Source: Planctomycetaceae bacterium
Lineage (GTDB): Bacteria > Planctomycetota > Phycisphaerae > UBA1845 > UTPLA1
Reading direction: 5' to 3'
DNA length: 64,000 nucleotides
Assembly: GCA_006969385.1 (NCBI GenBank)
Contig: CP030884.1
Coordinates: 2,418,001-2,482,000 of the forward strand
Below the pieces are notes generated by a model. The model worked only from the letters and a program-made list of their open reading frames with translations. It had not been told where the DNA came from and made no database searches. Shown here piece after piece: positions 1-64,000 of this stretch. How positions within the stretch are numbered: the stretch's first letter is position 1; the number at the start of each line of letters is the position of its first letter. Made by a program: the position numbers and the translations under genes.

Positions 1-602
1 GCGTGGCCTACTTCAGCCGCGCGTTGGCGCGGGCCATCGGTCTGGAAGAGATCGAGTGCGAGCGCGTGTATCTATCCGGTTTGTTGCATGACATCGGCAA
101 GATCGGTGTGCCCGACGCGGTGTTGACCAAGGCCGGTCGACTGACCGACGAAGAGTTCGACCAACTCAAGAAGCATCCGGAAGTGGGGCATCGGATCCTG
201 GCGCGCGTACGGCAGATCGCCGACTTGGTTCCGGGCGTGTTGTTCCATCACGAGCGCGTCGACGGACGCGGCTATCCGTACGGTCTTGAAGGCAAATCGA
301 TTCCGTTGTTCGGGCGCATCATTTGTGTTGCCGACTCGTTCGATGCCATGACGTCGAACCGTACTTATCGCGCCGCACTGCCGCTGTCGATGGCGATTGC
401 CGAAATCCGTCGGTGCGCCGGAATGCAGTTTGATCCGGAGTTGGCCGAGGCGTTTTTGAGTCTCGATATACCGGCGCTGTTTGAAGAAGCCACGACCGAT
501 GCCCCGGCTGGCAGCGACGTATCGCGCATGGGCGCACTGCGCCGCGCCGATCCGGCGCTGGTCGTTGATTCGCCCAGTATCTCGATACCCGGGGAGCAAT
601 AA
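1..602 (+). CDS. HD-GYP domain protein, C-terminal part (probable c-di-GMP phosphodiesterase)
   Basis: The gene enters from outside the window, so only the C-terminal 200 or so residues are seen. They form an HD-GYP domain: HDIGKIGVPD (HD at visible residues 29-30), KKHPEVG, HHERVDGRGYP (82-92), then DSFDAMTSNRTYR and FDP. This family hydrolyses cyclic di-GMP using a di- or tri-nuclear iron site, and all the usual ligands seem present. The stop is followed 3 nt later by a STAS gene and then pilus motor genes, so a role in c-di-GMP control of surface behaviour is a reasonable inference. Sensor or receiver domains, if any, lie upstream of the window. Confidence 0.9.
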   Translation, partial: VAYFSRALARAIGLEEIECERVYLSGLLHDIGKIGVPDAVLTKAGRLTDEEFDQLKKHPEVGHRILARVRQIADLVPGVLFHHERVDGRGYPYGLEGKSIPLFGRIICVADSFDAMTSNRTYRAALPLSMAIAEIRRCAGMQFDPELAEAFLSLDIPALFEEATTDAPAGSDVSRMGALRRADPALVVDSPSISIPGEQ

Positions 603-605
603 CTC

Positions 606-941
606 GTGCCCACGAAGATCAATGAGTATGGAGCCGTGACGGTCGTTACCACCAATGACGAAATCGGTGGCGAAAGCCTCGCGCTGTTCAAAGACAAGGT
701 CGATAAGCTCTTCGAAAAGGGCGGTCATCAGCTCATCCTGGATTGTTCGGAGCTGGCTGGCGTCGATAGCGAAGGGCTGGAGTATCTGCTCGATCTGCAG
801 GATCAATGCGAAGAGCACCTGGGCGCGCTCAAGATTTGCGGTGCCAGCGAAGCGCTGGCGACCATCCTTCGCATTACCCGACTCGATCGCCGCTTTGAAT
901 TGTTTGGCGACATCGACGAAGCGGTAAAGAGTTTTGGCTAA
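606..941 (+). CDS. STAS domain protein (anti-anti-sigma factor-like)
   Basis: 111 residues starting at GTG (606), almost touching the HD-GYP gene. The whole protein is one STAS domain of SpoIIAA type. The segment LDCSELAGVDSEGLEYLL (residues 45-62) corresponds to the phosphorylation loop, with Ser55 in the place of the usual target serine. Such proteins bind partner-switching kinases or act inside larger signalling assemblies. No partner kinase is visible in the window. It is probably co-transcribed with the HD-GYP gene upstream and the pilus genes downstream. Confidence 0.85.
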   Translation: MPTKINEYGAVTVVTTNDEIGGESLALFKDKVDKLFEKGGHQLILDCSELAGVDSEGLEYLLDLQDQCEEHLGALKICGASEALATILRITRLDRRFELFGDIDEAVKSFG

Positions 942-968
942 CCACTAACCATTGCGAGTATAGCAATC

Positions 969-2687
969 GTGGCTTCCACGACCGAAACATCCACCAAACG
1001 CCCCGTCGGTGCCATTCTCGTCGAGAAGGGATTGGTCACCGAAGAGCAGATCGAGCAGGCCGTTGCCGAACAGGCGGCGCGCGGGCATCGACATCTGTTG
1101 GGCGAATTGCTGATCGAACTCGGGTTCGTCACCGGCGATCAGGTGATGGAAGCCTTGGCCGATGCTTACAACGTGCCGTACGCAAAGCTGTCGCCGCGCT
1201 TGGTCGACCCCAAGATCGTCGATTTGCTCGATCGTGAGTTTCTAGAAAAGCACTCGGTGCTGCCGCTATTTAAGGTGCGCGGCACGATGACGGTGGCGAT
1301 GAGCGAGCCATCCAACGTGTTTCTCTTCGAAGAAATATCGCGATTGGCCGATTGCCCGGTGCAGGTAGTCGCGGCGTCTGCGACCGACATTCAGGCGATT
1401 CTCGGGCAGTATATCAACGCCGCCAACGTCTTCGTTATCGACGACATCATCGAAGACGTCACGGCCGATACCTTCGAGCTGCTCGCCGAAAAATCCGACG
1501 ACATCACCAACCTAGAAGGCATGGCGGGGGATTCGCCCGTTATCAAGTTGGTGAACTACTTGGTTTATTCGGCTGTGAAAGAAGGCGCCAGCGATATTCA
1601 CATCGAGCCCGATGAAAACCGCTTGCGCGTGCGCCATCGCATCGACGGTGTCTTGTATCAAAAGATGACGCCGCCTTCGCAGATGATGGCGCCGGTCGTA
1701 TCGCGTATCAAAATTATGGCCGGCATGGATATCGCCGAGCGCCGTTTGCCGCAGGACGGCGGTATCCACGTGTTGATGGAAGGCCGCCCGATCGACTTGC
1801 GCGTATCGACGCTGCCGAATCTGTTCGGCGAAAAGGTCGTTATTCGAATCATTGATAACACCAAGGCGCTGATCAATCTTGAGACGCTGGGCTTTTCCAT
1901 CGATATGCTCAAGCGATTCCGTACGCACCTAATTAAGCCGCACGGGTTGATACTTGTCACCGGCCCGACCGGTAGCGGCAAGAGTACCACGCTGTATGCG
2001 GCGCTGAGCGAAATCAACGCGCCGGAGCGCAACGTGTGCACCGTCGAAGACCCCGTCGAATACAACCTGCGCGACATCAATCAGTTTCAAGCCAACGACA
2101 AGATCGGCCTGACGTTTCCGATCGTGCTCCGCTCGCTGCTACGACAAGACCCGGACGTCATCATGGTCGGTGAAATTCGCGACAACGATACGGCGCGCAC
2201 GGCCGTGCAAGCCGCGCTGACCGGCCACATGGTGTTGTCGACGTTGCACACGAACGACGCGATCTCTGCTGTCACGCGCTTGCAGAACATCGGCGTTGAG
2301 ACCTTTCTCGTCAGCGCATCGGTAGAAGCGGTCTTAGCGCAACGACTGGTGCGCAAGGTGTGTTCCAACTGCAAAACCGAGGTGGAACCCTCCGTGGCGG
2401 TGCGCGCTGCGCTACGCAAGGCAAAGATCGAGACCGAGAAAGTCGCGCACGGTGAGGGTTGCCCCAAGTGCCACGGCACCGGCTTTTCGGGGCGGATCGG
2501 CGCGTATGAATTGTTCACACCCACCGACGAAATTCGTCAGGCGATTTCGGATGGCATGACGCTGCAGGACTTGCGGCAGCTTGCGCTAAAGACCAAAGCG
2601 GTTACGACGCTATTCGACGACGGTATGCAAAAAGTAAGCTCGGGCCTGACCACCGTGGAGGAAGTCTTCCGTGTATGCTCCAACTGA
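969..2687 (+). CDS. pilB: type IV pilus assembly ATPase PilB / GspE family
   Basis: 572 residues from a GTG start. The N-terminal part (about 12-150) is a MshEN/GspE-N domain. The secretion ATPase core has Walker A GPTGSGKST (332-340), an Asp box DPDVIMVGEIRD (394-405), a His box around TGHMVLSTLHTND (418-430) and a tetracysteine zinc site (C465, C468, C498, C501) typical of PilB/GspE extension motors. It powers pilin polymerisation at the inner membrane. It overlaps the next gene (pilT) by 17 nt and lies in one set with pilC, so the type IV pilus assignment is favoured over type II secretion. No pilin or prepilin peptidase is in the window. Confidence 0.9.
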   Translation: MASTTETSTKRPVGAILVEKGLVTEEQIEQAVAEQAARGHRHLLGELLIELGFVTGDQVMEALADAYNVPYAKLSPRLVDPKIVDLLDREFLEKHSVLPLFKVRGTMTVAMSEPSNVFLFEEISRLADCPVQVVAASATDIQAILGQYINAANVFVIDDIIEDVTADTFELLAEKSDDITNLEGMAGDSPVIKLVNYLVYSAVKEGASDIHIEPDENRLRVRHRIDGVLYQKMTPPSQMMAPVVSRIKIMAGMDIAERRLPQDGGIHVLMEGRPIDLRVSTLPNLFGEKVVIRIIDNTKALINLETLGFSIDMLKRFRTHLIKPHGLILVTGPTGSGKSTTLYAALSEINAPERNVCTVEDPVEYNLRDINQFQANDKIGLTFPIVLRSLLRQDPDVIMVGEIRDNDTARTAVQAALTGHMVLSTLHTNDAISAVTRLQNIGVETFLVSASVEAVLAQRLVRKVCSNCKTEVEPSVAVRAALRKAKIETEKVAHGEGCPKCHGTGFSGRIGAYELFTPTDEIRQAISDGMTLQDLRQLALKTKAVTTLFDDGMQKVSSGLTTVEEVFRVCSN

Positions 2688-3843
2688 TGCGATGAAATTA
2701 TCGCCCGCCGCCCTAGCCGGCACCGGGCACGCGAGTGCGCCGGCTTCTTCCGCTCGGCTCGATGGGTGGTTGCGAGCGCTGGTCGACGCCGGCGGAAGCG
2801 ACTTGTTATTGGTGAACGACGCGCCCGCGCAGGTTCTGGTTGCGGGTAATTGGCGACCGTTGGATGGCGACGTACTCCACGGCGAAGCCATCCTCGACGC
2901 TTTCGACGCGGTCTTAACCAGCGAACAACGCGACGCATTCGCGCGCGAGCGCGACCTCGACTTTGCCCATCAGATCGACGGGCTCGGTCGCTTTCGCATC
3001 AACTTGCACTATCAACGCGGCACGCCTGCGGTCGCCGTTCGTTCGATACCCGGCGCGCCGCCCAAGCTCGCAGACCTCGGCCTGCCCGACGCGGTGCAAT
3101 CGCTTGCCAGTTTCAACAGCGGCTTGGTGTTGGTAACCGGTGGCACCGGTCACGGTAAGAGCACGACCATCGCAGGCTTGATCGAACATATCAACCAGAA
3201 GCGACGGGCGCATATCCTTACCGTCGAAGATCCGATCGAGTATCTGTTCGCAAACGGCCAGTCGATCATCGAACAGCGCGAAGTCGGCGACGATACGCCG
3301 ACATTCGCCAGCGCCCTGCGGCATGTGCTGCGACAAAAGCCCGATGTCATCGTGATCGGCGAAATGCGCGACCTCGAAACGATGGCGGCCGCGCTAACGG
3401 CGGCCGAGACCGGCCACTTGGTGTTGGCGACATTGCATACGTCGTCGGCGGCGCACACGCTGGCGCGCATCATCGATGTCTTTCCCGCCGCGCAGCAAGG
3501 GCAGGTTCGCGCACAGTTGGCTGCGTCGTTACGCGCGATTCTCTGCCAGCGCCTGCTGCCCGATCAGCTTAACGACGGCATGGTGCCTGCGGTCGAGGTC
3601 ATGATGGCCACGCCCGCCATACGTCGCACCATTCGCGAGAATGAAACACATTTGATCTACGGCATGATCGAGACCGGTCGACGCGTCGGCATGTGCACGA
3701 TGGAACAATCATTACGTGAACTGGTCGACTCAGGTCGTGTGAGCCCGACAGACGCAGTGGCGGGCGCATCCGACCCGCTGCGCTTGCAAGCGATGATCGG
3801 TATGGTCGCCGACGATCCGATGCTGGCGGGCGAACCGAAGTAG
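2671..3843 (+). CDS. pilT: type IV pilus retraction ATPase PilT-like
   Basis: 390 residues from GTG at 2671, which sits just after a good ribosome site (GGAGG at 2657-2661) inside the end of pilB; an internal ATG at 2692 is possible. Walker A is GGTGHGKST (157-165). The protein lacks the PilB zinc module, and its C-terminal half carries the PilT signature region TPAIRRTIRENETH followed by GMCTMEQSLRELV. This fits a retraction motor that depolymerises pili. The N-terminus has an extra alanine- and serine-rich stretch of about 30 residues. Overlap with pilB implies coupled translation. Confidence 0.88.
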   Translation: MYAPTDAMKLSPAALAGTGHASAPASSARLDGWLRALVDAGGSDLLLVNDAPAQVLVAGNWRPLDGDVLHGEAILDAFDAVLTSEQRDAFARERDLDFAHQIDGLGRFRINLHYQRGTPAVAVRSIPGAPPKLADLGLPDAVQSLASFNSGLVLVTGGTGHGKSTTIAGLIEHINQKRRAHILTVEDPIEYLFANGQSIIEQREVGDDTPTFASALRHVLRQKPDVIVIGEMRDLETMAAALTAAETGHLVLATLHTSSAAHTLARIIDVFPAAQQGQVRAQLAASLRAILCQRLLPDQLNDGMVPAVEVMMATPAIRRTIRENETHLIYGMIETGRRVGMCTMEQSLRELVDSGRVSPTDAVAGASDPLRLQAMIGMVADDPMLAGEPK

Positions 3844-3931
3844 CGACGTTACACGACGAGTCGTAGTTGGGCCGAGCGTTGACACTTGGTCTCGCGTTGC
3901 ATTTGTTGGATCGAAATCGAGGAAAGAACCG

Positions 3932-5155
3932 ATGGCTGTTTTCTCATATCAGGCGCGCGACAATGCCGGCAATACCGTCGAGGGTACGTTGGAAGCGGCC
4001 AACCGCGCCGAAGCGGCGCGACAAATCCGACGGGACGGCAACTTTGTCGTGCGCGTGGAAGCCGGTGTATCGGTGAAGGCCAAGTCATCCGGCGGCGGCT
4101 CGCGCCGCGGTGGACGTGAAAAGTATAAGCCCGACGATCTGATTTATTTTACCAACCAGATGGCCGTCATGATCGAAACGGGCGTCTCGCTTGCCGAAGC
4201 GTTGGAAGCGTGTTCGCACGAAGGCAACTCGCCGCGCTTCGCCCGCGCACTCGAAGGCGTCATCGCACAAGTGCAAGCGGGTCGCGAACTCTCCGGCGCG
4301 ATGTCGGAGTATCCGACCGTGTTTCCGACGATCTACGTGAGTTTGATAAAGGCTTCGGAAGCATCGGGCCAACTCGGCCCCATCATGAAGCGGTTGGCAT
4401 CTCACCTTGAAGGTCAACGCGAGCTGATCAAGCGCGTGAAGGGTGCCATCACCTACCCGGCCGTCATGGTCACGTTCGCTATCGGCACGACCGTCTTTCT
4501 GGTGACTTATGTGTTGCCGAAGTTTGCCGGTATCTACGCCGGCCGCGAAGACAGTTTGCCAACGTTAACGCGTGTGCTGCTCGGGGCCAGCGACATGTTT
4601 GCGTCGTACTGGATGTATGGCACGGGCGTATTATTGGCGACGGCTGGTGCGGGGTTTTATTACTTCCGCAAGCCCGAAGGTCGGGTGACGTTGGATCGCG
4701 TCTTATTGCGGCTGCCGCTCGTTGGACCGTTGTTTCACAAGACCTATCTGGCCCGCAGCATGCGTACGCTGGGTACGATGATTCAATCGGGCGTGTCGAT
4801 GCTGGAGAGCGTGCAACTCACCAAGAACGTCTGCAAGAGCTTGGCTTACAAACGCATGTGGGATGAAGTCAACCAGCGCGTGGAAGCGGGGCGGCAAATA
4901 TCCGATGCGCTGGCATCCAACCAACAAATCCCGAGGTCGGTGCTGAAAATGCTCGACGCCGGCGAACGCAGCGGTAAGCTCGGCGAAGTTATGAACCGCG
5001 TCGCGGGCTTCTGTGAGGAAGAACTCGACTCGTCGCTTAAGCAAATGACATCGATGATCGAGCCGGCGATTGTGACGTTCCTCGGCATCGTGGTCGGCGG
5101 TCTCGTCCTCGCGATGTTGTTGCCGATCTTCACGATCTCGAAGGCGATTCACTAA
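3932..5155 (+). CDS. pilC: type II secretion/type IV pilus inner-membrane platform protein PilC/GspF
   Basis: 407 residues, ATG preceded by AGGAAAG at 3920-3926. Two T2SSF domains are visible, each a helical bundle followed by membrane helices (around residues 170-200, 220-250 and the C-terminal 375-400). The N-terminus has the usual FSYQARDNAGNTVEGTL start. It is the membrane platform on which PilB and PilT act. It lies 88 nt after pilT and is followed by a terminator at 5260-5294, so it probably ends the operon. Confidence 0.9.
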   Translation: MAVFSYQARDNAGNTVEGTLEAANRAEAARQIRRDGNFVVRVEAGVSVKAKSSGGGSRRGGREKYKPDDLIYFTNQMAVMIETGVSLAEALEACSHEGNSPRFARALEGVIAQVQAGRELSGAMSEYPTVFPTIYVSLIKASEASGQLGPIMKRLASHLEGQRELIKRVKGAITYPAVMVTFAIGTTVFLVTYVLPKFAGIYAGREDSLPTLTRVLLGASDMFASYWMYGTGVLLATAGAGFYYFRKPEGRVTLDRVLLRLPLVGPLFHKTYLARSMRTLGTMIQSGVSMLESVQLTKNVCKSLAYKRMWDEVNQRVEAGRQISDALASNQQIPRSVLKMLDAGERSGKLGEVMNRVAGFCEEELDSSLKQMTSMIEPAIVTFLGIVVGGLVLAMLLPIFTISKAIH

Positions 5156-5259
5156 CTCGAACGCGAACCGATTCGAATTTACTGTATCAAAAAGTTCTTA
5201 AGGGTACCGATTGAATCCGCTAAGGGCTGAGGCTGAGAGCGGCGCAATCGGTGTTCGCG

Positions 5260-5294
5260 ACGGCGTTTCGGGCCAAACCGCAGCCGTTTTTTTT
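5260..5294 (+). terminator. rho-independent terminator after the pilus operon
   Basis: An inverted repeat (ACGGC at 5260-5264 with GCCGT at 5283-5287, and an inner CGG/CCG pair at 5269-5271 and 5278-5280) runs directly into eight T residues (5287-5294). It lies 105 nt after the pilC stop. The rest of 5156-5397 shows no gene. Confidence 0.7.
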
Positions 5295-5397
5295 ACTTTG
5301 GAGTTATAGAGGGTGTAAAATCGACATCGGGAAGGATGTCGATGTTGGTCAATCCCAAATAATTGCGCGGGCATGATTACGAGAAGGATGTGGTTCA

Positions 5398-6291
5398 ATG
5401 GAAAAACTGATTTTGTTCACCTGTATGGCAATGTGTGTTTATTGTACGGGGGACGTCAGTATGCAGGACCAGTTAGCACCGATATTCACAAAGCTGAATC
5501 ATCGTCTCGAACTTGTCATTGAGCTTACTGATCGGCAATCAAAGACTACTCAGACGCAGATGGCGCTCGACCTTACATCGTCAAACGCGACGATTGCTGT
5601 AAATGCTGCTTGGCACCGTGTTTCAAGAAGTTTTGATAAGCCTTGGGCGCCAACTGATCCAGGCATCCCAATTACACGCGAGGCATTGTTCCGGTTTTTG
5701 GGGTTTTTGGAGGGCCGTTTGCGCATGCAGGTCCCACAATTCTGGGCAGATACATTGTTGACTGGAAAGTATCGTTCGAAGCTAAGGGTCGTCTTCGATG
5801 ATTCAATGCTCGAAGATCGCACGGAAACTCTGACACCAAGTAAACCACGTCAATTGAATGGCGGCCTCGAATTCCCCTCGTTAACGCACATATATCGCGT
5901 CCCGAATTCGGAGACCGATGGTGAATTACCAGGAATTGAGAACACTGCGACAATTCTTGAACGAGAGGCTGATGCTTTCGTTATGTTGCAAGATTCTATT
6001 GATCCTGGATGCGAGCTTTTTCGGTTTGAAAGGAAGTCGGGAAAGCTGATATGGAAAACAAATGTTTGGGGAGAACCTACCTTCAATGGCTCCGGTCGAC
6101 TGACGCCGCATCGAATCGAATTGGTTGTAGATAATGACAGAGTATCGGTTTTTGGCGCAAGAGTGGGAAACCTCTATATCGAGACGTTTTCGCTTAATGA
6201 GGGCAAACCCTTGTTACGATTCGGCACTTGCTATGTTAGGTATGTCGACTCAAAAATCTTAGAAACCGCGAATGTGAAAATGAGTGAATAA
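5398..6291 (+). CDS. hypothetical protein, AT-richer than neighbours
   Basis: 297 residues, ATG preceded by AGAAGGA about 10 nt upstream. The N-terminus is short and hydrophobic (MEKLILFTCMAMCVYCTG), which could be a weak signal peptide. The rest is mixed alpha/beta with no motif I recognise. Its base composition and codon use are clearly less GC-rich than the genes on both sides, so recent acquisition is possible. It stands alone, after the pilus terminator and before a hairpin at 6332-6362. Confidence 0.6.
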   Translation: MEKLILFTCMAMCVYCTGDVSMQDQLAPIFTKLNHRLELVIELTDRQSKTTQTQMALDLTSSNATIAVNAAWHRVSRSFDKPWAPTDPGIPITREALFRFLGFLEGRLRMQVPQFWADTLLTGKYRSKLRVVFDDSMLEDRTETLTPSKPRQLNGGLEFPSLTHIYRVPNSETDGELPGIENTATILEREADAFVMLQDSIDPGCELFRFERKSGKLIWKTNVWGEPTFNGSGRLTPHRIELVVDNDRVSVFGARVGNLYIETFSLNEGKPLLRFGTCYVRYVDSKILETANVKMSE

Positions 6292-6331
6292 TTGGAGGAA
6301 TAGCTGACAACATCGGAAAGCAGGAACCATC

Positions 6332-6362
6332 AACTACCACCACTATTCGATTGGTGGTAGTT
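6332..6362. repeat. perfect 10-bp inverted repeat between convergent genes
   Basis: AACTACCACC (6332-6341) pairs perfectly with GGTGGTAGTT (6353-6362) around an 11-nt loop. There is no T-run on either side, so it may be a bidirectional transcription barrier or an mRNA 3' end structure rather than a classic terminator. Confidence 0.6.
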
Positions 6363-6448
6363 AGCGGCTCGAGAACGAGTATGAATGTATATCAACTAAG
6401 GCCGCCCGCAGCGCCGAAGCGCCACGGGCGTGAGGAGGAGGAGAGAGC

Positions 6449-6790
6449 TTAAAGCGGTTGGCTTTGATGCTCGCCGCGCAGTTTGCTTTTGATCTTGCGA
6501 AACATTCGCAGGCGGTGGGCTAGCAAATACAGAAACAGGGTTGCAGGCACCGACGCGTAACCGGCGGCCATGATCCAGCCCGTGATGGGTTCGTTCACAT
6601 CGCCGCCGCCCGTGTCGATGCGGGTTTGAATCTCACTTTGAATCACGCCCAAGTCTTGCTCCATCGAATCGATCTCAGACTTGATGGCGTTGATCTCGTC
6701 GGGCGGTAAGCATCCGGCGGCAAGCGCGGCGGGCGACGACGCGAGCATGAGCCGAATGCCGAACGATTCGTAGCGATCGCGCGCCATCAT
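6449..6790 (-). CDS. hypothetical small membrane protein with coiled coil
   Basis: 113 residues starting at 6790 (tandem ATGs). There is a possible lipobox (LAAGC, residues 23-27), then a heptad-like helix (about 30-58) rich in Glu, Ile and Gln, and one strong membrane segment near residues 70-92 followed by a basic tail. The start overlaps the end of the upstream lipoprotein gene by 4 nt (ATGA), so the two are translationally coupled. Function unknown; an internal start at Met15 would also give a lipoprotein-like N-terminus. Confidence 0.6.
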   Translation of the reverse strand: MMARDRYESFGIRLMLASSPAALAAGCLPPDEINAIKSEIDSMEQDLGVIQSEIQTRIDTGGGDVNEPITGWIMAAGYASVPATLFLYLLAHRLRMFRKIKSKLRGEHQSQPL

Positions 6791-7188
6791 TCCGCCGCTC
6801 CCACGGGTGCTTCCACGGACGCGGCTTCGTCCGGTGCCGTCGTGACGCTCACCTCGTTCTCGGCGACCTCGTTGGGCGGAGCGCTGGCCGCGTTGCCGAA
6901 CATCATCACCTTGGCCGACACGCCGGTGTTGAGATACAGATCGATTGTCTCCCCGATCGACGGCTTTCCCGTCGATTCGACCTCAACGCGATACGCCAGG
7001 TTGTGACGCTCTGCGACTTGAATCGCTTTATCGACCCACGCCATGCGGGCGTTCAAATCGCGATCCTGCTGTTCAGAGGTTAGCTCCGGGTTGATGCCGC
7101 AACCGGCAAGGCAGCAAGCAACAACTCCAAAGCACATCAGCAAACGCAGGGATAACGAGACTCGTAATGGCGAAAACCAAGCGGGCAT
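6787..7188 (-). CDS. hypothetical lipoprotein
   Basis: The ATG at 7188 is chosen because AAGGAG lies 7 nt upstream; the open frame continues further to 7242. The N-terminus is a clear lipoprotein signal (CFGVVACCLAGC), followed by a short polar domain and an acidic, Ala/Glu-rich C-terminal tail. About 133 residues. No known domain recognised. It forms a two-gene unit with the small membrane protein downstream (4-nt overlap). Confidence 0.65.
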   Translation of the reverse strand: MPAWFSPLRVSLSLRLLMCFGVVACCLAGCGINPELTSEQQDRDLNARMAWVDKAIQVAERHNLAYRVEVESTGKPSIGETIDLYLNTGVSAKVMMFGNAASAPPNEVAENEVSVTTAPDEAASVEAPVGAAE

Positions 7189-7386
7189 AGCGGGCTCCTT
7201 TTTTCGGGGTGCAGCGGTACGTAGCCAACCGGTAGCACGCAAACGGCACTATCCGGGCCGTTCAGGAGCCTTATCCCGCGCTTCGCGACCCGTGGGTCTC
7301 ATAATGGTCGCGTGTAGATTTGTAAGCTCGATACACCGCGTCGCGCCCGGCTTGAATCCACGGGCGTTTGCGGCATAAAAGTGGGT

Positions 7387-8184
7387 ATGCGAACTACCAC
7401 ATCCAAAGTCTGCGCGCTGATCGTCTGCGCCGTGTTGACCGTCGGCATGAATAGCGCCGTTTGCGATGCGATCAATCTGCCCAACCCCGACAATCCGGGC
7501 TGTATGGCGCAGGGCGTACCATCGGTCACGCTCACCGTCACCGACGAATCCGGCAATATCCTCGAGACGGCCGACATCTCCTATACCGTCAACGACCAGA
7601 ACTTACAGGTTGGCAGTTGCATCAACGGATGCGAAGACGTCGCGATCACCTTCGATACGCTGGGCGAGTTCGATATATTCGTAACGGCACCCGGATATCT
7701 ATCGCGCACGCTGATCGTCAACGTCACGAGCGACGACGACTGCACGCCCGACACCGAAGAGCGCATCGTCGTGCTCGAAGAAGATGACACGGTCGCCGCG
7801 ATTGCCGGCGCGTGGCGCGCGAACACCGTCTTCGGTTTCATCGATCTGCGCTTTGGCGACAACGGTCAGGCAATCGGCGCGATCTTGTACGACCGCGTGG
7901 CCGGTGGTGATGGCAACATCTACGTCTCGTATAACGGCAATCCGATTCGCGGCGTGAGCGGCCAGCAAATCGCCGTCGAGTCGGCGCAAAACCCGACGCG
8001 CAATGGTGACGTCTTTAACTTCGATGGCACCACGCTCGGGGTACCCGTCGGCTTTATCGATGCGCTGATGACCGAAGACTTCGGCTCGTTGGTCGGCGAC
8101 CAACCCGGTGCTGCCAATCAGTTTATTACCGTGACGTACAGTCGCCTCGGTGATATTCCCACGGCGCTGCAGGACCCTTCTTAA
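7387..8184 (+). CDS. hypothetical secreted protein with carboxypeptidase-regulatory-like domain
   Basis: 265 residues from ATG 7387 (a GTG at 7381 is also in frame). It has a signal peptide (about residues 1-28), then a beta-sandwich-like segment with VTDESGNILETADISY and a later PGYLSRTLIVNV, typical of carboxypeptidase regulatory-like or Ig-like domains, including two Cys pairs. The C-terminal half is beta-rich and unrecognised. It ends one base before the convergent stop of the next gene. Confidence 0.6.
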   Translation: MRTTTSKVCALIVCAVLTVGMNSAVCDAINLPNPDNPGCMAQGVPSVTLTVTDESGNILETADISYTVNDQNLQVGSCINGCEDVAITFDTLGEFDIFVTAPGYLSRTLIVNVTSDDDCTPDTEERIVVLEEDDTVAAIAGAWRANTVFGFIDLRFGDNGQAIGAILYDRVAGGDGNIYVSYNGNPIRGVSGQQIAVESAQNPTRNGDVFNFDGTTLGVPVGFIDALMTEDFGSLVGDQPGAANQFITVTYSRLGDIPTALQDPS

Positions 8185-9066
8185 TCACCGCAGCGCCGCG
8201 CGGTTCATATCTTCGAGCACTTTGATCAACGCCTGCGTGCCCGCGCGGGCGTGACCCATCTCCGCGAGCTTGCGATACATTTGTTCGGCCATGGCCAAGC
8301 CCGGCAGTTGTAAGCCACAGCGCCGCGCTTCATCCAGCGCGAGCCCCATGTCTTTAACGAAGTGTTCGACGTAGAAGCCCGGCGCGAAGTCATTTTTGAG
8401 CATGCGCGGATAGTAATTCGTCAAACTCCATGATGCCGCCGCGCCGCCGCCCACGCTCTTGAGCACCGTTTCCGGATCGAGCCCGACGGCGCGGGCGTAG
8501 AGCAGGCCTTCGCATACCGCAATCATGCCCGCCGCGATGAGGGTTTGGTTGACCATTTTCGTGTGCTGACCGCAGCCGGCCGGCCCTTGATGCACGACGG
8601 TTTTGCCGAGCGTTTCGAAGATAGGTTGCGCACGGTCGAAGGCATCCGGCGCGCCGCCGACCATGATGGATAGGGTTGCGTTTCGCGCGCCGATATCGCC
8701 ACCGCTGACGGGGGCGTCGAGCGATTGAATATTACGTGCGGCGGCGGCTTCGTGAATCTCAACGGCAAGGCTGGGGCTGCTCGTGGTGAAGTCGATCAAC
8801 AACGCGTTGGGTTGCATGGCGGATAATACGCCCGCATCGCCGAGCACGGTTGCGCGCACATCATCGGGGAAACCCAGCATCGTGCAGACGACGTCGGCGT
8901 TGCGCGCGGCGGCTGCAGGGCCGTTGGCCCACGTTGCGCCTGCTTCCAAGAGTGCCTCGGCCTTGGCCTTGGTCCGCGTATAGATGGTGAGCGAATGGCC
9001 CGCGGCCATCAGGTGGCCCGCCATCGGACCGCCCATAACGCCGGTTCCGATCCAGGTGATGTTCAT
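8185..9066 (-). CDS. NAD(P)-dependent 3-hydroxyisobutyrate dehydrogenase family oxidoreductase
   Basis: 293 residues from the ATG at 9066, which puts the Rossmann start MNITWIGTGVMG at the very N-terminus; the longer frame to 9117 adds only an unlikely leader. The GTGVMG dinucleotide loop (7-12), DAPVSGG (118-123) and the catalytic lysine K170 in GCGQHTKMVNQ are all present. The family oxidises or reduces short 3-hydroxy acids such as 3-hydroxyisobutyrate, tartronate semialdehyde or glyoxylate derivatives. Nothing nearby fixes the substrate. It is divergent from the small membrane protein gene at 9138. Confidence 0.9.
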   Translation of the reverse strand: MNITWIGTGVMGGPMAGHLMAAGHSLTIYTRTKAKAEALLEAGATWANGPAAAARNADVVCTMLGFPDDVRATVLGDAGVLSAMQPNALLIDFTTSSPSLAVEIHEAAAARNIQSLDAPVSGGDIGARNATLSIMVGGAPDAFDRAQPIFETLGKTVVHQGPAGCGQHTKMVNQTLIAAGMIAVCEGLLYARAVGLDPETVLKSVGGGAAASWSLTNYYPRMLKNDFAPGFYVEHFVKDMGLALDEARRCGLQLPGLAMAEQMYRKLAEMGHARAGTQALIKVLEDMNRAALR

Positions 9067-9137
9067 GAATTTGCCCCGCTTCGATACCGATGGATCGCCG
9101 CATTCGTGCGACGCCACGCGTATGATGGTTTAGTCAG

Positions 9138-9389
9138 ATGAATGACGAGCCGATCATGACGGATTCTCCAACAATACGCGAGAACCCCGCAGAGGCGGAG
9201 GGCGTACCACTGGCGGCGCAGAACGAGCCGGTCGAGTTGGATTATGCCGCCAGAGGCCGCCGCCGCGATCTGTCCACGCCGCTGGATCGCGGTGTGATGC
9301 GCGTGCTCATGTATGGCATGATGTTCGCAGTCCTCGCGCCGGTCGTGCTGGGCGCGATCGCGATTGTCGCGGCGCTGTTGATTTCTTAG
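9138..9389 (+). CDS. hypothetical small single-pass membrane protein
   Basis: 83 residues (ATG 9138, or ATG 9156). The N-terminal 55 residues are polar and the last 25 form one membrane helix (VLMYGMMFAVLAPVVLGAIA). It lies 25 nt before the metallophosphoesterase gene, so the two may be co-transcribed. Function unknown. Confidence 0.55.
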   Translation: MNDEPIMTDSPTIRENPAEAEGVPLAAQNEPVELDYAARGRRRDLSTPLDRGVMRVLMYGMMFAVLAPVVLGAIAIVAALLIS

Positions 9390-9414
9390 ACGACGGTTCA
9401 ATCATTCCCGCAAC

Positions 9415-10599
9415 ATGCTGAAACATGGACTCGATTTTGATGTATTAACAGTGTTGTCCGCAACGATCGATGCGCTCGCGATGGCAATCGTGATCTGCTG
9501 GCCGCAACGCGCGGTCGCACATGACGACCACGAGGGCGAAAGCGTTCAGATGCGCCGGCGCGTACTCGGTTGGCAACGTCTGATGAGCGCGTTATTCGTC
9601 GGCGGTGTGCTGTTTGTCGTAAAGCTAGTGCCGTTTGCTTATCTCGGCGTGCATGCCTTTGGATTTATTCGCCTGATCTATGTCGATGCCGTCGTGGTGC
9701 TACCGTTGATCGGATTGTGCATTTTGCTGCGTTCGATGACTAGGCCGCGCGGTATGCGGCCGGCATCCGGTTCAATGCATGCGCTCGCGCTGATCATGTT
9801 GTCTGCGGCCGGCGTCGGTTACTACACAACGTATTACGAGCCTTTCAACCTACAACTCGAAACGCCGGTGTTCGAGGCGTCGCAATCGCGCAAGCCCGCG
9901 GAGGCGATTCGCATCGGCATTTTGGCCGACATTCAAACCAGTCGCGTAACGGATTACGAGCGGCACGCGCTTGCCCGGCTGATGGAGCAATCCCCCGATT
10001 TGGTATTGCTGCCCGGCGATTTGTTTCAGGGCTCCGCTGACGAAACCGAAGCGCAAGCCGTGGAATTGGTTGGGCTTTTAAAATTGCTCGATGTGCCTGC
10101 CGGTTCGTTTTTCGTAACCGGTGACGTCGATTATCGACCGCGCATCGAGCCGATCCTTCGGCGCGCCGGTGTGCGTCTGATGGATCAGCAGATCGAACGT
10201 TTACGTGTTGGTGAATCGCAAATATTGCTGGCTGGCGTATCGATTCAATATCGAAGTCCGTCATCTTTGGAAACGATTCGTCGCTTCGAAGCGATGGACG
10301 CAGATGGTGCCATCAAGATCTTGATGGCGCATCGACCGGGCGTGGTGCGGCATCTGAGCGCGAAAAGCGACATCGATTTGGTGGTGGCGGGTCATACGCA
10401 CGGCGGGCAAATCGTCGTGCCGGGCTTCGGCCCGCCGATTACATTATCGGTGTTGCCGCGGTCGGTCGCTAAAGGCGGCTTGCATGATGTAGATGGTCAC
10501 GCGCTCTACATCAGTCGCGGTGTCGGATGCGAACGCGGTCAGTCACCTCGGATACGATTCAATTGCCCGCCGGAGATTACGTTGCTCACGATTCAATGA
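9415..10599 (+). CDS. membrane-anchored metallophosphoesterase-like protein with altered metal motifs
   Basis: 394 residues. Four predicted membrane segments (about 10-30, 57-78, 86-106, 122-140) precede a calcineurin-like domain (165-390). GD (201-202), AHRP (H306) and GHTHGGQ (H327, H329) are standard. However, the first motif reads ADIQ (D172, Q174) instead of DxH, and the GNHD motif reads GDVD (236-239). The layout resembles YkuE/YaeI membrane phosphoesterases, which act on lipid-linked phosphates. The changed ligands mean that activity or metal choice may differ. Confidence 0.75.
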   Translation: MLKHGLDFDVLTVLSATIDALAMAIVICWPQRAVAHDDHEGESVQMRRRVLGWQRLMSALFVGGVLFVVKLVPFAYLGVHAFGFIRLIYVDAVVVLPLIGLCILLRSMTRPRGMRPASGSMHALALIMLSAAGVGYYTTYYEPFNLQLETPVFEASQSRKPAEAIRIGILADIQTSRVTDYERHALARLMEQSPDLVLLPGDLFQGSADETEAQAVELVGLLKLLDVPAGSFFVTGDVDYRPRIEPILRRAGVRLMDQQIERLRVGESQILLAGVSIQYRSPSSLETIRRFEAMDADGAIKILMAHRPGVVRHLSAKSDIDLVVAGHTHGGQIVVPGFGPPITLSVLPRSVAKGGLHDVDGHALYISRGVGCERGQSPRIRFNCPPEITLLTIQ

Positions 10600-10805
10600 G
10601 CAGGCGAGTTTGTTTGATGCCCGGCGTACCTATTTGATGCGCCCGCATTCAGCCTTTTCGTGACCGATTCCGCTCCGTCGTTGCTGAGGATTTTGTGTAA
10701 CAGTTTCAGGTCCCAATAGCATGGTAAAATGTTTTGCTTGTAATTAGACGCGGGGTGGGCTAGGCTTTAATGGAACTAAAAAGGTCCGCAATCTGTGCAT
10801 CTGCA

Positions 10806-10828
10806 GGTTCAAAGCGAGCGCTCGAACC
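10806..10828. repeat. leader hairpin upstream of small ORF
   Basis: GGTTC (10806-10810) pairs with GAACC (10824-10828), and the loop contains the perfect palindrome GAGCGCTC (10816-10823). It lies in the 286-nt stretch 10600-10885, which otherwise shows no gene, about 60 nt before the ORF at 10886. It could be an operator or leader structure. Confidence 0.35.
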
Positions 10829-10885
10829 GATGTTATTCGATACTGATAGCAACGCGATGCACCGTACGAATTTAGGAGAACCGGC

Positions 10886-11068
10886 ATGACGACTCGCACC
10901 CGCCTCGAAGAAGCCGAAGCCCGCCGCGACGAAATCAAGGAAGAGTTGAAGAACATCGCTGAGAATAAGAGCGAGTCGAATAACCCAACGCTCGGCGAAC
11001 TCGAATCGGTGATGATGAAAGAACTCGACTCGGTCGAGAAAAAATCCAGCAAATCGCCGAGTACCTAA
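10886..11068 (+). CDS. hypothetical small coiled-coil protein
   Basis: 60 residues, ATG with a clear AGGAG site about 9 nt upstream. The protein is highly charged and mostly helical (alternating Glu, Lys, Arg), with a Lys/Ser-rich tail. No recognised family. The strong ribosome site and isolated position suggest that it is expressed. Confidence 0.55.
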   Translation: MTTRTRLEEAEARRDEIKEELKNIAENKSESNNPTLGELESVMMKELDSVEKKSSKSPST

Positions 11069-11213
11069 ACAAACAATCCGCCTAGTTGCCAATTGTTGTT
11101 AGCGGTGCCAAGACAAGTGACGCCGTTGTTGCGCCGCCAATTGATTGCCTCGAACGACGCATTCAAATCTGCCTTTCTTCATTCCACATTCGCCATTTTT
11201 CATTCTATAAAGT

Positions 11214-11255
11214 ACGCCGCTTACCCTCGGATTTGCATCCGAACATAAGCGGCGT
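11214..11255. terminator. long structured hairpin between convergent genes
   Basis: ACGCCGCTTA (11214-11223) pairs perfectly with TAAGCGGCGT (11246-11255). Inside it, CGGAT (11228-11232) pairs with ATCCG (11237-11241) around a TTGC tetraloop. The two stems are separated by a 4x4 internal loop. It lies between the small ORF (ends 11068) and the convergent gene ending at 11326. No U-run, so a bidirectional rho-type or processing structure is an inference. Confidence 0.55.
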
Positions 11256-11325
11256 GAAGGGTGAGTTTGTCACCTGATTCAATTGGCTTGAGACCGAATC
11301 TGTCGCAATCGATCTCCGTCAACGA

Positions 11326-13260
11326 TCACAACGCCGTGACGGCTTCTTCTTCCGTCGCTTCTTCGTCTTCGGGTTCAACCTTGCGCGCTTGCGGCTGCGG
11401 CACGTCTTCAATCTGCACGCGCTCCGTATGGGCATGGCCACCGAAGAGCGGGCTCAACATCGATAGTGCTTCGTTGGCGTCGGGCAGACCCATGAGCGAC
11501 GCGCTGATCGACAGCTCCGTCGGGCTTTGCCCCATGCTCAGCCAAAACGTCGTGCGCCGACACAGTTGTGCGGCCGGCCCGGCGACCATGGCGAATTCGG
11601 GTTCGGGGTTCATGCCGCCGCCGACTTCGGCAAGGCGACCGAGATGTCCGACGACCATCATGCCGCAGCTATCCGGCAGCTTCTCGAACGCACCCTTCAT
11701 CGCCTTGTTTTTCACCACCGAGCGACCGTCGTGTTTGGCCTGAATGGCGCTGCGCAGCGCGCGGCGGGTAAGGCCGATGGCGATGGTGTTATCGAGTTCG
11801 GTGAGATACACGTTGCCAAGCTCGGGGATGAAGTAGCTGGTGACATCGGCATCGGCAAGTTGGAACGTTTTCGGCTCGATCGGTGCGCCGTCTTCATTGG
11901 CCAAACCGGGCAAGCGCAACAACTCATGCCAAAGGGCGCGCGAGCGCGATACGTCGTTCGATGAAATCACGAGGCCCGCGTTCGGTATCGGATCGTCTTC
12001 GCCGACCATACGGCCTGCCGGTCCGGGCACGACAAAGGCCGCGATTTCCCGAATGTTTCCGAAGATTTCGCGCGGAATATCGAGGCCGGTAACCTGCGCG
12101 CTTTGCTCGGCGCGACCGGCGGCGATGCTGGCGAGGGCGGGGTTGAGACCGAGGCCGACGATGGCGGCGGCGTCATCGGGAACGTAGTTCAACACGTCGC
12201 GCGACATCGGTGGCAAGCGCAGGAGGTTGTAGACGATGCTGCGATGGTCGTCGGCGTAGCGCAGTCGCGCCGTCATGCCGAGCGTTTTCTGATCGGCACC
12301 AAATGAGAACGTTGCCCATTGCAGATGATCGAGATCGAGGAAGCGGTTGGCCATCTCAAGATCGTCGCGATCGTGGGGCGGGACTTGTTCCTTGGCGAGG
12401 CGATAGATGCGATTGAGATCGGCGAACGCGAAGAACGTGCGGTCGCCGCGATCCGCAAAGACTTCCTGCAAGTCCGCCCGGTTCCGCAGCGTGTCTTCAG
12501 ATCGACCCGTGAGGCGCGAAATGCAGCCTTCGACCAGCGCGCGATCGTTACCCAAGACGAACAAGCCTTCGGTTAACACGCCGGCCACGCCGCCGAGTTG
12601 CGGCACCGGCGATGCGAACGTCGGTAAGCCCGCAACTTTTTCGCCTGTCGGCGCGAATTGAAACGCCGTTTCGATGAGGCCTTTCATCAACTTGTGATCG
12701 CCGTGATGGATAACGACCACGCCGCGCGGCTGCGGTTGATGGTTGTTGAAGTTCATCTCGGTAAGGCAGACTGCCGCGCCGCCGAATTGACTGAAAGCGT
12801 CGAGCAACGACGGGCTAAGCGCCAACCGGTGGGGGATGTGCACCATGGTGCCGGCGTTGGCGTCGCGCCGTTGGTCGAGCAGGGCGCGCATCGAGTCGGG
12901 CGTGAGGCCGAGCATGTCGCTCAGCGCGCCGACGAGTTCGCCCGGTCGTCGCAACTCGGCGTAGGCCAAGACATCGGCGGGCATCAGTGTGGAAAAGTCG
13001 GCGGCGGCGATGCGATCGCGGCAACGCTCGGCACCGGTCTCGGCGATGCGTTGCAGATCGTCGGGCAGGCCCGATTCAGCGGCGCGACGGTATAGATTCA
13101 GCGCTTCGCGACAATCCTCGACGGCATATTCGGCGAAGTAGGCACGATGCAAAATGCGTTCGGGCGATTCCATCATGGCGGCGGCGGGGGCGGTGGTGCC
13201 AACGAGGGTGGCCGCGACGAGTAAACATGACAGGGCGATTTTTAAGGGGCTTGTGGGCAT
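11326..13260 (-). CDS. large exported hypothetical protein (DUF3352-like)
   Basis: 644 residues, start at 13260 with GGAG upstream. There is a cleavable signal peptide (residues 1-28, ending AAPAAA). The body has repeated segments about a residue-by-residue surface loss or score type fold (GVLTEGLFVLGNDRALVEGC, FFAFADLNRIYRLAKE, IVGLGLNPALASI), which resembles planctomycete DUF3352-type proteins of unknown role. The C-terminus is acidic (Glu-rich). No catalytic motif recognised, and no neighbour on the same strand except the antiporter pair further upstream. Confidence 0.6.
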   Translation of the reverse strand: MPTSPLKIALSCLLVAATLVGTTAPAAAMMESPERILHRAYFAEYAVEDCREALNLYRRAAESGLPDDLQRIAETGAERCRDRIAAADFSTLMPADVLAYAELRRPGELVGALSDMLGLTPDSMRALLDQRRDANAGTMVHIPHRLALSPSLLDAFSQFGGAAVCLTEMNFNNHQPQPRGVVVIHHGDHKLMKGLIETAFQFAPTGEKVAGLPTFASPVPQLGGVAGVLTEGLFVLGNDRALVEGCISRLTGRSEDTLRNRADLQEVFADRGDRTFFAFADLNRIYRLAKEQVPPHDRDDLEMANRFLDLDHLQWATFSFGADQKTLGMTARLRYADDHRSIVYNLLRLPPMSRDVLNYVPDDAAAIVGLGLNPALASIAAGRAEQSAQVTGLDIPREIFGNIREIAAFVVPGPAGRMVGEDDPIPNAGLVISSNDVSRSRALWHELLRLPGLANEDGAPIEPKTFQLADADVTSYFIPELGNVYLTELDNTIAIGLTRRALRSAIQAKHDGRSVVKNKAMKGAFEKLPDSCGMMVVGHLGRLAEVGGGMNPEPEFAMVAGPAAQLCRRTTFWLSMGQSPTELSISASLMGLPDANEALSMLSPLFGGHAHTERVQIEDVPQPQARKVEPEDEEATEEEAVTAL

Positions 13261-13437
13261 GAGACATCTCCGGAATTGAGGGTGCGAAACCGCCTCGCGA
13301 CGAAAGTGGGCAAACGCCGACGATAGCCGGGCGTCTGCGTGCGAGGGCGGGCTATTTCTAAAGGGTATTGGGGCGGGCGCAATGGATATTTGGGCGTGCC
13401 CGGCCGGATTCTGATATTTTTTCCGGCGCCGGTGGTC

Positions 13438-15693
13438 TTACTTGCCGGGCGACGGCTTGGACTTAAGGGCTTTCAGCACGTCACGGTCGGTTTCCGCCTG
13501 CATGACGGATTCGATCATGCCCTCGCGGCCCAGCGTGCGGGCGATTTCTGAAAGCGTGGCGAGATGGCCTTCGGGGTCGCCATTGGGGCTGATGAGCAGG
13601 AAGACCAGCCTGATCGGCTCGCGGTCGGTATCGGCAGTAAAGTGAATGCCGTTGGGCACGCGCGCGACGGCGCATATGCGTCGCTTAAGGGTGGACGAAT
13701 AGACGTGTGGAATCGCGACGCCTTGGCCCAAGGTCGTGGGGAAAGCCGATTCGCGCTCGACGAGTTCTTCGAGCGTTTTTTCCTTATCGAGCGACGGATA
13801 CACATCGACCACGCGATCGATGATCTTGCCGAACAGCGCGCGAATGTCGCTCGCCACGACGGTGAGAATAAGTTGTTCGTCGAAGCTGTGGGCCAGATAG
13901 TTGCCACGGCGCACCAAGTGCAGCGTGCGCGTGTCTTTCTCGACACTCGGCTCCTCCACGCCCATTTCCAGTTTTTCGTCTCTGATTTGCGCTAGAATCG
14001 TCGACGAATGCCGCGGTGCCTGGTCGCCGGGGAACAATTGGATGTCTGTCATACCGCTGTCGATTTCCGCGGAGATGACCGACGGCTTACCGAGTTCGTT
14101 CCAAATGCTGTGGCCGGGCGTGTCTTCTTCGTCGAGCGATTGACCGCCGACGGGCGTGGCCGGTTCATAGCGAAAGACCTTGTCGTAACCGAATACGTCT
14201 TTCCAAATGCGGCAGAGGCGCACGTTTAAATCGTCATTGTCTGTGAGCGCCAATAAATGGCCGATGGTTTCGAAGCCGCGACCCTCGGCGATGCTGGTAT
14301 CGCGGGCATCCTGCATGCGGGCGTCGAGGTTTTCGGCGACGGCTTGGCGCACGGTGCCTGCGTTGCTGTCCAACAGAATCACATCGCGTTCGCCTTGGTT
14401 CTTCAGGAAGCGCGCGATGCGTCGACCGAACGCGTGGGCGCCGACGATGAGCCAGCCGGTGCGTTCGGGTGGACGAAGTTTGAGTAGGCGGGCGATGGGC
14501 GCGGCGGTCAGGCCTTGCAGGATGATGGTGGCGACGATGACGGAATAAGTGAATGTTTCGACGAAGCGAGGATTCTCCATGCCACTTTCGGCCAGGTTTA
14601 ATGCAAACAGCGATGAGAGCGAGGCCGCGACGATGCCGCGCGGCGCGACCCAGGACAGAAACGCTTTTTCGTTGGCCTTAAAGCCAAGCCCGCTGCTGCA
14701 AACCATAATGACGATGGGGCGGACGACGAACATCACGACGGCGACACTGGCGGCGCCCATCAAGCCGAACTCGGCAAACTGATTCAGCTTTAAGCGCGAG
14801 GCCAGCAAGATAAACAACATACCGATGAGCAGGTCGGTGATCTCGGCCTTGAACTCTTTGATTTGCTTCACGCCCGCCGGCTTCATAAAGCCGAAGACGA
14901 AGCCGGTCAGCGTAATCGAGAGCAGGCCCGACTTGCTAATGATCGATTCGGATAATCCGAAGATCAGCACGGCCCAGCCGATGGCCGAGATGTTGAGCAG
15001 CTCTTTTTCGACCAACTGCCAACGCACGATGGCGGTCAACCCGAGCCCACCGATGGCCCCCAGCAGCAAGCCAGCGCCGATGCGAAACAGCAAGCCCATA
15101 AACGCTGCCGACTCGCTTTGTTGCGTGACCCATTCGTAACACAAGACGGCGATGAACACGCCGATCGGGTCAACCAACACGCCTTCCCAATGCAATACGC
15201 TGCGCACGCGAGCGGGTACTTGCACGCGCTTCAGCAACGGTTGAATTACGGTCGGGCCGGTGACGATCACAAGGCTGGCGGCGATCAGCGCCATCTTTCG
15301 TTCGACACCCATCACGAGGACAAGACCGGCAGCGGTGCCGAGCCAAGTAATGAGCACACCCAAACTCAGCAAGCGGCTAATCATCTTGGGGGCGGAGCGG
15401 TAGCCCTTGGGTTCGAGCGTGAGTCCGCCTTCAAAGAGAATAAGACCGACGGCCAACTCGACGAAGATGAGTAAGAAGTCGCCCAAGCTATCGGGTTGTA
15501 CGAAGCCGCTATCAAAGCCGGCCAGCCGCGCGCCTTCATTGCCCAGTGCGACGCCACCCAAGAGCAACAGCACGATCGCGGGCAGGTCCAGCTTGCGCGC
15601 CAACGCAATCAAAAAGACACCCGCCGAGATTGCGGTCACCAGCGTTACCAAAATGGCATGGCCGCCATCGTGGCCGCCGGCTGCGAATATCAT
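13438..15693 (-). CDS. cation/proton antiporter (CPA family) fused to TrkA-N and PTS EIIA-type domains
   Basis: 751 residues. About 12 membrane segments (1-400) form a Na+(K+)/H+ exchanger domain. A Rossmann TrkA-N-like nucleotide domain follows (about 407-520, starting RTGWLIVGAHAFG). The last 145 residues (about 605-750) form a PTS EIIA type-2 domain with the phospho-acceptor histidine in GVAIPH (about residue 659). The architecture suggests an exchanger gated both by nucleotide and by a phosphorelay or the metabolic state. It starts 7 nt after the stop of the MBL gene, so the two form an operon. Confidence 0.85.
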   Translation of the reverse strand: MIFAAGGHDGGHAILVTLVTAISAGVFLIALARKLDLPAIVLLLLGGVALGNEGARLAGFDSGFVQPDSLGDFLLIFVELAVGLILFEGGLTLEPKGYRSAPKMISRLLSLGVLITWLGTAAGLVLVMGVERKMALIAASLVIVTGPTVIQPLLKRVQVPARVRSVLHWEGVLVDPIGVFIAVLCYEWVTQQSESAAFMGLLFRIGAGLLLGAIGGLGLTAIVRWQLVEKELLNISAIGWAVLIFGLSESIISKSGLLSITLTGFVFGFMKPAGVKQIKEFKAEITDLLIGMLFILLASRLKLNQFAEFGLMGAASVAVVMFVVRPIVIMVCSSGLGFKANEKAFLSWVAPRGIVAASLSSLFALNLAESGMENPRFVETFTYSVIVATIILQGLTAAPIARLLKLRPPERTGWLIVGAHAFGRRIARFLKNQGERDVILLDSNAGTVRQAVAENLDARMQDARDTSIAEGRGFETIGHLLALTDNDDLNVRLCRIWKDVFGYDKVFRYEPATPVGGQSLDEEDTPGHSIWNELGKPSVISAEIDSGMTDIQLFPGDQAPRHSSTILAQIRDEKLEMGVEEPSVEKDTRTLHLVRRGNYLAHSFDEQLILTVVASDIRALFGKIIDRVVDVYPSLDKEKTLEELVERESAFPTTLGQGVAIPHVYSSTLKRRICAVARVPNGIHFTADTDREPIRLVFLLISPNGDPEGHLATLSEIARTLGREGMIESVMQAETDRDVLKALKSKPSPGK

Positions 15694-15700
15694 CAGTTGT

Positions 15701-16624
15701 CTATTTCCTTACGGGACCGTCGGTGACGGGTTTGGTTGCATCCGCCTGCGGTCGGCGCGTGTTCAGCGCTTTGCGACGATCCATCAAAAGCGTCACGCGT
15801 TGATAGTCGTCGGCGCTCAACAGTTGCTTAAGCACGTTCTTCGCGTCGCGAATACCCGTACGTCGGGTCACGTGCGACAGCAGGATGTGCTCATTATCCA
15901 TGGCGGGGATCATTCTTGCCACATCGCGCACGTGCAGGTGATGACCGTGGCGGGCGCGACGCATATGGTCGGCGTCGAAAAACGTGCATTCCATGATCAA
16001 CAGCTTGGCCTTACGGACGTCTTCGTTTTGCAGCCAGTCGCCATCGGCGGTATCGCCCGAGTAAGCCACCAATGGCACTTCGACGGTGTATTGAATGTCG
16101 ATGCCTTGCTTCTTGAGTTCGACCAGTTGCGGGCCCGACTTGCCCAGGTATTCGGGTTTGAGTTTGCGGCGCACATCGACGACCACGAACCCGAGCGAGG
16201 GCACGCCGTGGTTGTTGGCAAAGGCCCGTGCGACCAGCCCTTTGCGGATTTGAAACTCGTCGCCATCTTCCATGCCGACTAGTTCGGCGGGCGTGACATG
16301 CCCTTCTAACTCACCCCATACACGCAGCAGCGACTTGAGCGGCTTAATCAACGCCGTCGGCGCGAGAATGGTGCCCGGCGCGTTGCCGACGAAGTTGCGT
16401 TGGCTCAGGTAATAAGCCACGCCCGCCGCGTGATCCATGTGACCGTGGGACAACAGTACGTGATCGACGGGCAAGAGGTCGGCGGGGGCTTTACCGATGT
16501 CGAAGCAGACGTTGAGTTCGGGCGCGGCGATGACGGTCTCTTCGCCAGCGACGCTATAGCCGAGGATGCGCAGGTCGTCGAATTGATGTTCCAGTAGGCG
16601 GCTATTCACGGATAAAGTTCTCAC
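15701..16624 (-). CDS. MBL-fold metal-dependent hydrolase, RNase Z-like
   Basis: 307 residues from a GTG start. The metallo-beta-lactamase signature HGHMDH (H60, H62, D64, H65) is followed by the downstream ligands in SGDTADGD, ECTFFDADH and LLSHVTRR, in the order seen in RNase Z/ElaC-type enzymes, which cut tRNA 3' trailers. It is slightly divergent from ElaC, so another phosphodiester substrate is possible. Its stop lies 7 nt before the antiporter start. Confidence 0.75.
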   Translation of the reverse strand: MRTLSVNSRLLEHQFDDLRILGYSVAGEETVIAAPELNVCFDIGKAPADLLPVDHVLLSHGHMDHAAGVAYYLSQRNFVGNAPGTILAPTALIKPLKSLLRVWGELEGHVTPAELVGMEDGDEFQIRKGLVARAFANNHGVPSLGFVVVDVRRKLKPEYLGKSGPQLVELKKQGIDIQYTVEVPLVAYSGDTADGDWLQNEDVRKAKLLIMECTFFDADHMRRARHGHHLHVRDVARMIPAMDNEHILLSHVTRRTGIRDAKNVLKQLLSADDYQRVTLLMDRRKALNTRRPQADATKPVTDGPVRK

Positions 16625-16846
16625 AGATTTCTTTGCGTTGGTGTTATGCGGAAAAAAACAGAATTAGACAAGCTTAGATGGCGACCTTTTGTTAAGGCGG
16701 ATTCTTAATCGAACTGCTTTACCAATATTGGCAAGCCGATTTGTTGATCGTTCTTGTTAACAGTTCACCGTCGCGCGACGCGTTGTTCGGTCGGGTAGTC
16801 TAATTCACAAACCACAAGTTTCATAAGGACTTACGAAGATTTTTGC

Positions 16847-16875
16847 TTGACACTGATATGTCGCGGACGTACTTT
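16847..16875 (+). promoter_or_regulatory. probable sigma70-type promoter of nrdR
   Basis: A perfect -35 box TTGACA (16847-16852), a 17-nt spacer and TACTTT (16870-16875) lie about 64 nt before nrdR. The stretch 16625-16938 holds no gene. A NrdR-box-like sequence follows at 16883-16898. Confidence 0.55.
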
Positions 16876-16882
16876 GATAGGC

Positions 16883-16898
16883 ACACTAGATGTTGAGG
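16883..16898 (+). promoter_or_regulatory. candidate NrdR box
   Basis: The sequence ACACTAGATGTTGAGG matches about 12 of 16 positions of the NrdR-box consensus as I recall it, and lies just downstream of the putative promoter, where autorepression would be expected. The match is imperfect and there is no clear second box. Confidence 0.3.
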
Positions 16899-16938
16899 AC
16901 GGGAGCTCAACGAGTGAGAAGGACCTCGCGGCAATGAC

Positions 16939-17436
16939 ATGCAGTGTCCATATTGCAAAGAGCAGCAGGACAAGGTCATTGATTCACGCGCCACAGAAGG
17001 CGGCTCCGTCATTCGCCGGAGACGGCATTGCCTTGCCTGCGGTCGCAGATACACGACCTACGAACGTGTCGAAACCTCGAGCAAACTTCTGGTCGTCAAA
17101 AAGGGCGGGGAACGCGAACCCTACGAACGGGAAAAGCTCTTCTCCAGCCTGCAGCGTGCTTGTTACAAGCTCCCCCACAGCGTCGAAACCCTGCAGTCGA
17201 TCATCGACGAGGTCGAGGAGGACCTCTTTCGGCGATTCGAGCGCGAAGTGCCGTCGTCTTTTTTGGGCGATGCCGTTTCCCGCCGACTGCGCAAGCTCGA
17301 TAAGGTGGCGTATCTCCGCTTTGCGAGCGTTTACTTAGAACTCCGGCTTGTTGACGACTTCATTGAGGAGGCAAGAAACCTTCAAGGTGAAGACAAGGAT
17401 GTCCAAGGTCAACAGGAGCTATTTCAGGATGAATAG
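16939..17436 (+). CDS. nrdR: transcriptional repressor NrdR
   Basis: 165 residues starting MQCPYC. The zinc ribbon uses C3, C6, C31 and C34, followed by the RRRRxC...RYTTYER signature and an ATP-cone domain (about 49-140). NrdR senses ATP/dATP and represses ribonucleotide reductase genes. Length is usual for the family, with a slightly acidic C-terminal extension. It overlaps the next gene, which is a second ATP-cone protein, by 8 nt. No nrdA/J gene is in the window. Confidence 0.95.
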   Translation: MQCPYCKEQQDKVIDSRATEGGSVIRRRRHCLACGRRYTTYERVETSSKLLVVKKGGEREPYEREKLFSSLQRACYKLPHSVETLQSIIDEVEEDLFRRFEREVPSSFLGDAVSRRLRKLDKVAYLRFASVYLELRLVDDFIEEARNLQGEDKDVQGQQELFQDE

Positions 17437-18100
17437 CGAACAGCATGCCATGGATGGCACGATTCGCGTTCTGAAACGGGATGGAAGCGTCGAGGAATTC
17501 AACTTTTCGAAGTTGCTGACGTGTATCCGTCACGGCTTTCAGGGCAGCGGGGAACCGCTCGATCGACATAAGGCGACCAGCAAAGGGCTAACCGAGGCGG
17601 TGCAAACCTACCTCGAACGCTCCGAGCCGCATTCGCCGGTGCCGACGCACTACTTGGCCGAGCTGGTCGAGTTGGTGCTGACGCAAACCGGCTACACAGC
17701 GGCCAGTCTGGTCATCAAGGAACACGCCGATCTGCGCGGTCGGCGGCGCAACTGGGTCAAGGTGGCCCAGCGGCGCGAACGCGATGGGCGCATCGTGCAG
17801 AAGCGGTGGAGCAAGAGCCGCGTGGTGCGGCACTTGGTTGAGATACACCGGCTCGAAACCCCTGCGGCGCGCATGATTGCCGGCCGCGTCGAACAGTTGG
17901 TCTTCAACTGTGGCATCAAGGTGGTAACGACCGGCTTGGTTGATGAAATGGTACGCAGCGAACTGCTGGCGTGGGGGCTCTTGCCCGCGGCGCTGGTGGT
18001 CAAACGCAAGCGCGGTGCGCAGCCCCGGCTGCCGACGCAAGATGAGAAACCTGTTCGCTCACGCAAACGCAAGGTGAGCGACAAAACGGATACGGCCTGA
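17429..18100 (+). CDS. ATP-cone domain protein
   Basis: 223 residues. ATG 17429 is chosen because AGGAG lies at 17413-17417 and because the ATP-cone begins at once (RVLKRDGSVEEFNFSKLL, residues 13-30). A second helical block (RLETPAARMIAGRVEQLV and onward, about 150-195) resembles the latter half of an ATP-cone. The C-terminal tail is very basic (Lys/Arg-rich). It starts within nrdR, so it is translationally coupled to it. Its role is not known; a nucleotide-responsive partner of NrdR is an inference only. Confidence 0.75.
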   Translation: MNSEQHAMDGTIRVLKRDGSVEEFNFSKLLTCIRHGFQGSGEPLDRHKATSKGLTEAVQTYLERSEPHSPVPTHYLAELVELVLTQTGYTAASLVIKEHADLRGRRRNWVKVAQRRERDGRIVQKRWSKSRVVRHLVEIHRLETPAARMIAGRVEQLVFNCGIKVVTTGLVDEMVRSELLAWGLLPAALVVKRKRGAQPRLPTQDEKPVRSRKRKVSDKTDTA

Positions 18101-18223
18101 AGCCAGGCTGTTCTGCGGCGCGGTGGAACAGCGCCTGCGGCGAATCGTCCGCTCACGGATGGTTGGCGTTCGATAGTTGCCTAACGGTAACCATCGGCGT
18201 CGGTGGACATCGTCGCGCGACTG

Positions 18224-18291
18224 CCTGTTGCAAAACATTCCGAAGCAAGCGCCACGGCTTCCGGACTTTTGTTTTGCAACAGGCTTTTTTT
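18224..18291 (+). terminator. long-stem hairpin with T-run (terminator or small RNA end)
   Basis: CCTGTTGCAAAAC (18224-18236) pairs perfectly with GTTTTGCAACAGG (18271-18283), and a T-run follows (18285-18291). The 34-nt interior contains a smaller bulged stem (CCGAAGC with GCTTCCGG). It lies 123 nt after the ATP-cone gene. The remaining gap 18101-18713 shows no convincing gene. Confidence 0.6.
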
Positions 18292-18713
18292 ATGCGCGGG
18301 CGGCTCGTCGTATGCTCGGAGCGAACGGGATATGGGCAGTAATTTTTGACCTTTTAAACGCCGATACAATCGAGCGAAGCCCTAAATCGACACGCGACCG
18401 ACAGAGCTGCGGGCTGTGGCCGCGTGTAAGACGAGGGTGCACCTGCTTCTTTGGGGGCTGGGGGAAAACGTTCACAGTGCCGGTCAGCACTGTTTCCGAT
18501 TTTATATTACGGGCACCTATATTGGTATTAGAACGTGGGGTCTCGATTCGGGCATGGAATGTGCGAGGTCACTCTACTCCTGACGGAAATTATTGCGACT
18601 CGGAAAGTCGGAATGCTTGCGTGTGCTCCCCCTATTCAAAGGCAACCAGAGGCGCTACCACTTGAAAGGATGCCTTTTGCTAGAATGACGTGATAGGCAC
18701 TTGGCCGCGGGGG

Positions 18714-20774
18714 CTAGTTGCGATGTGCGTCGCCCGGTTTTTTCTTGTAGCTAACTGTCGGCACTGCCGTTTGGTAATCGATCGTGACGGTCTCTTTGAC
18801 GTCGCCGTTCATCCAACTGTAGTGTTGGGTTTTCGTCGTTGTCTTATCATCTCCCGTCTTCAGAATCTTCAAAGGTGATGACCCAATTGACAAAAGCGTT
18901 ACGAATTTTGCGTCGTCGTCGGTCATTCCGAAGTGAAACGACCAAATTGGCTCCATTTCTAACCCCTTCGGTGACCACCAACCCTGCATGACGGGTTCGC
19001 GAACGCCTTTGATCGGCATCGAATACTTCGCTTTCTCTGTCAGGCTGGTCACCCATAGGCGATCGTCTTTTCCATCGATCTTAAAACGCAGTTGCCCCGA
19101 ACGCGCAGAATCGTAATGAAGCGCCGGTCCCAGTTGAAACCACTGCTTTATATCGTGCGTCTTTTCCGTTGAATCCTGTACTCGATCGAGAACCAAGAGC
19201 CATTCCTTCGGATGAAAAACAATCGTACGGATATGCCTTATGGTGCGGTAGTGCAGCACGCTTGCTGTAGCGCATGTGATACCGTCAACGATGTTCCATT
19301 GCTGGAGCGCCGATTCATAAGGCCGCGTGCCGCGCCGTTGATGGTTGCGGTCATCGATCTGAATTGTGTTGTGGGCTCGGGTTGACTCAACAAAAACTCT
19401 GTTCGGGTCGGCATAATAATAGCCATCCTGCCACAGATCGGACCCGGTTTTGGTTCTTCCCAGATAACCATACCGTCCTGCATCCACGAGCAATGGAATT
19501 CCGGCATCAAACCAAAATAGAGAAAGATCGTCCGCATGTTTGTGCGTGCGCGAGTGAAACGCGCATTGCAAAGCCAGAAAGGATGATTCCGAGAACGGCA
19601 GCTTGCCGTCACCAAGGCCCGTATGCACCGCAAAGTGGCCGGATTGAGGGAATGCGCCGACGACTGATTCGGACGGTTCGCCGGTTTTAGAACATGAGAC
19701 GGCGTAGTGAAGAATCGGGGAAGTCCAGCGAAACTTGGTCAAGTCGGATTCGGTAACGGTGGTCGAATCAGTGTCACCAAAGTTCAGAAGTTTTCCATCG
19801 GGCAGAATCATCCATGCGAGTGCATTTTGCATCTTGAGAAAGAGCCGATCGAAGTTTTTCAGTTCCGTAGTAAGACCGGCTTGTCGCAGTGTCGAAAACG
19901 TCTTGAGTAGCGCGAAGTGATAGGAAGGAGAGTGCTCACGATGCACGCCCTCAGAGGTGAAGTGTTCCTGCAACATGCGGTTGAGCCGATTAATTGCTTG
20001 CAATTTGAAAACCTGAAGCCGTTGATCGCAATGAAGCCGCTTCGCTGCGGATAACTGTCCCGCCGCCTGAAATATCCCGTGATTCGAGTGAAACGCGATC
20101 AATCGATCATTATCCAGATATTCGAAGTGGTCGACCAATGAACCCCAAAGCTCGTGAATTGTTTGGTCAGTAATGCTCGGATCACGGCAGGCTACATCGA
20201 ACAACAGCGCCAGAATAGCCGTTCTAAGGCCGACAGCCATATCGTACCAAGCAAAAGAGCCGGCACCGTTACGAGAAGGATTTTCTGGTAACGGGTTCTT
20301 TGCAATCCAATCGCTTACAATTGCAAGTGCAAATGCCAAGGTTTCGGAATCAGGTTTTTCCGATAGTACGATGGCGAAAGGAACGAGTGGATCCCAAGAG
20401 TGCAGTTTAAAATTGAAGGATCGATTCTGCTCCTTAAATGCAAGCCAGTCTATCGGTGGGGTTAGTGAAATAGCTTCTTCGTTTTGCGGTGCCCATCCGT
20501 CCGCCAAATATCCTTCAACATAATCCTCGGGAGTCTTTTTAAATGATAAATCGATGATCGGCGCAAAGGGTTTGAGCGGTGAAGAAATCTGCCTTTTTCT
20601 CAACGACCCAATATCGACATTTCGAAGCGTCGGTACATGAAATTTCGAGGCCTTGTTGTCGGTTCTTTTCTTCTCGCTCTCCTTGGTTGACTGACCAAAG
20701 CTACGTTGATTTACAAGGAGTCCAATTAGGCAAAGCGTGGGTATCAAAAGCGCGACTATCCGAACAAAACGCAT
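18714..20774 (-). CDS. heparinase II/III-family polysaccharide lyase, exported
   Basis: The start is placed at the Met at 20774, giving a good signal peptide (MRFVRIVALLIPTLCLIGLL, cleavage after ...RSFG); an upstream Met at 20810 is possible. About 686 residues. An N-terminal alpha/alpha toroid is followed by the lyase beta domain with HSRTHKHADDLSLFWFDAG, PLLVDAGRYGY and STRAHNTIQIDD, the usual conserved segment of Hepar_II_III proteins. Such enzymes cut uronic-acid-containing polysaccharides or help exopolysaccharide export. Neighbours are a PEP-CTERM protein and a GH16 enzyme. Confidence 0.85.
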   Translation of the reverse strand: MRFVRIVALLIPTLCLIGLLVNQRSFGQSTKESEKKRTDNKASKFHVPTLRNVDIGSLRKRQISSPLKPFAPIIDLSFKKTPEDYVEGYLADGWAPQNEEAISLTPPIDWLAFKEQNRSFNFKLHSWDPLVPFAIVLSEKPDSETLAFALAIVSDWIAKNPLPENPSRNGAGSFAWYDMAVGLRTAILALLFDVACRDPSITDQTIHELWGSLVDHFEYLDNDRLIAFHSNHGIFQAAGQLSAAKRLHCDQRLQVFKLQAINRLNRMLQEHFTSEGVHREHSPSYHFALLKTFSTLRQAGLTTELKNFDRLFLKMQNALAWMILPDGKLLNFGDTDSTTVTESDLTKFRWTSPILHYAVSCSKTGEPSESVVGAFPQSGHFAVHTGLGDGKLPFSESSFLALQCAFHSRTHKHADDLSLFWFDAGIPLLVDAGRYGYLGRTKTGSDLWQDGYYYADPNRVFVESTRAHNTIQIDDRNHQRRGTRPYESALQQWNIVDGITCATASVLHYRTIRHIRTIVFHPKEWLLVLDRVQDSTEKTHDIKQWFQLGPALHYDSARSGQLRFKIDGKDDRLWVTSLTEKAKYSMPIKGVREPVMQGWWSPKGLEMEPIWSFHFGMTDDDAKFVTLLSIGSSPLKILKTGDDKTTTKTQHYSWMNGDVKETVTIDYQTAVPTVSYKKKPGDAHRN

Positions 20775-21050
20775 ACTCGCTTTGCAATGTTGATATTTCA
20801 AATTTCTCATGGTCCCGATTCTATCCCAGAAGTCACATTCGACGCTGCAAAATCAAATCGCCTCGCACGTTCCTGGATTGTGCAAGACTCGGATAGACAT
20901 TCTATGTAACTTCATTGGACGTTGCGCACGCTTACTTTTTTGCGGCTCTTAGGGGGAGGATGATGGCAGCAACTGGACGGAAAACTCGGGTTTGCGGGAG
21001 CGACAACCCGTGATCTCATGCTTCATCATACGCTTTATGACGTTTTTGAA

Positions 21051-21070
21051 CCCCCGTTGATATTCGGGGG
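21051..21070 (-). terminator. hairpin just after the PEP-CTERM gene
   Basis: CCCCCG (21051-21056) pairs with CGGGGG (21065-21070) two bases beyond the stop of the PEP-CTERM gene. There is no strong U-run, so termination is tentative. The remainder of 20811-21071 shows no gene. Confidence 0.4.
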
Positions 21071-21071
21071 G

Positions 21072-21713
21072 CTATTGTTCAAGTCGCCTCGATCGTCCCC
21101 GTAGTGCGAATGCGCTGATTAGGGCGAGTGCCATTAACGTGGACGGCTCTGGAATTAACCTAAAATTGTCAATACCGGATTCGAACCCCAAATCGGTACT
21201 TACAGCCATTCCGACATAAACTGCCGAAACATCAGCAATAACTTCTGAGAACGGCGTGTTTCCTTGACTTAAGCCGGACAAAAACCAGCCGTTGCCGCCG
21301 TCGAGCGGGATGCTGTAACTTTCCCATGCCTCCAAGCCTTTTAGCTCAGGCCGGAAAGACCAAACTGTACCGTCGCTTCCTTCGATTAAGACTGAATTTG
21401 CTTGAATCGCTGAGGCGATCACAAAAGCGTCGTATTCAACGCTCGTAAAGCTGCTCAGATCACCAGAAAACTGAGGTGGCGCTTGGACAAGTGCTGGAGA
21501 TTCCGCACCGCTAAGGGTATCGATGAATGCGAGATAACCACCCGGATTGCCGCCGGTACCGGGATTAATGACGTCAAAACCACCAACCTTGAGGTTCGTC
21601 CAACCTTGAAGTGTTCCGTCGTCGAAGTTCGAAATGATAGATGCGTTCGATTGAGCCGCGACCAACATGGTGATGGCGAACGCGACGGCTACGAAGTGTT
21701 GATTTCTTGGCAT
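21072..21713 (-). CDS. PEP-CTERM sorting domain protein
   Basis: 213 residues with an N-terminal signal peptide (MPRNQHFVAVAFAITMLVA) and a C-terminal sorting tail: PEPSTLMALALISAFALRG followed by basic residues. The middle is a beta-rich domain of about 150 residues that resembles carbohydrate-binding laminin-G-like folds (FDDGTLQGWTNLKVGGFDV). PEP-CTERM proteins are processed by exosortase and are usually tied to exopolysaccharide. AAAGGGAG lies just before the ATG. Confidence 0.85.
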   Translation of the reverse strand: MPRNQHFVAVAFAITMLVAAQSNASIISNFDDGTLQGWTNLKVGGFDVINPGTGGNPGGYLAFIDTLSGAESPALVQAPPQFSGDLSSFTSVEYDAFVIASAIQANSVLIEGSDGTVWSFRPELKGLEAWESYSIPLDGGNGWFLSGLSQGNTPFSEVIADVSAVYVGMAVSTDLGFESGIDNFRLIPEPSTLMALALISAFALRGRSRRLEQ

Positions 21714-21743
21714 AAACTCCCTTTCGATGAGAAATTCCGTTAA

Positions 21744-21772
21744 TATATAGCCAATTGGAATGATAAAAACAA
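21744..21772 (-). promoter_or_regulatory. probable promoter of the PEP-CTERM gene
   Basis: On the minus strand TTGTTT (21772-21767) and TATATA (21749-21744) are separated by exactly 17 nt, about 30 nt upstream of the start codon. The intergenic region 21714-22169 contains this site, a palindrome at 22034-22060 and otherwise no gene. Confidence 0.5.
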
Positions 21773-22033
21773 GATTTTCGGATTCTTGGCTTGCTCAGCG
21801 CAACAGGAAGTTAATAAATATATCCAAGCATTTAAGTGCGACGGCAACAGGCGCTCCAATCCGTACTGCTAACCACTCCGTGCGATTTTGACACGGTATC
21901 TGATCTTTTTGACTGCAAAACGAATTTATCGACATTCAATCTTTGGTGTTATTGAACTCCCGTTGGTTAATGCAGGGGGATTTGGCAATATCATTGGATT
22001 GACCTTGGCTCGCCCCAAAGATTAAAGTAGTAC

Positions 22034-22060
22034 TTGACAAAGTTTCTGAAACTGTTTCAA
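22034..22060 (+). promoter_or_regulatory. 27-bp palindrome overlapping a TTGACA box, candidate operator for the GH16 gene
   Basis: TTGACAAAGTTTC-T-GAAACTGTTTCAA is an odd-centred palindrome with 11 of 13 arm positions matching. Its left arm includes a perfect -35-like TTGACA. It lies about 110 nt before the GH16 start. Confidence 0.45.
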
Positions 22061-22169
22061 GGGCTCGGCGCCGGGCACGTCGCGTTGCCTGCGATCCTGC
22101 ACGCTCGCCCAGAATTCAATCATCATGCCCCATGCCGTCAAAAGCATACTCTGCAGAAAGCACACCCAA

Positions 22170-25100
22170 ATGAATCAAACCAATTTCGTTCGTTTCATCA
22201 TGGTCGCGCTTACCTTGGCCGGTTGCACCATTGCCCGCGCGCAGACGCTTGTCTGGTCCGAAGAATTCAACGGGCCGACGGTCGATCACGACACGTGGAC
22301 GTACAACACCGGCGGCAGCGGATTCGGCAATGGTGAGTTGCAGTATTACACCGCCCGGCCCGAGAACGTGTTTATCGAAAACGGCAGCCTGGTGATCGAA
22401 GCGCGGCGCGAAAACTATCTCGGCGATAAGGCATTCACGTCGTCGCGGCTCGTCACCAACGGTCGCTTCGCATTTAAGTACGGCACCGTCGAAGCGCGAA
22501 TCAAATTGCCGCACGTCGATAACGGTATCTGGCCGGCGCTGTGGATCATGGGCACCAACTTCGGCGCGATCAACTGGCCTGCTTGCGGTGAGGTCGACAT
22601 CATGGAGTTCGGTCGCAAAGACGGCTTCGAGGCGGGCGTTGTAAATCGGCGCGTGGTCTCGGCGGCGCACTGGGAATATCAGGGCGAACACGCACTGTAT
22701 CACACGTACACCGACCGACCGGTGGATATGCACCTCGATTATCACCTGTTTCGCCTCGAATGGACGCCGACGGAAATGCGCTCGTACGTCGATGGCGATT
22801 TGTTTTGGTCGTTCGACATTAGCGACCCGGTGGGTGATTCGCTGGAAGAATTTCACGAGCCGATGTTCCTATTAACGAACGTGGCCGTCGGCGGTTGGAA
22901 CTTTATCGAAATTACCGACCCGAATGCGATCACGGCGAGCTTCCCGGAACGCATGTATATCGATTACATCCGTCTCTACGACGAAGGCGATACCGAGCTG
23001 TTCTTCGGCGAAGACGTGCAGGAGTCGGGCGACTTCGGCGTGTTCACCGAAACGACGCCGGTCAATAACAGCGTTACATATGAAACGGACGCCGAGCTGT
23101 ACTTATGGAACAACCTCACCGAAGCGACGGGCGCGGCCTTCGAAGGCAGCGAAGCATGGAACATGCGCGCGGCGGCCGGCGATTGGTGGGGCATGGGCGT
23201 GTTGTCGACGCAGTTCGACCGCAACCTATCGAATTACTCCGACGGTCACATGCACCTGCATATGAAAATGAACTCGACCGCAACGTTTAAGGTCGGTTTG
23301 AAGAGTTCGACGTCCGGCGAAAGCTGGATTGAGTTTGACGGTGCGACGGAAGCGTACGGATTGGTGCGCGACGGCGAGTGGCACGAAGTCATTATCCCGT
23401 TGAATGCGTTTCTAAACTGCGACTTCACGACGGTCAGCCAGTTGTTCATGATCGCGGGCGACCCGCCGGCGTCGGACGTTACGTTCTCGATCGATAATAT
23501 CTACTGGACGCCGAGCGTGCCGCGACCGACGCCGGAGAACGGCAACTTCGGCGTCTTCACGGAAGACCCGGCGCATACGACGGCCGGAGAAATTCAACTC
23601 GATGTTGATGGCGGATTTTACGTTTGGGAAGACACGCTGATCGCCGGACCGCAGGATCCATACGAAGGCTCGTCGAGCTTGTCGTTTAGCTCCGCCCCCG
23701 GATTCGCTTGGTTCGGCGCCGCTTTTTCGACGACGATCAAACACAACCTGTCCGCGTTCCGTTTCCCAAATAGTAAATTGCACGTCGCGCTAAAGACGAG
23801 TTCGACGACGACGTTCCGGCTCGGCATGCGCAGCGGCAATGTGGACGACATCGGCCAGAAGTGGATCGAGTTCGCCGCCGGTAACGATCCGTACGGTTTC
23901 GTACGCGATGGCAATTGGCACGTGATCGAAATCCCGATGAGCGACATCACCGACGCGGTGGACCTCACGGCCGTGAGTATTCCGTTCCAGATTCTTGGCG
24001 TAAACGGACCGATCTCGAACATCGAATTCGACGACGTGTGTTTCCTGAACGGCGGAACCGCGTTGCCGGTGAACTCGGGTTCGCCCGTTGCCGATGCCGG
24101 GCAAGACTTGGTCGTGTTCCTGCCGATTAACAGCGTCGTGATCGACGGTACGGCCAGCCAGGACGACGGCGCGATCGACGACTTCACCTGGCAGCAAATC
24201 AGCGGCCCCAATAATGCGACGTTGAGCGGCGAAAACACGGCGATGCTTTCGGCGTCGAATCTGATCGAAGGCGTTTACGTGTTCCGACTTACCGTGACCG
24301 ACGACGAGATGTTGGTCGATTCGGATGATGTGACGGTGACGGTTACGACCGGCGCGCCGACGGCGGATGCCGGTAACGACCAAACGATCGCGCTGCCGGG
24401 GCAATCGAGCGTTACGCTTAACGGCGCGGGCGAAGATCCGGACGGCACGATTGTCGAATACGCTTGGTCGCAGGTCAGTGGCCCGGCGCCGGCGGTATTG
24501 ACGGATGCGGACAGGGCGACGGCGACGGCGGCCAATCTGCAAGACGGCACATACGTCTTTGAATTGACCGTAACCGACGACGACATGTTGACGGGCAGCG
24601 ATCAGGTTGAAGTCGTCGTGACTTACCCCGCGCCGAATATCGCGTTGGGTAAACCGACCGTGACGTCGTCGGCAACGGGTAATGAGGTGGTCACCAACGG
24701 CAGCTTTGAGAACGGCAACAGCGCGAACGCTGATAGTTGGACCTTTGCAGCCTATCCATCCGGCAATGCCACGGCGAGCGTGGCGCGCGTTGCGACGATG
24801 CCCGCCAGCGGTTCGTGGGCGATGCAACTCAGCGTGGCCGGCGCTGCGAACGGCGGGCCGGCGGCAGAGGCCAATCAAATCACGCCGGCGGGATTGATCG
24901 TGCCCGGTAGTGCTTACAGCTTTACTGTGCAAGGGCGACGCGTGGGCGAAATTGGGATCGGTGTGGTTGTGCAAATGCAACTGCGTTGGCTCAACGACAA
25001 CAACGCGATCGTAGGGTTAACGCCCTACGTGGAGATCGCGGGAGGCATCACCGAAAGCTACAGTGAGTTCGGCATATACGATGTCGTCGCGCCGGCCATT

Positions 25101-25724
25101 GCCGCAAAGGCGCAGGTGGTACTGCGTTTGGCAGGCGGTGCCATCGTCGGCTCCGATGCGACGATTATCTACGACGACGTGTCGGTTGCATCGGCGAGCG
25201 GCGCGCAGGTTGGAGATAATGCGGTCGATGGGGATACTGCGACGAAATGGGCCAGTTCCGACGGCGATCCGCAATGGATCGAAGTTGACTTCGGAGATAC
25301 CTACGACGTCAATCGAGTCGCGATCGACTGGGGCAATGCCTACGCACAGGAATACGACATCGATATTTCCGATGACGGCGCTTCATGGACGACGGTTTAT
25401 TCGACGACCTCCGGCGCGGGCGGTACCGAGACGATCGACCTGATGGCGACCGGCGAATACTTGCGCGTGTATGCCCATGTCGGTGCGACGTCCAACGGTT
25501 GTGCGATCGACGAGTTGGAAGCGTACGGATTCCTGAGCATTCCGGCCGGCGATATGGATCAGGATCGCGATGTCGATCTCGACGACGTACCGCACTTTGT
25601 CGATGCGCTACTCGGCCACGCACCTTCGGCGGCGGGTATTCTACAAAGCAATGCCGACATGGACGGCAACGCTACACGCGACGGTCGCGATGTGCAGTTG
25701 TTTGTTGAAGCGTTGTTGCCGTAG
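22170..25724 (+). CDS. secreted GH16 beta-glucanase with CBM-like, PKD, F5/8C and dockerin-like modules
   Basis: 1184 residues; ATG 22170 gives a signal peptide (cleavage near ARAQ, residue 25). GH16 (25-275) has the catalytic motif EVDIMEF (E141, D143, E146), so hydrolysis of beta-1,3- or mixed-linked glucans is likely. Two similar beta modules begin GVFTE (about 288 and 459). Two PKD-like repeats follow (about 640-730 and 730-820), then a binding module and an F5/8C discoidin domain (about 1015-1125). The tail has two dockerin/EF-like repeats (DMDQDRDVDLDD and DMDGNATRDGRD). A terminator follows at 25765. Confidence 0.88.
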   Translation: MNQTNFVRFIMVALTLAGCTIARAQTLVWSEEFNGPTVDHDTWTYNTGGSGFGNGELQYYTARPENVFIENGSLVIEARRENYLGDKAFTSSRLVTNGRFAFKYGTVEARIKLPHVDNGIWPALWIMGTNFGAINWPACGEVDIMEFGRKDGFEAGVVNRRVVSAAHWEYQGEHALYHTYTDRPVDMHLDYHLFRLEWTPTEMRSYVDGDLFWSFDISDPVGDSLEEFHEPMFLLTNVAVGGWNFIEITDPNAITASFPERMYIDYIRLYDEGDTELFFGEDVQESGDFGVFTETTPVNNSVTYETDAELYLWNNLTEATGAAFEGSEAWNMRAAAGDWWGMGVLSTQFDRNLSNYSDGHMHLHMKMNSTATFKVGLKSSTSGESWIEFDGATEAYGLVRDGEWHEVIIPLNAFLNCDFTTVSQLFMIAGDPPASDVTFSIDNIYWTPSVPRPTPENGNFGVFTEDPAHTTAGEIQLDVDGGFYVWEDTLIAGPQDPYEGSSSLSFSSAPGFAWFGAAFSTTIKHNLSAFRFPNSKLHVALKTSSTTTFRLGMRSGNVDDIGQKWIEFAAGNDPYGFVRDGNWHVIEIPMSDITDAVDLTAVSIPFQILGVNGPISNIEFDDVCFLNGGTALPVNSGSPVADAGQDLVVFLPINSVVIDGTASQDDGAIDDFTWQQISGPNNATLSGENTAMLSASNLIEGVYVFRLTVTDDEMLVDSDDVTVTVTTGAPTADAGNDQTIALPGQSSVTLNGAGEDPDGTIVEYAWSQVSGPAPAVLTDADRATATAANLQDGTYVFELTVTDDDMLTGSDQVEVVVTYPAPNIALGKPTVTSSATGNEVVTNGSFENGNSANADSWTFAAYPSGNATASVARVATMPASGSWAMQLSVAGAANGGPAAEANQITPAGLIVPGSAYSFTVQGRRVGEIGIGVVVQMQLRWLNDNNAIVGLTPYVEIAGGITESYSEFGIYDVVAPAIAAKAQVVLRLAGGAIVGSDATIIYDDVSVASASGAQVGDNAVDGDTATKWASSDGDPQWIEVDFGDTYDVNRVAIDWGNAYAQEYDIDISDDGASWTTVYSTTSGAGGTETIDLMATGEYLRVYAHVGATSNGCAIDELEAYGFLSIPAGDMDQDRDVDLDDVPHFVDALLGHAPSAAGILQSNADMDGNATRDGRDVQLFVEALLP

Positions 25725-25764
25725 GGTAGCAAACGGTCGGTTTGCAATTTGAAATTCGGATAAT

Positions 25765-25802
25765 ACGGTGATCGATATTCCTTTTCGATCACCGTCTCTT
25801 TT
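25765..25802. terminator. bidirectional terminator between convergent genes
   Basis: ACGGTGATCG (25765-25774) pairs perfectly with CGATCACCGT (25786-25795), followed on the plus strand by CTCTTTTT. It separates the GH16 gene from the convergent membrane protein. Confidence 0.75.
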
Positions 25803-26449
25803 TATGGTGTTGGCTGCGGCGTACTGCTACCGCACTCTGGGCAAACGCCCGATTCATTACCGGTAAGGTTATAGCCGCATTGGTTGCAAGCATTGGTGCC
25901 TACAAACTGCGCGATCCGCTTTCGTGCGCGGAGACAGCGCGAGATTACGTAAACCAAACCCACCAGCAGCCAGACATTGCTGCCTAAGATCCCGATGACT
26001 TTCGAGTTGAGCCACGCCGGTTTCCCGCCGGGGCCGGTGAAGCCCTGATGCGGGTGGGCATAAACATCGAGCCCGGCGAAGACCGACCAAATCAATCCGG
26101 GAACAAGCACCGTCATCGGGCTCAACAAAATGATCCGCCGCATCATGCCGTGGTCGGTGCCATCGTTTTCGTGCGTAAACGGAACGGCAACCAATCCTAA
26201 GATCGCCGACCAAAAAAGCGCCAAGAAGACACCTGCGTAGGGCAACGCGGTGAAGGATTTATAGATGTACATGCCTAAATCGCGGTAGGGCTCGTCGATG
26301 GAGCCGATCGACGCGGCCACTGGTAATAGCGTTATAGCAACCAGCGCGGCAACGCCGGCGCAGGCGCATGAAAATGTGTCGCGCTGAGATGTTTCTTCAG
26401 CAAGCGCATTATGTGACCAGGCGAGGCGAATCATGTTGCGATCCGACAT
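25802..26449 (-). CDS. hypothetical membrane protein with C-terminal zinc ribbon
   Basis: 215 residues with about four to five membrane segments and a cytosolic zinc ribbon near the C-terminus (NACNQCGYNLTGNESGVCPECG). This CxxCGYNLxGN...CPECG ribbon is, to my knowledge, characteristic of many planctomycete membrane proteins. Function unknown. Another ribbon protein lies at 63407. Confidence 0.65.
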   Translation of the reverse strand: MSDRNMIRLAWSHNALAEETSQRDTFSCACAGVAALVAITLLPVAASIGSIDEPYRDLGMYIYKSFTALPYAGVFLALFWSAILGLVAVPFTHENDGTDHGMMRRIILLSPMTVLVPGLIWSVFAGLDVYAHPHQGFTGPGGKPAWLNSKVIGILGSNVWLLVGLVYVISRCLRARKRIAQFVGTNACNQCGYNLTGNESGVCPECGSSTPQPTP

Positions 26450-26479
26450 GCGCGACTCATCGAGCCGTTACGCGCCAAG

Positions 26480-26779
26480 CTAATCGCGCCGCCTGCGCCG
26501 GCCAGAGCGCGCCACGGTTGATTTTTCCGCGCCTTCACCACCCAAACAGAACAACCATGCGACGATGCACAACAGGGGGTTGGTTTCCCAGTAGTAATAC
26601 GTCGCCAACACGGCGACTTGAATGCGCGGCAGAAAGATCAAACCCAACCACCAGAGCAACCCGCCCCAGGGTGTGGCGAGAATCATCGTGATGCGCGGGA
26701 AGAGGGCGATGGCGACGAGGAAAAGCACGCCGTGCACATCCCAGAAATCGGGGCCGCCTTGAAGGACGAATTGATCCAT
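26480..26779 (-). CDS. hypothetical small membrane protein
   Basis: 99 residues from ATG 26779; the longer frame to 26881 would run into the promoter region of the divergent gene. Three hydrophobic stretches (about 12-30, 33-50, 55-80) suggest an integral membrane protein. It precedes the zinc-ribbon membrane protein gene by 30 nt on the same strand, so the two are likely co-transcribed. No family recognised. Confidence 0.55.
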   Translation of the reverse strand: MDQFVLQGGPDFWDVHGVLFLVAIALFPRITMILATPWGGLLWWLGLIFLPRIQVAVLATYYYWETNPLLCIVAWLFCLGGEGAEKSTVARSGRRRRRD

Positions 26780-26880
26780 GATAATTGCTCCGCGTTGAAG
26801 GCGATCGATCGGACATTCGCGATCGACGCTGCCTATATGGTAACATGAACAACCGTCGTCGCTCGCTGGAGAATCATACA

Positions 26881-27888
26881 ATGACTATTGTGCGATATCT
26901 TACCATCATCGGTCTGACCTCGATGCTGGCCTGCGCGGCGGCGCGGCATCGGCATGACTATTCTCGTTGCGATCAAGAACCGACCACCCGCCCCGAACAA
27001 CAGGCTCGTGCTAGGGCTTGGTTTAAGCGTCGCAAGTTAATGAAGCGGCATGAGATTACCGTTGACCGAATCAGAAATGCGTTTCAGCGCGAAATGTTGA
27101 TGCTTGCCGATCACGACTGGGCGGGCGCGTACTACTATGGCGATGGGCTAGGCTGTAACGTATCGATCACCCTCTCTCCCAAGACGGGTATGACGTATAA
27201 GTGGATCGGTTGCAGTGGACTATACGATATTGACTACGGCCCTATTGTTGACATTCAGCACGACTATATCGACGTAAAGTTATCATTACCGTCTATCCAT
27301 CAGGGCTACGACGCAATTAAGGAGCGGTTCTATCGTGTGCGCTGGGTAAATCGTCATTATCTGATTCCGGGTGAGGACATGATTCAGTTTTGCAATGCGG
27401 TAAACTCAGGTTCCAAATACGGTATCAACTACTTAGTTCGCCGTGAGGATCGCGACAAGCCCGTCTTCGGTCTTCCCGATGTGCCGGAACAGTTTCGATC
27501 CTATCTCCTCGAATCGCCCATTGAATGTCATATCACCCAAATAGAGTCGCAAACAACCGCCGGCGACGATTACGAGACACTTCTTTGTCGCATCGATGCT
27601 GGTCGCAACGCGGGCTTGACGACTAATTTGGAACTCTACTTGTCCGCCGAAAATTCTTTCGAATGGCAAGTTGATGTTGAGGAGATCCTTGCCGATTCCA
27701 GTGGAGTAAGAATCAGCAAGCGGTTGAATCTACCGACAGATTATTTTCCACAAGTCGGTGACCTTTTGAGTACGCGTAGGTATTGGAATAATCGCTCCAG
27801 ACCAATGTACGACTATAGTGATCCGGCAACCCGAAAATTTCTGCTCGAATACTACGGGCCGTCGGCGCTTGAGGGCCATGATGATTGA
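26881..27888 (+). CDS. hypothetical exported protein
   Basis: 335 residues from ATG 26881 with a signal sequence (MTIVRYLTIIGLTSMLACAA) whose Cys18 could act as a lipidation site, although the box is not ideal. The rest is rich in Tyr, Asp and Arg and contains no motif I know. It is moderately AT-richer than neighbouring genes. It is divergent from the small membrane protein gene. Confidence 0.6.
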   Translation: MTIVRYLTIIGLTSMLACAAARHRHDYSRCDQEPTTRPEQQARARAWFKRRKLMKRHEITVDRIRNAFQREMLMLADHDWAGAYYYGDGLGCNVSITLSPKTGMTYKWIGCSGLYDIDYGPIVDIQHDYIDVKLSLPSIHQGYDAIKERFYRVRWVNRHYLIPGEDMIQFCNAVNSGSKYGINYLVRREDRDKPVFGLPDVPEQFRSYLLESPIECHITQIESQTTAGDDYETLLCRIDAGRNAGLTTNLELYLSAENSFEWQVDVEEILADSSGVRISKRLNLPTDYFPQVGDLLSTRRYWNNRSRPMYDYSDPATRKFLLEYYGPSALEGHDD

Positions 27889-27942
27889 GTTGTTTGGTGT
27901 CAACCGATGTCTGGTCGCCGCAGATTCGATTAAGCTCACAGG

Positions 27943-28572
27943 ATGACGAATTCCAAATCACCGTCACGTTCGTGGCTTACGCTTTTCGGCCTCACCCTCG
28001 CCGCCGTCTTCATCTGGTCGGGCATCAACCCGCACGACCGCTTTACGTGGTTGTTGGAAGTTTCGCCCGTCATCATCGGCGTCATCGCGCTGGCGGTAAC
28101 CTATCGGCGTTTTCCGCTGACGTCCTTGGCGTACGTATGCATCTGGCTACACGCGCTCATCCTATGCGTCGGCGGCAAGTACACCTACGCAGAAGTGCCG
28201 CTGGGGGAATGGGCCAAAGAAGCGTTCGATCTGAGCCGTAACCATTACGATCGACTGGGCCATGTGGCGCAAGGATTCTTTCCGGCCATTATCGCGCGCG
28301 AAATCTTCATCCGCTGTTCGCCCATCAAATCCGGCGGTTGGCTCTTCTTCGTCGTGACGTGTTACTGTCTCGCGTTTAGCGCGTTCTTCGAGATGATCGA
28401 ATGGTGGGTGGCCGTCGCTTCTGGCTCTGATGCCGATGCCTATCTTGCTACGCAAGGTGATGTTTGGGATACGCAATGGGATATGTTTCTTTGTTGGATC
28501 GGTGCGATGGTAGCGCAACTGTTGTCGGCCCGCTTGCATGATCGACAGTTGAGCAACTTGCATCGTGCGTAG
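27943..28572 (+). CDS. DUF2238 (YjdF-like) inner membrane protein
   Basis: 209 residues with about six membrane helices. The conserved DUF2238 features are visible: HYDRLGHVAQGFFPAIIARE in the centre, FFEMIEWW, and QGDVWDTQWDM near the end. Members are integral membrane proteins of unknown function. It stands between an exported protein and the convergent copper ATPase gene, with no shared operon. Confidence 0.85.
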   Translation: MTNSKSPSRSWLTLFGLTLAAVFIWSGINPHDRFTWLLEVSPVIIGVIALAVTYRRFPLTSLAYVCIWLHALILCVGGKYTYAEVPLGEWAKEAFDLSRNHYDRLGHVAQGFFPAIIAREIFIRCSPIKSGGWLFFVVTCYCLAFSAFFEMIEWWVAVASGSDADAYLATQGDVWDTQWDMFLCWIGAMVAQLLSARLHDRQLSNLHRA

Positions 28573-28720
28573 TTGTAATTCATGCCTGCCGTGAAAATCT
28601 GACACACAACGCAAGTCGGCGCTTTGAGTCGCGCGCTCGGAGGCCGGCATAGACGATGGCGCCGGATAATAGCCGGTGTGATCCAGTAGAACTGATAACG
28701 CCATGGGTAATTGCGGTGAC

Positions 28721-30979
28721 TTAGTCGATCCGTTCCAACCGTCGATCAACCAAGCGCGGCAACCGCATCGCATTCAGCACGACGGCAATCGAGCTAAACA
28801 TCATCGCCGCCGCCGCCAACGCTGGTGGCAAAGTCCCCGTTGCCGCCAACGGAATGGCGACGATGTTATAACCAAAGGCCCATCCCAGATTTTGTCGAAT
28901 CAATCGCGTCGTTGCCCGCGCGATGACCACGGCGTCGGCAACCAGGTGCGGCGTGCTGCCGATCAAGGATATATCGGCGGCTTCCACGGCCACATCCGCG
29001 CCCGTTGCAAAGGCAATGCCGACGTCGGCGCGAGTGAGCGCCGCGGCGTCGTTGATGCCGTCGCCGACCATCGCAACACCCGACGAACGCTTAACCATCG
29101 CGTCGATGTATTCGATCTTGCGCTGCGGCGTGGCTTCAGCTTCGACGTGCTCGGTGGCGATGCCGAGTTCGCCCGCAACGGCATGTGCCGTGGCTTTCGC
29201 ATCACCGGTCAACATGCACGCCTTGATATGGCATTGCTTCAACCGTGCCAGCGCCGCCGCCGCGGAGGGTCGCAGTGCATCGCTTAACTCGATGGTTGCC
29301 GCGTGCGCGCCATCGATGGCCAACAAGATGCTCGACATACCCGCCGTTGCGATGTCGCGATTGTTCGTTACAGCGCCAATTTCTACCTTAACGTCATTCT
29401 CTTCCAACCAGATCGGCGAGCCGATGACCACGTGGTGACCGTCCACGTCGGCTGTCAGACCGCGCCCGATCGTCGAATCAAATGAGGCTGGCGTCGGCAC
29501 CTCCAACTCGCGTTGTTGTGCCGCGCGCACGATGGCTTTACCAATCGGGTGTGCGCTAAACCGTTCGGCACCTGCGGCCAAGCGCAATACCTCGTCTTCA
29601 TCAAACCCACTATTGAGAACGTGAATCGCGTCCACCTGCGGCGTGCCCGCCGTCAGCGTGCCGGTTTTATCCCAGACAACGGTCTTGATTCGCCCGAGCG
29701 TCTCCAACGCCGCCGCGTCGCGCGGCAGAATGCCGCGCTGCGCCGCCACGCCCGATGCCGCCAGCGTGACCGTGGGCGTGGCCAATCCCAAGGCACATGG
29801 ACAAGCAACCACCAACACGGCAATCGCGGCGCGCGTTCCCATTGCCCAGCCGTTGGCATCGCCAAACAATCCCCACGAAATAAACGTAATGATCGCAATC
29901 GCAACGATGACGGCCACGAATATGCCCGCGACCTGATCGGCAAGCCGCTGCATGCGCGTGCGACCTTGCTGCGCCGCTTGAATCAACGCGAGCATGCGAT
30001 CGAGCGTGCCTTGCGAACCATCTCCCGCGGCGCGAATCACGGCGCGACCACTCACGACGGTCGTTCCCGCTTGCACGTTGCTACCGATGTCGCGCAAGAC
30101 CGGCATGGATTCGCCCGTGAGAATTTGTTCGTCCAGTTCCACGCTGCCGTCAACGATGGTGCCATCGACCGGCACCGTCGCGCCTTCGACGAGTTGCACC
30201 TCGTCGTCGCGTTGAATCTTGTCGACGGGAACGGTTTGCCATTTACCGTCGCGTTTGACGTCGGCCTGCTTGGGCGCGCGTTTGGCGAGCGCGCTGATCG
30301 CGCCGGTCGCTTTGCCGCGCATTTTGGTTTCGAGATAACGACCGATGCATACGATCGCCAATATCATGGCGGCGGCGTGAAAGTGAATCAGCTTGGGCTC
30401 GGTCATGAACGAACCGACCAAGCCGCCGATGGTTGCCGATAGCACGCCGACGGTAATCAACAAATCCATGTTGCCGGTGCGATGCCACAAAGCGCGCAGG
30501 CCGCCCACGATAATCGGCCCGCCCGCCGGGCTTACCATTAGCATGATGAGCAAGATCAACTGCAAAAGCCGACCGGGCAGTTGCGCCGCGGGGTCGTTAC
30601 CCGGCCAGAAGATGGGCAACAAGTATTCCAAGCCGAGAATGGGTAGGGCTAAGCCGAGTGCTTGTATCAACGCTTGCCGATGCCGTCGCAACGATTCGCG
30701 CAGCTTGCTGTCGTCGGTCCATTCGGCGATGAGTTGCCGACCGGCGGGCAGGACTTCCGCGTCGTATCCGGCGTTGCGTACACTTTCGAGTAAACGCGTT
30801 TTGAAATCTGGAGCGCCGTCGCTCACCTGTACGGTGCCCGACTCGGCCATCAGATTAACCGACGCGTCGCGCACGCCGTCGATCGATTTGAGCGCTTTCT
30901 CAACGCGTTGCACGCAGGCACCGCAGGTCATGCCCATGATGCGCAATTGGACGGCGTTATCGTGCGAGTTGGATGGCAT
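28721..30979 (-). CDS. copA: copper-translocating P1B-type ATPase
   Basis: 752 residues. One N-terminal HMA domain with GMTCGAC (C19, C22), then membrane helices, the CPC transport motif in ACPCALGLATP (about residue 393), the phosphorylation site DKTGT (about 434) and the hinge GDGINDAAAL. These define a CopA-type Cu(I) exporter. It lies 15 nt after the end of an HMA chaperone gene on the same strand. No CueR or CsoR regulator is seen nearby. Confidence 0.93.
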   Translation of the reverse strand: MPSNSHDNAVQLRIMGMTCGACVQRVEKALKSIDGVRDASVNLMAESGTVQVSDGAPDFKTRLLESVRNAGYDAEVLPAGRQLIAEWTDDSKLRESLRRHRQALIQALGLALPILGLEYLLPIFWPGNDPAAQLPGRLLQLILLIMLMVSPAGGPIIVGGLRALWHRTGNMDLLITVGVLSATIGGLVGSFMTEPKLIHFHAAAMILAIVCIGRYLETKMRGKATGAISALAKRAPKQADVKRDGKWQTVPVDKIQRDDEVQLVEGATVPVDGTIVDGSVELDEQILTGESMPVLRDIGSNVQAGTTVVSGRAVIRAAGDGSQGTLDRMLALIQAAQQGRTRMQRLADQVAGIFVAVIVAIAIITFISWGLFGDANGWAMGTRAAIAVLVVACPCALGLATPTVTLAASGVAAQRGILPRDAAALETLGRIKTVVWDKTGTLTAGTPQVDAIHVLNSGFDEDEVLRLAAGAERFSAHPIGKAIVRAAQQRELEVPTPASFDSTIGRGLTADVDGHHVVIGSPIWLEENDVKVEIGAVTNNRDIATAGMSSILLAIDGAHAATIELSDALRPSAAAALARLKQCHIKACMLTGDAKATAHAVAGELGIATEHVEAEATPQRKIEYIDAMVKRSSGVAMVGDGINDAAALTRADVGIAFATGADVAVEAADISLIGSTPHLVADAVVIARATTRLIRQNLGWAFGYNIVAIPLAATGTLPPALAAAAMMFSSIAVVLNAMRLPRLVDRRLERID

Positions 30980-30994
30980 ATATCGACGTCATTA

Positions 30995-31222
30995 TCAGGA
31001 AGCCACGGCCGCGTAACCCTTGACCGAAAAGCCTTGCCTTTGAATCGCTTCAACGGCTGCTGCGAGATCGGGCTGATCATTTTCAAAGGTGACGACGGCT
31101 CGGTGATCGGGCAGCGATACGCGGCAATCGGAAACGGACGAAGTCGCATTCAAAGCGGTCTGAATTTTCTCGACGCAGTTTTCGCAGTGCATACCGTCGA
31201 TCGAGATTTGATAGGTCGCCAT
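30995..31222 (-). CDS. CopZ-like HMA copper chaperone
   Basis: 75 residues, a single heavy-metal-associated domain with the metal site GMHCENC (residues 10-16). It would deliver Cu(I) to the HMA domain of the ATPase encoded immediately downstream. Size and motif are typical for CopZ. Confidence 0.88.
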   Translation of the reverse strand: MATYQISIDGMHCENCVEKIQTALNATSSVSDCRVSLPDHRAVVTFENDQPDLAAAVEAIQRQGFSVKGYAAVAS

Positions 31223-31480
31223 AGCAGAAGCTTTCGTTGTCGCAGCCTATTTTAACAACCGTCGATACCCCATCTGTGTATCGAATCTGGATGATTGGAT
31301 CAACGCTAACGTGTGTGGAATCATAGGGGGCGGCGCACTCGCTTCCAAACCGAGTTACGAGGGCATCACTGAGCGCGGGCCCACACGCTTCCGCGGTCAA
31401 GAATGAATATTTGGATATCATCTGTACGGCGATGCCGTTATCATGAACTGCTCAGAGAGAGGAATCTCAGGGGGACCCGC

Positions 31481-31969
31481 ATGAGCGACCAAGCGTCCGC
31501 ACAGATCGCACTCGATCCGAAAACCCGTTCGGTACTAATCAAATCGACCGGCGCGTGCACGGCGCGCGGTTGTTTGCCGATCCGCACGTATATCGAAAGC
31601 CTTGCCCCCGGCAACGTGGACGCGGTTTATTTCCATTTGGCCGACGCCAAGACCATCGACAGCACCTTTGCCGGTTTTCTCGTCGACACCATGCAGAAAC
31701 TCAAAGCGCGTGACGACGCGTTTTATTTGGTCTCACCGTCGGACGGCGTGCTCCGCACGTTGGAAACGATGGGCGTTGCGAAGTTGATCGAGCAGGTCGA
31801 TACCATGCCGGCGCCGCAGGGGGATTGGGCCGCGCTGCCGATCGATGTCGATTCCAAGGAGTTGTTGCGCGAGGTCATTATCGAAGCCCACGAACGCCTA
31901 ATGTCGCTCAGCGAAGAAAATCGGCGCGTCTTCGGGCCCGTGGTCGAAGGCTTTCGCAAAGCGGATTGA
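31481..31969 (+). CDS. STAS domain protein
   Basis: 162 residues from ATG 31481, preceded by GGGGGA. The first 105 residues form a STAS fold with the loop AKTIDSTFAGFL in the position of the SpoIIAA phosphosite. A C-terminal helical extension (about 110-160) is extra. It is upstream of the cysteine dioxygenase gene, but a separate promoter for the latter is visible. Signalling partner unknown. Confidence 0.75.
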   Translation: MSDQASAQIALDPKTRSVLIKSTGACTARGCLPIRTYIESLAPGNVDAVYFHLADAKTIDSTFAGFLVDTMQKLKARDDAFYLVSPSDGVLRTLETMGVAKLIEQVDTMPAPQGDWAALPIDVDSKELLREVIIEAHERLMSLSEENRRVFGPVVEGFRKAD

Positions 31970-31982
31970 TTGTTGATATAAT
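31953..31982 (+). promoter_or_regulatory. candidate promoter for the cysteine dioxygenase/exporter pair
   Basis: TTCGCA (31953-31958) and a perfect TATAAT (31977-31982) are separated by 18 nt, 43 nt before the dioxygenase start. The -35 lies inside the end of the STAS gene. Confidence 0.45.
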
Positions 31983-32024
31983 TGCAGTCCCGTTTAAACA
32001 AAGCCACGTTAAAGGTAGGCGGCA

Positions 32025-32573
32025 ATGAGCATGGTTGCGAAAGATAACGTCAGCGCCTTAATGGCAACCCTCGATCGATACGACGAACGCGTGCCGCTCG
32101 ACGAGCTGCAAGAACACATGCAGGCTTATCCGATTTCCTACGACGATATCAAACGCTACGCACGTTTCAACGATGACGGTTATCGACGCAATCTGCTACA
32201 CGCGGGCCCCGGCTATCACGCGCTGATACTTTGCTGGAAGGCGGGGCAGCGCAGCCCAATCCACGATCACGCCGCGTCGTCTTGCGGCGTGCGCGTGCTC
32301 AAAGGTGTGGCGACGGAAACCATTTTCAAACGCAACGCCGACGGGCTGGTCTTTCCGACGTCTTCGCATGAATTGCAAGAGGGCGAGGTTTGCGGCTCGC
32401 AGGATGCCGACACCCATCAGATGTCCAACCTGCAAACCGACGGCAAGGAACTCGTCACGCTGCATATCTACTCGCCGCCGCTGATGACCATGTCGCAGTT
32501 TTCGCTCACCTCCGCCACGGTGTCCGAGTTCGTCGATCAGGTATTTGAATTCGCCGGCGGCGATGGGATTTAG
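32025..32573 (+). CDS. cysteine dioxygenase family protein
   Basis: 182 residues, cupin fold. The iron ligands H80, H82 (SPIHDH) and H131 (DTHQMSN) are present. C87 and Y149 (LHIYSPP) match the cysteine-tyrosine cofactor pair of mammalian-type enzymes. It would oxidise cysteine to cysteine sulfinate using O2. The downstream YeiH-type exporter begins 14 nt later, so cysteine-derived sulfur oxyanions may be exported. Confidence 0.88.
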   Translation: MSMVAKDNVSALMATLDRYDERVPLDELQEHMQAYPISYDDIKRYARFNDDGYRRNLLHAGPGYHALILCWKAGQRSPIHDHAASSCGVRVLKGVATETIFKRNADGLVFPTSSHELQEGEVCGSQDADTHQMSNLQTDGKELVTLHIYSPPLMTMSQFSLTSATVSEFVDQVFEFAGGDGI

Positions 32574-32587
32574 GCGGGGGCCGTTCG

Positions 32588-33802
32588 TTGTCGCAAACCG
32601 TCAGTTATCCGTGGGGTAATCAGATCAGCGCCGACGCGCTGGCCTCCTTCAATTCGATGGAGGGCGTGTACGAGCCGATTGTCGAGCTGCGGCAACCGGC
32701 GATCGTGGGTGCCGAAGCCCAACCGTCCCTTTGGCCGGGTTATGCCTTGTCCGCCGTCCTCGCGGCTGCGTCGTTCGGTCTGCAGTTTTTGCCCGTTTGG
32801 CCGTTTCAAGTCGTTCGCGGTGAGGCCATCAAATATCCGATTAGCGCTGCGATTTTGGCAATCCTGCTCGGCGTGCTGGTTCGCAACCTGCTGCCGATCG
32901 GCAGCAGGTTCAAGCCGGGCTGCCGGAAGATTGTGAAAAGGACCATTCCCATCGCCATTGTTTTTATGGGACTTGGGCTGAATCTCACCCAAATCGCGTC
33001 CGTCGGCGTTTCGGCCCTCGCCATCACGGTCGCATGCACGGTTTTGGCGATGCTGGTCGCGGTCGCCTGCGGCCGGGCATTGGGCTTAGGGCAGCGGTTG
33101 TCCCTGCTCATCGGTGCCGGCACCGGTATCTGCGGTAATAGCGCGATCGTCGCCGTCGCGCCGCTGATCGACGCCGAGGATGAGGATATGGCCCTTTCCG
33201 TGGGCACCATCAACCTTTTTGGCTTGTTAACGATGCTGGTTTGCCCGGTGATCGGCAAGCTGCTGGCCATGTCGAACGAAACATTCGGCGTATGGGCGGG
33301 CACGACGATTCACGCCGTGCCGCAGGTGGTGGCCGCCGGTTTTGCCTTCAACGGCGACGCGGGGACGGTCGCGACGGCCGTAAAACTCGTCCGCGTGGCG
33401 ATGATGGCACCGATGGTAATGGTTTTGACGGTCATGTATGCCCGCGAACGGGCCGCCAAGCCCGACGGCGGCGGTCAGCTCATGGTGCACTATGCCCGCC
33501 TGGTGCCGTGGTTTGTTTGGGGGTTCGCCGGGGCGTCGCTGTTGTGCACGTTCGGGTTTGTGCCGGAGCTGCAATTCGCCGCCACGGGCGTCTTCGATGC
33601 GCCGCAAAGTGTTTCCTTGCATGAGGTTGCGCGCCTCGGCGGGAAGATTTTGTTGACGCTGGCCATGGCGGCCATCGGCCTCGAAGTGAACATTCGAGCG
33701 CTCGCCAGCGTTAGCGCGCGGGCGGTGCTCGCCGGATTGATCGCCACCGTAGGGCTGATGGTCGGCAGTCTGCTTCTTATTTGGTTGATGATTGGCTGGT
33801 AG
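32588..33802 (+). CDS. YeiH/UPF0324 family putative sulfur-oxyanion exporter
   Basis: 404 residues from a TTG start (GGCGGGGG lies just upstream). It has a polar N-terminal 45 residues, then 10 to 11 membrane helices with the family motifs NSAIVAVAPLIDAEDEDMALSV (shown in part: GTGICGNSAIVAV) and HAVPQVVAAGFAF. Members of this family have been linked to sulfite or sulfate export in sulfonate degradation. Pairing with cysteine dioxygenase supports that idea here. Confidence 0.85.
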   Translation: MSQTVSYPWGNQISADALASFNSMEGVYEPIVELRQPAIVGAEAQPSLWPGYALSAVLAAASFGLQFLPVWPFQVVRGEAIKYPISAAILAILLGVLVRNLLPIGSRFKPGCRKIVKRTIPIAIVFMGLGLNLTQIASVGVSALAITVACTVLAMLVAVACGRALGLGQRLSLLIGAGTGICGNSAIVAVAPLIDAEDEDMALSVGTINLFGLLTMLVCPVIGKLLAMSNETFGVWAGTTIHAVPQVVAAGFAFNGDAGTVATAVKLVRVAMMAPMVMVLTVMYARERAAKPDGGGQLMVHYARLVPWFVWGFAGASLLCTFGFVPELQFAATGVFDAPQSVSLHEVARLGGKILLTLAMAAIGLEVNIRALASVSARAVLAGLIATVGLMVGSLLLIWLMIGW

Positions 33803-34064
33803 GACAGACTTGGCGGCGTCTCATGTCAGGAATTGATGTTCTCGTGTTCAGGTGTATTCGCGTCGCAGCGTTAACTAAGCCGAGCGTTTGATAAATTGTC
33901 GTTCGCGAAGCTGGGCCGACGCTATCTCAGTTTGCCGCGATTGGCGTACGCAGTTTTCGCTTTTCACGATCCGCGCTGGTCGTGTTTTCAATTTCGCTGA
34001 ATCTCCTCGTTCCGCTAATTCCAAAACGCGTTGCCGCAGCGGTGGTGTAGCCGCAGGTGTTCGC

Positions 34065-34070
34065 TATACT
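34065..34070 (+). promoter_or_regulatory. candidate -10 box upstream of the nuo cluster
   Basis: TATACT lies in the decamer context GTTCGCTATA (34059-34068), which recurs before the excisionase gene of the mobile element (56051-56060). No good -35 is visible. It lies 143 nt before nuoI, in the otherwise gene-free 33803-34212. Confidence 0.35.
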
Positions 34071-34212
34071 TCCGCACAGGGGCAGATTTTCGGTTGCGGG
34101 GCGCGAAAAGACCGTCGCAAACGCAGTTGCGTGGGACGGATGTTGCCGGGTGCAACCGACGAGCGAACGAGAAAACGCGATCCCACCAGCGTTGAGAGTA
34201 AGCAGAGGCACC

Positions 34213-34806
34213 ATGGCCAGCCGCAAGGAATATTTCGCAAACATTTATAACACGGTGAAGTCCATCTCCATTGGCATGCGTATCACGCTGAAGTACTGCT
34301 TTGCGCGCACCATCACCGTGCAATATCCAGACGTCGCGCCGGTGGTGAAGCCGCGCTTCCGCGGGTTTCACTGGTTCGAGGCGGAAAAGTGCATCGCGTG
34401 CGATCAGTGCGCGAAGGCTTGCCCGATCGATTGCATCTACATCGAGAAATCCGGGCCGCGGAAGATCGATAAGGAATCGGGCGTGGCGGTTGGTGGTGCC
34501 TTGCAGCGCTACGCGATCGACTACTCGAAGTGCATGTTCTGCGCGCTGTGCACCGACCCGTGTCCGACCGATTGCATCCACATGGGTGACAACCACGATC
34601 TGAGTTCTTACACGCGCGAAGATATGATCGTGGAGTTCACCGATTTGGCGAAGGAAGGCAAGCAAACGCCCGAGCCGTTCTGGATGCAACAGGACAAGCC
34701 GCCGGCTTGGGCGGCCGAGCAGAAGCAGCGTTGGGAAGAACGTGCCAAGCCGGTGCGCGACGAAATGCTCAAGGCGTTGGAACCTTCGGAAGCGTCGAAG
34801 AAGTAA
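34213..34806 (+). CDS. nuoI: NADH-quinone oxidoreductase subunit I
   Basis: 197 residues from ATG 34213 (AGAGG upstream). Two 4Fe-4S ferredoxin motifs: CIACDQCAKACP (C60, C63, C66, C70) and CMFCALCTDPCP. These carry clusters N6a/N6b to the quinone site. It is the first gene of the cluster, an unusual position for nuoI. The C-terminus is longer than in E. coli and charged. Confidence 0.93.
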   Translation: MASRKEYFANIYNTVKSISIGMRITLKYCFARTITVQYPDVAPVVKPRFRGFHWFEAEKCIACDQCAKACPIDCIYIEKSGPRKIDKESGVAVGGALQRYAIDYSKCMFCALCTDPCPTDCIHMGDNHDLSSYTREDMIVEFTDLAKEGKQTPEPFWMQQDKPPAWAAEQKQRWEERAKPVRDEMLKALEPSEASKK

Positions 34807-34859
34807 ACTGGTCTCGCGGCCATGATCCCCGCCGCGCGCGAAGAAAGCGATCTCTAGTA

Positions 34860-35306
34860 ATGAATGAAGGACACGATCTGGTCATTGGCCTGCTCATCTT
34901 TGTGGTGACGGGCATTTTGATGTCGGCCACGATTTTGATCATCGGGAAACTGTTGCGCACCAATCTGCCGCACCCGGAGAAGGATCAGGCCTACGAATGC
35001 GGCGAGCCGGCCATCGGCGATAGCTGGGTGCAGTTCGACTTGCGCTTTTATGTCGTCGCGTTGGTGTTTCTGATCTTCGATATCGAAGTCGCGCTCTTCT
35101 TCCCATGGGCCGTGGTTTATAAAGAAGCGGGCATCGCGGCGCTTTGGGACATGCTCTTTTTCTTTGCCGTACTCGTTGTCGGCTTCTTGTATCTCTGGCG
35201 CTTCGGTTACCTCGATTGGGTTCGCGCTACCGAGGGGCAAATGAAGCGCGAGCGTTCGGTTCGCTCCGACGATGCGTTGGGTCGCGCCGCACGCGAATGG
35301 ATTTAA
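34860..35306 (+). CDS. nuoA: NADH-quinone oxidoreductase subunit A
   Basis: 148 residues, three membrane helices, with the conserved KDQAYECGEPAIGDSWVQFD loop and FDIEVALFFPWA. It is a membrane arm subunit next to the quinone site. The C-terminal tail after residue 120 is an added polar stretch. The start at 34860 is the only ATG giving a normal N-terminus. Confidence 0.93.
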   Translation: MNEGHDLVIGLLIFVVTGILMSATILIIGKLLRTNLPHPEKDQAYECGEPAIGDSWVQFDLRFYVVALVFLIFDIEVALFFPWAVVYKEAGIAALWDMLFFFAVLVVGFLYLWRFGYLDWVRATEGQMKRERSVRSDDALGRAAREWI

Positions 35307-35350
35307 CTCGACGGCAATCGAGTGTGCATAAACGCAGTTAGGAATTATCC

Positions 35351-35872
35351 ATGAGTTGGATTGAAAACAGATTCGAAGAAGGCCTCATCATCACATCGCT
35401 CGATTGGGCGATTAACTGGGGCCGACGCTACAGCATTTGGCCGATGACGTTCGGTTTGGCGTGCTGCGCGATCGAGATGATGGCGATCGGCGGTAGCCGG
35501 TTCGATGTGGACCGATTCGGCGCGGGTGCGTTTCGCGCTTCGCCGCGGCAGGCCGATCTCATGATCGTCGCCGGTACGGTGACGTACAAAATGGCTAGCC
35601 GCGTGAAGCGATTGTACAACCAGATGCCCGAGCCGAAGTACGTGATGGCCATGGGGGCGTGCACGATCGGTGGTGGCCCATACTTCAAGAACGGCTATCA
35701 CGTGGTGAAGGGCGTCGACCTGGTGGTGCCGGTGGATATCTACGTGCCGGGGTGCCCGCCGCGCCCCGAAACGTTGCTCGAAGGCATCATGCGGTTGCAA
35801 GACAAGATCAAGAACTCGTCGATCGCGACGGACAAATGGACCGGCGCGAAGGAAGAAGCGCTGACGGCGTAG
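35351..35872 (+). CDS. nuoB: NADH-quinone oxidoreductase subunit B
   Basis: 173 residues. All ligands of cluster N2 are present: tandem C38-C39, C104 (MGACTIGGG) and C135 (PGCPPRPE). It passes electrons to quinone. A 216-nt spacer with two palindromes separates it from nuoC. Confidence 0.95.
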
Positions 35873-35897
35873 GGCGCGCATTCACGGTTCACGCGGG

Positions 35898-35926
35898 TTA
35901 GCACCCGGCCATTGGCCGGACGCTAA
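35898..35926. repeat. palindromic intergenic repeat, copy 1
   Basis: A 29-bp near-palindrome (TTAGCACCCGGCC...GGCCGGACGCTAA) centred on CCATTGG. It shares its core with copy 2, in inverted orientation. It lies between nuoB and nuoC. Confidence 0.65.
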
Positions 35927-35958
35927 GTGTGAGTGTTCTGCCCCAACAAGTGAACATT

Positions 35959-35984
35959 TAGCCCTCGGCCAATGGCCGGGGGTT
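35959..35984. repeat. palindromic intergenic repeat, copy 2
   Basis: CCCTCGGCC-AAT-GGCCGGGGG forms a strong hairpin, with TAG...TTGA flanks like copy 1. The core GGCCAATGGCC is the reverse complement of the core of copy 1. Confidence 0.65.
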
Positions 35985-36088
35985 GATCACACGCAACGCA
36001 GCATCGCCGATCAGACGCAACAACAACAACGCGGAACGATGATGGTGTCGTTGCAGTAAAGCGAAAGCACCATCAGGAAGGTTGGCCC

Positions 36089-36652
36089 ATGGCCCCCGAA
36101 GAAATTGCGGAAATCCTTAAAGAGACGTTCGGTGCATCGATTACCGACACCGAATTTGAAACCGCGCACCCGCGCGTGGTCGTTACCGCCGATGCTTGGC
36201 CCGAAGTTGCCGCATTCTTGCGTGACGACGAGCGCTTGCAACTCAACTTCCTGCGTTCGATTTCCGCCGTTGATTATCTCGAAGATGACAAATTCGCCGC
36301 CGTGTACGACCTCGCGTCGTATCGCCCCGGCAAGACGGACAGCGACGCTTGGGCATTAACGAATGCGGTGGCCGTGCAGGTGTGGACCGATCGCAGCGAT
36401 CCGCACATTCCCTCGGTCGCACACGTGTGGCGTGCCGCCGATTGGCACGAGCGCGAAGCATACGACCTGATGGGCGTGATCTTCGATAACCATCCCGACT
36501 CGGTGGAAGGCCTCAACGGTTTCCATCCGCGTCGCATTTTGTGCCCCGACGATTGGGAAGGGCACCCGCTACAGAAAGACTATGCGTTCCCGATGGAGTA
36601 CCACGGTATTCCGGCGGTGACCGAACTGAACCAGACGCGACCGATTCACTAA
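36089..36652 (+). CDS. nuoC: NADH-quinone oxidoreductase subunit C
   Basis: 187 residues, the 30-kDa subunit. Conserved features: HVWRAADWHEREAYDLMG, then HPRRILCPDDWEGHPLQKDY. It packs against NuoD in the quinone module. It is a separate gene here, not a nuoCD fusion. Confidence 0.93.
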   Translation: MAPEEIAEILKETFGASITDTEFETAHPRVVVTADAWPEVAAFLRDDERLQLNFLRSISAVDYLEDDKFAAVYDLASYRPGKTDSDAWALTNAVAVQVWTDRSDPHIPSVAHVWRAADWHEREAYDLMGVIFDNHPDSVEGLNGFHPRRILCPDDWEGHPLQKDYAFPMEYHGIPAVTELNQTRPIH

Positions 36653-36707
36653 AAAATTATTGAGTCTGGGCGACGACAGATGAATGCTTCAAACCGGAGC
36701 CAAATAA

Positions 36708-37904
36708 ATGGCTGACGTGATCCTCGAATCGCAACCCGATATCAACGCCGATCTCTCCAGCGATCAGATTCAACAACAGGATCTGCAGACCGAAGAGATG
36801 CTGGTCAACATGGGGCCGCAACACCCGGCCACGCACGGTGTGCTGCGTGTCGTGCTGCGCACCGACGGTGAGATGGTGCTGGAAGCCGTGCCGCACATCG
36901 GCTACCTGCATCGCTGCGCCGAAAAGATCGGCGAGACCGTCGCGCCCTATCAATACATTCCGTACACCGACCGCATGGATTACTTGGCGGGAATGAACAA
37001 CAACCTCGCCTTCGCGCAGGCGGTCGAAAAGCTAACGGGCTTGGAAGCTGAAATTACCGAGCGCACGAAGCTCATTCGCATCGTCTTTGCCGAGTTGAAT
37101 CGTATCGCGTCGCACTTGGTGTCGTTCGGTACGTACGGGCTAGACTTGGGCGCCTTCACGCCGTTCTTGTATGCCTTCCGCGAGCGCGAGTACATCCTCG
37201 ACTTGTTCGAGTCGGCCTGCGGCGCGCGGTTGACGTACAGCTACATCACGGTCGGCGGCGTCACGGACGATCTGCCCGAGCGCTTCGTCGATATCACGCG
37301 CGAATTTCTCGATTACTTCGAGCCCAAGGTGCACGAATACAACCTGTTACTCTCGCACAATCACATTTTCATCAAGCGCACAGCCAATGTCGGCGTGATT
37401 ACGGCGCAAGAGGCGCTCGACTACGGCTTGTCCGGCCCGGTGCTGCGCGGTTCGGGTGTGAACTTCGACTTGCGCAAGCAACCCGGTTCGGGTTACGAAG
37501 ATTTCGATTTCAACGTGCCGGTCGGTCAGGGCGAGAAGGGCAAAGTCGGTGACTGTTGGGATCGTTACATCGTGCGCGTTTCGGAAATGTTGGAATCCGT
37601 GAAGATCATTCGCCAGGCGCTCGACAAGCTGGACGGCACCGAAGGCCAGGAAACGCTGCACAAGAAGGGCAAAACGCTGAAACTGCCCGCCGACGAGATT
37701 TACTACGAAATTGAAAATCCGCGCGGTCAGCTCGGTTTCTTCGTGCGCGGCAACGGCTCGGCGATTCCGGATCGTGTCAAGGCGCGCGGCCCGAGTTTCT
37801 GCAATCTCTGCGTGACGGAAAAAGTGTGTCAGGATGTGCTATTGGGCGACGTGGCCGCCATCATCGGCAGCATCGACGTCGTGATGGGTGAAGTGGACCG
37901 CTGA
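36708..37904 (+). CDS. nuoD: NADH-quinone oxidoreductase subunit D
   Basis: 398 residues, the 49-kDa subunit. MGPQHPATHGVLR (about 34-46) provides the quinone-site histidine region, and the C-terminus ends ...GSIDVVMGEVDR as usual. The N-terminal 30 residues (SQPDINADLSSDQIQQQ) are a short extra. A 223-nt spacer with hairpins follows. Confidence 0.95.
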   Translation: MADVILESQPDINADLSSDQIQQQDLQTEEMLVNMGPQHPATHGVLRVVLRTDGEMVLEAVPHIGYLHRCAEKIGETVAPYQYIPYTDRMDYLAGMNNNLAFAQAVEKLTGLEAEITERTKLIRIVFAELNRIASHLVSFGTYGLDLGAFTPFLYAFREREYILDLFESACGARLTYSYITVGGVTDDLPERFVDITREFLDYFEPKVHEYNLLLSHNHIFIKRTANVGVITAQEALDYGLSGPVLRGSGVNFDLRKQPGSGYEDFDFNVPVGQGEKGKVGDCWDRYIVRVSEMLESVKIIRQALDKLDGTEGQETLHKKGKTLKLPADEIYYEIENPRGQLGFFVRGNGSAIPDRVKARGPSFCNLCVTEKVCQDVLLGDVAAIIGSIDVVMGEVDR

Positions 37905-38016
37905 CCGTGGGGTATGCACGCCGCAGATGGCGTGCAAGATGTCGATTGTCGCCGGCGCGGGCGGCTTCGGTTTGAGCGGTCAAATTGAAAACACAGAACG
38001 TGCGATAAACCGGTTG

Positions 38017-38072
38017 CCGCGCCGTTTGGCGCGGTCTGGTCAACCTCAGCGCGGCCCGTTATAACGCACGGG
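38017..38072. repeat. two hairpins in the nuoD-nuoH spacer
   Basis: CCGCGCC (38017-38023) pairs with GGCGCGG (38028-38034) around GTTT, and CCCGT (38055-38059) pairs with ACGGG (38068-38072). They could modulate transcription or mRNA stability between nuoD and nuoH. Confidence 0.5.
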
Positions 38073-38127
38073 TCAAGGGAATTCTGCGGGGCGCAACCGT
38101 CCGGCAGGCAGTCAGGAGACGATTTAC

Positions 38128-39906
38128 GTGGCATCGATCACGCTTCCATGGGTGCAGCGCGATACCGAGAAGCTAAGCAACTATCGCGAGAGGGCGATTC
38201 GTTTGCTGGCGATCATCGCCTTGGCGCACATCCCGATCATTTTGGGTGCGTGGTTGCTGCTCGATCCGCTCAGCACCAAACCCGCCGACCTTCAGGATTG
38301 GAAGGTGCTGCTCGTCCCGCCGCTGTGTTTGGGATCGATCGGCGGGATGCTGCTTTTCGCCGGGGCGGCGTTCGCGATTTACGCCTACGAATTGATCGGT
38401 CGCGTGTTGAGCGCGCCGTGGGTGGCGTTCGTTATTTTTATCGGTGCGATCTTTGGCATCGTGATCGGCGTCTGGTTGCACGCCGAAATTCTCATGACGG
38501 TGCAGCGAGATTGGATGCCCGCCAAAGAAACCAGCGTTATTCCGGTCGTCGGCATCGAATACGATCATACGGTTCAATCCATCTATCAAAACAACCTCGC
38601 GGGCAAGTCGGTGGACTTCCCGCTGATCGGCGCGATCTCGATCGATACGCCAATCCTTGCTTACCTCATGTTTCCGTTGCAGTTCCCGCTGATTCGCGAC
38701 CTCGTCGGCGTCGGCGGCATCATCGGCTTCATCAGTTTGATTCCCGGCTTCGGTATTTGGTGGGAACGCAAAGTTGCCGGTCGCATTCAATCGCGCATGG
38801 GCCCCATGCGCGCAGGTGGCTGGCACGGTTGGGCCCAAAGCGCCGCCGACGGCATTAAGCTCGCCTTTAAGGAAGATTACGTTCCGCCCGGCGGCGACGG
38901 CCTCTTGTTCCGGCTCGCGCCGTACATCACGTTTATCCCGCCCATTTGCGCATTCATCGCGTTGCCCTTTGCGACGGCGTGGGTGTTTCGCGATCTCGAC
39001 GTCGCGCTGATTTTTATTCTGGCCATGCTCGGCATCGAAGTGATGGGCGTGATTTTGGCCGGTTGGGCCAGTAACAATAAATGGTCGGTTTACGGCGCGA
39101 TGCGCGAAGCCTGCCAAATGGTGTCGTACGAAATCCCGATGGGAATGGCGTTGCTAATCCCGGTCATGACGGCCGGCTCGCTGAGCCTGACGGGCATTGC
39201 AGAAGCACAATCGGGCGGGTTCTGGACGTGGTTTGTGTTCGTCAACCCGTGGTGCTTCCTCGCGTTCTTCCTGTACTACGTCGCGTCGCTCGCCAGTTGC
39301 AAGCGCGCGCCCTTCGATTTGCCCGAGTCCGAATCGGAACTGGTCGCGGGCTTCCTGACCGAGTACAGCGGTTTCCGCTGGTCGATGTTCTTCTTCGGCG
39401 AATACGTCGCGATGTACGTCGTCTGCGGTTTGGCCGCGATTCTCTTCCTCGGCGGTTGGATGTCGCCGTTCCCCGCCTCGTCGGCCGAGTGGTTCATCGC
39501 GCAGGCCAACATCGAGAACGGCATGCTGCAAACGCTGGTGAAAAGCCTGCTGGCGGCCAACCCGATTTGGTTCATTCTCAAAGCGACGTTCCTGTTCTTC
39601 GTGCAACTTTGGATTCGCTGGACGCTGCCGCGCATTCGCATCGACCAGGTGTTGTATGCTTGCGTGCAGGTCTTGTTGCCGGCGACCATGGTGGTGTTGC
39701 TTTGCAACACGGTCTGGACCTTGGGCGTGTCGGAAAACGGATTGAACCTTGGCTGGTTGATCGCCCTCGACGGCATCATCAACAAGATTCTGGCGGCTGC
39801 CGGTTTGTTAACGCTTCTCGGCATCGTCGGCATCGCCGCTTACGGTTATCGCAATAACAAGAAGCTCGTCGGTTGGCTGGCCGTGGATCAGTTGCCCGGT
39901 AAGTAG
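38128..39906 (+). CDS. nuoH: NADH-quinone oxidoreductase subunit H with long N-terminal extension
   Basis: 592 residues from GTG 38128 (CAGGAG at 38113-38118). The NuoH core begins near residue 180 and includes WWERKVAGRIQSRMGP, AMREACQMVSYEIPMG and FDLPESESELVAGF, which contact the quinone tunnel. The core family is about 325-400 residues, so about 180 extra residues with three membrane helices (roughly 25-48, 58-82, 92-118) precede it. The frame is open throughout, so this is a real extension unless an internal start is used. Confidence 0.9.
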   Translation: MASITLPWVQRDTEKLSNYRERAIRLLAIIALAHIPIILGAWLLLDPLSTKPADLQDWKVLLVPPLCLGSIGGMLLFAGAAFAIYAYELIGRVLSAPWVAFVIFIGAIFGIVIGVWLHAEILMTVQRDWMPAKETSVIPVVGIEYDHTVQSIYQNNLAGKSVDFPLIGAISIDTPILAYLMFPLQFPLIRDLVGVGGIIGFISLIPGFGIWWERKVAGRIQSRMGPMRAGGWHGWAQSAADGIKLAFKEDYVPPGGDGLLFRLAPYITFIPPICAFIALPFATAWVFRDLDVALIFILAMLGIEVMGVILAGWASNNKWSVYGAMREACQMVSYEIPMGMALLIPVMTAGSLSLTGIAEAQSGGFWTWFVFVNPWCFLAFFLYYVASLASCKRAPFDLPESESELVAGFLTEYSGFRWSMFFFGEYVAMYVVCGLAAILFLGGWMSPFPASSAEWFIAQANIENGMLQTLVKSLLAANPIWFILKATFLFFVQLWIRWTLPRIRIDQVLYACVQVLLPATMVVLLCNTVWTLGVSENGLNLGWLIALDGIINKILAAAGLLTLLGIVGIAAYGYRNNKKLVGWLAVDQLPGK

Positions 39907-39961
39907 CGTTGAACGTTTGGATAGTTTGGCCGCCGAACACGGGCGGTCGTTGAAAGTTCAC

Positions 39962-40465
39962 ATGGACGATCTGGCATTCTATATCTTTGCGGCGATCTCA
40001 GTGGGCAGCGCCTTTGGTGTGGTCGTGTCGCAGAACATCGTGCGCACGGCATTGTTTCTGCTCGGCACGCTGGGTGGCGTGGCCGGTTTGTACTTCTTGC
40101 TCGACGCGAATCTGATCGCCGTGATTCAGTTGATTGTGTATGCGGGCGGCACGCTGATTCTGATCGTCTTCGGCATCATGCTGACGAGTAAGTCGCCGTG
40201 GGCCGAGTTCAAACCGCCCAAAGGTCAGATCGTGTTGGCCGCGTTGGTCGGCTTGCTCATGTTCATCGGCATCACATCGCTGACGTTATCCGGAGACGTG
40301 AATTGGGCCGCGCGGGCGACGAAAACGCCGCTGGCAACCTCGCCGAAAGTGGCCGAAGCCGGCGAAGCGTTGCTCACGACGTATCTCGTGCCGTTCGAAG
40401 TGGCCAGCGTGTTGCTGCTCGTCGTGATGATCGGCGCGGCCTACCTTGCGAAGACGGAGAAGTAA
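39962..40465 (+). CDS. nuoJ: NADH-quinone oxidoreductase subunit J
   Basis: 167 residues from ATG 39962; an upstream TTG (39917) in frame is less likely. Five membrane helices, with the conserved QLIVYAGGTLILIVFGIML segment that forms the TM3 pi-bulge region in complex I. It ends 3 nt before nuoK. Confidence 0.92.
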   Translation: MDDLAFYIFAAISVGSAFGVVVSQNIVRTALFLLGTLGGVAGLYFLLDANLIAVIQLIVYAGGTLILIVFGIMLTSKSPWAEFKPPKGQIVLAALVGLLMFIGITSLTLSGDVNWAARATKTPLATSPKVAEAGEALLTTYLVPFEVASVLLLVVMIGAAYLAKTEK

Positions 40466-40468
40466 GCC

Positions 40469-40780
40469 ATGCTCGCAGTCGGTCTTTCGCATTATCTGGT
40501 TCTGTCGGCGCTGCTCTTTAGCCTCGGTGTCGTCTGCATGGCGACCAAGCGCAACGCCATCGGCATTCTGATCGGGGTCGAATTGGTGTTGAACTCCGCC
40601 AACGTCAACCTGATCGCGTTTTCGAAATTCCAGACCGGCCTCGTGGATGGTCAGGTCTTTGCTGTGTTCGTCATTCTGCTGGCAGCCGCCGAAGCGGCGC
40701 TGGCGATTGCCATCTTCATGAACTTCTACAACAACCTGCAGACCGTCGATGTGGATCGCGGCGATGTGTTGCGTGGCTAG
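40469..40780 (+). CDS. nuoK: NADH-quinone oxidoreductase subunit K
   Basis: 103 residues, three membrane helices. The proton-channel glutamates are in GIEL-type context (GVELVLNSANVNLIAF) and AAAEAALAIAIF. Typical length. Tight spacing to nuoJ and 37 nt to nuoL. Confidence 0.94.
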   Translation: MLAVGLSHYLVLSALLFSLGVVCMATKRNAIGILIGVELVLNSANVNLIAFSKFQTGLVDGQVFAVFVILLAAAEAALAIAIFMNFYNNLQTVDVDRGDVLRG

Positions 40781-40817
40781 TCGATCTCGGCTGGGCTGGG
40801 GTAGGTAAGAGACCATC

Positions 40818-43367
40818 ATGGGGCATACGTTAGAAATCATGCTCGCACTCGGTGTGGTAATACCGCTGCTGAGCTTCACGGTGCTCGTCTTCTTCGGTGC
40901 TAATAGCCCGCTCGGTAAGCCGCGCGCGGCGTGGGTGGCGACGGGGGCGATTGGCCTTTCGGCGGTACTCGCTTTGATCGTGTTAGGCAGTTGGATGTCG
41001 ACCGACAACGCGGGGCGCGCGGAGCTGACGGAAAATGCCTTCCGCTACGACTGGGGCCGCATGGGGACCATACCCATTACCGTCGGCGTTAAGCTCGATT
41101 CGCTCACCATCATGATGTTCGCGATGGTCACGTTCATTGCGACGTTCATTCATATCTTCAGCATCGGTTACATGTCGGGCCAAAGCGACGAAGTCGCCGG
41201 TGAAAGCAAATATCATCGCTTCTTCGCCTACCTCGGTTTGTTCTGTTTCAGCATGTTGGGGCTGGTCGTGTCCAGCAGCATGTTGTTCTTGTTTATCTTT
41301 TGGGAACTGGTCGGCCTCTGTTCGTATCTGCTGATCGGTTTCTACTTCAGCGAGAAGTACGCCAGTAACGCCAGTATGAAGGCGTTTATCACCAACCGTG
41401 TGGGTGACTTCGGGTTCATCGTCGGCCTCGCGCTGGTGGTGATGTACACCAACACATTCGACCTCGATGAAGCTGCTGCCAAGTTTGCTCAACAGTTCCG
41501 TTCAGGTGAAGGCATCTTCGCCGCGTCGATCGATCTGTTTGGTTGGCAGGTCAGCGGTATGGCCCTCGCGACGCTAATGGGCATTGGCCTGTTCTGCGGC
41601 GCGATGGGTAAGAGCGCTCAATTCCCCTTGCACGTATGGTTGCCCGATGCCATGGCTGGCCCCACGCCGGTCTCCGCGCTGATTCACGCCGCCACCATGG
41701 TCGCGGCGGGTGTGTATCTCGTCGCCCGCGTCTTCCGTTTGCTCACGCCCGACGCGCAGATGTTTATTGCAGTCATCGGCTGCATCACGCTTACCTTGAC
41801 GGCGCTAATCGCCATCGTGCAGACCGACATCAAAAAGATTCTCGCCTATTCCACGCTGAGCCAGTTGGGCTACATGGTCTTCGGCATGGGCGTGGGCGCG
41901 TGGACGGCGGCGCTGTTCCATCTGATCACGCACGCGTTCTTCAAGGCGATGTTGTTCCTCGGCTCCGGCCAAGTCATCGAAGGTTGCCATCACGAAAAGA
42001 ACATCATGAAGATGGGCGGTCTGCGCAAGAAGATGCCCGTGACCTGTGCGACGTTCTTGATCGGCGTGCTGGCGATCGCCGGCTTCGGCCTTCCCGGCAT
42101 TAAGATTGCCGGCGTTAAGTTCGGCTTGGGTGGGTTCTTCAGCAAAGACGAAATCCTCGCGGTCGCCTACGAACGTGCGTACAACATGGATGGCTCCCAC
42201 GCGGGCGATCATTCCAGCGATCACGGTGATGGTCACGGTGGCGGCGATCATGCCGATGACCACGGCGATGGTCACGCCAATGCAAGTGTAGAGATTCAAA
42301 ATATGCAGTTGGCGTCGGCTGATGTGCAGTTCGTCAGCGCCGGTGGCGTTTTCGATGTGTTGTCCGCCGCCGCTTCGACAACGATGGCCGCCGGCGATGC
42401 GCATGGCGGTCACGAACCGCACGGAACACCAGAAAAACTCGCCATCGCCCAAACGCTGCCGCATCTGCCCAAGTGGATGTTCTGGTTGCCGATTGCCATC
42501 GCCTATATCACGCCGTTCTACATGATGCGCTGTTGGTGGCTCACGTTTATGGGTAAACCGCGCGATCAGCACGTTTACGACCACGCGCATGAAGTGAAAT
42601 TGATGTACGTACCGCTGGTCGTATTGGCGGTGGGTACGTTCGTAAGTAGCTACTTCATCTTCCGCCCGCTAATTTCGCATGCCGGTGGCGAAGCCGCCGA
42701 TGCCGCTGCTGTCGTTGCCATCGACGGTGAAGCGCATAGTTACAAAGAGATTGCCGGGCAATCGATGCTAACGGTCACGCATGGTGACAGTTGGGCCAAT
42801 CCGCACGTTGCGCTCGTTCCAATTGTTGGGTTCGCTTTCCTAATCGGGATGGGCTTCGCGGCGCTGCTGTATCGCAACGGCCCCGGCCTTGCGGGTCGCA
42901 TCTTGGAAAGCAGCCGACCATTACGCATGGTCCACACGGCGCTCAACGAACGTCTGTACATCGATGCGTTCTACGATCGCGTTTTCGTCGGCGGCACCGT
43001 GTTGTTCGGCAAGTTCTGGTCGTTTATCGATAACGTAATAGTCGACGGCATCGTGAACTTGACGGGCTATGCCACTCGCGGCATCGGCGTCTTCACCGGC
43101 AAGCAACTCGATATGGCAGTCGATCAACGCGGCTTCGGTCTCGTCGATGCCTTGGCCGACGGTATCGCCAAATTGATTTTCGATGCGGGTAGTGAAATCC
43201 GCCGACCGCAGAACGGTCGCGTGCGGAACTATCTGCTATGGACGGCGGGTAGCGCCGCCCTTGTGTTGATATGTGTGATCTATCGCGAGCCCATCGGTAA
43301 CGGACTGACATATGTCGGTCGCGCCGTGTGGTCGAGCGTGAAGGGAATCGTGGCGTTCGCAGGTTAG
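40818..43367 (+). CDS. nuoL: NADH-quinone oxidoreductase subunit L with His-rich insert
   Basis: 849 residues, an antiporter-like subunit, with KSAQFPLHVWLPDAMAGPTPVSALIHAATMV in the core (given in part: FPLHVWLPDAMAGPTP) and the C-terminal lateral helix region. Between about residues 457 and 540 it has an extra hydrophilic loop very rich in His, Asp and Gly (codons 42196-42282 alone encode seven His), followed by a second small His group (GGHEPHG). The standard protein is about 610-700 residues. Confidence 0.93.
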   Translation: MGHTLEIMLALGVVIPLLSFTVLVFFGANSPLGKPRAAWVATGAIGLSAVLALIVLGSWMSTDNAGRAELTENAFRYDWGRMGTIPITVGVKLDSLTIMMFAMVTFIATFIHIFSIGYMSGQSDEVAGESKYHRFFAYLGLFCFSMLGLVVSSSMLFLFIFWELVGLCSYLLIGFYFSEKYASNASMKAFITNRVGDFGFIVGLALVVMYTNTFDLDEAAAKFAQQFRSGEGIFAASIDLFGWQVSGMALATLMGIGLFCGAMGKSAQFPLHVWLPDAMAGPTPVSALIHAATMVAAGVYLVARVFRLLTPDAQMFIAVIGCITLTLTALIAIVQTDIKKILAYSTLSQLGYMVFGMGVGAWTAALFHLITHAFFKAMLFLGSGQVIEGCHHEKNIMKMGGLRKKMPVTCATFLIGVLAIAGFGLPGIKIAGVKFGLGGFFSKDEILAVAYERAYNMDGSHAGDHSSDHGDGHGGGDHADDHGDGHANASVEIQNMQLASADVQFVSAGGVFDVLSAAASTTMAAGDAHGGHEPHGTPEKLAIAQTLPHLPKWMFWLPIAIAYITPFYMMRCWWLTFMGKPRDQHVYDHAHEVKLMYVPLVVLAVGTFVSSYFIFRPLISHAGGEAADAAAVVAIDGEAHSYKEIAGQSMLTVTHGDSWANPHVALVPIVGFAFLIGMGFAALLYRNGPGLAGRILESSRPLRMVHTALNERLYIDAFYDRVFVGGTVLFGKFWSFIDNVIVDGIVNLTGYATRGIGVFTGKQLDMAVDQRGFGLVDALADGIAKLIFDAGSEIRRPQNGRVRNYLLWTAGSAALVLICVIYREPIGNGLTYVGRAVWSSVKGIVAFAG

Positions 43368-43773
43368 CCGCGCGGGATGTCCCCCAGCCCTATAAGGGCA
43401 GGGGCACCCAAGCAGAGCCGCGCCCGACGGGTGCCCCACCCTTTCCAAGGGTGGGGGACGAACAAACCGGTACTACAGCGCGGAAGGTCGAACAGAGCCG
43501 CGCCCGTAAGGAAGCGGTCAGCGTCGGACGCTTCGGGGTCGTCCCGGCTGTTCCCGAGCCTCGGAAGGGCGGGGGAACTCGACGGAGCGAATCACCGGTT
43601 GCAAACCGGTGCCACAGTGCGGAAAACCAAACCACCGGTTACAAACCGGTGCCACAGCGCGAATGGGTCACAGCGCGGATGACACATCATCTGCGCAGCA
43701 AAAACGACAACCGGCCCGTCAACGATTTGGCGTGGCCACTGACAACATACGTGAGTAAGACGGGAGTCTTAAC
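43368..43773. repeat. repeat-rich spacer between nuoL and nuoM
   Basis: This 406-nt gap has no gene but several short repeats. A direct repeat CACCGGTTnCAAACCGGTG CCACAGnGCG occurs at 43593-43622 and 43633-43662 (40-nt period), with a partial copy at 43461-43485. CAGAGCCGCGCCCG occurs at 43413-43426 and 43493-43506. A 10-bp perfect hairpin CCCCACCCTT/AAGGGTGGGG lies at 43434-43456. These look like dispersed intergenic repeat units inserted in the operon. Confidence 0.75.
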
Positions 43774-45402
43774 GTGTCGCTACTCAACTGGATTATCTTC
43801 TTACCGCTGATCGGCATGGTCGTCGTGCTGGTCGCACCTTCCGAGATGGCCAAGCGCATCTCGTGGGTGACGACGTTCGCCGTGTTCCTGCTCTCGCTCA
43901 TGCTCTTTCCGCCGTTCCTCGATGGCTCCGCCTTCGAAGGTGGTTACGGCGAGGCGATGCAGTTCGAGAGCCGGGCCAATTGGATACAGATCGGCGGCGA
44001 ACAGCAGGCCGACGGTTCCTACGAAGGCGGGCTTTCGATTGATTGGTACGTCGGCCTCGACGGCATCAGCTTCCCGCTCGTTATTCTGACGACGCTGATC
44101 ACGTGGCTCGCCTCGTGGACCAGCTTCGTCATCACTAAGGCCGAGAAGGGCTACTACGCGCTATTCCTGTTGTTAGAGACCGGCGTGCTGGGCACGTTTT
44201 GTGCGCTCGACTTCTTTGTGTTCTATATCTTCTGGGAAGTGATGCTGCTGCCGATGTACTTCCTCATCGGTGTCTGGGGCGGTAAGAAGAAAGAGTTCGC
44301 GGCGATCAAGTTCTTCATCTACACGCTCGCGGGCTCGGTATTGATGCTCGTCGCGCTAATCGCCATGTTCTTCGCCAGCGCCGAAGCAACGGGCGGCAAC
44401 GGTACCTTTGACCTGATCACGCTCGCGACCGACGGCGCGATTAGCACCTATTTTAATGATCCCAGCCATACCTTCCTGCTCGATGCCTGGAAGTTCAGCC
44501 ATGTGATGTTCGTGTTCCTGTTCATCGGGTTCATGATCAAGGTGCCGCTCTTCCCGTTCCATACCTGGTTGCCGTTGGCGCACGTCGAAGCACCCACGCC
44601 CATCTCCATGATTCTGGCGGGCATCTTGCTGAAGCTCGGTGCCTACGGCTTCTTGCGGGTGTGTTATCCGATCTTCCCAGCGGCCGGCGAAAGCCTCGCC
44701 TTTCTGCTGGCGACGCTCGGTGTGATCAACATCATCTACGGCGCGTTCTGTTGTTTGGCACAGACCGACTTCAAGCGTCTCGTTGCGTATAGCTCGATTA
44801 GCCACATGGGCTACGTCGTACTCGGTATCGCCGTGATGACCGACATCGGTTTTCAGGGTGCGATGTTCCAAATCTTGGCCCACGGCATTTCCAGCCCGAT
44901 GTGCTTCTTTTTGGTGGGCGTGATTTACGATCGTGCCCACCATCGCGAAATCAATCGCTTTGGCGGTCTGTGGCTGCAGATGCCCAAGTACGGCTCGTTG
45001 GCCACGCTCGGCTTCTTTGCCTCGCTGGGCTTGCCCGGGTTGTGCGGCTTCATCGGTGAAGCATGGGTGTTGCTCGGCACGTTTAACGCCGTCGATACCA
45101 ACCCGAGTATGACCTGGTCGCCGTGGATGGCGGTTATCGCCGCCTTCGGTGTGGTGCTAACGGCTGGTTACATCCTGTGGATGATTCAGCGGGTGTATCT
45201 CGGCGAAAAGAAGGAAGAGTACGCCGGTTTCCCGGATGTCACGGCGCGCGAAACGGCGATCCTTGTGCCGATGGCCATCCTCGCCATCTTCATGGGCATC
45301 TTGCCGAAGTACACGTTTATGTTGATGAACGGTTCGATCGATGCCGTGCTTGACGTTATCAAATCGACGGCCGGCACTGCCGCTGTTGCGTTAGGAGGCT
45401 AA
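43774..45402 (+). CDS. nuoM: NADH-quinone oxidoreductase subunit M
   Basis: 542 residues from GTG 43774. About 14 membrane helices with the antiporter-like motifs FFVFYIFWEVMLLPMYFLIG and KVPLFPFHTWLPLAHVEAPT. It is a proton-pumping subunit of the membrane arm. The stop lies 2 nt before the nuoN start. Confidence 0.95.
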   Translation: MSLLNWIIFLPLIGMVVVLVAPSEMAKRISWVTTFAVFLLSLMLFPPFLDGSAFEGGYGEAMQFESRANWIQIGGEQQADGSYEGGLSIDWYVGLDGISFPLVILTTLITWLASWTSFVITKAEKGYYALFLLLETGVLGTFCALDFFVFYIFWEVMLLPMYFLIGVWGGKKKEFAAIKFFIYTLAGSVLMLVALIAMFFASAEATGGNGTFDLITLATDGAISTYFNDPSHTFLLDAWKFSHVMFVFLFIGFMIKVPLFPFHTWLPLAHVEAPTPISMILAGILLKLGAYGFLRVCYPIFPAAGESLAFLLATLGVINIIYGAFCCLAQTDFKRLVAYSSISHMGYVVLGIAVMTDIGFQGAMFQILAHGISSPMCFFLVGVIYDRAHHREINRFGGLWLQMPKYGSLATLGFFASLGLPGLCGFIGEAWVLLGTFNAVDTNPSMTWSPWMAVIAAFGVVLTAGYILWMIQRVYLGEKKEEYAGFPDVTARETAILVPMAILAIFMGILPKYTFMLMNGSIDAVLDVIKSTAGTAAVALGG

Positions 45403-45404
45403 GC

Positions 45405-47105
45405 GTGACGACCGTGTCCCACGCAATGCTAGCCCAAATGTGGATGCCCAGCGGCGAGGAATTGAGCCGCATTGCGCCGCTTTTTTCGTTGGTGGCAACG
45501 CTCGTCGCGATCCTGCTGGGTGCGCTCGCCGTCGGTCGAAATGTCCGCGTGACAGCCGCTATCGTGACCATCGGCACGCTCGTGACCGGCATCCTCGCGT
45601 TCCGCGGGCTTACCGAATTTAGCGGCCCCTGGGAGGGCTTTGACGGCAGCGGTTCCGGCAACAGTCCGATGCTCGTCGCCGATGCGTTTAGCTACTTTTT
45701 CATGTTGGGCCTTAGCATCTTTATGCTCGTCATCACGGGCATGTGGTGGTTGGGCCAACAAAGCAGCTTGCCCGAGCGCGAAGTGCCCCGACAAGACCCG
45801 GTTGAATTCTTCGTGCTCTTCGTCGGTAGCGCCTTCGGTATGGCGCTGATGGTCAGCACGACGAACTTGCTGATGATCATTCTCGCAATCGAGATGGCGT
45901 CTTTGCCGTCGTACGGTATCACGGCGTTTCGCAAGCAGAACTCGCTCGCCGCCGAAGCGTCGCTCAAATACGTTTTGTTCGGCGCGATCACCAGCGCCAT
46001 CATGATCTACGGCGCGTCGCTCTTGTACGGTTACTTCGGTACGCTCGACGTTGCCACGCTCAGCAGCGGCATCGCACAGGCGTATAACGAATCGTCCGGC
46101 GGTTCGACAGTGTTCGTCACGACGGCGCTGTTTGCGTTTATCGTCGGCATTGGCTTCAAAGTCTCGGCCGTGCCGTTCCACTTCTGGTGTCCCGATGTGT
46201 TTCAGGGTGCATCGATCGAAGTAACGACGTGGCTGAGCGTTGCCAGCAAGGCTGCCGGTTTGGGTTTGCTTCTCCGTGTCATAACGGTGCTGGTGAATGG
46301 CAATTCGTTCATCACGCCGCAAACGCTGAACTACATGGCGCAGGCCATTGCCGTCATGGCGGCGGTCACGTGCACCGTGGGCAACCTGAGCGCGTTTCGT
46401 CAGACCAACCTCAAACGCCTGCTGGCGTTCAGTTCGATCGCGCATGCCGGTTACATGCTGATGGCGGCTGCGATTCTGTGGCGGCCCGCGGCCGGTATCG
46501 AAGCGACCACGCACCCGGCCTTCAGCGCCATCCTTAGCTATATCATCATCTACATGCTGATGAACATCGCCGCCTTCGGCATCGTCGCCATGGTCTATTG
46601 GGCCACGGGCAGCGAAAACATCGAAGAGATGAGCGGCATGATTCGGCGCAACAAGTTGATTGCACTGTGCATGATCGTGATTCTGTTCAGCCTCGTCGGT
46701 CTGCCGCCGTTTGGTGGGTTCATTGCGAAGTACTTCCTGCTCTTCGCCGTCTGGGAAGGCGGGCTTTATTGGCTCGTGATCGTCGCCGTGCTCAACACGC
46801 TTATCAGCCTTTACTACTACGCGCGCGTGGCCCGCACGATGGTCTTCACCGACAGCGGCAAGTCCGATCTGCACGTGCCGCTTGCCGGTCAAGCGATGGT
46901 CGTTGTCTGCACGTTGTTGGTGTTGCTGACGGGAACGTTCCTGGCCGGCAACCTGAAGTCGATTTCCGATCGCGGTGCGAAGAATCTCTACGCCATCGCC
47001 CCTTTGAGTAAGTCGGTGCAAACTGCCGATGCGAGCGGCCCGCAAGCCGCGCTACCTGCCGCGCCGGAAGATGGCGACGAGAATACCGCCACCGATACGA
47101 ATTAA
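45405..47105 (+). CDS. nuoN: NADH-quinone oxidoreductase subunit N
   Basis: 566 residues from GTG 45405 with TAGGAGG just upstream. The antiporter-like core has IEMASLPSYGITAFRK, KVSAVPFHFWCPDVFQGAS and RLLAFSSIAHAGYMLM. The C-terminal 35 residues are an extra Ala/Pro/Asp-rich tail. It is the last subunit gene of the cluster. No nuoE, nuoF or nuoG gene precedes or follows. Confidence 0.95.
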   Translation: MTTVSHAMLAQMWMPSGEELSRIAPLFSLVATLVAILLGALAVGRNVRVTAAIVTIGTLVTGILAFRGLTEFSGPWEGFDGSGSGNSPMLVADAFSYFFMLGLSIFMLVITGMWWLGQQSSLPEREVPRQDPVEFFVLFVGSAFGMALMVSTTNLLMIILAIEMASLPSYGITAFRKQNSLAAEASLKYVLFGAITSAIMIYGASLLYGYFGTLDVATLSSGIAQAYNESSGGSTVFVTTALFAFIVGIGFKVSAVPFHFWCPDVFQGASIEVTTWLSVASKAAGLGLLLRVITVLVNGNSFITPQTLNYMAQAIAVMAAVTCTVGNLSAFRQTNLKRLLAFSSIAHAGYMLMAAAILWRPAAGIEATTHPAFSAILSYIIIYMLMNIAAFGIVAMVYWATGSENIEEMSGMIRRNKLIALCMIVILFSLVGLPPFGGFIAKYFLLFAVWEGGLYWLVIVAVLNTLISLYYYARVARTMVFTDSGKSDLHVPLAGQAMVVVCTLLVLLTGTFLAGNLKSISDRGAKNLYAIAPLSKSVQTADASGPQAALPAAPEDGDENTATDTN

Positions 47106-47133
47106 CGTTGCAGCGTTTCGCGAGTTTCGAACC

Positions 47134-47565
47134 ATGGACAATAAAACCGTCATCGATACGCTCAACAGCCTGCTCGCCGTCGAGTACAGCAACCCGCTCG
47201 GTCGCTTGCGCGAAACCGGCGTCTTCGTGTCGATCGGCTCATCCGCCGATCGCGCCGCCGTCAATCGCTTGTTGTCCGAAATTGAAATGCACGAAAAGCG
47301 CCTGGCCGATGCGATTCTCGCCCGTCGCGGCACGCCCGTTCCACGGCGCATCGACATCAGCACCGGCGGTTTCCATTACCTCACGCTCGAATCGTTGATG
47401 CCGACGATTATGAAATCGGTCCGCACGTTGATCCGCGCTTATGAAAACGCCGGCGCGACGGGGGACGACGGTGCCGATAGCATGATCGGCACGCACCTTT
47501 CGACCTATCAGAAAATGCTCGAAACCTTCGAGCGCATGCACGCCCACTTGGTCGCCGCGAAGTAA
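47134..47565 (+). CDS. hypothetical helical protein
   Basis: 143 residues from ATG 47134; the longer frame from 47029 overlaps nuoN and is unlikely. It seems to be a bundle of four helices (about 3-20, 35-65, 78-100, 118-140), slightly like ferritin-like proteins, with EIEMHEKRL in helix 2, but the full di-iron ligand set is not seen. It lies 28 nt after nuoN on the same strand. Function unknown. Confidence 0.55.
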   Translation: MDNKTVIDTLNSLLAVEYSNPLGRLRETGVFVSIGSSADRAAVNRLLSEIEMHEKRLADAILARRGTPVPRRIDISTGGFHYLTLESLMPTIMKSVRTLIRAYENAGATGDDGADSMIGTHLSTYQKMLETFERMHAHLVAAK

Positions 47566-47616
47566 GTCTTTAAACGCCCGCGTTGCAATCCGCCGCCCAG
47601 TCCGCACAATGGCGGC

Positions 47617-48702
47617 ATGTATTCGTTGCTCGTTCTATTCTTTGTGCTGGCCATCGGCTTTTCGTTCCTCTGTTCGCTCTGGGAGGCGGTGCTGCTCAGC
47701 ATCACGCCGTCCTTCGCGCAGATCAAACAGCAGGAAGGCAGCAGCGTCGGCACGCACTTAAAGGCGTTCAAGGAGAACATCGACCGGCCCCTGTCGGCGA
47801 TTCTCACGCTCAACACCATCGCTCATACGGTGGGCGCAATCGGCGTCGGCGAACAAGCAACGCGCATCTGGTCGGAAACCAATCCGTTTATCACGTCGTT
47901 CGTGGTGCCCGTCGTGATGACGCTCGCGATTTTGGTGCTTTCGGAAATCATCCCCAAGACGATCGGCGCGACCTATTGGAAATCGTTGGCGGGCTTTACC
48001 GTCACATCGCTGAATTTCATTATCACGGTGTTGCTACCGTTGGTGTGGTTGAGCCAGTTCATCACGCGACTGGTCAAGCAGGATAAGGCCGAAAGCGTGC
48101 TCTCGCGTTCGGATTTTATGGCGATGGCCGAATTGGGCGCGCGCGAGGGCGTTTTCGAAAAGCAGGAGTCGGCCATCATTCATAACCTGCTGCGGTTCGA
48201 TACGATTCGCGTGAAAGATATCATGACGCCGCGCACCGTGATGAAGACGGCCCCCGAAGATCAAACCATCGCCGCCTTTTACGAAGCCAATCCCGAGTTG
48301 CGCTTTTCGCGCATCCCCATCTTCGAGCATGCCACGGCCGACCGCATCGTGGGGTATGTGTTGAAAGACGAACTGCTCTCTCAACTCGTCAATCAAAACG
48401 GCGACGCGGCGCTGTCGACGATTCGCCGCGAGATCATGGTCGCGCCCGAGTCGATGCCGATTCCCAAGTTGTTCGAGCGCCTCTTGCAACAGCGCGAACA
48501 CGTGGCGCTGGTCGTCGACGAGTTCGGCGGCACCGCCGGCATCGTGACGATGGAAGATGTGATCGAAACGCTGCTCGGCATGGAGATCGTCGACGAATCC
48601 GACCGGACCGACGACATGCAGGCGCTGGCACGCAAGAACTGGGAACGCCGCGCCAAACGATTGGGTTTGTTAAAGGAAGAACCCGAGTCGAAGCGGGAGT
48701 AG
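47617..48702 (+). CDS. CNNM/CBS domain transporter-like protein (hemolysin C family)
   Basis: 361 residues. An N-terminal CNNM membrane domain (about 1-180, four helices, with NTIAHTVGAIGVGEQA) is followed by a tandem CBS pair (about 200-325, with VKDIMTPRTVMKTAPED and EFGGTAGIVTMEDVIETLLG). The usual C-terminal CorC_HlyC domain is absent and only a short basic tail follows. Related proteins take part in Mg2+ or Na+ transport. Confidence 0.88.
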   Translation: MYSLLVLFFVLAIGFSFLCSLWEAVLLSITPSFAQIKQQEGSSVGTHLKAFKENIDRPLSAILTLNTIAHTVGAIGVGEQATRIWSETNPFITSFVVPVVMTLAILVLSEIIPKTIGATYWKSLAGFTVTSLNFIITVLLPLVWLSQFITRLVKQDKAESVLSRSDFMAMAELGAREGVFEKQESAIIHNLLRFDTIRVKDIMTPRTVMKTAPEDQTIAAFYEANPELRFSRIPIFEHATADRIVGYVLKDELLSQLVNQNGDAALSTIRREIMVAPESMPIPKLFERLLQQREHVALVVDEFGGTAGIVTMEDVIETLLGMEIVDESDRTDDMQALARKNWERRAKRLGLLKEEPESKRE

Positions 48703-48747
48703 CCGTTCGATTCGGGCCTTGGTTCGCGAACTATCTCGGATATTAAC

Positions 48748-50028
48748 TCAATCCGTCGATGTGCTACTTTCATTCGGCCGCTGCAGCACCTCATTCACCT
48801 TCACGCGTTGGGTCTTGCGCTTGGGTGCGGCCTGCCCGTCACCGGATAGGGCAAGTCGCATCCGTCTTTTGTTCGGTTCGAAGATCACGCTTTGATATGT
48901 GAAGTAGCCGCGATCCAGGCTCACTTGCTGCAACCGTTCGAATGCGTCCTTGGTGCTGATGGTCTTATCGCCGTCGGCGAAGCTGCCGTCGAGTAATTGG
49001 TAACGGCCGCAATGGCCGATTGCGCGGCGCTTGCGATAGTCGTTGGTGGCAATGATGAAATCGTCCTTGTCGCTGCCGTTGTCTGTTACCAGTCGCACCG
49101 TCACGCCGCCGTCGCGCTTGGCGTTGCCGTCGTATTCGAAGATCGCGGCGGCAGTCTTCGCGCCTTTTTCAAACGGAAAGCTCACCGGCACGTTATTACC
49201 GACCATCGGTTGATGTTCGCGTAACACGCTCGCGACCGATTCGATCACGTTATCCGGTTGGGCCCGTTCGATCGCTTCGCGCAGGCAGAAGCCGCGCGGG
49301 GTAAATCCGCCGGGGCTGCTGGGCTTGGTTTGAAACACGTCGTGCATCGCGACCGTTGTGCCGTGTTCGTTCATGCCCGTTAGGCAAATGATCATGCCGG
49401 GCCAGGACACCGACAGCCATGCGTGGCGCGGCGAATTTTCTTCGGGAATGTGCGCGATTAAGAGATGGCTATCGATCAGGAACCGCGCGGGGTACCAGTC
49501 GAGGTTGCGCGCCGCGATCGTGTCGCCGTCTTTGGTGCGATCGCCCCAAACCGCAAACGACGAACACGCCACGCCCGCCGCGTCAGGAATGCAATTCATC
49601 GCGACGAGGTCTTCGTATTGCAACGCGCGGCCCAGCGCGGCGATCCGCGCGCCGTCCTTCAACTTCGCTTCGATACCGCGCAACATGCCGCGCAGCTCGG
49701 CTGGAATGTCGCCCGGGAGTTTCATCACGGCCAACATGCGGCCGCGCAACGTTTCATACTGTTGCGGACCGCCGCTTAGTTGTTCGGTGTTGATATAGTC
49801 GTTAAAGAGCGAAACGATGTCCTCGGCTAGTAAGTAACCGTGGGCGTAACCGCGCGCTTCGGCATCGCCCCACACGCGCAGCAGGCGCATGCCGTCCACG
49901 CTGGTGAGTTCGCCATTTATGGCGACCGTCGGTTTATCACCGGCAAGCGCTATGGTTGCATGGAGGCACAGGCAGCATGCTGCCATTGCCATTGCAAAAT
50001 TGAGTGTTTTGCGACAAACGTGTTTCAT
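48748..50028 (-). CDS. exported C45-family N-terminal-nucleophile hydrolase-like protein
   Basis: 426 residues with a signal peptide (to ALAG, residue 29) and a good AGGAG site. The conserved CSSFAVWGDRTKDGDTIAARN segment (shown in part: CSSFAVWGDRTKDG, near residue 155) begins with the Cys expected to become the N-terminal nucleophile after autocleavage. GMNEHGTTVAMHDV follows. This matches acyl-transferase/phospholipase-B-like C45 peptidases that cut amide bonds. Substrate unknown. Confidence 0.75.
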   Translation of the reverse strand: MKHVCRKTLNFAMAMAACCLCLHATIALAGDKPTVAINGELTSVDGMRLLRVWGDAEARGYAHGYLLAEDIVSLFNDYINTEQLSGGPQQYETLRGRMLAVMKLPGDIPAELRGMLRGIEAKLKDGARIAALGRALQYEDLVAMNCIPDAAGVACSSFAVWGDRTKDGDTIAARNLDWYPARFLIDSHLLIAHIPEENSPRHAWLSVSWPGMIICLTGMNEHGTTVAMHDVFQTKPSSPGGFTPRGFCLREAIERAQPDNVIESVASVLREHQPMVGNNVPVSFPFEKGAKTAAAIFEYDGNAKRDGGVTVRLVTDNGSDKDDFIIATNDYRKRRAIGHCGRYQLLDGSFADGDKTISTKDAFERLQQVSLDRGYFTYQSVIFEPNKRRMRLALSGDGQAAPKRKTQRVKVNEVLQRPNESSTSTD

Positions 50029-50268
50029 CTCGTACTCCTACTAGCAGTTGGAAGCAACGTCGGCGTGGTTGGTGAGTTTATTGAATCATGCGGGCGAAAT
50101 CTAGGCCTGCTCCCATTGCGTATTCCGTTTACCTGAAAGGACAGGGCGGTATGGTGGCAGCATGCAACGCGTTTCAAAAATTCAAGAAGCAATTTCGCTT
50201 TCGATGCTGCCACCAATCTCGTAGTATCCGTAGCGAGAGCCAGCCAGCCCCCATCTTTGGAACCAACG

Positions 50269-51285
50269 ATGCACGCACGATTTACTTTCATATCAATCGC
50301 CGCATTTCTTATCTCTTGCAACGTTGCGTGCACGCTTACGCCCGAGGTACCTAGCGCTAGCCCCGCATCGTTGAACGTCAGCAGTGCCGCCGTTAACGAC
50401 ATCGCGTGTCCGACACCGCCGTCTGGATTAACCGTCGCGTTTCCCAACCTGATTCCCGAGGGCATCGAGTTCGACCCCATCCAGTGTCGATTTCTGCTGA
50501 GTTCGCTCAGCATGGGCGTGATCGTGGCGGTTGAGGATGACGGCAGCTTCACCACGCTGGTGGATGATCCGGGTGTAAGTTCTATCGCGGGTTTGCATCT
50601 GGATGACCGTCGAATTCTGGCATGTCTTTCGCTGGCCGATGGGCGCCCCGGCTTCGGGATTTACGACGCGGATGATGGTTCGCCGCTGGCGATGTTCGAC
50701 CTTAGCGGACTGGCTGGGCAGGGTGGTAGTTTGATCAATGATTGCACCGTCGATGCCGATGGCAACGCGTTCATCACCGATAGCATGGCCGGTGCGATCT
50801 ATCGTATTACCCCGATCGGAGAAGCCTCGGTGTTTTTGGCCGCTCCCGAACTTGCAGGCGCAACCGTCGGGGCCAACGGCATCGAGTTCATTCCCGATGA
50901 CGAGGTGCTGGTCGTCGGGAATACCAATGCGGGTGCCTTGTTTCGCATTCCACTCGACGATCCGCAAGCTTTCACGCAGGTTCAAATCGACGCGACCATC
51001 AATACCGACGGTATGTTGCTGCATCCGAGCGGTGATCTCGTCATCACCGGTTCGGCCACCATCCCCGGCGCGGAGAGTATCACCGGCCTCATTTCCGTCG
51101 GTTCGTCGGATGGTTGGATGTCTGCCTCCGTCGTCGGCACGGTCGCAACCTCGGCGCGGCCGACGACATCGGCGCTGCGCGGGACCGACATCTATCCAGT
51201 ATTCCCATTTCTGATCGAGTCGTTCACCGGCACCATGGTCACGCAGTTCCCGGTGTTGCGCGTGCCCGTGACCGCTGCCAACTAG
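50269..51285 (+). CDS. lipoprotein with SMP-30/NHL-like beta-propeller
   Basis: 338 residues; ATG 50269 gives a lipoprotein signal (FISIAAFLISC). The mature part has repeated blade-like segments (FPNLIPEGIEFDPIQCRFLLSS, here in part IPEGIEFDPIQ; DCTVDADGNAFITDS; ANGIEFIPDDEVLVVGNTN), typical of SMP-30/gluconolactonase-like or NHL propellers. No catalytic assignment can be made. It is divergent from the C45 gene. Confidence 0.7.
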   Translation: MHARFTFISIAAFLISCNVACTLTPEVPSASPASLNVSSAAVNDIACPTPPSGLTVAFPNLIPEGIEFDPIQCRFLLSSLSMGVIVAVEDDGSFTTLVDDPGVSSIAGLHLDDRRILACLSLADGRPGFGIYDADDGSPLAMFDLSGLAGQGGSLINDCTVDADGNAFITDSMAGAIYRITPIGEASVFLAAPELAGATVGANGIEFIPDDEVLVVGNTNAGALFRIPLDDPQAFTQVQIDATINTDGMLLHPSGDLVITGSATIPGAESITGLISVGSSDGWMSASVVGTVATSARPTTSALRGTDIYPVFPFLIESFTGTMVTQFPVLRVPVTAAN

Positions 51286-51447
51286 GCGTATTCGCCGTAT
51301 CGATCGCCCGATAACCGCATTCATTGGACATTCTCAGACCTTTTTGTGCGGACTATCTGCCTGCTGAGCCCCGGCAACCACTCCATCCTCACCATCCCGG
51401 CACCACAGACCGAATAACCATACGGAATTCCAGCGTTTGGACGGTGT

Positions 51448-53373
51448 ATGAGTGCGCGCTTGACCATCTTGGATCATCTGCAGGATTACGACGGCGAAGA
51501 TGCCGATCGGTTGCTGCTCGACGCGCTGTCGGTGGTGCAACCCGAGCGGCAGCGGCAGTTGGTCGACGCGATCATTCAGCGCGGTAAGTCGGTCGGCCTG
51601 CAAGGCTTGCCGGCGGCGTATTCGCAGCTCGAGCCCGACGCACGCCAGCTTATCATCGAAAACGTCGATGCTTTGGCGGGGGCGTTGCGAACCTCCGTCC
51701 GCAGCAGCAAAGCCCAAACGCGACAAAACGCGCTCGAAATTATCGCGCTGAGCGGTGATGCGCGACTCGCCTACCTCGCAACCCACGCGATTCACGATGG
51801 CTCGCCCCGCATCCGAGCCCAAGCCGCCGGCACGCTTAGCAAACTGGCCGATGCCTTGTCGAGCCGCATGCTCACTCAAACGCGACGTTTGTCTAAACTT
51901 AGCGACGAAACGCCAAACCGAGGGATCGCCAACGACGTACTGAATCGCCTCGATGAAGATCGCGAGTTCCTGGTCAACGCGCTCGCGGAAGCGGTGAATC
52001 ACTACGAAAGCCATCATCGCAACGAAGTAATCGAAGCGGCGCTGCCGTGGGCGCTCGATTTGCAGGATGTGTTGCTCAAGCAGAGCACGATTAGCCGCGG
52101 CAAGCTGACATTCACGATCCAGGAACTCCTGTCCGACAAGTTGCAACCCGAGCACGTACCGTATGTGTATATCGCGTTGGCGTTTCCCGACTTGCGTCGG
52201 CGTCTTGTCGCGCTGTTGCAGCGTAGCAAAGATACACCCTTTTTCGTTGAGATGATTCGATGGTCCTGGTTGGCGCGCGACCCGCGCGTGCGGCGTCACC
52301 TCAGCGCCATTCGTCAAGTCGATTGGCTCAACGACGAATTCGATACCGCGTTTAACCTGCCCCCCGATGTGGCCAGCCGCGCGGCGGATTGGATTCTCAA
52401 GCTAGGTCTGCCCGTTAATCGCAAGATTTCGCTGCTGTTGAACCTGATGATCGTCGATCACGCCGACGTCAATCGCGCCGCCGTGCGTGCGCTCACGCAA
52501 ATCAACTCACCCGACGGCACGATGGCGTTGCAGGGTTTGCTCGACCACGACGACGAGCGCGTGCAGCGCATCGCGCGGATCGAACTGCAACGTCGCGAAC
52601 GCGGCTCGCGCCAATTCAAACGGTCGCGCGTGTTGCGCAACCGTCCGGAAGATTGGGCGCGGCTAATCGAAAGCGCGGGCATTTCCGAAGAATTCGAGAG
52701 CATCTGGCAAAACTTCGAGCGGCTGGACGCCACGCTTGCCCATCGCGCAGGTCATTACGCATTTCAGTTCGTGACGGACTTCGAAACGCGCTTGCAGGTG
52801 AAGCTGCTCTCCAAGACCGCGACCGACCGCCTGCGCGGGCTACGTTTGGTGCGTACATTGGAAATCGGATCGCGCTTTGAGAAAGACGTGTTTCGATCCG
52901 CCAACGATACGCTCGCCGACATTCGCGCGGTTGCAATCGCGATTCTCGGCACCGTCGGCGGCGAAACCAGCCGGCGCATTCTCGAACGCTCGTTGCAAGA
53001 CAAGGCTCCCGAGGTGGTATCGGCCGGCATCGATGCGCTCGATGCCGTGCAGGCACCGCGACGGTTGGAATTGGTTGAGCCGTTGGTGAAGAGCAACGAT
53101 TCCGACGTGCGCGCGTCGGCCATTCGCTGCTTATTACGGTTGAAACAACCCACTGCTGCGAGCGAGTTATTGAAGATGTTGATCGATCATCGCTCGGATC
53201 ATCGTTGTGCCGCTTTGTGGATCATCGATCAATTGCGCTTGCATACCATTCTCGATCGCGTGCGCGTGATGGGTACGTCCGATCCGGATCGTCGTATCGC
53301 GCGCATCGCACAGCACGTTGCCAAACGGCTCGAACGCCACCGACAGCAGGCGGCGAATAAGGCGGTGCTATAA
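51448..53373 (+). CDS. HEAT-repeat protein
   Basis: 641 residues, almost entirely helical pairs of HEAT/Armadillo type (for example DGSPRIRAQAAGTLSKLADA near residue 118 and SDVRASAIRCLLRLKQPTAA near residue 553). No membrane segment or signal. Such solenoids usually serve as protein-binding scaffolds. The stop overlaps the ATG of the next gene by one base. Confidence 0.8.
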   Translation: MSARLTILDHLQDYDGEDADRLLLDALSVVQPERQRQLVDAIIQRGKSVGLQGLPAAYSQLEPDARQLIIENVDALAGALRTSVRSSKAQTRQNALEIIALSGDARLAYLATHAIHDGSPRIRAQAAGTLSKLADALSSRMLTQTRRLSKLSDETPNRGIANDVLNRLDEDREFLVNALAEAVNHYESHHRNEVIEAALPWALDLQDVLLKQSTISRGKLTFTIQELLSDKLQPEHVPYVYIALAFPDLRRRLVALLQRSKDTPFFVEMIRWSWLARDPRVRRHLSAIRQVDWLNDEFDTAFNLPPDVASRAADWILKLGLPVNRKISLLLNLMIVDHADVNRAAVRALTQINSPDGTMALQGLLDHDDERVQRIARIELQRRERGSRQFKRSRVLRNRPEDWARLIESAGISEEFESIWQNFERLDATLAHRAGHYAFQFVTDFETRLQVKLLSKTATDRLRGLRLVRTLEIGSRFEKDVFRSANDTLADIRAVAIAILGTVGGETSRRILERSLQDKAPEVVSAGIDALDAVQAPRRLELVEPLVKSNDSDVRASAIRCLLRLKQPTAASELLKMLIDHRSDHRCAALWIIDQLRLHTILDRVRVMGTSDPDRRIARIAQHVAKRLERHRQQAANKAVL

Positions 53374-53849
53374 TGATTGCAACATGGTTAGGTTTACTTG
53401 CGCAAACGCCGTATCACGATCGGCTGAAAGGCCTGCGCGGCGCGTTTAACGATCGACCGTCGTCGTCGTCCTCGGATACGAGTGGGGCGTATATCCTCAT
53501 CGGTGCGGCCGTTGCGATCTTTATTCTATGGCTGATCCTGCAGCGCGCGAACGAATCGCGACAAGAACGTAGGCATACGGTCCGCGCCGGCAAGATTTTT
53601 AATCGATTGCTGGTTAAGTTCGGGCTAAGTTGGGCGGATCGGTGCTTGCTGAAAATGCTTGCGCGCGAGTCGGGCCTGACGCGCCCGGCGATTATCTTCT
53701 TTGACGAATACCTTTTCGATCAGCAAACGCAGAAATGGATCGATTCGATCTCGCTCGGCTTCTTCAAACGCCGCGCCAGCGCAAGCGTCGAGCGCATCCG
53801 CGCACGGGCATTCATCGCCGACGGTGAAGGCACGCTTGAACCGGCCTAG
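53373..53849 (+). CDS. hypothetical protein with one membrane helix
   Basis: 158 residues, translationally coupled to the HEAT gene (TAATG overlap). It has one membrane segment (about 44-62, AYILIGAAVAIFILWLILQ), and the cytosolic rest is basic and helical (NRLLVKFGLSWADRCLLKML). A PilZ-like or unknown role cannot be decided. The following 53850-54203 shows no convincing gene. Confidence 0.6.
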   Translation: MIATWLGLLAQTPYHDRLKGLRGAFNDRPSSSSSDTSGAYILIGAAVAIFILWLILQRANESRQERRHTVRAGKIFNRLLVKFGLSWADRCLLKMLARESGLTRPAIIFFDEYLFDQQTQKWIDSISLGFFKRRASASVERIRARAFIADGEGTLEPA

Positions 53850-54203
53850 TTCGGGACAATGGGAAAGGTGCGCGCGATTCATCCTATCCGTCCGGGATGT
53901 TCTGCAATTCGCATACTTCGTTTCCTCGACGATGTGGGGGGGCTACTTTCCGCTGAGCACTCCAGGATAAAGAGGCTGTTCGATCTTCCGGCGTAATCGA
54001 ACGCTTTATTCGATTGCGACTGCCAATCACGCCCGTCGGTCGGAATTAGCGCCGACCCTTCGTAGATAAAGGGTTCTGTTGCAGATGAAATCTTCGTGAG
54101 TTTAGCGGTGATGAATAAGCGCCACGTATGCAGCGGCACCAGCCGCATCATGTGTTCGGGGCAACTGACCAACAGAAGACTTGGATTTGTTGAGAAAAGA
54201 AAA

Positions 54204-54288
54204 CGGAGAGGGAGGGATTCGAACCCCCGGAACATTGCTGTTCAACGGTTTTCAAGACCGTCGCCTTAAACCACTCGGCCACCTCTCC
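54204..54288 (-). tRNA. tRNA-Ser (UGA anticodon)
   Basis: On the minus strand the acceptor GGAGAGG (54288-54282) pairs with CCTCTCC (54211-54205), plus a G discriminator. The D arm, the anticodon arm ACGGT-CTTGAAA-ACCGT with anticodon TGA, a long variable arm (GAACA/TGTTC) and a T arm with TTCGAAT are all present, a class II serine tRNA of 85 nt. CCA is not encoded. Nucleotides 1-44 (54288-54245) are the left copy of the element's att core, so the 5' half may now be element-derived. Confidence 0.95.
54245..54288. repeat. left attachment site core (44-bp direct repeat)
   Basis: Identical over all 44 bases to 63098-63141. It covers the tRNA-Ser 5' half up to the 3' edge of the anticodon stem, so the crossover is probably in the anticodon stem-loop (CGGTTTTCAAGACCG). 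Confidence 0.95.
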
Positions 54289-54289
54289 T

Positions 54290-54541
54290 ATGGGGCTAGA
54301 CGGGAAAACGGTCGCGCCAAAAAATGACCGTGCCCAAAGTGTCAACAGTAGCCCGGAAAATAACCCCATTCCGGCAGACCTTCAAGCACTGCTCGCCGCG
54401 TGGTCCAAATTGCCGAAAGCCACGCGCGACCATATTACCGCGTTGGTGAAGCAGGCCACCCGTGACGACGGCCACGCCGGGATTGTCACCCCGAGCCGGA
54501 AGGGGGAGCCACAGAAGACGCCACGCCGTTCCGAGGGTTAG
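54290..54541 (+). CDS. detached C-terminal tail of the integrase (split gene segment)
   Basis: 83 codons that start immediately at the left att core. In the joined circular form, codon CC(63140-63141)+T(54289) reads Pro, and the integrase frame continues straight into this ORF up to TAG (54539-54541), giving a 536-residue integrase. The segment contains PADLQALLAAWSKLPKATRD, a short helical pattern that I recall from C-termini of planctomycete integrases. A terminator follows at 54583-54605. In the integrated form it has an ATG but no ribosome site, so it may be silent. Confidence 0.7.
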   Translation: MGLDGKTVAPKNDRAQSVNSSPENNPIPADLQALLAAWSKLPKATRDHITALVKQATRDDGHAGIVTPSRKGEPQKTPRRSEG

Positions 54542-54582
54542 CCCGATCCGACGAGTGACGCCAACAACCAGAACCACGCCAC

Positions 54583-54605
54583 GCCGGGAATTTCCCCGGC
54601 TTTTT
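54583..54605 (+). terminator. terminator after the integrase tail ORF
   Basis: GCCGGG (54583-54588) pairs with CCCGGC (54595-54600), followed by TTTTT (54601-54605). It lies 42 nt after the tail ORF and would be the integrase terminator in the circular form. Confidence 0.75.
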
Positions 54606-54710
54606 CATTGCCGTGAGTATCTATTCAGTACCCTGACTGTGTTCATATTGCCGCGTCAGACTAGTATGGTCCGCTAGGTCTTTATACGTGACGACAAAGA
54701 GAGGTGCTAT

Positions 54711-55190
54711 ATGGATGGTCAGTTAGTAGGCGTGATAGTCGGTGCAATCATTGCGGGGTTGTCGGGTGCGACCGTTCAAGCGTTGCGAAACCGGCACCAA
54801 GTTGAGGGCGAATTTCGACAGGCGGTCAGCCGCTATTACGCGTACATGGTCGGTACAGTGGACGCTTTCTACTACTACAAAGTTTGCGGTGATGAGATGA
54901 AAGACAAGGACGTAGCCGATAGGGGAATGAGAGAGACGTATGTCGTCAAAGCCAACCATTACCACACTTGCTACACCGAGGCCACCATTGCTTATGCGAC
55001 CATCAGACGATACGGCGACAATAATACGCAAAGGGATGTTGACGCACTTGAACGGGAATGGAACCAATTGCAGATTGAGCCTCACGATGAAGAGCGGTGG
55101 AACACTTGGCGGAATGAATACACTTGGAAGTTAGAACAATTCCGCGATAGTGCCCGAATTGGTTCACGGTCCGACAGTGGCGGGAATTAG
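54711..55190 (+). CDS. hypothetical cargo protein, membrane-anchored
   Basis: 159 residues, with GAGAGG before the ATG. One N-terminal membrane anchor (residues 4-22, LVGVIVGAIIAGLSGATV) and a long helical soluble part rich in Tyr, Arg and Glu. No family recognised. It is convergent with the next gene and AT-richer than the host. Both lie in the cargo position between terminator and excisionase, where accessory or defence genes are often found; that is inference only. Confidence 0.6.
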   Translation: MDGQLVGVIVGAIIAGLSGATVQALRNRHQVEGEFRQAVSRYYAYMVGTVDAFYYYKVCGDEMKDKDVADRGMRETYVVKANHYHTCYTEATIAYATIRRYGDNNTQRDVDALEREWNQLQIEPHDEERWNTWRNEYTWKLEQFRDSARIGSRSDSGGN

Positions 55191-55198
55191 GTGGCTCG

Positions 55199-55843
55199 TT
55201 AGTTGAACTCGTCCGCACCATCGTCTTCGTTGACGTCGCCTTGCTCATCAATCTGGGGCCGAAAAACGACAAGCATAGAAATCAAGGAATGGGCGACAAT
55301 TGCGACCGCAGCAATAGAAATACTCCACCAAAATTCGCCGTCGAAATACCAAACACCTGATGCCGCGCAATAAATCAACATCACCAAAAGGATGTGGCCG
55401 AAGCTCGCGTCTCCTTTATCGTCTTCCTTGGAAGCCATGTATGTCAGTGGCAGATAGACAATCCCAAGCCCGAACAAGAAAGAGGGCAGCAAAGGGGCTA
55501 CCTGATTCTCAATAACAAAGTGATGAGTTACCGCGAGTCCCCAGATTGCAAGGGCCGCATTCGTCCAAAGTGAAACGATGAACGTGCTTAGCCAAACCAA
55601 AACTAGATTCTTTTTTGTTATTTCACGGTCAAGCAATAAACCCGATAGCAGAAACACCGGTAGCATTAGAAGTGTGAACCCCAACGGCATAACCATAATG
55701 TTCAATATTCCAAATAGTAGGAGCCGCCATTGCCACGTGAACAGTAGCCAGCCTCCACCGATCAACAAGCCGCCCAATGCTAGTATTGAAGAAATTGCGG
55801 ACGTGCCGTAACTGTACGCAGATTGTGAACTACCTCTATTCAC
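55199..55843 (-). CDS. hypothetical polytopic membrane cargo protein
   Basis: Start placed at GTG 55843, which has AAAGGA 7 to 9 nt upstream; an ATG at 55882 is in frame but without a site. About 214 residues with six membrane segments and a very acidic C-terminal tail. No recognised family. It is the only minus-strand gene of the element. Confidence 0.6.
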   Translation of the reverse strand: MNRGSSQSAYSYGTSAISSILALGGLLIGGGWLLFTWQWRLLLFGILNIMVMPLGFTLLMLPVFLLSGLLLDREITKKNLVLVWLSTFIVSLWTNAALAIWGLAVTHHFVIENQVAPLLPSFLFGLGIVYLPLTYMASKEDDKGDASFGHILLVMLIYCAASGVWYFDGEFWWSISIAAVAIVAHSLISMLVVFRPQIDEQGDVNEDDGADEFN

Positions 55844-56056
55844 GACCCAGTCCTTTCTATATAGACATTCCGCTAATTCCACCCATTTCCGGAACTTACA
55901 CCCACAAACGTACCCCGTTATTCACGCACCGCAAGCCGCAACGGCACCGGTTGTGATTCCGGTCAATCCGCGCATCCGGATAACTACTCGAAAACTGTGA
56001 ATAGGTATTTTTTCTTCGCAGCTGGCGCAGTCGTTTCAACATTTTCCCGTGTTCGC

Positions 56057-56062
56057 TATAAT
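56057..56062 (+). promoter_or_regulatory. candidate promoter -10 of the excisionase/replication operon
   Basis: TATAAT in the context GTTCGCTATA (56051-56060), 121 nt before the excisionase start. TTTCAA at 56034-56039 is a weak -35 at 17 nt spacing. Confidence 0.5.
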
Positions 56063-56122
56063 TCGCGTATTGCCGTATCCGGCAGGTCATTCGAGGAGGA
56101 AACAATAGGCGTCCGGTGGTTT

Positions 56123-56144
56123 CCACATTCACTTGCGAATGTGG
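56123..56144 (+). other. leader hairpin upstream of the excisionase gene
   Basis: CCACATTC (56123-56130) pairs perfectly with GAATGTGG (56137-56144) around ACTTGC. Just upstream (56094-56099) is a perfect AGGAGG with no ATG, GTG or TTG at normal distance. The leader may regulate translation of the operon. Confidence 0.45.
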
Positions 56145-56182
56145 CTGGGCGCTGAAGGTACGCGCTGAAAACGAGGTGCTGA

Positions 56183-56386
56183 ATGCGACAACTACCCACA
56201 CTTATTACCAAGCGGGATTTAGCTGCGGCCCTTGGGGTTACACCTAGGACAATCGAGAAATTGCGATTGCGCGGCGATGTGCCAGCACCGATCCGCGTTG
56301 GGGGCAGCGTTCGTTGGGATATAGATGAAGTTAGAAGTTGGCTACGGAAGGCCAAGGAGCCGTCGCAAGGTGCGACAATGACGTAA
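56183..56386 (+). CDS. excisionase-like helix-turn-helix protein (MerR/AlpA fold)
   Basis: 67 residues. LITKRDLAAALGVTPRTIEK is a winged helix-turn-helix of the HTH_17/excisionase type, followed by VGGSVRWDIDEVRSWLRKA. Such proteins direct integrases toward excision or switch on operon genes. First gene of the replication operon; 15 nt before the next gene. Confidence 0.85.
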   Translation: MRQLPTLITKRDLAAALGVTPRTIEKLRLRGDVPAPIRVGGSVRWDIDEVRSWLRKAKEPSQGATMT

Positions 56387-56401
56387 AGGAGTAAAACCAA
56401 A

Positions 56402-56710
56402 ATGAATAAACCAAAAAAGCCCGTAGGGGTGTTCCAGCACCGCCTACGGGCCAAGTCTCAGAATGTTGCGCCTGAGTACCATGAGCATTATAACAACCAC
56501 TCTAAAGAAATGAAGAGAAATGCAGGTGGATTCCTTCCTGCGAAATATCGCCGTCGGCGGCGCGACCTTGATTTGATGGGTGATGCGCGCGGTGACATGC
56601 ACGAACTAGTCCGCCGCGCTGTTGACGCCGTACGTTGTGGCGCGGGCGAGACCGCTGCGGCCCTAATGCGAAGCGCGGGCCGCGCGGTCGTGGATGGGGG
56701 GACCGAATGA
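56402..56710 (+). CDS. hypothetical basic protein of the element
   Basis: 102 residues, AAAGGAG before the ATG. Rich in Arg, Lys and His in the first 60 residues (AKYRRRRRDLDL), helical afterwards. No known family; a nucleic-acid-binding role is possible from its charge. Its stop overlaps the next ATG (ATGA). Confidence 0.6.
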   Translation: MNKPKKPVGVFQHRLRAKSQNVAPEYHEHYNNHSKEMKRNAGGFLPAKYRRRRRDLDLMGDARGDMHELVRRAVDAVRCGAGETAAALMRSAGRAVVDGGTE

Positions 56711-57243
56711 AGCCCCCAACCAACCCACACGCCTATGCGTTGTATCAGGTACACCAACTAAAAGACCTGACGCCCGTCGAGAGATCGGCTCTGCTCGCAA
56801 TATGGCAGATTCAGGGCTTGTGGAAGAAGCCAATCGGCCCCCGCGTGGTCGGTCACCTTTGCAACATTAGCACCGCCTTCGCAAAAAAGGTGCTCGCCAA
56901 GTTGAAGCAGAGAGGCTATCTCAGGTCCGACGGTGGCGACTTCCGGCCCGGATTCAAGCGTGTCGCTACCCGCCAAATCACAGCGAAAGCCGGACTGCCT
57001 GACCTACCAAAATCGGTGACCGCCGAGAATCCGCAGGAAGCGATTAACGCAAAAATCGGTGACCATGTGGTTACCGAAAATGAGAAAACAGCGACCAAAC
57101 CACCCCAAAAAATCGGTGACCATACGGATACCCTGACAGTAAATAGTTGCGGGGGCATTAAAAGCCCCCCGCAACAAAGTGACGAAGACTTGGTGACCGT
57201 GTACCCATTCACGTGGGGAAAAGCTGACGGGGTGGCAGCATGA
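56707..57243 (+). CDS. winged-helix replication protein-like
   Basis: 178 residues from ATG 56707. Residues about 20-75 form a winged helix (LTPVERSALLAIWQIQGLW, then ISTAFAKKVLAKLKQRGYL). The C-terminal part is low in conserved features, and its DNA carries three full copies of AAAATCGGTGACC. Coupled by ATGA overlaps to both neighbours. By position it could be the initiator that binds these repeats, but that is inference. Confidence 0.6.
   Translation: MKPPTNPHAYALYQVHQLKDLTPVERSALLAIWQIQGLWKKPIGPRVVGHLCNISTAFAKKVLAKLKQRGYLRSDGGDFRPGFKRVATRQITAKAGLPDLPKSVTAENPQEAINAKIGDHVVTENEKTATKPPQKIGDHTDTLTVNSCGGIKSPPQQSDEDLVTVYPFTWGKADGVAA
57009..57198 (+). repeat. iteron-like repeats within the winged-helix gene
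   Basis: AAAATCGGTGACC occurs at 57009-57021, 57052-57064 and 57109-57121, with a partial GGTGACC at 57192-57198. Further copies are in the primase gene at 57595-57605 and 58236-58247. The copies are read in two different frames (SVT and IGD), so the DNA rather than the peptide is conserved. Copy 2 is part of an inverted repeat CGGTGACC-ATGT-GGTTACCG. Confidence 0.65.
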
Positions 57244-59009
57244 CGAACAACGCCCTAGAGGCTGCAATCAAATACCTTAGCCTTGGTTGGCGGTGCATAC
57301 CGATTAACCCGGAAGATAAGAGTGCTTTGGTGAAGTGGAAGACAGGGACCAAAGGAACGGTCGATCAACTCAAGGAATGGTGGACTCAATGGCCGAATGC
57401 AATGGTTGCTGTCTTAACAGGCCCCGCCTCTGGCTTGCTTGTCGTTGACGTTGACACCGTAGAGGGTGGCCACCAAGACGGAATGGCGACGTTACGTGCA
57501 CTACAGGCTCAATACGGCCCCCTGAATGGTACTCTCGAAGCACGCACGCCAAGTGGTGGCATACACCTTTATTACGCATGGCCCGACCTTGAAGAATCGG
57601 TGACCATTCCGACGAAGGCAAACGCACTTGGTCCCGGCGTGGATATCAAATCGCGTGGCGGCTACGTCATTCTGCCCCCGTCCATTCGCGCTGACGGCAA
57701 GCCGTATGAATGGGTGGACGAATCCGAAGTGGTAGAGATACCGAACGATTGGCTTGTCGAGCGAATCACTAAGCGGATACGCGACAACCCGCCGGAATCC
57801 AGCAAGGCTGAAGCCACCTTTGAAGACGTGGCGCGATTCGTCGAAGAACTGACACGCACGCCGCCTGCCATTGAAGGCAGCGGCGGTGATACACACACCT
57901 TTCAGACATGTTGCCGTGCGGCAGTGGATTACAAGCTAACCCGCGAACAATTTCTAACCGCCATTGCAGACTGGAACAAACGGTGTTCCCCACCTTGGAC
58001 CGAGGACGAACTATTGCAGAAGTTTGAGAACGCGAAGAAATATGCCACCGGACAACCCGGCGCGGCGTTAGTGGATCGCCACGACGTTGACGAACAAATC
58101 AACAACGACCCTTTTGCCCAATTCGGTATCGCCGCAATCGGTAACAACCCCGCGACCTTTGCGCCGGTTGAGCACATCCCTACCGGTATCGAAGCTATCG
58201 ACGACCGCATTAACGGCCTTGGCGGATTACGTTCCAAATCGGTGACCCTTATTTGTGGAAAGCCGGGCGAAGGCAAAAGCACAGTCGCTGTCCAGATTGC
58301 GGCCAATGCAGCGGCAGAGGGCTGCCCGGTCGGAATAATCTCAGCCGAACTTGATAGCACCGACGTATTTCGGTTAGTCGCGGCGCAACATTCGAGAATC
58401 CCGCGTTGGAAGCTCGAAACCAATAAGGTTACAAACTCTGAAGCCGGTGATTATCGAAGAACGAAAGAAGCAATCGACGGTTGGCCCCTTCACATTCTCG
58501 ACAGCAACGCGTGGATCGGCGCGCTAGACCGCAACAAACTTCGCTCAGTCGTCGCCAAGGGTGTTGAGGCTTACGGATGGAAGTTGGTCGTGTTGGATTA
58601 TCTCGGCTTGCTCGCGCCGGTTTCCGGCGAAAACTCGTTTGAAACTGACCTAGAGAACTCGACTGCCATCAAGTATCTTGCCCGCGATTTTGATATCGCA
58701 CTTCTCGTCGTGTCAGCCATGCGCAAGTCCGCAAACTTTGCGAAGCCTACTAAATCAAAGGGAGCACCGTCTCTTGATGAAGTTACTGGCGCTGCTCGTA
58801 TCGGCTACGACGCGGCCAACGCGTTCTATATCCAGTCGAACCTCGACAAGCACCGACCAGACCGTGGACTACTCGAATTATGGTGCCAAAAAAGCCGGTA
58901 CAGCGGACTTGCAAAAACTGACAAGGTGATAACGCTCACGTGGCATCCTTATTCAGGTGCTGTAACCGACAAATTGAACTATGCGCACGGCGACGATTAC
59001 GCCGCTTAG
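57240..59009 (+). CDS. bifunctional DNA primase-polymerase / replicative helicase
   Basis: 589 residues. The N-terminal Prim-Pol domain (about 1-190) has the metal pair D70 and D72 (VVDVDT) and the SGGIH motif (H109). The C-terminal RecA-like helicase domain (about 310-560) has Walker A GKPGEGKST (about 340-348) and a Walker B-like LVVLDYLGLL. Such fused proteins start and unwind replication of plasmids, phages and satellites, so the element should replicate by itself at some stage. ATGA overlap with the winged-helix gene. Confidence 0.88.
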   Translation: MTNNALEAAIKYLSLGWRCIPINPEDKSALVKWKTGTKGTVDQLKEWWTQWPNAMVAVLTGPASGLLVVDVDTVEGGHQDGMATLRALQAQYGPLNGTLEARTPSGGIHLYYAWPDLEESVTIPTKANALGPGVDIKSRGGYVILPPSIRADGKPYEWVDESEVVEIPNDWLVERITKRIRDNPPESSKAEATFEDVARFVEELTRTPPAIEGSGGDTHTFQTCCRAAVDYKLTREQFLTAIADWNKRCSPPWTEDELLQKFENAKKYATGQPGAALVDRHDVDEQINNDPFAQFGIAAIGNNPATFAPVEHIPTGIEAIDDRINGLGGLRSKSVTLICGKPGEGKSTVAVQIAANAAAEGCPVGIISAELDSTDVFRLVAAQHSRIPRWKLETNKVTNSEAGDYRRTKEAIDGWPLHILDSNAWIGALDRNKLRSVVAKGVEAYGWKLVVLDYLGLLAPVSGENSFETDLENSTAIKYLARDFDIALLVVSAMRKSANFAKPTKSKGAPSLDEVTGAARIGYDAANAFYIQSNLDKHRPDRGLLELWCQKSRYSGLAKTDKVITLTWHPYSGAVTDKLNYAHGDDYAA

Positions 59010-59096
59010 CAAGACACGACCGCTCACTTGCTGGAAAACCTAACCCGCATGCCGCCACGTGCATATACGCGGACGATCCGCAGGAAGGCTGGCGAT

Positions 59097-60092
59097 ATGC
59101 CACAACCACTTTTACCCGAAGCGTTCCACAACACCACCCGGTATTACACGGGGGCGGACGTATCCAATTTAACCCCTCCCGGCGACTACGTTCTTAGTCA
59201 CGACGCTGAGAACCGATTCGCTGTGCCGATTACTGTCGCAGACCGTGACGCCGCCTACGGCTTGATTGCACAGCTTCAATCAATTTCTGGCGTATCTTCG
59301 CAAGAGATAAACGCCCTCATTGCGGACATTGAAGCCGGAATCCGCAGCGGCGACCGCAACGTGTTATCGCAGACCATGCAGGCCATTAGCGGTGCCACCG
59401 TCAACGCAGAGAATGCCGCACGGTTCGACGAAGCAGAAGCCGAAGCAGCAGCAACCATCGCCCGCAACGTGACCGACTTGGAAACGTTGGGCACCGACAC
59501 CAACAACCTGTTCGACGAACGCATTAGTCGTCTTAGCGGGTTCTTAAACAATCCCAGCAGCGTCCGTAGTGACGCCAGCCTTGCTGCAGCGTTGGGTGAA
59601 GTAGAAAACGCCATTGATACGCAAGTAAACCGTCAACGCACAACAGCGGCCAAGGGGTTGTCCGACGCCGGAATACGTGCATCTGGAAAACTCACCGACC
59701 GCGTAGCCAATGCCGAACTGCTCGGCACCGCTCAGAAGGGGCTTAACTTTTCCAACCTGTTGGGCGGCTTGCGAACGCAACGCGATACATTGCAAACGGA
59801 CCAAGGTAATTTCAATCTCGCGTTAACGGATTCGATTACCGGTGCCCGTGCTGGTGGGATTCCGCAGTTGACGAACCTGACGCAACTGGGGGCGAGTGCC
59901 AATCAGCCAATCGACTACACCACCAGCGGGCTAACCGCGTTGGATATCGACTCGCTCAATCAAGGGGCGCAACAGCAAGATTTTGGCAACTTCTTACAGG
60001 TTCTCAGCCTTGGTGCCGGAATTGCAAACAATTCAATCGCCGCCGGGAACAGCCTGTTCGGGCAAGGCGGCGCACTCTCGTTCAGGGGTTAA
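59097..60092 (+). CDS. hypothetical protein, possibly virion/ejection-like
   Basis: 331 residues; ATG 59097 is chosen because AGGAAGG (59082-59088) precedes it. The protein is Ala-, Asn- and Gly-rich with long helices (about 60-200) and a C-terminal part (LTQLGASANQPIDYTTSGLT) that resembles internal virion or DNA-ejection proteins of tailed phages in style. This is a weak impression from composition only. Confidence 0.5.
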   Translation: MPQPLLPEAFHNTTRYYTGADVSNLTPPGDYVLSHDAENRFAVPITVADRDAAYGLIAQLQSISGVSSQEINALIADIEAGIRSGDRNVLSQTMQAISGATVNAENAARFDEAEAEAAATIARNVTDLETLGTDTNNLFDERISRLSGFLNNPSSVRSDASLAAALGEVENAIDTQVNRQRTTAAKGLSDAGIRASGKLTDRVANAELLGTAQKGLNFSNLLGGLRTQRDTLQTDQGNFNLALTDSITGARAGGIPQLTNLTQLGASANQPIDYTTSGLTALDIDSLNQGAQQQDFGNFLQVLSLGAGIANNSIAAGNSLFGQGGALSFRG

Positions 60093-60094
60093 AC

Positions 60095-60607
60095 ATGGCA
60101 AAGCGAAATACTAAATTCAAACCCGGGAACAACGGCAACGTCGAACAACGCAAACGAAATCGCGAAAAGCTAAAGGCGTCCATACCGCCGTGCCCACCCA
60201 GCTATTCATTCATGCGGGCTGCGTGGGACCAACTAGCGGAGAAGGCGTTGAGGGGATGTGACAAAAGCCTGCACAAGCTGTGGGAGATTGCAGAACGGGA
60301 AGTTGGACAAGGCGGGAAGTCGGGTGAAGCGATAAACACCGACCGCCGACCGATCGCCAACAACAACTTGCCGCCCGCATGCCGTGCGTTACGTGAATCG
60401 TTAGACATCGACATTGCGTATATCGTTCAACGTCACGAAATGGGATTACCTGAAAGCGAGCCTGAGCGGCTACTTGCGGAAACAAGTTTAGCTATTCGCG
60501 ATAGCGGGTTAAAAGGCCGTGCCGCTCGCCGTGGTGAACAGATAGCCAAGGCGTGGAAGCAAGCTATGGAACTGTTGGACAGCGAGGAAAGTAATGGCAA
60601 AGAATGA
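60095..60607 (+). CDS. hypothetical protein of the element
   Basis: 170 residues, starting 2 nt after the previous stop. Basic N-terminus (KRNTKFKPGNNGNVEQRKRN, a KFKPGN pattern seen in some small phage packaging proteins), then helical. No firm family. It overlaps the next gene by 14 nt. Confidence 0.5.
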   Translation: MAKRNTKFKPGNNGNVEQRKRNREKLKASIPPCPPSYSFMRAAWDQLAEKALRGCDKSLHKLWEIAEREVGQGGKSGEAINTDRRPIANNNLPPACRALRESLDIDIAYIVQRHEMGLPESEPERLLAETSLAIRDSGLKGRAARRGEQIAKAWKQAMELLDSEESNGKE

Positions 60608-60965
60608 CCAACCGAACGAAGCCGATCTACTCGTTGACGAAGTGGGCATACTTGAGATTTATCGTGGCCTGCCGTTAGAACTCAAGGCACTTCTACACCA
60701 ACGAGTTAAGAACAATGGCGGCTTTCTAATGAACCCGGAACAAGCCAAACCCACAGAACCAAAGAACGAACACGAACGCGAGTTGCTCAATGATTTGCGA
60801 AGCATGGACGACCTTCGCCGTGTTGCGACTGCCTTCATGTTCCGTGCAATGGCGTCCTACATGCTCGGCAGGCGAAGTGTGTTGCAAGGCGGAGTGACGA
60901 AGTCTGACGACGTGACGACGTTTCAATCTGTCGGATTCATGCCGCCGACGCAAGGCAATGCGTAG
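60594..60965 (+). CDS. hypothetical protein of the element
   Basis: 123 residues, translationally coupled to the upstream gene. Helical and acidic in the first half, with ATAFMFRAMASYMLGRRS in the middle. Not recognised. Last gene of the replication-centred operon. Confidence 0.5.
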   Translation: MAKNDQPNEADLLVDEVGILEIYRGLPLELKALLHQRVKNNGGFLMNPEQAKPTEPKNEHERELLNDLRSMDDLRRVATAFMFRAMASYMLGRRSVLQGGVTKSDDVTTFQSVGFMPPTQGNA

Positions 60966-61087
60966 TTGCTGGAATGGCGTGGGTGTACGGGACTCCAAGC
61001 GTTTCTGCAAGAAGTTTTTTTTACAGGGTGGATAGGGGTGTAGGGAAGTTAAAGCGCGAGAGAAAAGGGGCGGGGTTTCCTTAATCT

Positions 61088-61097
61088 TGTATATACA
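61088..61097. promoter_or_regulatory. TGTATATACA palindrome
   Basis: A perfect 10-bp palindrome within the gene-free, AT-richer stretch 60966-61397. It could be an operator or part of an origin. Confidence 0.3.
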
Positions 61098-61271
61098 TAC
61101 AGAGCCCCAAACGCTGTGGCAAACCTCCCTTTGCGCGACCCCACCCGTGATAGTGTTACGGCAACTTGTCTATATAGTCGCACGCCATGCCGGGAAGGTG
61201 ATAGGAATAAGCTAGGGTTTTGATACCAGTAATATTGCTAAATCAAAGTTATTAAAATCTGGATTATTTAT

Positions 61272-61299
61272 TTGACTTCGCCGATACCGGTGATATCTT
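61272..61299 (+). promoter_or_regulatory. candidate promoter of the 99-residue gene
   Basis: TTGACT (61272-61277) and TATCTT (61294-61299) are 16 nt apart. The transcript would have a leader with a 7-bp hairpin (GGCCCCG at 61337-61343 with CGGGGCC at 61359-61365) before the ATG at 61398. Confidence 0.5.
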
Positions 61300-61397
61300 T
61301 TGTTTAGTCGGTCGCGCGTTGCACCGGCAATAAGTTGGCCCCGCGTTGCGGTAACAACCGGGGCCGTTGGTCCTAACCTAAATGAGAGGCTAGAACA

Positions 61398-61697
61398 ATG
61401 AACGATTCTAACACCACCACCACCAATCGAACCACCACGACCGACGAACTTCAAGCCGCCGTTGAAGCTGCCGCCGTTTCTGGTTACACCGGCTTGCCGG
61501 AAGGCACCGAAACGCAGTTGGTGCACGTAGAAGTGTTTCTCGTCACCAACGACGACCCCACCCAAGATGACTTGAGCGGCGACTATAAGCACGAATTGAA
61601 CTTTCGCGTTCCCGTCGATCAGTGCGGTGACATTGCCAAGGCTGTTGGTGAAGCCCTTCGTCCCTTCGCCGGTTATCGTGTCGAACTGCCTAACTAA
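61398..61697 (+). CDS. hypothetical small protein of the element
   Basis: 99 residues, GAGAGG before the ATG. The N-terminus is a Thr/Asn-rich run (TTTTNRTTTTDE), then a compact alpha/beta part with HVEVFLVTNDDP and ELNFRVP. It has its own promoter and terminator, so it is a single-gene unit just before the integrase. Not recognised. Confidence 0.6.
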   Translation: MNDSNTTTTNRTTTTDELQAAVEAAAVSGYTGLPEGTETQLVHVEVFLVTNDDPTQDDLSGDYKHELNFRVPVDQCGDIAKAVGEALRPFAGYRVELPN

Positions 61698-61714
61698 TTC
61701 TAGGTAGCATGGGG

Positions 61715-61750
61715 AAGCCCTCGGCATATCGCTGGGGGCTTTCTTTTTTT
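61715..61750 (+). terminator. rho-independent terminator before the integrase gene
   Basis: AAGCCCTCGGC (61715-61725) pairs with GCTGGGGGCTT (61731-61741) and is followed by CTTTTTTT. It separates the 99-residue gene from int. Confidence 0.85.
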
Positions 61751-61783
61751 CTCACACTTCAAAACCTAGCTAGGGGATTCGAT

Positions 61784-63391
61784 ATGCCAAGGAAGCGAAG
61801 CCGGGCGAATGGTTCCGGAACACTATTCCGGCGTAAAGCGGGTGGACCGTGGATTGCCCGTTGGCACGACCACACGAACACGCGACGGCAACGAAGCACC
61901 GGGACAAGCGATAAGGCGACAGCCGAACGCATTCTACGGAAGATAATCAGCGACGAAGCGCTGCGCCGCGAAGGCGTTATCGACGTTGCCGACGACCGCT
62001 ACGCCGCTCACGAACGCAGGCCACTGAGCGTACATCTTGCCGATTGGCAAGCCGCACTAACGGCCAAGGGTGTCACGCCACAGCAGGTGAAGCAGGCGAC
62101 TATGAGAGCGACGAAGATAGTTGACGCCACCAAGGCGGATCGACTATCCGCGTTATCCGCTTCCCGTGTTCAGGCCGCAATAGGTGACCTGCATGACGAC
62201 GCTGACGGCAACGGGCTAAGCCTGCAAACGTGCCACCATTATCTACGGGCAATAAAGCAGTTTTCCCGCTGGTTGCACCGAGACGGTCGCATCAAGGCCG
62301 ACCCGCTCGCGCACCTATCCGGCTTCAATGCTGAGACTGACCGACGATACGAACGCCGCGCCCTCACCGCTGACGAACTGACCGTTCTGATTGAATCGAC
62401 AGAGACGGCACCAACGTGGCGGAAGTTGACCGGACCCGACCGCGCCATGTTGTATCGAGTTGCCGCTGGCACCGGCTTCCGTGCAAAGGAATTGCGTAGC
62501 CTCGCACCGGCAGACTTTCACCTGAACGAACAGCCGCCCGTGGTGGTGTTGCAAGCCAAGCAATCGAAGCGGCGACGGAAGGACGTACAACCGATCCGCA
62601 GCGACCTTGCCGAACTGCTGAAGCGGTGGCTTGCCAATATTCCGGCAGGCAGGTCGGTATGGAATAGTCAGTGGCATGACAAAGCCGCAGAAGGCATGCG
62701 GTGCGATTTGAGGCTTGCACGTGCAAGGTGGATAAAGAACACCAATGTTCCGGCAGAACGCCGTCAACGCCATGCTAGCGACTTCCTAGCAATTACCGAC
62801 CATTCTGGTCGCGTTGCAGACTTTCACAGTTTACGTGCGACGTATATCACGTTGGTCATTCAAGGTGGCGCGTCAGTGAAGCAGGCGCAAGCGCTGGCGC
62901 GACATAGTGACCCGAAGCTCACGTTCAATCGCTACGCACCGTTGCGTGTGTCAGATATCGCAAGCGGACTTGAAGGCATGCCGGTGGCTGTCACCAGTAA
63001 AAGCCTAGGATGTCAACAACGGGTTTCAGATTCGCGTGATATGGCTGCTGCTGTAGGTGCGGAAAACGGCTTGTTTAAAGGGGAAATTGCGACCAATACG
63101 GTTTTCAAGACCGTCGCCTTAAACCACTCGGCCACCTCTCCCAATCGTTGCGAGATAACGCACTTAGCACGCCCCCAAAGAGCGGGTCGTGCGCGCTCGC
63201 AATCTATGAAAGTTACCGCGATTGTCCGAGGCCTTCAAGCGCGCGTTCTGGATTCGTTCGATATCGACCACAGCGAGCGTCATCATCTTCGACGAGCGTT
63301 TCACTTCTCTCACCGGCGGGACGCCCATGCGGCCCCTAAGCGACTCCCCTGCCGAAGCGCGGCCAAAACTTTGACTTCTGTCGAGCCGTAA
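61784..63391 (+). CDS. int: tyrosine site-specific integrase, frame passing through the att core
   Basis: ATG 61784 with AGGGGA upstream. An N-terminal arm and SAM-like domain (about 80-185) precede a catalytic domain with R233 (GFRAKEL), H348-R351 (HSLR), H374 (ARHSD) and nucleophile Y384 (FNRYAP). Residues 439-453 are encoded by the att core (antisense of the tRNA 5' half). In the integrated state, the last 82 residues come from host DNA and look like chance coding, giving 535 residues. In the circular state, the frame goes on into 54290-54541 (536 residues). Confidence 0.92.
   Translation: MPRKRSRANGSGTLFRRKAGGPWIARWHDHTNTRRQRSTGTSDKATAERILRKIISDEALRREGVIDVADDRYAAHERRPLSVHLADWQAALTAKGVTPQQVKQATMRATKIVDATKADRLSALSASRVQAAIGDLHDDADGNGLSLQTCHHYLRAIKQFSRWLHRDGRIKADPLAHLSGFNAETDRRYERRALTADELTVLIESTETAPTWRKLTGPDRAMLYRVAAGTGFRAKELRSLAPADFHLNEQPPVVVLQAKQSKRRRKDVQPIRSDLAELLKRWLANIPAGRSVWNSQWHDKAAEGMRCDLRLARARWIKNTNVPAERRQRHASDFLAITDHSGRVADFHSLRATYITLVIQGGASVKQAQALARHSDPKLTFNRYAPLRVSDIASGLEGMPVAVTSKSLGCQQRVSDSRDMAAAVGAENGLFKGEIATNTVFKTVALNHSATSPNRCEITHLARPQRAGRARSQSMKVTAIVRGLQARVLDSFDIDHSERHHLRRAFHFSHRRDAHAAPKRLPCRSAAKTLTSVEP
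63098..63141. repeat. right attachment site core with orphan tRNA-Ser 5' half
   Basis: Perfect copy of 54245-54288. It is a non-functional 5' half tRNA fragment on the minus strand and lies inside the integrase frame. Host DNA resumes at 63142, which should hold the tRNA's former upstream region. Confidence 0.95.
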
Positions 63392-63406
63392 GGCACCCTA
63401 AGAGAG

Positions 63407-63601
63407 ATGCATCTGGTCACCGTCACGATTTTGGCCACGCTCATTGCCATCGGCTTGCTGGCGGTCGCCTCGTACGGCGTCTATTTCTTCGCCAAGGGGC
63501 CGCGTGAGCGACCGGGCTATTGCCGCGCCTGCGGTTACAACTTGCGCGGCAATCGCAGCCGCACCTGCCCCGAATGCGGCCAACGGTTTCTGCGACCTTG
63601 A
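63407..63601 (+). CDS. hypothetical membrane protein with zinc ribbon
   Basis: 64 residues: one membrane helix (5-28), then a zinc ribbon YCRACGYNLRGNRSRTCPEC (four Cys). It is related in style to the C-terminus of the protein at 25802-26449. Host gene, just right of the element. Confidence 0.65.
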   Translation: MHLVTVTILATLIAIGLLAVASYGVYFFAKGPRERPGYCRACGYNLRGNRSRTCPECGQRFLRP

Positions 63602-63650
63602 TCGCGATGATGGCGTTGCTTCGAAAGGGCTACTTGCTTTTTTTGGGCCA

Positions 63651-64000
63651 ATGAACATTCTTCGTCACATGCTGCTTGCCGTCATCTTCGCCACTGTCGT
63701 GGCGTGGATGACTTTTAGCTCGCGCATGCTTGTCGTAAGTGTTGGTCATTGGATCTTAATATGTCAGACCGGTGTTTATATAACAACCGATGATATCGTA
63801 GCGAAATCGGTGCGACCACGGGGCGAATGGTATCTCGTAACGGTTGTTTCAACCCGCCAAACCCCTGTCTTCGTGTTACCGCGTATTGGTTGGCCGTACA
63901 TAATCATCCCCTTCTGGCTCATCCTTGCCATCCTGCTCCCACCATGGTGGCTAATGGGCCGTAAATCACGACAACGCAAGCGCTGGGCCAAACAAGGCCG
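63651..64000 (+). CDS. hypothetical membrane protein, cut by the window end
   Basis: An open frame from ATG 63651 to the end of the window with no stop (116 codons seen). It has an N-terminal hydrophobic helix (about 5-20), a beta-like middle and a second helix (WPYIIIPFWLILAILLPPWW, about 78-97) followed by basic residues. The pattern of two helices and a basic tail fits small planctomycete membrane proteins that often end in a zinc ribbon, but that end is not visible. Confidence 0.5.
   Translation, partial: MNILRHMLLAVIFATVVAWMTFSSRMLVVSVGHWILICQTGVYITTDDIVAKSVRPRGEWYLVTVVSTRQTPVFVLPRIGWPYIIIPFWLILAILLPPWWLMGRKSRQRKRWAKQG

Follow-up and report, generated by a model that had tools for sequence, protein, structure and literature searches.

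Integrase genes that reach into their own attachment sites have been described before: the Islander paper notes that integrases may extend across attP, citing Mx8 and SSV (PMC4383910), and the principle is therefore already known. A 2021 review treats self-disrupting tyrosine integrases as exclusive to archaea (PMC8371274); in the literature examined, the self-altering integrases known from bacteria are that of phage Mx8 and a handful of others. Papers that followed the original Mx8 work place attP within the 3' part of int, so that integration swaps the C-terminal 112 residues for 13, and report that the enzyme is less active or altered as a result (PMC4701971, PMC6070905). In the 'suicidal' integrases of archaeal SSV, pTN3 and pT26-2, attP also lies in int and integration divides the gene (PMC8371274). 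In streptococcal ICE serine integrases that target rumA, attR falls within the integrase gene and the C-terminus is exchanged with the target gene (PMC4701971).

The planctomycete integrase gene described here resembles that of Mx8 in that its att core lies in frame downstream of the catalytic Tyr and its C-terminus is exchanged; the Mx8 sequence likewise carries a tRNA-like stretch followed by a long tail. The two integrases themselves are only weakly similar, at 33% over 49 N-terminal residues. Between the tails no similarity was detected, the tail HMM scoring 4 bits against Mx8 Int at a position outside its tail. The planctomycete system thus appears to work like Mx8, while membership of an Mx8 lineage is unsupported. 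Mx8 is moreover a single phage, whereas the planctomycete elements form a family with many tRNA targets and one tail domain in common. The initial annotation had instead invoked the SSV-type integrases, a comparison that holds for the position of attP in int and the division of the gene and fails, as the annotation itself noted, for the point of division: the SSV-type split lies upstream of the catalytic domain and parts an N-terminal piece from it, whereas here the catalytic domain stays whole and what is lost is a C-terminal domain alone, making Mx8 the better analogy. The rumA integrases differ in being serine recombinases with a protein-coding target, and in that their exchange shifts the frame. 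The planctomycete elements are a new form of the principle known from Mx8, and a literature search that covered few subscription journals found no publication on this family or its tail domain.

The window, meaning the whole stretch analysed, comprises 64,000 nt of Planctomycetaceae bacterium (GCA_006969385.1, contig CP030884.1, positions 2,418,001-2,482,000 of the forward strand); its relevant features are listed in Table 1. Two direct repeats, 54245-54288 and 63098-63141, are identical at 44/44 positions and represent the att cores, corresponding to the first 44 nt (the 5' part) of a tRNA-Ser(TGA) gene identified by ARAGORN. They delimit an integrative element of 8.85 kb (54289-63097 plus one core). 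The empty tRNA site that the initial annotation proposed to look for is present in the same-genus genome G001, where contig C315 carries an intact tRNA-Ser. Genes to its left match those of the window (protein identity 96% and 88%), and to its right lies CAATCGTTGCGAGAT, the start of the window's right flank, with a relative of the protein encoded at 63407 also present (52% over 29 residues). A search of this site found no related integrase. The window element is therefore an insertion at tRNA-Ser, with the hallmarks of a tDNA-targeted element: a tRNA gene at one end, a tRNA fragment at the other, and an empty site in a relative.

Table 1. Features of the integrative element and its insertion site, in window coordinates
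Feature	Coordinates	Strand	Basis
tRNA-Ser(TGA), intact target gene; holds one att core (54245-54288)	54204..54288	-	ARAGORN; repeat
Int C-terminus as read in the circle (Pro + 83 aa, ending at TAG)	54289..54541	+	junction translation; relatives
Conserved two-helix motif ADLQALLAAWSKLPKATRDHITALVKQA	54374..54457	+	alignment of 24 tails; helices predicted in L126 homologue
Terminator-like hairpin and T run 3' of the tail stop	54583..54600	+	2 such found in the stretch vs 0.7 expected
Small HTH_17 protein (excisionase/AlpA-like), candidate directionality factor	56183..56386	+	PF12728 2e-07; putative role
Prim-Pol/DnaB-type primase-helicase	57240..59009	+	PF09250 3.7e-38, PF03796 3.5e-22
int, integrated-state reading: tyrosine recombinase, 535 aa, host-coded C-terminal tail	61784..63391	+	PF00589 3.5e-13 (residues 193-386); phrog_1 2e-29; translation
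att core in int frame, 5' fragment of tRNA-Ser	63098..63141	+	44/44 match to 54245-54288
Host DNA read as int C-terminal tail when integrated (Pro + 82 aa)	63142..63391	+	translation; start partly conserved at G001 empty site

The window element carries its intact tRNA at the tail end and a 5' tRNA fragment in int, whereas most relatives have the intact tRNA at the int end and a 3' fragment at the other. Element DNA, here the tail-coding segment, therefore lies upstream of the tRNA once integrated; islands with 5' fragments number 159 of 3919 in Islander (PMC4383910). When window 54289-54296 is set against L245 4078-4085, the element DNA that directly follows the core, TATGGGGC, resembles the G001 empty-site sequence TAAGGGGC, and the window's right flank lacks ~26 bp present at that site; the window core may once have been longer. 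Among the remaining genes, the primase-helicase suggests that the circle replicates. No capsid or terminase match was found among the element proteins scanned (54289-63097), so the element may be a satellite or integrative plasmid.

The encoded Int has the PF00589 domain with the R..HxxR..H..Y signature of tyrosine recombinases. Its catalytic residues R233, H348, R351, H374 and Y384 are invariant in an alignment of 12 relatives and lie upstream of the core, which starts ~54 residues past Y384, and they all stay together after integration. The int frame is open through the right core, and the outcome in the two states follows by translation. Joining 63141 to 54289, as in the circle, continues int with Pro (CCT) and the 83 residues of 54290-54541, a tail that begins MGLDGKTVAPKND and ends RRSEG before the TAG at 54539-54541, for a protein of 536 aa; the remaining two frames at this junction close after 3 and 12 codons. 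In the integrated state the same frame instead reads Pro (CCC) and 82 host residues. The initial annotation had reported this arrangement from core to tails, including the position of the catalytic residues and a terminator after the circle stop, and our reanalysis confirmed its core to the base and both frames to the residue. The hairpin it called a terminator would end the int mRNA in the circle only. The 82 open codons of host DNA are a chance length and carry no weight as evidence. The open circle tail is not due to chance, because it is conserved in relatives.

Integrases related to that of the window occur in 53 of 61 sampled relative genomes, mostly metagenome-assembled, and the named loci are nearly all from Planctomycetota. 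Among the loci with the best matches, most have an int frame that extends ~70-250 residues beyond the catalytic domain into a tRNA gene, and the window's 83-residue tail weakly matches other elements at the end that lies away from int. Elements were delimited by a pairing rule, in which a repeat present both around the 3' end of int and upstream of the gene had to overlap a tRNA, and the ends were then joined as a circle and translated in the int frame; all element counts derive from this rule, and loci with no second att copy are unclassified. Int is open and in frame over the circle junction in 28 of 32 elements with paired att copies, the window included, giving tails of 53-171 residues at nine tRNA types (Ser, Thr, Arg, Lys, Met, Glu, Cys, Tyr and SeC). 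No out-of-frame junction occurs among paired elements whose int is open to the core (28/28 in frame), and the alternative two frames at these junctions are open for at least 53 codons in just 11 of 56 cases. Three of the tails (G015a, G015c and G004) are closely related, leaving ~25 of 28 independent; were frames random, agreement in 25 would have a probability of ~(1/3)^25, the motif left aside. One apparent out-of-frame case, L166, was rejected after an unrelated 21-bp repeat proved to have been paired, its tRNA core giving an in-frame junction.

The motif DLxxIVxAWPxLPxxIRxxIxALVxAA or a close form appears in 25 of the 28 tails, and the other three (L123, which is the G034 C6 element; the G034 C3 element; and L196) carry variants. 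An HMM of the motif trained on 10 tails detects further tails outside its training set at 24-49 bits; weak hits in L124 and L087 were left out of the counts. The segments resembling 54290-54541 for which the initial annotation suggested a search are thus found, both in circle joins and in naturally unbroken genes. Both refuting checks that it set, this search and a circle junction that breaks the frame, came out in its favour. The tails are under purifying selection: read in the fused frame, three pairs within one group gave a pN/pS of 0.28-0.30, and one pair with variant tails gave 0.12. In the integrated state the tail of L200 has no in-frame start codon, and several others have GTG or TTG only. 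By these low ratios and poor starts, the tail is maintained as protein, most simply as part of Int. The motif has no convincing Pfam match and the window tail no PHROG match, and no close relatives were found in collections of phage and plasmid records. Viral contigs scanned with the full integrated Int gave no match; the catalytic part and the alignment, used as queries, did.

Two elements of G034 on contigs C3 and C6 (L078/L252 and L123/L263) use different tRNAs (Ser and Thr) and have in common the variant tail ESDVPPDVKAxVVRAV, which is under strong purifying selection. The window's own genome carries a second element of the family at G000:C1 ~2223700-2230000 (L084; tRNA-Arg, 6.2 kb, in-frame circle tail). 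It also holds a third related integrase at G000:C1:4529661-4530359 (L002, L095), which ends in a TAA stop and runs into tRNA-Thr, and for which no second att copy was found within 37 kb; several other loci gave none within 20-40 kb.

In four of the 32 paired elements int closes before the core. One of these, on contig C4 of G023, likely has a frameshift in int, since its tail is still there; the others (L117, L167 and L216) may be decayed or belong to a tail-less class. Int, core and tail are contiguous with the tail out of frame in L086, L089 (the same as L174) and L175, and stops interrupt int in L086 and L089. In L086 (G033:C6, ~17400-17890, int strand) int, a tRNA-Thr fragment and the tail adjoin in different frames, and the tail is read in the frame used by other Thr elements, pointing to a hybrid junction of two tandem elements. 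L089/L174 and L175 are probably decayed or hybrid copies.

Naturally unbroken genes complement the circle joins. On a 43-kb IMG/VR contig (L126), with a terminase large subunit among the neighbouring genes, int reads in one frame through the catalytic domain, the tRNA-like GARTRNLRFRRP, a linker, the motif and a stop. The same order of parts, with tRNA-like core and tail in one frame, recurs in L231, from a metagenome-assembled planctomycete genome; in L222 the tail is fused to int with no recognisable core. Judged by their sequences, L126 and L231 have the gene form expected prior to integration. In an AlphaFold2 model of L126 Int, the catalytic part (residues 1-421) is mostly predicted with confidence, the segment that holds the core (422-527) is disordered, and the tail forms a hairpin of two helices (536-547 and 550-570) in a block with pLDDT mostly 78-96, a confidence that depends partly on the supplied alignment of integrase bodies and tails. 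Foldseek matched this model to known tyrosine recombinases (lambda Int, XerA and Cre), with the integrase of mycobacteriophage Brujita (5vfz) as top hit; that enzyme shares the recombinase fold and is 287 residues long, the L126 query 571. Going by the model, a cut at an attP within a disordered linker would leave both folded parts unharmed.

We propose, and consider likely, that integration severs the C-terminal domain of the integrase through an attP placed within int, and so makes itself self-limiting. The evidence for the planctomycete family consists of sequence comparison and predicted structure; the sequences show how the att sites and int are arranged, that a relative has the empty site, that 27 further elements repeat the layout, that a phage contig carries the fused gene, and that the tail is under selection. 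attP sits in the int coding sequence, where this encodes a predicted long disordered linker that joins the catalytic domain to the small two-helix C-terminal domain. In the circle, int thereby reads through the catalytic domain, the linker with its tRNA-derived core, the C-terminal domain and a stop. Recombination at the core with tRNA-Ser strands the C-terminal domain at the end opposite int, cut off from its gene, and gives Int a meaningless host-coded tail. The tail is joined to Int in the excised form only and yet is under selection, and for this reason we infer that its role is likely in the integration reaction. Efficient integration (attP x attB) would depend on the domain, and without it Int activity would be lowered or redirected, producing self-limiting integration and a stable integrated state. 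Excision would then be performed by the truncated Int with a directionality factor, for which the HTH_17 protein (56183-56386) is the candidate, or by full-length Int from an incoming copy. The C-terminal swap is probably a built-in switch between integration and excision.

The tail could alternatively be needed in every reaction, leaving Int dead once integrated and exit dependent on full-length Int from another copy. Its strong conservation would suit such one-way use, as would the archaeal precedent with rescue in trans (PMC8371274) and the existence of tandem or related copies (L086; L084 in the window's genome). We nevertheless think this unlikely: the catalytic residues and the whole catalytic domain are intact after integration, unlike in SSV; Mx8 Int retains some activity without its tail, according to papers after the original work (PMC4701971, PMC6070905); and the element has its own excisionase-like gene. 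It is very improbable that the distal reading frame is an independent small gene, such as a regulator or directionality factor, that lies beside attL by happenstance. The window ORF does start with an ATG one base past the core, as such a gene might, but the frame agreement with int in all 28 elements whose int reaches the core, the missing or GTG/TTG-only starts elsewhere, and the natural single-ORF fusions largely refute a separate gene. Pure chance would have attP fall at the 3' end of int, a position found in many elements, with open frames on both sides by accident. The comparisons refute it and leave it a negligible probability, given the conserved motif and frame, the purifying selection and the natural fusions, even though in the window the host tail likewise stays open (82 codons) and tRNA genes in the loci examined often have open antisense frames.

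Severing of the C-terminal domain by integration would account for the many planctomycete integrases that end in tRNA-derived residues. The attP-in-int layout is common in this planctomycete element family, with a conserved domain that is absent from Pfam and detached whenever the element is integrated, and it offers a direct, testable route to the control of integration direction. A broader proposition, that a large bacterial integrase lineage carries a single-use integration module, in which the hairpin domain confers integration competence and is severed by the very reaction it promotes, strikes us as evenly balanced between true and false. If true, directionality in these elements would be hard-wired in gene structure, and annotation would display only the truncated enzyme.
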